15,608 nucleotides of DNA from an uncultured Porphyromonadaceae bacterium (GTDB lineage Bacteria > Bacteroidota > Bacteroidia > Bacteroidales > Muribaculaceae), in contig USGZ01000003.1 in assembly GCA_900554265.1 (NCBI GenBank), positions 1 to 15,608 on the forward strand, read 5' to 3'. Shown piece by piece: positions 1 through 15,608 of the stretch (position 1 is its first letter; every line of letters begins with the position of its first letter). The notes below the pieces were generated by a model. It worked only from the letters and a program-made list of their open reading frames with translations, searched no databases and had not been told where the DNA came from. The translations under genes were made by a program, and so were the position numbers.

Positions 1-527
1 TACCTTCCCGAATCGGCATCGAATACGCCAGCACCCTCTACCCGCAGCCCGAGGTCAAGGGCTTCGCGGATAACTTCCCCCTGGGTACCGAACTGGCTCA
101 GATTCACGGAGACTACCGCTTCATCGCCCCTCTGAGCCTGGCATCCGGCTCAAAAATCGTCTACACCACCACCGAGGACGGCTGGAACGACGAGGACGTA
201 GACGCAATCGCCATCAGCAGCCTCAAGGTACATGCCCGCATGAGCACGGACATCCCCGCCGAAACACGCGTGATCGTGCGGCCTGTCGACGTGCAGGGCA
301 GACGCATCCCGCTGACAAACGAAGCCGACGCCTACGCAGTCCTCCCCGCCAATGCCGCGGACTATGAGCTGAACTTCGAACTTCTGGGCGACATCCGGCA
401 CCTCGACGGCGTCTACATCGAGGCAACTGTCGACGGCTTCTCCGGCAATCCCCTGCTGCCTGCACAGACCATAAGGATTTCCGACCTGCGCGCAACCGTA
501 AGCGGCAAATATGTAAAAGAACTCTGA
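1..527 (+). CDS. C-terminal part of an unrecognised protein (5' end outside window)
   Basis: An open frame enters from the left edge (first full codon at position 3) and runs without a stop to TGA at 525-527, showing about 174 residues. I do not recognise a family. The visible part is rich in short hydrophobic/polar alternations (for example YELNFELLGDIRH and VYIEATVDGF), which suggests beta structure, and it has no membrane segment. Met at 240 is internal, because the frame continues well upstream with coding-like sequence. It ends 20 bases before the DUF5723 gene, so the two are probably cotranscribed and may both act in the cell envelope (inference). A signal peptide or lipobox cannot be checked because the N terminus is missing. 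Confidence 0.8.
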   Translation, partial: PSRIGIEYASTLYPQPEVKGFADNFPLGTELAQIHGDYRFIAPLSLASGSKIVYTTTEDGWNDEDVDAIAISSLKVHARMSTDIPAETRVIVRPVDVQGRRIPLTNEADAYAVLPANAADYELNFELLGDIRHLDGVYIEATVDGFSGNPLLPAQTIRISDLRATVSGKYVKEL

Positions 528-547
528 CCGGCAATAAACAAGAAACT

Positions 548-1912
548 ATGAACAAGCTTATCAGAAACATAGCGCTCGTTGCCGGACTGGCGGCAGCCAC
601 CTGCGCAAGCGCACAGAACACATATTCAGGATATTTCATCGACAACTATCTCTATCGCAGCGAGATGAACCCGGCCTTCGGCAACGCCGAGAACTACGTC
701 GGCTTCCCGGGCCTGGGCAACCTCAACGCAGGGATGGCCGGCAACCTCCACCTGGACAACATATTCTACAACATCGACGGGCGCACCTGCCTGTTCACCA
801 ATCCCGGCGTCAGCGCGGCGGAAGTCCTGGACGGAATCCACGACGTCAACAAGCTCGGCGTGAGCACCAAAATCGACATCATCAACGTAGGCTTCAAGGG
901 CCTCGGCGGCTACAATACCGTCGGCATCAGCGCCCGTGCCGACGTCCGCACACACATTCCCGGCAGCATCTTCAGCCTGCTCAAGGAAGGCGTCGAAAAC
1001 AAGACCTACGACATCGCCGACTTCCGCGCCAGGGGCACGGCCTTCGCCCAGATTGCCCTTAACCACAGCCACGACATCAAGGCCGTTCCGGGTCTGCGCG
1101 TCGGCGGAACCCTGAAGGTTCTCATCGGCGGCGCCCAGGTAGACGCGCGCCTGGACAAGGCCCGACTGGAGCTGCACGACGACACCTGGAACATCGTGAC
1201 CGATGCCACCATCGAGACATCAATGAAAGGTCTGAGCTACACCACCAGCTACAACGACGACGCCAGGCGCGACTACGTCGACGGCGTAGAAATCGACGGT
1301 CCCGGCCCCAACGGCTTCGGCCTCGGCTTCGACCTGGGCGCCGAGTACAAGTGGGGCGACTTCACCTTCTCCGCGGCCGTCCTGGACCTGGGCTTCATAC
1401 ACTGGAACGAGACCCGTCTGGCCGGTACCGATGGCGAGCGCATGGTGCAGACCTCACGTTATCAGTTCGGCGCCGACAGCGACACCAACGATACCGAATG
1501 GGACAACCTGAAGAACGACCTTACGGCGCTCTATCAGCTCGACGACCTCGGCGACACCGGAGGCCGCACCACGGCCCTGTCGGCAACTGTCAACGCCGGT
1601 GTGAACTACGCTCTGCCGGCATACCGCAACCTGACTTTCGGCCTGCTGAACAGCACCTACATCAACGGCCCGTACACCAGCACCGAGTTCCGCCTCTCGG
1701 CCAACGTACGCCCCGTAAAATGCCTAGCCGCAAGCGCCAACCTCGCGGCGGGCACCTACGGCGTAGGTTTCGGATGGCTCATAAACCTGAACCTCCACAA
1801 AGGATTCTCGTTCTTCGTCGGCATGGACCATACCATGGGCAAACTCGCCAAGCAGGGCGTGCCCCTGAAGTCCAACGCCAAGTTCAATCTCGGCATCGAC
1901 TTCCCCTTCTGA
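548..1912 (+). CDS. DUF5723-type outer-membrane beta-barrel protein
   Basis: 454 residues. A signal peptide is visible: positive MNKLIR, a hydrophobic stretch, then C-A-S-A with probable cleavage after Ala22, giving a mature start at QNTYSG. The mature N terminus contains the YRSEMNPAFG-type segment I associate with the Bacteroidota DUF5723 family. The rest has many short amphipathic, glycine- and aromatic-rich strands and ends in a terminal Phe (GIDFPF), as outer-membrane barrels often do. The family's role is not established. The ATG at 548 follows an AT-rich stretch (aataaacaagaaact) with no Shine-Dalgarno sequence, as is usual in Bacteroidota. It lies 20 bases after the preceding gene, probably in one operon, and faces tpx with a 12-base gap. 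The family call is from memory of the motif; the barrel and export calls are firmer. Confidence 0.75.
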   Translation: MNKLIRNIALVAGLAAATCASAQNTYSGYFIDNYLYRSEMNPAFGNAENYVGFPGLGNLNAGMAGNLHLDNIFYNIDGRTCLFTNPGVSAAEVLDGIHDVNKLGVSTKIDIINVGFKGLGGYNTVGISARADVRTHIPGSIFSLLKEGVENKTYDIADFRARGTAFAQIALNHSHDIKAVPGLRVGGTLKVLIGGAQVDARLDKARLELHDDTWNIVTDATIETSMKGLSYTTSYNDDARRDYVDGVEIDGPGPNGFGLGFDLGAEYKWGDFTFSAAVLDLGFIHWNETRLAGTDGERMVQTSRYQFGADSDTNDTEWDNLKNDLTALYQLDDLGDTGGRTTALSATVNAGVNYALPAYRNLTFGLLNSTYINGPYTSTEFRLSANVRPVKCLAASANLAAGTYGVGFGWLINLNLHKGFSFFVGMDHTMGKLAKQGVPLKSNAKFNLGIDFPF

Positions 1913-1933
1913 GGAAATCGCACGCTATTTCCT
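1912..1933. terminator. Hairpin over two facing stop codons, probable bidirectional terminator
   Basis: AGGAAAT (1912-1918) and ATTTCCT (1927-1933) are perfect inverse complements around an 8-base loop. The left arm starts on the last base of the DUF5723 stop codon, and the right arm overlaps the tpx stop codon (TAG, read on the minus strand at 1927-1925). The A/T-rich arms give T-rich sequence at the 3' side in both directions, but no long U-run follows. The position between convergent genes is the main argument. Confidence 0.5.
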
Positions 1934-2428
1934 AAGCACCGAGAGTGCTGCCTTATAGTCCGGCTCGTGGGTGATTTCATCCACGAGCTGCGCGTATATT
2001 ATGCGGAAGTTCTCGTCGGTGACGATTACGGCGCGCGCCAGCAGACCTGCGAGCGGACCGTCGACTATCTGCAGCCCGTACTCCTGCGAGAATGTCGAGG
2101 AGCGGAAAGCGGAAGCGACAATCACGTTGTCGATGCCCTCGGCGGTGCAGAAGCGTTTCTGCGCGAAAGGCAGGTCCATGCTTACGCATATCACCTGGGT
2201 GTTCTCCAGGGACGCGGCCTCCTGGTTGAAGCGCCGCACGCTCAGGGCGCAGACAGAAGTGTCCAGGCTCGGGAAGATGTTGAGGACTATTCTCTTGCCC
2301 TTGAAATCGATGCAGCGGATGTCCTTGAGGTCGGAAGTCACCAGACTGAAACACGGGGCCTTGGTCCCGACGGCGGGAATGTTGCCGTAAGTATGGCAGG
2401 CGTTGCCCTGAAAATAAATAGTTTCCAT
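1925..2428 (-). CDS. tpx: Thiol peroxidase (Tpx, atypical 2-Cys peroxiredoxin)
   Basis: 167 residues, the usual Tpx length. It reduces H2O2 and organic hydroperoxides at a peroxidatic cysteine, with electrons normally from thioredoxin, and normally acts in the cytoplasm or periplasm depending on export. The family signature FPSLDTSVCALSVRRFN is present, with the active-site Thr57, Cys60 and a later Arg132. The resolving Cys94 sits in KRFCTAEGI, the Tpx spacing. No signal peptide is visible, so it is probably cytoplasmic. The start at 2428 gives a normal N terminus. The gene follows the secreted thioredoxin-fold gene by 26 bases on the same strand, so the two are probably cotranscribed, and it converges on the DUF5723 gene. 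All catalytic residues I can check are intact. Confidence 0.93.
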   Translation of the reverse strand: METIYFQGNACHTYGNIPAVGTKAPCFSLVTSDLKDIRCIDFKGKRIVLNIFPSLDTSVCALSVRRFNQEAASLENTQVICVSMDLPFAQKRFCTAEGIDNVIVASAFRSSTFSQEYGLQIVDGPLAGLLARAVIVTDENFRIIYAQLVDEITHEPDYKAALSVLRK

Positions 2429-2454
2429 TTATATATTATATTGCTGTTACAGAT

Positions 2455-3666
2455 TCAGCGGCGCCCGGATGCAAGCGTCGTTTTCTCTATAACGTCCAAG
2501 CCGAGGTCTTGGTTGACCCCGCGCGTAAAATCCTCGAGGCGTCCGTCCGGAGCGACGTAGAGAAGCACCGGCGTAACGGAACCTACTCCGCAGTCGCGGG
2601 CCAGGGAACCGGCATTGAGGAGGGCTGTCTCTGACGGTCCGAGGGGCAGCACGAGCTCGTCGACGTCCTCATGGCGCTTGTCCAGGAAAGCCCAAACGAC
2701 TTCCACGTTCATCGGCATCATCCCCGCTGCGGAACGCACACTCCGGATTACCTCGGGTGTGCTGCCTACCGAGCTCTCCAGCACGACGTATATCACCGGA
2801 GAAGCGTTCTCCTGGCCTTTGAGGCGGGTGTAGCGTCCTCCGTCGAGGGTAGGCAGAGCTATGCGGGGCATCGGCTTGCCGACGAGTTCCTCGAGAGAGA
2901 AACTGCTCTGGCGGAAGCGCTGCATGACCTCGGATTCCTCCGCCAGTAAGGTCTCCATATCCATGGGACAAGCTTCGGAGGCCAGACGGGCGCGACGGAA
3001 CTCGACCGTCACGCTTTGCTCGCCGAGCTGGCCCGGATTATTCTCAAGGCTGATTTTCAGCGGCATGTATGTATCCTGGTCCAGCAGATATGTGAACTCG
3101 AGGGCATCGTAGCCGGAAACACGGCGCACGCCCTGGACGCGCAAGGCCTTGCGGCCGCCATGATTGATATTGTCGCGGATCTCATAGCGGTAGCTCATAT
3201 CGGAATCCATTGCCGCGAAGGTGCGTCCGAGCATCTGGGGCAGCAGGTCCGCGAACTGGGCGCGGTTCTGGACGCCGTCGGCAGTACGGCCTCCGGGCGT
3301 GAATGTCTGGGGCTCGCGCGAGAAGTGGTATTCCTGAAGGCGGTCGTTGTGGTATCGGAAATGGTCGCCTCCGAAGTATGCCGAAAAGCCCCGGGTCAAG
3401 CCCGAAGGGGTCGGAAGAGTCCAGCGGATAAAGTAGGTGCAGCCGGCGAGCGTGTCGGCGGCGGCGGCGGAGCTCTCGAGCGACACCGTATAGGCTATCG
3501 GGTCCGAAAAATTGGGCAGGAGGATTTCGTAGGTGCAGGTGTCCGCATAGCAGGGCGTCGACACAAGGCGTTCGGCTATCTGCCGGAGGGCAGGGACGGC
3601 AAAAGCGGGGAAACTGGCGGCGCATGCGGCCATGACTATGAGACTGCGGATAAAACTGGCTTGCAT
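2455..3666 (-). CDS. Secreted protein with a cysteine-less thioredoxin-like (TlpA/AhpC-type) C-terminal domain
   Basis: 403 residues. A signal peptide (MQASFIRSLIVMAACAASFPAFA) is probably cut after Ala23, so the protein is likely periplasmic. Residues about 30-240 form an unrecognised, strand-rich domain; a LolA-like half-barrel is possible but unproven. From about 260 the pattern is thioredoxin-like: GKPMPRIALPTLDG (as at the start of TlpA/AhpC domains), a hydrophobic strand VIYVVLE, then the position where WCGPC is expected, and later TPVLLYVAPDGRL with a candidate cis-proline Pro366. In place of CxxC the sequence reads V300-G-S-T303, so it cannot do dithiol exchange at that site. It may act as a binding or chaperone domain (inference). 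It lies upstream of tpx on the same strand with a 26-base gap. Confidence 0.75.
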   Translation of the reverse strand: MQASFIRSLIVMAACAASFPAFAVPALRQIAERLVSTPCYADTCTYEILLPNFSDPIAYTVSLESSAAAADTLAGCTYFIRWTLPTPSGLTRGFSAYFGGDHFRYHNDRLQEYHFSREPQTFTPGGRTADGVQNRAQFADLLPQMLGRTFAAMDSDMSYRYEIRDNINHGGRKALRVQGVRRVSGYDALEFTYLLDQDTYMPLKISLENNPGQLGEQSVTVEFRRARLASEACPMDMETLLAEESEVMQRFRQSSFSLEELVGKPMPRIALPTLDGGRYTRLKGQENASPVIYVVLESSVGSTPEVIRSVRSAAGMMPMNVEVVWAFLDKRHEDVDELVLPLGPSETALLNAGSLARDCGVGSVTPVLLYVAPDGRLEDFTRGVNQDLGLDVIEKTTLASGRR

Positions 3667-3696
3667 AAGGTGATGGACTTGTATAACATGTTCGCT

Positions 3697-3715
3697 GCCG
3701 AGGCATTGCTTCGGC
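3697..3715. other. Hairpin in the gap before the secreted thioredoxin-fold gene
   Basis: GCCGAGGC (3697-3704) pairs with GCTTCGGC (3708-3715) across a 3-base loop, with one G-T wobble when read as + strand RNA; on the minus strand that pair is an A-C mismatch. The gap 3667-3795 separates the histidine kinase end from the 2455-3666 gene. The hairpin could belong to the 5' leader of that gene or to the kinase terminator, but no U-run follows it on the minus strand. I found no clear TAnnTTTG promoter in this gap. Confidence 0.25.
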
Positions 3716-3795
3716 GGTCTATAGTATTATAATGTACACGGTGCCTGAAAAGTTCCCGCGGCAGGAAATTTTATCCCGGACGGCAAGGAGGATGT

Positions 3796-5211
3796 TCAGC
3801 CTTTCTGCAGGGTGAATGTAAATGCCAGACCTCCCGTCGGACGGTTGGCTACGGAAATCTTGCCTCCGTGGGCGAGGATGGTGCTCTGAACGATGGGCAG
3901 TCCCAGGCCCGTGCCGCCGGACTTGCGTGCGCGGCCGGAATCCACGCGGTAGAAACGCTCGAACAGGTGCGGGATATGTTCCTCGCTGACGCCTTTGCCG
4001 TCGTCGCGAAAAACGAATTCATAGAAACTTGCGTCCTGCCCGATGTAGAGCAGCTCGCATACGGTACCCTTGGAATAGGCCGCCGCATTGCGCGCAAGGT
4101 TCATGAGCATTCCGTTCAGCAGATTGTAGTTTCCCTTGACCTTGCAGTCCAGAGGCACGTCGTAGCGGAATTCCATATTCCCGAGCACGCCGGACTCTTC
4201 GATGTCGTTGGCAAGATTGAACGCTATGTCGTGGAAATCGAGTTCCTCGGTGCTTATCATTTCCGCACCGTCCTCGAGGCGTGTGATTGCCGAGACGTCG
4301 CTGATCAGGCTCACGAGCCTGTTGGCATGCTCGAGCGCCTTGCGGATGAAGTGATTGCGTGTGTCGGCGTCCATGTCCGGATTCTCGAGTATGGTATCGA
4401 GGTAGCCCTTGATCACACCGATCGGGGTCCTGAGCTCGTGGTTGATGTTGGAACTCATCTGGCGCTTGGCCTTGGCCTTCTCCTCGATTGCGTGGAGAGC
4501 GACGGCATGCTCCCTGCGCTGGCGTTCCATGGCCTGGGTGCGGGCGTTGAAGAGCGTCACAATCTGCCGGTTGATGTCGCCGAGTTCGTCGTGGGGGAAG
4601 TCCTCGGGCGGCAGGAAGCCGTCGGCCTTGACGGCCTGGTTTGCTACCGAACGGAGCAACTTGATGTTGCGGGTAAAGTGCCGCGAGGCCAGATATGCCA
4701 TCAGCGTGAGAAAAACAGCCAGTATGAACAGTGCCACGAAAAGCCTTATTCCCGGGTCGAGCGACTTCTCGAGCTGGTTGTCCATCGGCAGGAATGTATA
4801 GACGGCGAAACGATGGTCGGCGGAGCGCTTGATGCGGTAGAAATACTCCCTGTCGCGGGAGTTGCTGAAGAAGGCGTTGGTGTTGTGACCGTACGATTCC
4901 GTGGTCACACCGCCGGTCTGGGCCGCCTCCTCGGGGGTCAGGATAATGGGGTCGCCGTAGCTGAGTTCCAGCTGCCCATCCTTGTAGACGGAAATGCGGA
5001 TTGCATCGAAGGTAGGGTTGTCGCGGTAATAATTGTAGATGAAGGTAAGATAGGCGCGCAGGCCGCTCAGGGGCATCGGACCCTCGTAATAGTTTATTAC
5101 GCGCGAGTTAATCTGGTCCAGCTGCGCCTGGATACGGTCGATGTTGGACTGGCGGTTGGTGTAGAAAGCCCAGAGGCCCATGGTCAGCAGAGCCAGCCAC
5201 ATGCCTATCAC
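3796..5211 (-). CDS. Sensor histidine kinase of a two-component system
   Basis: 471 residues from the GTG at 5211. The layout is TM1 at about 1-17, an extracytoplasmic sensor region at about 18-155, and TM2 at about 157-176 (FVALFILAVFLTLMAYL). A HAMP-like linker follows, then the DHp domain with the phospho-acceptor box NHELRTP (His258). The ATP-binding domain has an N box (NLARNA, Asn375), G1 DDGKG (403-407), F box FERFYR and G2 GGTGLG (432-437), all intact. It autophosphorylates His258 and should pass phosphate to the regulator encoded 28 bases upstream. The start is uncertain: TM1 is short and lacks N-terminal positive charge. An in-frame TGA at 5232-5230 precedes KLFFPLV, and a single-base indel there would give a natural MKLFFPL start. 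The signal sensed is unknown. Confidence 0.93.
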   Translation of the reverse strand: MIGMWLALLTMGLWAFYTNRQSNIDRIQAQLDQINSRVINYYEGPMPLSGLRAYLTFIYNYYRDNPTFDAIRISVYKDGQLELSYGDPIILTPEEAAQTGGVTTESYGHNTNAFFSNSRDREYFYRIKRSADHRFAVYTFLPMDNQLEKSLDPGIRLFVALFILAVFLTLMAYLASRHFTRNIKLLRSVANQAVKADGFLPPEDFPHDELGDINRQIVTLFNARTQAMERQRREHAVALHAIEEKAKAKRQMSSNINHELRTPIGVIKGYLDTILENPDMDADTRNHFIRKALEHANRLVSLISDVSAITRLEDGAEMISTEELDFHDIAFNLANDIEESGVLGNMEFRYDVPLDCKVKGNYNLLNGMLMNLARNAAAYSKGTVCELLYIGQDASFYEFVFRDDGKGVSEEHIPHLFERFYRVDSGRARKSGGTGLGLPIVQSTILAHGGKISVANRPTGGLAFTFTLQKG

Positions 5212-5239
5212 CAGCGGGAAGAACAGCTTTCACTGATAA

Positions 5240-5959
5240 CTAATCCCTTTCCTTAAACCCATAGCCGAAGCCCTGGCGGGTTATGATATACTTGTCGTAC
5301 TTTCCGAGTTTCTTGCGCAGGCGGGTGATGTTGGTGTCGATGGTGCGTTCGGAAACAACGACATCGTCGCCCCATACGTTCTTCATGATTTCCTCGCGGG
5401 AGTGGATGCGGTTGCAGTGAGTAAGGAAGAACAGCAGGATATCGAACTCGGTGCGGGTAAGGGTTATGGGTTCGCCGTCGACGTAGCATTCCTTGTCGTT
5501 GCGGTCGATGCGGAGGCCCTTGAAGGTCACGTCGCTCTCGTAGAGGCTGTCTTTCTCGGCGGGAGCGCTTTCGGCACGCTTGTCGCCGCGGCCCGTACGA
5601 CGCAGGATAGCCCGGACGCGCGCTATGACCTCTCCGATAACGAAAGGCTTGGTCACGTAGTCGTCCGCACCGATGTTCAGGCCCTTGACCACGGCGTCCT
5701 CATCGTTGAGCGCGGAGCAGAAGAGAATGGGTTTTTCCTCGGTGTCGGTAACGTTGCGTATTCTTTTGGCGAAATCGAATCCGGATAGCTGGTCCATCAT
5801 GATGTCGACCATGAACATGTCATATTGCGGCAAATCCATGTCCAGGGCCTCCTCGGCGCTGTATGCGCAGTCTACCTCGTATCCCTCTTTCTCAAGATTG
5901 AATTTGAGAATTTCACATACGGCTTCTTCGTCGTCAATAACTAATATCCTTGTACTCAT
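5240..5959 (-). CDS. OmpR/PhoB-family response regulator
   Basis: 239 residues. The receiver domain (1-120) has the acidic pair Asp9/Asp10, phospho-acceptor Asp52 in MFMVDIMM, Ser82 and Lys104 in the YVTKPF loop. A charged linker (about 123-145) leads to a winged-helix DNA-binding domain with the typical TRTEFDILLFFL, ERTIDTNITRLRKKLG and the C-terminal GFGYGF hairpin. It is the first gene of the regulator-kinase pair and is transcribed away from the porin/MFS/hydrolase cluster. Regulation of that cluster is therefore plausible by position, though not shown. The ATG at 5959 gives a canonical N terminus MSTRILVIDDEE. Confidence 0.95.
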   Translation of the reverse strand: MSTRILVIDDEEAVCEILKFNLEKEGYEVDCAYSAEEALDMDLPQYDMFMVDIMMDQLSGFDFAKRIRNVTDTEEKPILFCSALNDEDAVVKGLNIGADDYVTKPFVIGEVIARVRAILRRTGRGDKRAESAPAEKDSLYESDVTFKGLRIDRNDKECYVDGEPITLTRTEFDILLFFLTHCNRIHSREEIMKNVWGDDVVVSERTIDTNITRLRKKLGKYDKYIITRQGFGYGFKERD

Positions 5960-6064
5960 GTCTTTATAGCAAAATCGGGCCGCCGGACCCTTTCGGGACT
6001 ATGGCGGCTGACGGTCGGTTTATCTTTTGTGGCTTAAAATTACGAATTTTTCGGCTTCCGATAG

Positions 6065-6080
6065 GGTTAATGTATGTTAA
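6065..6080 (+). promoter_or_regulatory. Candidate direct-repeat operator (GGTTAA-N4-TGTTAA)
   Basis: GGTTAA at 6065-6070 and TGTTAA at 6075-6080 are a tandem repeat with a 10-base period. OmpR/PhoB-family regulators bind tandem half-sites on one helix face, usually about 10-11 bases apart. A third GGTTAA occurs at 6187-6192. The site lies about 105 bases upstream of the response-regulator start, between the divergent genes. Repeats this short can arise by chance in an AT-rich region. Confidence 0.25.
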
Positions 6081-6151
6081 ATCGCACTCCTGGAGCCTTC
6101 TCGCCGCGAACATTCGGGGCCGAACCGCTGTTCCCATATCAAACGCATACT

Positions 6152-6184
6152 TTTGCACTGTGTTTTTTCATGGTATTAGATTTT
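6152..6184 (+). promoter_or_regulatory. Candidate Bacteroides-type promoter for the porin cluster
   Basis: TTTG at 6152-6155 is followed after 21 bases by TAGATTTT at 6177-6184. The Bacteroidota housekeeping consensus is TTTG near -33 and TAnnTTTG near -7, so this matches with one mismatch in the -7 element. A perfect TAnnTTTG (TACTTTTG) also occurs at 6148-6155 but has no TTTG at the right distance upstream. Either choice implies a 5' leader of more than 200 bases before the porin ATG at 6412. Confidence 0.35.
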
Positions 6185-6199
6185 AAGGTTAAAGATTGT

Positions 6200-6240
6200 C
6201 GGGTGTCGCGAGACAGCCGATTTCTTTTTATACGGACACC
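6200..6240 (+). promoter_or_regulatory. Possible leader hairpin with mutually exclusive partner
   Basis: CGG-g-TGTC (6200-6207) can pair with GACA-g-CCG (6212-6219) around a GCGA tetraloop of the GNRA type. T-rich sequence follows at 6221-6229 (tttcttttt), which resembles an intrinsic terminator. GGTGTC (6202-6207) is also perfectly complementary to GACACC (6235-6240), so the two structures exclude each other. This is the geometry expected of an attenuator, but it is read by eye and not folded. Confidence 0.3.
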
Positions 6241-6411
6241 GGAAAACATATCGGGAGAAAGAATATGGAATTCACGAACACTTTCAAAAATTCAATGTTA
6301 TTAAATTATTAATACTTAATTCCGTGTCGACAGGGGATGTTCCGGGATATCCATGCGCGCCATGCCGATAAGGATAACAGTCAACAATTAATGAGACCAT
6401 AAGCTCAAATT

Positions 6412-7752
6412 ATGAAAACAGCCCCTATCTTAGCACTGCTGCTCGGCGCCTCCGCAATGTCTGCGACGGCCCAGGACCCGACGGCCGATCTTACCGGCGG
6501 CTCCGGCAGTAAAATCGAGTTCACACGGACCGACGACGCCACACGCGAAATCCTCAACCGCCACCGTCCGGTGGAAAACAAAGCCATTCCCGCACCGACG
6601 TTCGCGCTGAAAACCCAGAACAACAAATTCATCATGACCATCGGAGGAAGCATCAACCTTGTCTACGGCTACGACATCGGCAACAACCTCTACCAGCAGC
6701 CCGGCGCCGGCATCAGTTTCGTGACCTCCGCGATTCCCGTGCCGTCGGTAAAGGGACACCGGAGCGACTACTACATCAATCCGTTCAACAGCGCCGTCGA
6801 CATGCAGATTGTAGGCCTGGCCAACACCGACAATGAAATCAGCGCCTACGTAAAGTTCGGCACCGACGGCAACAGCATGAACCTGATGCTGCTACGCGCG
6901 TACATGACCTGGCGCAACTTCACTTTCGGCGAGAAACTGACACTGCTTCAGGACTGCTACGCCTGCCAGCCTCCGACAATCGACCCCGAAGGTCCCTCGG
7001 GCTGCGTTTCCAACGTCGCATATGAAATAAGCTACACCTCTCCGAGCTACAACGGCTTCCGCTATGCCGTCGGACTGGACATGCCGACTTACTATTCCTC
7101 CAACGGCATCTACCGCGGCAAGGACTTTCCGCGCTTCGACGGCACCCAGGTCGCAAACTACAGGAATGCCGAGCAGATTATCCCGGACGTCCCGGCCTGG
7201 ATCGAATACAGTTTCTCCCAATGGAACCGCATCCGTCTTTCCGGAATCCTGCGCACTTTCTCCTATGTCGACAACGTAGCCGACAAGACCCGCCACCTGG
7301 CAGGCTGGGGAGCGATGCTGTCCGGCAACCTCAGCCCCTGCGACTCCTTCATTTTCTACTATCAGTTCGCTTACGGCAAGGGCATAGGCAACTATATCCA
7401 GGACATCGCCGGCAAACCCATCTCCTTCATTCCCCGCGACGACAGGCCGGGCCGCATGAAAGCTTCCCCGATGATGGGACTCAACGCAGGCGTCACCTTC
7501 AACGCCACCAAGAAACTGCAGTTCAACGCCATGTTCTCCGAAGCCCGCATCTGGGACGTCGAGGACTACTGCAACGCCCTCCCCTCCGGCGAGAACTACA
7601 AATACGCCCTTTACGCCGCCGCCAACTGCTTCTACAACATCACGCCCTATCTGCAGTGCGGAGTCGAATACCTCTGGGGTCACCGCCAGACCTGGAACCA
7701 GGGCGGCGCGCACGACAACCGCATCCAGGCGCAGCTCCAGTTCACCTTCTGA
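6412..7752 (+). CDS. DcaP-like outer-membrane porin
   Basis: 446 residues. The signal peptide MKTAPILALLLGASAMSATA is probably cut after Ala20 (mature start QDPTADL). An N-terminal linker of about 40 residues precedes the barrel, which begins near FIMTIGGSINLVYGYD. The segment PPTIDPEGPSG (187-197), followed by IxY...G...A.G...P spacing, and the later YQFAYGKGIGNYIQD match what I know of the DcaP-like porin family. The protein ends LQFTF with a terminal Phe. DcaP of Acinetobacter is a trimeric channel for small, mostly anionic molecules; the substrate here is unknown. Unusually for a barrel it carries several cysteines (for example Cys182, Cys185, Cys198). It is the first gene of the + strand cluster, 93 bases before the first MFS gene, so it likely admits the compound handled by the cluster (inference). 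Confidence 0.78.
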   Translation: MKTAPILALLLGASAMSATAQDPTADLTGGSGSKIEFTRTDDATREILNRHRPVENKAIPAPTFALKTQNNKFIMTIGGSINLVYGYDIGNNLYQQPGAGISFVTSAIPVPSVKGHRSDYYINPFNSAVDMQIVGLANTDNEISAYVKFGTDGNSMNLMLLRAYMTWRNFTFGEKLTLLQDCYACQPPTIDPEGPSGCVSNVAYEISYTSPSYNGFRYAVGLDMPTYYSSNGIYRGKDFPRFDGTQVANYRNAEQIIPDVPAWIEYSFSQWNRIRLSGILRTFSYVDNVADKTRHLAGWGAMLSGNLSPCDSFIFYYQFAYGKGIGNYIQDIAGKPISFIPRDDRPGRMKASPMMGLNAGVTFNATKKLQFNAMFSEARIWDVEDYCNALPSGENYKYALYAAANCFYNITPYLQCGVEYLWGHRQTWNQGGAHDNRIQAQLQFTF

Positions 7753-7845
7753 GCCATCTTTCTTTCCGGCAAAACCAAACGTACCCTTAGTCTGTTTTTC
7801 ATTTAACAGGAGCCAAGAGTCCCACACCATTAAAATTCTTATAAT

Positions 7846-9252
7846 ATGTTCAAAATTCAATCGGGTTACGGAAAGCAGACACTACCCCTGTGGGCGGTCT
7901 TCAATCTGTACGTAATCTACATCTGTACCTCCATTCCGGGACTGGCCATCACGCCGATCATGAGCGACCTGACCAAAATATTCCCGGGAACCTCCCAGCT
8001 TGAGTCCCAGATGCTTGAAATCGGGCCTAACATCGCCGCCATACCGTTCGTGTTCCTCGGCGGCTGGATCGGCACCAAATTCAACAACAACAAGCTGACC
8101 ACCTGGACCTGTCTGCTGTACGGTATCTGCGGACTTCTCTTCTTCTTTGTGCCGAACATGATTACCCTGATAATCCTGAGTTTTCTCATCGGTATCGCCG
8201 CCGGCATCCTCAGTCCTCTGGCATCCGCATTCGTAGCGGACATGTTCGGAGGCGAGAAGCGAACCAAACAGTTCGGCTACACTTCCGCAACCCTCAACCT
8301 CGTCCTCATGGGCTGCGTCATCGCAACCGGCTATCTGGCAAAAATCAGCTGGCGCCTGCCCTTCATGATCTATCTTCTTCCCTTCGTCCCCCTTTTCTTC
8401 GCCTCCAAGTTCGGAAAGTATATTCCAACACCGGCTCCCGCCGCCGGCGCCAAGAAAGTGAAGTACAAGTTCTCCGAGCAGGTTAACGTATGGATGCTGA
8501 CCCGCTATTGCGTCTACTACCTCTTCATAACGCTGGTGATAGCCTCGATTTCGATGTACATCCCCTTCCGCTTCACCAACTCGTCGACTGCCGGTGACCT
8601 TACCTCGGTGCTCTTCTTCGGCATCATGGCCTCTGGCTACACCCTCAACTGGTGCGTCAAGATTCTTCGCGGACATGTGGCCGTAATGGTAATGATATTC
8701 ACCGTCGTCGGCTTCGCCATCATCTCCCTGTTCGACAATCCTCTGCTCGTAGGCCTCGGCATCCTGATCGCCACATACTTCTACGGAATCGCACAGCCTT
8801 ACTACTACGACCGCCTGTCCGTAGCCTCTACGCGAATCGCCCTGACCCTCACCCTGGCCATCTTCGCCTCGATGGATTCCATCGGCAATGTTGTCGCCCC
8901 GTTCATCATCGACGGTATCGCCAAGGTATTCCACACCTCCACCAGCACCGACCCCAACGTCGCATTCTGGATCTGCACATGGATGTCCGTAGCCGTACTC
9001 GCCGCAGTAGCAGTCTACGAAATCATAGTACGCTCGCGGAAGCATATCGCCGATGAGCGCGAACTGAAGCTCAAGGCCGCCGCCGACAGCCAGAACGCCC
9101 AGGCCGCCAAAGAGAACGAAATCAGAATCGCTGCCGCAAACAGCGACAACGGTCACGATGTAGCACCTCTTACGATGTCGCCCGACTCGGCTTACAAGGA
9201 CTCCGCGACGCTCACCGACGCCAAGACTGCCAAAGGCACACCCTCCGACTGA
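7846..9252 (+). CDS. MFS transporter 1 of the cluster, with long charged C-terminal tail
   Basis: 468 residues with about 12 hydrophobic segments, in line with the major facilitator superfamily (inner-membrane secondary carrier). The N terminus carries IPGLAITPIM (PGLA at 31-34), shared with the two MFS proteins downstream. The TM2-TM3 loop (GWIGTKFNNNK from Gly73) sits where motif A is expected, but Thr77 replaces its aspartate. TM10 holds YGIAQPYYYD (Gln317-Pro318), also shared. After TM12, residues 396-468 form a polar tail rich in Ala, Asp and Lys that probably stays in the cytoplasm; the other two MFS proteins have much shorter tails. The gene sits 53 bases before the first hydrolase, so it may import that enzyme's substrate (inference). 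Direction and substrate are not visible in the sequence. Confidence 0.92.
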   Translation: MFKIQSGYGKQTLPLWAVFNLYVIYICTSIPGLAITPIMSDLTKIFPGTSQLESQMLEIGPNIAAIPFVFLGGWIGTKFNNNKLTTWTCLLYGICGLLFFFVPNMITLIILSFLIGIAAGILSPLASAFVADMFGGEKRTKQFGYTSATLNLVLMGCVIATGYLAKISWRLPFMIYLLPFVPLFFASKFGKYIPTPAPAAGAKKVKYKFSEQVNVWMLTRYCVYYLFITLVIASISMYIPFRFTNSSTAGDLTSVLFFGIMASGYTLNWCVKILRGHVAVMVMIFTVVGFAIISLFDNPLLVGLGILIATYFYGIAQPYYYDRLSVASTRIALTLTLAIFASMDSIGNVVAPFIIDGIAKVFHTSTSTDPNVAFWICTWMSVAVLAAVAVYEIIVRSRKHIADERELKLKAAADSQNAQAAKENEIRIAAANSDNGHDVAPLTMSPDSAYKDSATLTDAKTAKGTPSD

Positions 9253-9305
9253 GCAAACGCCGGTCCGGACAATCAACAAGAACCCTCTCTTATACATCCA
9301 TTATT

Positions 9306-10973
9306 ATGTATCAACCGAAATTCAAAAACACGGAACCCCGGGAGTACGTACTCAACGAGTACGCCAAGGGTTACGCACAGTGTATCGACAACAACTGGAA
9401 CTTCGCCATATACGCGCAGGATCCGTCGGTCAGCATCTACCAGAACGAATACAACGCCGGATACGTACAGGGCAAAATCCAGGGCAACGAAATGATCAAG
9501 GCCACCCGAAACAACACCTGGCGCTGGTACGTACTCGACGAAGGTCCCGGCGCCAACTCGGTCACTCCTCCCGCCGGCGCCGTCGAGCAGGCTACCAAAG
9601 CCCTTATCGACAACTACAACTACATGACGGACTATGTGGAGAAAAAGCAGGACGACCGCCATATCCAGGGCCTCATCAGGCTGATGTTCCGCATGCTCGG
9701 CATCTACCACGGCGCCGCCGGCAAGGAAGCGCTGACCAACGTAAGCTTCGATAATCTGAAGATGTCCGGCATGAGCGCCGACGAACTCAAGATGAACTCC
9801 GGCGACGAGCCCCTGACCTTCATCGACATCTATTTCCTCAACGCCCAGATGGACCTCTGGGACGCAATCGGCAAGGAACTCGGCATCGATTTCAACGCCG
9901 TAGAGAAAAGCGACAAGGAGCATACCCTCCAGGAAAAGGAGGACACCGAGCGCATGGCCAAGGACGACAGGCTCAAACCGGGCCGCTGCTCCGGCTTCGT
10001 CACCAAGCTGGAAAACGGCGAGATTCTCTGGACTCACACTTCGTGGTGCTGCTTCTTCGCCCAGAGCTGCGCCGTGACCTACGTGATCGGCGACGACTTC
10101 CTCACCCAGAACTCCTTCTGCCCCGGCCAGTTCGGTTCCAATACCGATTTCGGCTTCAACGGCCACGGCATAGGCTTCAACGAAACCACCGAGACCTACT
10201 TCTACAACGAGTCCAAGACTCTCGGCCTCTGGCTGACCTGGCGCGCCGCAGCCGCCGAGGCATTCGCCACTTCCATCGACGACTTCTACGACTACGTAAC
10301 CCTCGACAACACCGGCACCTACCTCAACGCCTACATGCTTGTCGACGCCTACCGCGGAGAGTTCGGCATGATCGACATGAGCTACGCCCGCTTCGCCCTC
10401 TTCAAAGGCGACGGCACCAATCTGACGGTAAAGGACTCCACCGGCTACGAGCCCACATTCCTGGACTATGACCACCACATGATCAGTCCTACCTACGTGC
10501 TGGGCTGCAACATACCTGTCTACAAACGCATCTGGCGCGAACTGCAGACAATCGACGGCGCACCCAAACGCCGCTACCAGCTCTACCGCCATATCGGCGG
10601 CGTAAAGACGATGGACGACGCCAAACACCTGATTACCTACAACGACGACCTCGAGCCTATCTCCATCGCCGGACGCTGGGACAAGAACTACGGCACCTCC
10701 GAATTCCTGCGCTATCAGCCCCACGGCTCCATCGACGCCAAGGCTTTCGGCACCGAGGAAATCAAGAAAGTTCTGGCCTCGCTGAGCATGAAGCCCTCGA
10801 AGGACGGACAGAAGACTTCCTTCTGGATGCGTTTCGGAAGCGTCAAGCTCGACGGTACCCCCTTCGTATGGTCGCAGTCCATCTGGGCGAAATTCAAACA
10901 GCCCGAGGAAACCGACTTCATCCCGGATGCCATCGACGGTGCCTGGAACCGCGTGAAGATGTTCATGGAATAA
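9306..10973 (+). CDS. Phospholipase B-like (PLBD-type) Ntn hydrolase 1, cytoplasmic
   Basis: 555 residues; no signal peptide, and no upstream in-frame ATG in the 53-base gap. Landmarks of the phospholipase B-like family (PF04916) appear in order: AGYVQG at 51-56 (family AAGYvEG); GRC-SGF with candidate nucleophile Cys228 (family RCSAL); THTSW at 243-247 (family HNTW); C272-PG then DF and ETT at 293-295 (family YPG...DF...ETT); NTGTYLN ending Asn341 (family NSGTYNN); HGSIDAK at 473-479 (family HGGIDVK); FVWSQS with Trp522 (family FQWSTS). In this family the chain cuts itself before the Cys, whose new N terminus attacks an acyl ester or amide. The candidate Cys at 228 compares with about 249 in human PLBD2. 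A charged stretch (about 200-225) precedes the cut site. Known eukaryotic members are lysosomal or secreted, so a cytoplasmic copy between transporters is odd. The substrate is unknown. Confidence 0.82.
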   Translation: MYQPKFKNTEPREYVLNEYAKGYAQCIDNNWNFAIYAQDPSVSIYQNEYNAGYVQGKIQGNEMIKATRNNTWRWYVLDEGPGANSVTPPAGAVEQATKALIDNYNYMTDYVEKKQDDRHIQGLIRLMFRMLGIYHGAAGKEALTNVSFDNLKMSGMSADELKMNSGDEPLTFIDIYFLNAQMDLWDAIGKELGIDFNAVEKSDKEHTLQEKEDTERMAKDDRLKPGRCSGFVTKLENGEILWTHTSWCCFFAQSCAVTYVIGDDFLTQNSFCPGQFGSNTDFGFNGHGIGFNETTETYFYNESKTLGLWLTWRAAAAEAFATSIDDFYDYVTLDNTGTYLNAYMLVDAYRGEFGMIDMSYARFALFKGDGTNLTVKDSTGYEPTFLDYDHHMISPTYVLGCNIPVYKRIWRELQTIDGAPKRRYQLYRHIGGVKTMDDAKHLITYNDDLEPISIAGRWDKNYGTSEFLRYQPHGSIDAKAFGTEEIKKVLASLSMKPSKDGQKTSFWMRFGSVKLDGTPFVWSQSIWAKFKQPEETDFIPDAIDGAWNRVKMFME

Positions 10974-11033
10974 GTCTTCCAGGCCACCAGGACGCAAACA
11001 GGAATCAAGAAACTATAAACAAACAAATACCGG

Positions 11034-11047
11034 TGCGCAACAGCGCA
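11034..11047 (+). other. Small hairpin just upstream of the second hydrolase start
   Basis: TGCGC (11034-11038) and GCGCA (11043-11047) are perfect inverse complements around AACA, ending 10 bases before the ATG at 11058. In the mRNA it would sit at the edge of the ribosome-binding region and could affect translation of the second hydrolase. A 5-bp stem can be chance. Confidence 0.25.
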
Positions 11048-11057
11048 TGAACAAAAT

Positions 11058-12692
11058 ATGGCCACATACACCCCGAAATTCAAGAACACAGAGGCCACGC
11101 AATACGTACTCGACGAGTACACCTGCGGCTTCGCACAGTGTATCGACAATAACTGGAACTTCGCCATCTACGCCCAGAATCCCAATATCTCGATATATCA
11201 GAACGAGTACAACGCGGGCTACGTCCAGGGCAAGGTTCAAGGCAATGCCATGATAGTCGCCACCCGCAACAATTCGTGGAAAAACTTCCTGATCGGAGCC
11301 ACTCCTCAGGACAACCTCAACATAGACGTACACCCCGAATACCTGACGGCATCGGCCGAGAGCCTGATCCAGAACTACAACTATACCTACGACGTCCTCT
11401 CCTCCCGCCAGGACGACCCGATGTACCGGAACATCACCCGCCTGGTATTCCGCATGCTCGGCATCTACGACGGCGCCGCCGGCAACGAAGCCCGCAAGGA
11501 CGTCAAGTTGACCGACCTGGCTCTCCAGGCCTTCGACGCCTCCCAGCTCAAGCTCGGATACGACAGCGACCCGCTGACCTACATGGACGTAGTGTTCATC
11601 AACATGCAGTATGACCTTTTCGACGCCATCGGCGACAAAATCGGTCTGGTGATGGGCTACGGCACGGCCAGGAAAGCCAAGGATGCCGCGAACCAGTCCG
11701 ACCACTGCACGGCATTCACCAAGATGATGCCTGACCACAACGTATTCTGGACGCATAACTCCTGGTGCTGCTTCTGGGCCCAGAGCTGCGCCGTGACCTA
11801 CGTCATCGGCGAGGACTTCGTCACCCAGAACGCCAACTGCCCGGGCCAGTTCGGTTCCAACACTGACTTCGGCTTCAACGGCAACGGCATCGGCTTCAAC
11901 GAGACCACGCACGTAGACCTCTACGACAAGACTAAAATCGACGGCATCTTCCTGGCCTACCGCTCCGCGGCGGCCGAGCAGTTCTCCCATACCATCCGGG
12001 AGTTCTACGACTACTGCAAGCTCGACAATACGGGCACCTACCTCAACGGCTACCATCTTGTCGACGCCAATACCGGCGAAATCGGCCTGCTGGACATGTC
12101 GTACAACCGCTTCGTGCTCTTCGTGTGCGACGGCAAGGACGTAAAACTCACCGACTCCACCGGCTACGTACCCACGCATCTGGACTACGACCACCATCTG
12201 ATTACTCCTACGCATGTATTCGGCGTAAACCAGCCCGTCTCCTGGTGGGTAGGATATGAGCTGGAGAGCATGAACCTGCGCCCGATGCGCAGAAACCAGC
12301 TCTGGGCCCGTATCGACACCGTTCAGGACATCGAGACCGCAAAGGACCTCATCACCTACACCGAGGACCGCGAGCCGCTGTCCGTCTACGGCCGCTGGGA
12401 CCTGGGCTACGGCACCACCGAAATGGCGCGCATGCGTCCCGACGGTTCCGTCGACGCCAAAGCCGGCTCTGCGGAACTAATCCGCCAGACGCTGAAAAAC
12501 CTCAGCCGCATTCCGGACATCAACGGTACAAAAACCTCGTTCTGGATGAAGTTCGGCACCGCGCACGTCCAGCAGCTTCCCTTCATCTGGAGTCAGAGCC
12601 CCTGGGCCTCCATGAAGCAGGACGAGTCCGTGGACTTCGTGCCGGACGCCCTGGACGGACGCTGGAACCTTGTTAAAATGTTCATGAAATAA
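11058..12692 (+). CDS. Phospholipase B-like (PLBD-type) Ntn hydrolase 2, cytoplasmic
   Basis: 544 residues, a tandem paralogue of the preceding gene, alignable over its whole length with long identical blocks (AQCIDNNWNFAIYAQ, AQSCAVTYVIG, CPGQFGSNTDFGFNG). There is no signal peptide. Family landmarks: AGYVQG at 53-58; candidate nucleophile Cys217 in DHCTAF; HNSW at 233-236 (closer than its neighbour to the family HNTW); Cys261-PG and ETT at 282-284; NTGTYLN ending Asn330; DGSVDAK at 462-468; FIWSQS with Trp511. The family His of HGGIDVK is Asp462 here, and the linker before the cut site is shorter and less charged than in copy 1. Like copy 1 it should mature by self-cleavage before Cys217 and hydrolyse an acyl ester or amide; different substrate preference is likely (inference). 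The ATG at 11058 aligns its N terminus (YTPKFKNTE) with that of copy 1. Confidence 0.82.
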   Translation: MATYTPKFKNTEATQYVLDEYTCGFAQCIDNNWNFAIYAQNPNISIYQNEYNAGYVQGKVQGNAMIVATRNNSWKNFLIGATPQDNLNIDVHPEYLTASAESLIQNYNYTYDVLSSRQDDPMYRNITRLVFRMLGIYDGAAGNEARKDVKLTDLALQAFDASQLKLGYDSDPLTYMDVVFINMQYDLFDAIGDKIGLVMGYGTARKAKDAANQSDHCTAFTKMMPDHNVFWTHNSWCCFWAQSCAVTYVIGEDFVTQNANCPGQFGSNTDFGFNGNGIGFNETTHVDLYDKTKIDGIFLAYRSAAAEQFSHTIREFYDYCKLDNTGTYLNGYHLVDANTGEIGLLDMSYNRFVLFVCDGKDVKLTDSTGYVPTHLDYDHHLITPTHVFGVNQPVSWWVGYELESMNLRPMRRNQLWARIDTVQDIETAKDLITYTEDREPLSVYGRWDLGYGTTEMARMRPDGSVDAKAGSAELIRQTLKNLSRIPDINGTKTSFWMKFGTAHVQQLPFIWSQSPWASMKQDESVDFVPDALDGRWNLVKMFMK

Positions 12693-12714
12693 GTCAACAA
12701 GCTACTTAAACCAC

Positions 12715-12766
12715 AATCAGGCACAAAGCCTCGGCGCGACTTCCAGGCCGGGCCTTGTGCCTGATT
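12715..12766 (+). terminator. Long hairpin between hydrolase 2 and MFS 2
   Basis: AATCAGGCACAAAGCC (12715-12730) pairs with GGCCTTGTGCCTGATT (12751-12766) with one A-C mismatch. The stem continues inward with CGGC (12732-12735) against GCCG (12747-12750), leaving one bulged T and an 11-base loop. That makes about 20 base pairs, by far the strongest hairpin I found. It starts 23 bases after the hydrolase stop and ends 17 bases before the MFS 2 ATG. No T-run follows, so it may act as a partial terminator, an RNA-stability element or an RNase site rather than a classical terminator. Confidence 0.55.
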
Positions 12767-12783
12767 CCTGAATATACCAAGAC

Positions 12784-14052
12784 ATGAAACCCATTCAGAC
12801 AGGCAAACTGCCGTTGGACCCCACGGCTTATGTCGCCATACTATCGCTTTCGCTCATAGTCAATCTGCCGGGGCTTGCGGTGAGCCCGATGCTGGACACT
12901 CTGGCGCGTATCTTCCCCCAGTCGAGCGCCCTTGAGAAACAGCTTCTGACCATGCTGCCCAATCTTCTGATTATTCCTTTCGTCCTTATGTCCGGCAAAC
13001 TGTCGACAACGAACCACAAGAAAGCCCTGATAGTATCCGCGCTGCTGATTTTCGTCGGCTCGACCGTGGGCTACATGCTGGCCACGTCGATGCTTGCCCT
13101 GATAATTTTCAGCTGCACCCTCGGCATAGGCGCGGGCATTCTGGTCCCGTTCTCGACAGGTCTTCTTTCGGACACTTTCGCCGGAAAGCCTCTTATGAAG
13201 CAGATGGGTCTGCAGAGCGCAATCTCGAACCTGACGCTTGTGCTGGCCACTTTCGCAGTCGGCTGGCTTGCCCGTCTGAACTGGCACGCACCCTTCATGG
13301 TCTACGCCGTTTCCCTGATTCCGCTGGCACTTGTCAACTTCATCGGCCGCGTGCCCATGAACGAACTTGACCCCACCAAAGCCGACATGCACAATTACAT
13401 CGCCACCGCCACGGACGCGCCTTCGACCGACTGCAACGCCCAGGGCGTCGACGTCAAGAGAATGATCGGACTTTTCGTCGCATATTTTCTGCTTACCTTC
13501 GGAACCATATCCATATCGGAATACCTGCCCTTCCTGGCCCAGGAGCGCCAGATCAACGCATCCGTCACCGGCTCGCTGACTTCGGTATTCTTCCTGATGG
13601 TCTTCTTCTGCGGCATGTCGCTGACCCCGATTATCCGCATGCTGCGCAAGAACACAGTCCTGATTTGCACCCTGCTGTGCCTTGTCGGGATGCTGATAGT
13701 GTCTGTGGCGCAGAACGTACAGCTTGTCGGAGCGGGCATCATTATCGCCGGCATCGGCTACGGCGCGCTCCAGCCGCTGTTCTACAATAAGGCGACCCAG
13801 TGCGTGGACCGGCCGTCGCTGAGCACCAAGGCCCTGTCGATAATCCTCACCGCCAACTATTCGGCAATCGTTATCGAGCCTCTTGTCACGCAGGGCGTCT
13901 GCCGGCTTCTCCATAAATCCGTGGAAAGCGCTTTCCCCTTCGTGATCAGCGTCGCCGTGTGCGGCATCTTCCTGATTTATGCCATCCTGACCCGCAAGAC
14001 ATTCATCGGCACCATCTCGAATATCTACTATCAGAAAGAGGTGACCAAGTGA
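12784..14052 (+). CDS. MFS transporter 2 of the cluster
   Basis: 422 residues with about 12 hydrophobic segments. It shares with MFS 1 and 3 the N-terminal LPGLAVSPML (from Leu28), the LEKQLLTMLPNL block before TM2, and GYGALQPLFYNK in TM10 (Gln330-Pro331). The motif A position reads GKLSTTNHKK with Thr75 in place of the usual Asp. A polar loop of about 35 residues lies between TM6 and TM7. The C-terminal tail is short (TRKTFIGTISNIYYQKEVTK). The gene lies downstream of the strong hairpin, so its expression may differ from that of the first four genes. As an inner-membrane carrier it may import a second substrate or export a cleavage product (inference). Confidence 0.92.
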   Translation: MKPIQTGKLPLDPTAYVAILSLSLIVNLPGLAVSPMLDTLARIFPQSSALEKQLLTMLPNLLIIPFVLMSGKLSTTNHKKALIVSALLIFVGSTVGYMLATSMLALIIFSCTLGIGAGILVPFSTGLLSDTFAGKPLMKQMGLQSAISNLTLVLATFAVGWLARLNWHAPFMVYAVSLIPLALVNFIGRVPMNELDPTKADMHNYIATATDAPSTDCNAQGVDVKRMIGLFVAYFLLTFGTISISEYLPFLAQERQINASVTGSLTSVFFLMVFFCGMSLTPIIRMLRKNTVLICTLLCLVGMLIVSVAQNVQLVGAGIIIAGIGYGALQPLFYNKATQCVDRPSLSTKALSIILTANYSAIVIEPLVTQGVCRLLHKSVESAFPFVISVAVCGIFLIYAILTRKTFIGTISNIYYQKEVTK

Positions 14053-14080
14053 GCGCCGGCTCAGGACAACATATCAAGTG

Positions 14081-14098
14081 CGGAAACCCGGTTTTCCG
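14081..14098 (+). other. Short hairpin between MFS 2 and MFS 3
   Basis: CGGAAA (14081-14086) and TTTCCG (14093-14098) are perfect inverse complements around a 6-base loop, inside the 75-base gap. No U-run follows. It could be a weak RNA element or chance. Confidence 0.2.
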
Positions 14099-14127
14099 GA
14101 TATAACCATACAACATTCAACCAGATT

Positions 14128-15474
14128 ATGAAATATATTGATTGCGGCTGCGGGAAAATACCCTGGATATCCATCCTGGCCATACTCTCGATTTCACTGA
14201 CGGTGAATCTCCCGGGACTCGCCATCTCCCCCATCATGGGGAAGTTGGACGAAGTGTTCACCGATGTCACAGAACTGGAAATCCAGTTGCTGACCGTTCT
14301 TCCCAATCTCGTCACCATTCCGTTCATTCTCTTCTCCGGCAAGCTCTGTACACCTAAAAACCAGATGTTCATACTCGGCGCCGGCCTGGTGATCTACACC
14401 CTGACGGGAGTGCTGTACTTTTTCGCCGACAGGATGACGGAACTTATCGTGCTGAGCTGCATGCTCGGCGTGGGCTGCGGACTTATAATCCCGCTTGCGG
14501 CGTCGATGATATCGGAGTATACCGTCGGCAAGGCCCGCACTAAGATTCTCGGAATGAAGTCCGGCGTAAGCAATTTCATGGTGATTTTCGCCACGCTGTT
14601 CGTCGGCTGGATAGCCGCCTATAACTGGCACGCCGCCTTCACCGTCTACATGATACCGCTCATTCCGCTGTGCCTGATGCCTTTCATGAGCCGGCGGTAC
14701 ATCGACGGCCACCGCATCGACGCACCGGGGGAATTCGTGGCTCCTACCCGCGAGCCCGCCAGGCCATCCGACAAGGATATAGCCCAGGCCAGGAGCACCG
14801 GAAAACCCGCCGGTCCCAATTTCCACTTCCAGGGCAAGCTCTCGCTGATTCTTCTTGCCGGGCTCATGTCCCTTTACTTCATGGCCACATACGGCACCGA
14901 AGTGGTAAGCTACTACCTGCCTTTCACGATGAAGGACTATCATCTTACGACAGGCGACGTAGGCGTAGCCACGGCAATGTACTTCGCCTCGGCGACCCTT
15001 TCGGGCTTCATTCTTCCGAAGGCGATCAAGCTCTGCCGGGAATGGACAATGGAAATCGCTCTGGTGCTGGTAATCTTCGGGCTCTTCTTCGTCGGAGTAT
15101 TCCATGCCTACTGGACCTATATCGTCGGCATCTTCATCATGGGCCTCGGCTACGGCGTTATCCAGCCGCTGATCTACGACAAGACTTCCTACGTAGCCCC
15201 CAACGCCGCCAAGCAGAACGCCTACTTCTCCTATCTTCTGACCTGCAACTATATCGGCATTTCGCTGGTACCGTTCATAATCGGCGCCGCACGCCGGCTG
15301 TTCAACTCGCACAGCGACAATTTCTCCTTTATCTTCAACGGCTTCGTGCTGCTGGTCGTGCTGCTGATAGCCATCTGGAAGCGCAGGAGCTTCGTAATCG
15401 CCGCGGACGCGGATAGCTACGAGAACCAGCCGTCGACCCTCGGACGGGTTTCCTCGCAGACTCCGGAAAAGTAA
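14128..15474 (+). CDS. MFS transporter 3 of the cluster
   Basis: 448 residues with about 12 hydrophobic segments, closest in pattern to MFS 2. It has NLPGLAISPIMGKL, LEIQLLTVLPNL, and GYGVIQPLIYDK in TM10 (Gln346-Pro347). The motif A position reads GKLCTPKNQM with Thr75, again without the aspartate. The TM6-TM7 loop is longer (about 50 residues) and Pro/Asp-rich. A 35-residue polar tail follows TM12. It is probably cotranscribed with MFS 2 (75-base gap). The stop codon TAA at 15472-15474 touches the facing stop codon of the ApbE fragment. Confidence 0.92.
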   Translation: MKYIDCGCGKIPWISILAILSISLTVNLPGLAISPIMGKLDEVFTDVTELEIQLLTVLPNLVTIPFILFSGKLCTPKNQMFILGAGLVIYTLTGVLYFFADRMTELIVLSCMLGVGCGLIIPLAASMISEYTVGKARTKILGMKSGVSNFMVIFATLFVGWIAAYNWHAAFTVYMIPLIPLCLMPFMSRRYIDGHRIDAPGEFVAPTREPARPSDKDIAQARSTGKPAGPNFHFQGKLSLILLAGLMSLYFMATYGTEVVSYYLPFTMKDYHLTTGDVGVATAMYFASATLSGFILPKAIKLCREWTMEIALVLVIFGLFFVGVFHAYWTYIVGIFIMGLGYGVIQPLIYDKTSYVAPNAAKQNAYFSYLLTCNYIGISLVPFIIGAARRLFNSHSDNFSFIFNGFVLLVVLLIAIWKRRSFVIAADADSYENQPSTLGRVSSQTPEK

Positions 15475-15487
15475 CTATTCCAGAGTC
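15459..15487. terminator. Hairpin centred on two abutting stop codons, probable bidirectional terminator
   Basis: GACTC-c-GGAA (15459-15468) pairs with TTCC-a-GAGTC (15478-15487): nine pairs with one C-A mismatch. The 9-base loop contains both stop codons (TAA 15472-15474 on +, TAG read from 15477 to 15475 on -). No U-run is present. The placement at a convergent junction mirrors the hairpin at 1912-1933. Confidence 0.45.
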
Positions 15488-15608
15488 GAAAGAGATGCCA
15501 GGGTGTCGGCCTCGAGGTAAATGACAAGACCGCGGACACCGGCGCGCCCGAGCATCCTCATTGCCGAATCCGGCTCCATGCACATGGCTGCCGTCGCGAA
15601 AGCGTCGG
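15475..15608 (-). CDS. apbE: C-terminal fragment of an ApbE-family FAD:protein FMN transferase (5' end outside window)
   Basis: A minus-strand frame runs from the right edge to TAG at 15477-15475 and shows 43 full codons: DAFATAAMCMEPDSAMRM, then LGRAGVRGLVIYLEA, then DTLASLSTLE. The opening matches the ApbE C-terminal signature (A)DA-x-A-T-A followed by a hydrophobic strand and an acidic/glycine turn; the Asp and the Thr four residues later are the Mg2+ ligands in characterised ApbE proteins. These enzymes attach FMN from FAD to Ser/Thr of proteins such as NqrC or RnfG and are usually exported lipoproteins. Only the C terminus is visible, so the assignment rests on a short stretch. It overlaps a different minus-strand open frame (15335-15583) that I regard as spurious. 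Confidence 0.72.
   Translation of the reverse strand, partial: DAFATAAMCMEPDSAMRMLGRAGVRGLVIYLEADTLASLSTLE

Follow-up and report, generated by a model that had tools for sequence, protein, structure and literature searches.

Gene cluster

What is the role of two phospholipase B-like hydrolases (PLBs) that seem to remain in the cytoplasm and are encoded among transporter genes? A secreted or lysosomal location is typical of the PLBD family, but is not defining by sequence. The genes in question lie in a window, by which we mean the whole 15,608-nucleotide stretch of DNA that was analysed. Six open reading frames occupy positions 6412–15474 on one strand, in the order porin, MFS_A, PLB1, PLB2, MFS_B and MFS_C, with stop-to-start gaps of 93, 53, 84, 91 and 75 bases. 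The six same-strand genes with 53–93-base gaps described in the original prediction were recovered, gaps included, at the same coordinates. The features are:

6412..7752, + strand: DcaP-like outer-membrane porin, 446 aa, hydrophobic start (sequence relation to 6eus)
7846..9252, + strand: MFS_A, inner-membrane carrier, core member (Pfam MFS_1)
9306..10973, + strand: PLB1, apparently unexported PF04916 / C95 Ntn hydrolase, 555 aa (Pfam PF04916)
9987..9989, + strand: codon TGC for PLB1 C228, equivalent of PLBD2 C249 and predicted nucleophile (codon checked; alignment)
11058..12692, + strand: PLB2, PLB1 paralogue, 544 aa, with the same catalytic residues (Pfam PF04916)
11706..11708, + strand: codon for PLB2 C217, aligned with PLB1 C228 (alignment)
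12784..14052, + strand: MFS_B, carrier of the glutaminase/PS-decarboxylase-linked MFS clade (Pfam MFS_1 and tree)
14128..15474, + strand: MFS_C, carrier (Pfam MFS_1)

The three carriers match Pfam MFS_1 with E-values of 1.5e-25, 8.9e-32 and 3.9e-41. No glutaminase, asparaginase or decarboxylase is present among the scanned proteins of the window, and a promoter and terminator scan of the window gave counts near those of shuffled sequence. PhoB-type two-component genes at 3796–5959 were considered as a cassette regulator; no RR/HK match was found in the 20 relative loci described below. A two-component pair related to these genes lies near one cassette of genome G682 (L213) and near one glutaminase cassette (L142).

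A conserved four-gene core

Is the cluster conserved as a unit? Relatives of PLB1 were found at 20 loci (L001–L020) in Muribaculaceae, Paramuribaculum, Porphyromonadaceae, Bacteroides or Bacteroidales MAGs, and conservation was tallied from their neighbourhood tables. Judging from these relatives, the window probably comes from a gut bacterium of Muribaculaceae type. Kinship among the genomes, many of which are fragmented MAGs, means that counts here and below are non-independent; p-values are nominal. PLB2 directly follows PLB1 in 18/18 loci whose contig extends beyond PLB1, and the porin gene immediately precedes MFS_A in 17 of the 18 loci whose contig reaches that far, L008 being the exception. 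Upstream of the core, a divergent MFS_C-type gene is present in 12 of the 14 relative loci that are informative (L009 and L017 lack it), whereas in the window it is on the same strand; in L002, L008 and L018 this gene shares only 46–48% identity with MFS_C and falls in another part of the tree. MFS_B was found in none of the 20 loci. Hence, the neighbourhood is conserved in relatives, with porin-MFS_A-PLB1-PLB2 keeping its order across L001–L020, but it is this core, and not the six-gene set first taken as a unit, that is conserved.

All 17 PLB genomes searched hold two PF04916 matches, those of G017 both falling in one contig-end fragment. PF04916 occurs in 3/198 genomes of the family, the centre genome included, and a plasmid collection contained no PLB1 match. 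Since the core is kept in order, the genes flanking it vary between genomes, and so few genomes carry it, we regard the cassette as a compact, patchy module.

A second group of unexported PLBs is found in genomes G682 and G783, with four PF04916 matches each. Four of six loci in this group (L184, L212, L213 and L214) place the PLB gene beside an MFS_A-type carrier gene, and L184 and L214 have a porin as well; L210 and L211 contain a PLB with neither neighbour. These data bear on the idea that unrelated same-strand genes came together by chance. The variable flanks would fit such an accident, as would the presence of MFS_B and the direction of MFS_C, both peculiar to the window. However, the four core genes retain order and strand across relatives, and the PLB–MFS_A adjacency recurs in G682 and G783. 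Because the neighbourhood is conserved, chance assembly is contradicted, and we consider it very improbable.

The hydrolases and their family

PLB1 and PLB2, which are 53% identical, match PF04916 with E-values of 9.7e-19 and 2e-16, and their scores of 67.8 and 60.2 bits are well above the curated cut-off of 27. PF04916 was the sole Pfam family found in either protein at E 0.001; the choloylglycine hydrolase family was not, which agrees with the earlier claim that the hydrolases belong to a different Ntn family from bile salt hydrolase. With mouse PLBD2 as reference, the catalytic Cys, His, Trp, Thr, Asn and Arg are all kept in both proteins, and PLB1 C228, H244, W247, T295, N402 and R422 are invariant in 28/28 aligned sequences, the placement of N402 resting on a profile-profile alignment. 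A 41-row alignment had chosen another column for this residue, and the loss of the oxyanion-hole Asn from the unexported group that it seemed to imply was rejected on the profile-profile result (N402, 28/28). PLB1 is predicted to share the PLBD2-type Ntn fold; in the predicted structure, segment 213–225 before C228 is of low confidence (linker). Thus, PLB1 and PLB2 are PF04916 members by profile and residues, and PLB1 also by predicted fold. A PDB sequence search with PLB1 as a single query gave no match. In a separate PDB listing, glutaminase is not among the 50 rows shown, which speaks neither way.

Both proteins lack a hydrophobic start (maximum mean hydropathy 0.48 for PLB1 and 0.40 for PLB2), export having been judged by a hydropathy proxy. 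They depart in this from the typical secreted or lysosomal location, as do their full-length unexported relatives (maximum at most 1.02; a truncated piece at L039 reaches 1.70). By this measure, the original description of the hydrolases as unexported and adjacent to transporters is supported. In a sample of the phylum, PF04916 was present in 18/395 genomes, the centre genome among them. Apart from it, 17 genomes yielded 22 loci, and in 22/22 the PF04916 reading frame starts with a hydrophobic stretch, with hydropathy of 2.0–3.4 for 19 loci and 2.3–3.5 for L026, L037 and L042. No MFS or porin homologue was found within 1.5 kb of these 22 loci. Together, these observations suggest that PLB1 and PLB2, which look unexported, form a transporter-linked branch of an otherwise exported family.

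The porin and the carriers

The porin matches the DcaP structure 6eus with E 7e-4 as a single sequence and E 1.2e-14 as a 24-sequence profile; a Pfam search gave no match. It has a hydrophobic start (maximum mean hydropathy 2.35). The relation to DcaP is found at the sequence level, and the earlier view of a porin suited to a Gram-negative envelope is supported. Acinetobacter is described as needing DcaP3 to grow on di- and tricarboxylic acids (PMC12338516). Close relatives of the porin (L105–L114, 46–59% identity) were examined for a clue to the substrate and set aside, since no enzyme neighbour is constant among them; the exception is a group of three loci with housekeeping genes.

MFS_B and MFS_C are 34% identical, and MFS_A and MFS_C 25%. 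MFS_A falls within a 20-row clade with support of 100/100, in which 19/20 rows adjoin a PLB. MFS_B groups, with support of 100/99, among the MFS carriers of glutaminase and PS-decarboxylase cassettes, and this clade keeps 99 SH-aLRT support in a tree of 74 rows from which L149, L122 and L147 are absent; the nearest sister of MFS_B is unsure because its own branch is long. Relatives of MFS_C (L123–L136 and L144) were rejected as a clue, as they have no constant partner gene; acylation-type genes beside L123, L124 and L126 are the sole exception.

Genomic company of the transporter families

Which genes accompany these transporter families in other genomes? The family (149 genomes) was searched with the porin and MFS_C, the order (295 genomes) with MFS_C, and the neighbourhoods were inspected. 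Amidase, decarboxylase or GadC-like (or PLB) genes lie beside 32/55 MFS rows and beside 0/30 control loci, the controls being MFS_1 loci drawn from the top PF07690 matches of 59 genomes, taken with 1.5 kb flanks. Such a neighbour is missing at 23/55 rows. Within 1.5 kb flanks, such an enzyme is present in 19/35 family-level and 13/20 order-level rows, PLB being counted as an enzyme neighbour in the order-level set and 9 of its 20 rows coming from two related genomes, G682 and G783. The count of 55 was made after removal of the duplicates L151 and L152 and leaves out partial, weak or unfetched matches (for example G486:C216), as well as the MFS genes of L121 and L196, which were missed in ORF picking. 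L115–L122 were chosen for adjacent porin and MFS matches, and all eight MFS are also family-search matches of MFS_C.

Muribaculaceae that lack PLB carry this MFS family in cassettes of a PF02666 PS-decarboxylase-like gene, a GadC-like antiporter gene and an MFS gene, many with a porin; in glutaminase A-MFS-type I asparaginase cassettes, a divergent porin accompanying some of them; and in clusters of glutamate decarboxylase (GAD), glutaminase, GadC-like and MFS genes (L147 and L149). In other Bacteroidales, the MFS gene is often divergent from gadB-glsA (L187–L189, L193, L194 and L199–L201) and, at L195, from GAD alone. A second type of glutaminase lies ≤0.6 kb from a porin match in at least 14 of 42 cases, the 42 having been counted by eye with fragments merged; 8/8 of those fetched were confirmed. 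What is newly seen here is that these MFS and porin families recurrently have glutaminase, asparaginase, glutamate decarboxylase or GadC-like genes as neighbours. By title and abstract opening, no literature on such a porin-MFS-enzyme linkage was found among the matches listed, and the main text of the Bacteroides GAD paper does not contain the terms transporter, porin or MFS (PMC8082179). A search for literature joining Muribaculaceae with phospholipase B found none.

The PLB genes are also joined directly to such enzymes. In L016, MFS_A, PLB1, PLB2, glutaminase A and type I asparaginase follow each other on one strand, the glutaminase gene being separated from its neighbours by 151 and 29 bases. 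In L184, the order is porin-MFS-GAD-PLB-MFS_A, and PLB adjoins GAD. By hand tally, with G002 and G012 removed from the 149, glutaminase-asparaginase cassettes are present in 10/17 PLB genomes versus 8/147 non-PLB genomes of the family (nominal Fisher p 2e-7, uncorrected for kinship). Nine of the 10 have glutaminase-MFS-asparaginase, and in G013 glutaminase-asparaginase is joined to PLB; among the 8, G486 and G534 show just an MFS gene beside glutaminase, on short contigs. The figure of 8/147 is possibly an undercount because the PLB genomes were found through glutaminase loci and the others mainly through MFS matches. For any glutaminase, the enrichment is weak (12/17 versus 66/147, nominal p 0.07), and 5/17 PLB genomes lack a glutaminase match. 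GAD scored over the cut-off in 24/149 genomes of the family sample and in 0/17 PLB Muribaculaceae genomes; it is present in G682 and G783. The absence from Muribaculaceae PLB genomes led us to reject, for that group, the idea suggested by L184 that PLB supplies GAD with glutamate within one cell. Mutual exclusion of PLB and GAD is unsupported as well, because 0/17 versus 24/147 gives a nominal Fisher p of 0.14.

A proposed role for the cassette

What does the cassette do? We propose a patchy Muribaculaceae uptake-and-amidohydrolysis cassette for small polar amides, rather than lipids or bile acids, and judge this proposal to be evenly poised between right and wrong. A small polar amide would pass into the periplasm through the DcaP-like porin, and the MFS carriers would move it across the inner membrane, the products probably being exchanged or removed. 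In the cytoplasm, two PLBD-type Cys-Ntn hydrolases would self-cleave ahead of their nucleophilic Cys (C228 in PLB1) and then cleave a non-peptide amide bond to give an acid and an amine or ammonia. Ntn enzymes are described as chiefly cleaving non-peptide amides (PMC2739207, PMC8053727).

In a wider Bacteroidales scheme, the same porin and MFS families may serve interchangeable amino-acid enzymes, namely glutaminase, asparaginase, glutamate decarboxylase, and a PS-decarboxylase-like enzyme accompanied by a GadC-like antiporter. The PLB cassette would be one version, in which PLB1 and PLB2 play the part of glutaminase and asparaginase in the sister cassettes. This stronger statement, that unexported PLBs replace those enzymes as small amino-acid-amide hydrolases in a modular import-and-amidolysis system, is tentative and rather less likely than not to be right. 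The likely use would be nitrogen/carbon salvage or acid tolerance of the amino-acid type.

An acid-tolerance role is suggested by the GAD, glutaminase and GadC neighbours and by the protection that this system affords in Bacteroides. As a narrower explanation, the cassette could be an acid-tolerance system proper, in which amide hydrolysis yields proton-consuming ammonia or amine, as the glutaminase step does in the Gln/Glu system. The same MFS and porin families do lie beside gadB-glsA, GadC-like antiporter and glutaminase genes, and the Bacteroides GAD-glutaminase system is reported to protect against acid (PMC8082179). On the other hand, none of the 17 PLB Muribaculaceae genomes has GAD, no regulator gene constantly adjoins the cassette, and glutaminase and asparaginase serve plain nitrogen and carbon use too. 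We regard this explanation as possible but doubtful.

The original prediction listed N-acyl amides, conjugated bile acids and lysolipid-like esters as possible substrates. That list is not supported; small amino-acid-type amides are favoured over bile acids and lysolipids because glutaminase, asparaginase, GAD and GadC-like genes are the neighbours of the MFS and porin families. Uptake and deconjugation of bile acids or N-acyl lipids in the manner of cbsT1-cbsT2-cbsH, with a PLB-type enzyme replacing bile salt hydrolase, is unlikely. Fatty amides are the substrates of the related Ntn enzymes NAAA and ceramidase, and for PLBD2 lipid amides have been proposed (PMC9140057). We counted against the small-amide reading these fatty-amide relatives, the lack of GAD (0/17), the PLB genomes without glutaminase (5/17), the weak enrichment for any glutaminase, the MFS rows without such a neighbour (23/55) and the absence of glutaminase, asparaginase and decarboxylase from the window itself.

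An assignment of one protein to each step from outside to cytoplasm overstated the direction, because transport direction is unreadable from sequence; sequence searches matched, weakly, solved MFS proteins that work in efflux (NorA for MFS_C; NorA and EfpA for MFS_A). An alternative that reverses the flow is that the cytoplasmic hydrolases act as acyltransferases making N-acyl amino acids or amines, which the MFS pumps and the porin release. No further gene is constant in the cassette, hence no acyl donor enzyme or acyl carrier, and the parallel cassettes hold degradative hydrolases and decarboxylases. We consider export distinctly unlikely.

The substrates of PLBD1 and PLBD2 are called elusive (PMC9140057), and the phospholipase label of the family is disputed (PMC8053727). 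If PLBs do replace glutaminase and asparaginase as proposed, the orphan C95 family, to which human PLBD1 and PLBD2 belong, would gain its first class of substrates. A bacterial cassette that links the family to glutaminase, asparaginase and amino-acid decarboxylase genes makes this substrate question directly testable, by a cheap substrate panel and a knock-out phenotype. The data also suggest a reusable porin-plus-MFS transport unit of gut Bacteroidales, fitted with differing amino-acid enzymes.

Comparison with known systems

The window proteins share their Pfam family with mammalian PLBD1 and PLBD2 (MEROPS C95, PF04916) at ~20% identity but lack a signal-like start, and they are tandem paralogues within a transporter cassette. 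Exported Bacteroidota PF04916 proteins are 18–23% identical to PLB1 (13 aligned); Cys and His are invariant, and the G-x-N and Arg motifs align with those of the PLB1 group. The porin is related by sequence to Acinetobacter DcaP, the best stretch being the C-terminal part only (profile 287–447).

In the cbsT1-cbsT2-cbsH locus of Lactobacillus johnsonii and L. acidophilus, as described, two related MFS genes adjoin a hydrolase gene, as in the window (PMC4207937). The likeness drawn earlier to this locus holds for layout but not for substrate, since the neighbours of the transporter families suggest amino-acid-type amides. That system is Gram-positive and porin-less and has a single bile-salt-hydrolase-type enzyme; by enzyme family, the cluster in the window is not a bile-salt-hydrolase operon, despite the similar layout.

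The glutaminase-MFS-asparaginase and GAD-glutaminase neighbourhoods of Bacteroidales resemble the window in their related MFS, in some cases a related porin, and enzymes that cleave amides or amino acids. The enzyme families differ, and glutaminase, asparaginase and GAD are all missing from the window. Of the two genes looked for as marks of a glutaminase/GAD acid-resistance system, glutaminase and GAD, neither is among the scanned window proteins, but the related clusters L016 and L184 have them (glutaminase in L016, GAD in L184). The cluster itself is therefore not a glutaminase/GAD system, but the transport families are common to both, and in other genomes the genes are joined.

Genes upstream of the cassette

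The following genes precede the cassette in the window:

548-1912: DUF5723 protein (E 1.1e-83)
2455-3666: 403-aa protein, with a sub-threshold match to MucB/RseB (E 0.0072) and no other match
3796-5959, strand opposite to the cassette and just upstream of it: PhoB-type response regulator and histidine kinase

The response regulator scores 308 bits against a PhoB-type cut-off of 270. Neither it nor the histidine kinase was matched anywhere in the 20 relative loci that carry the hydrolase PLB1 (L001-L020).

Related proteins and cassettes in other genomes

In other Bacteroidota, six loci (L029, L031, L033, L034, L036 and L038) encode very long exported PF04916 proteins with an extra N-terminal region; the lengths, 959-986 aa, are those of ORFs that reach the locus end.

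Porins and MFS carriers related to those of the window also accompany other enzymes. In L115-L122 and L137-L139, consecutive genes encode a PF02666 (PS-decarboxylase-like) protein, a GadC-like antiporter and an MFS carrier, often joined by a DcaP-like porin; L138 and L139 each have two PF02666 genes. The PF02666 genes, for which the Pfam assignment covers some members of L117, L120-L122 and L138 only, possibly encode amino-acid decarboxylases rather than phospholipid ones.

Within Muribaculaceae, glutaminase A, MFS and type I asparaginase form a recurrent cassette (L140-L143, L145, L146, L148, L268-L271, L273-L276), in some cases beside a divergent porin. A second type of glutaminase, mostly lacking a hydrophobic start, directly adjoins a DcaP-like porin in L260-L267, again in Muribaculaceae.

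A term search of the main text of a paper on Bacteroides glutamate decarboxylase (PMC8082179) found no mention of MFS. In Bacteroidales, a divergent MFS gene lies at gadB-glsA (glutamate decarboxylase, glutaminase) in eight loci (L187-L189, L193, L194, L199-L201). Six of the eight have a gene of one cluster next after, the L193 member being an EamA transporter by Pfam, and an ion-channel cluster gene is likewise found in 6/8 (Ion_trans_2 in L193).
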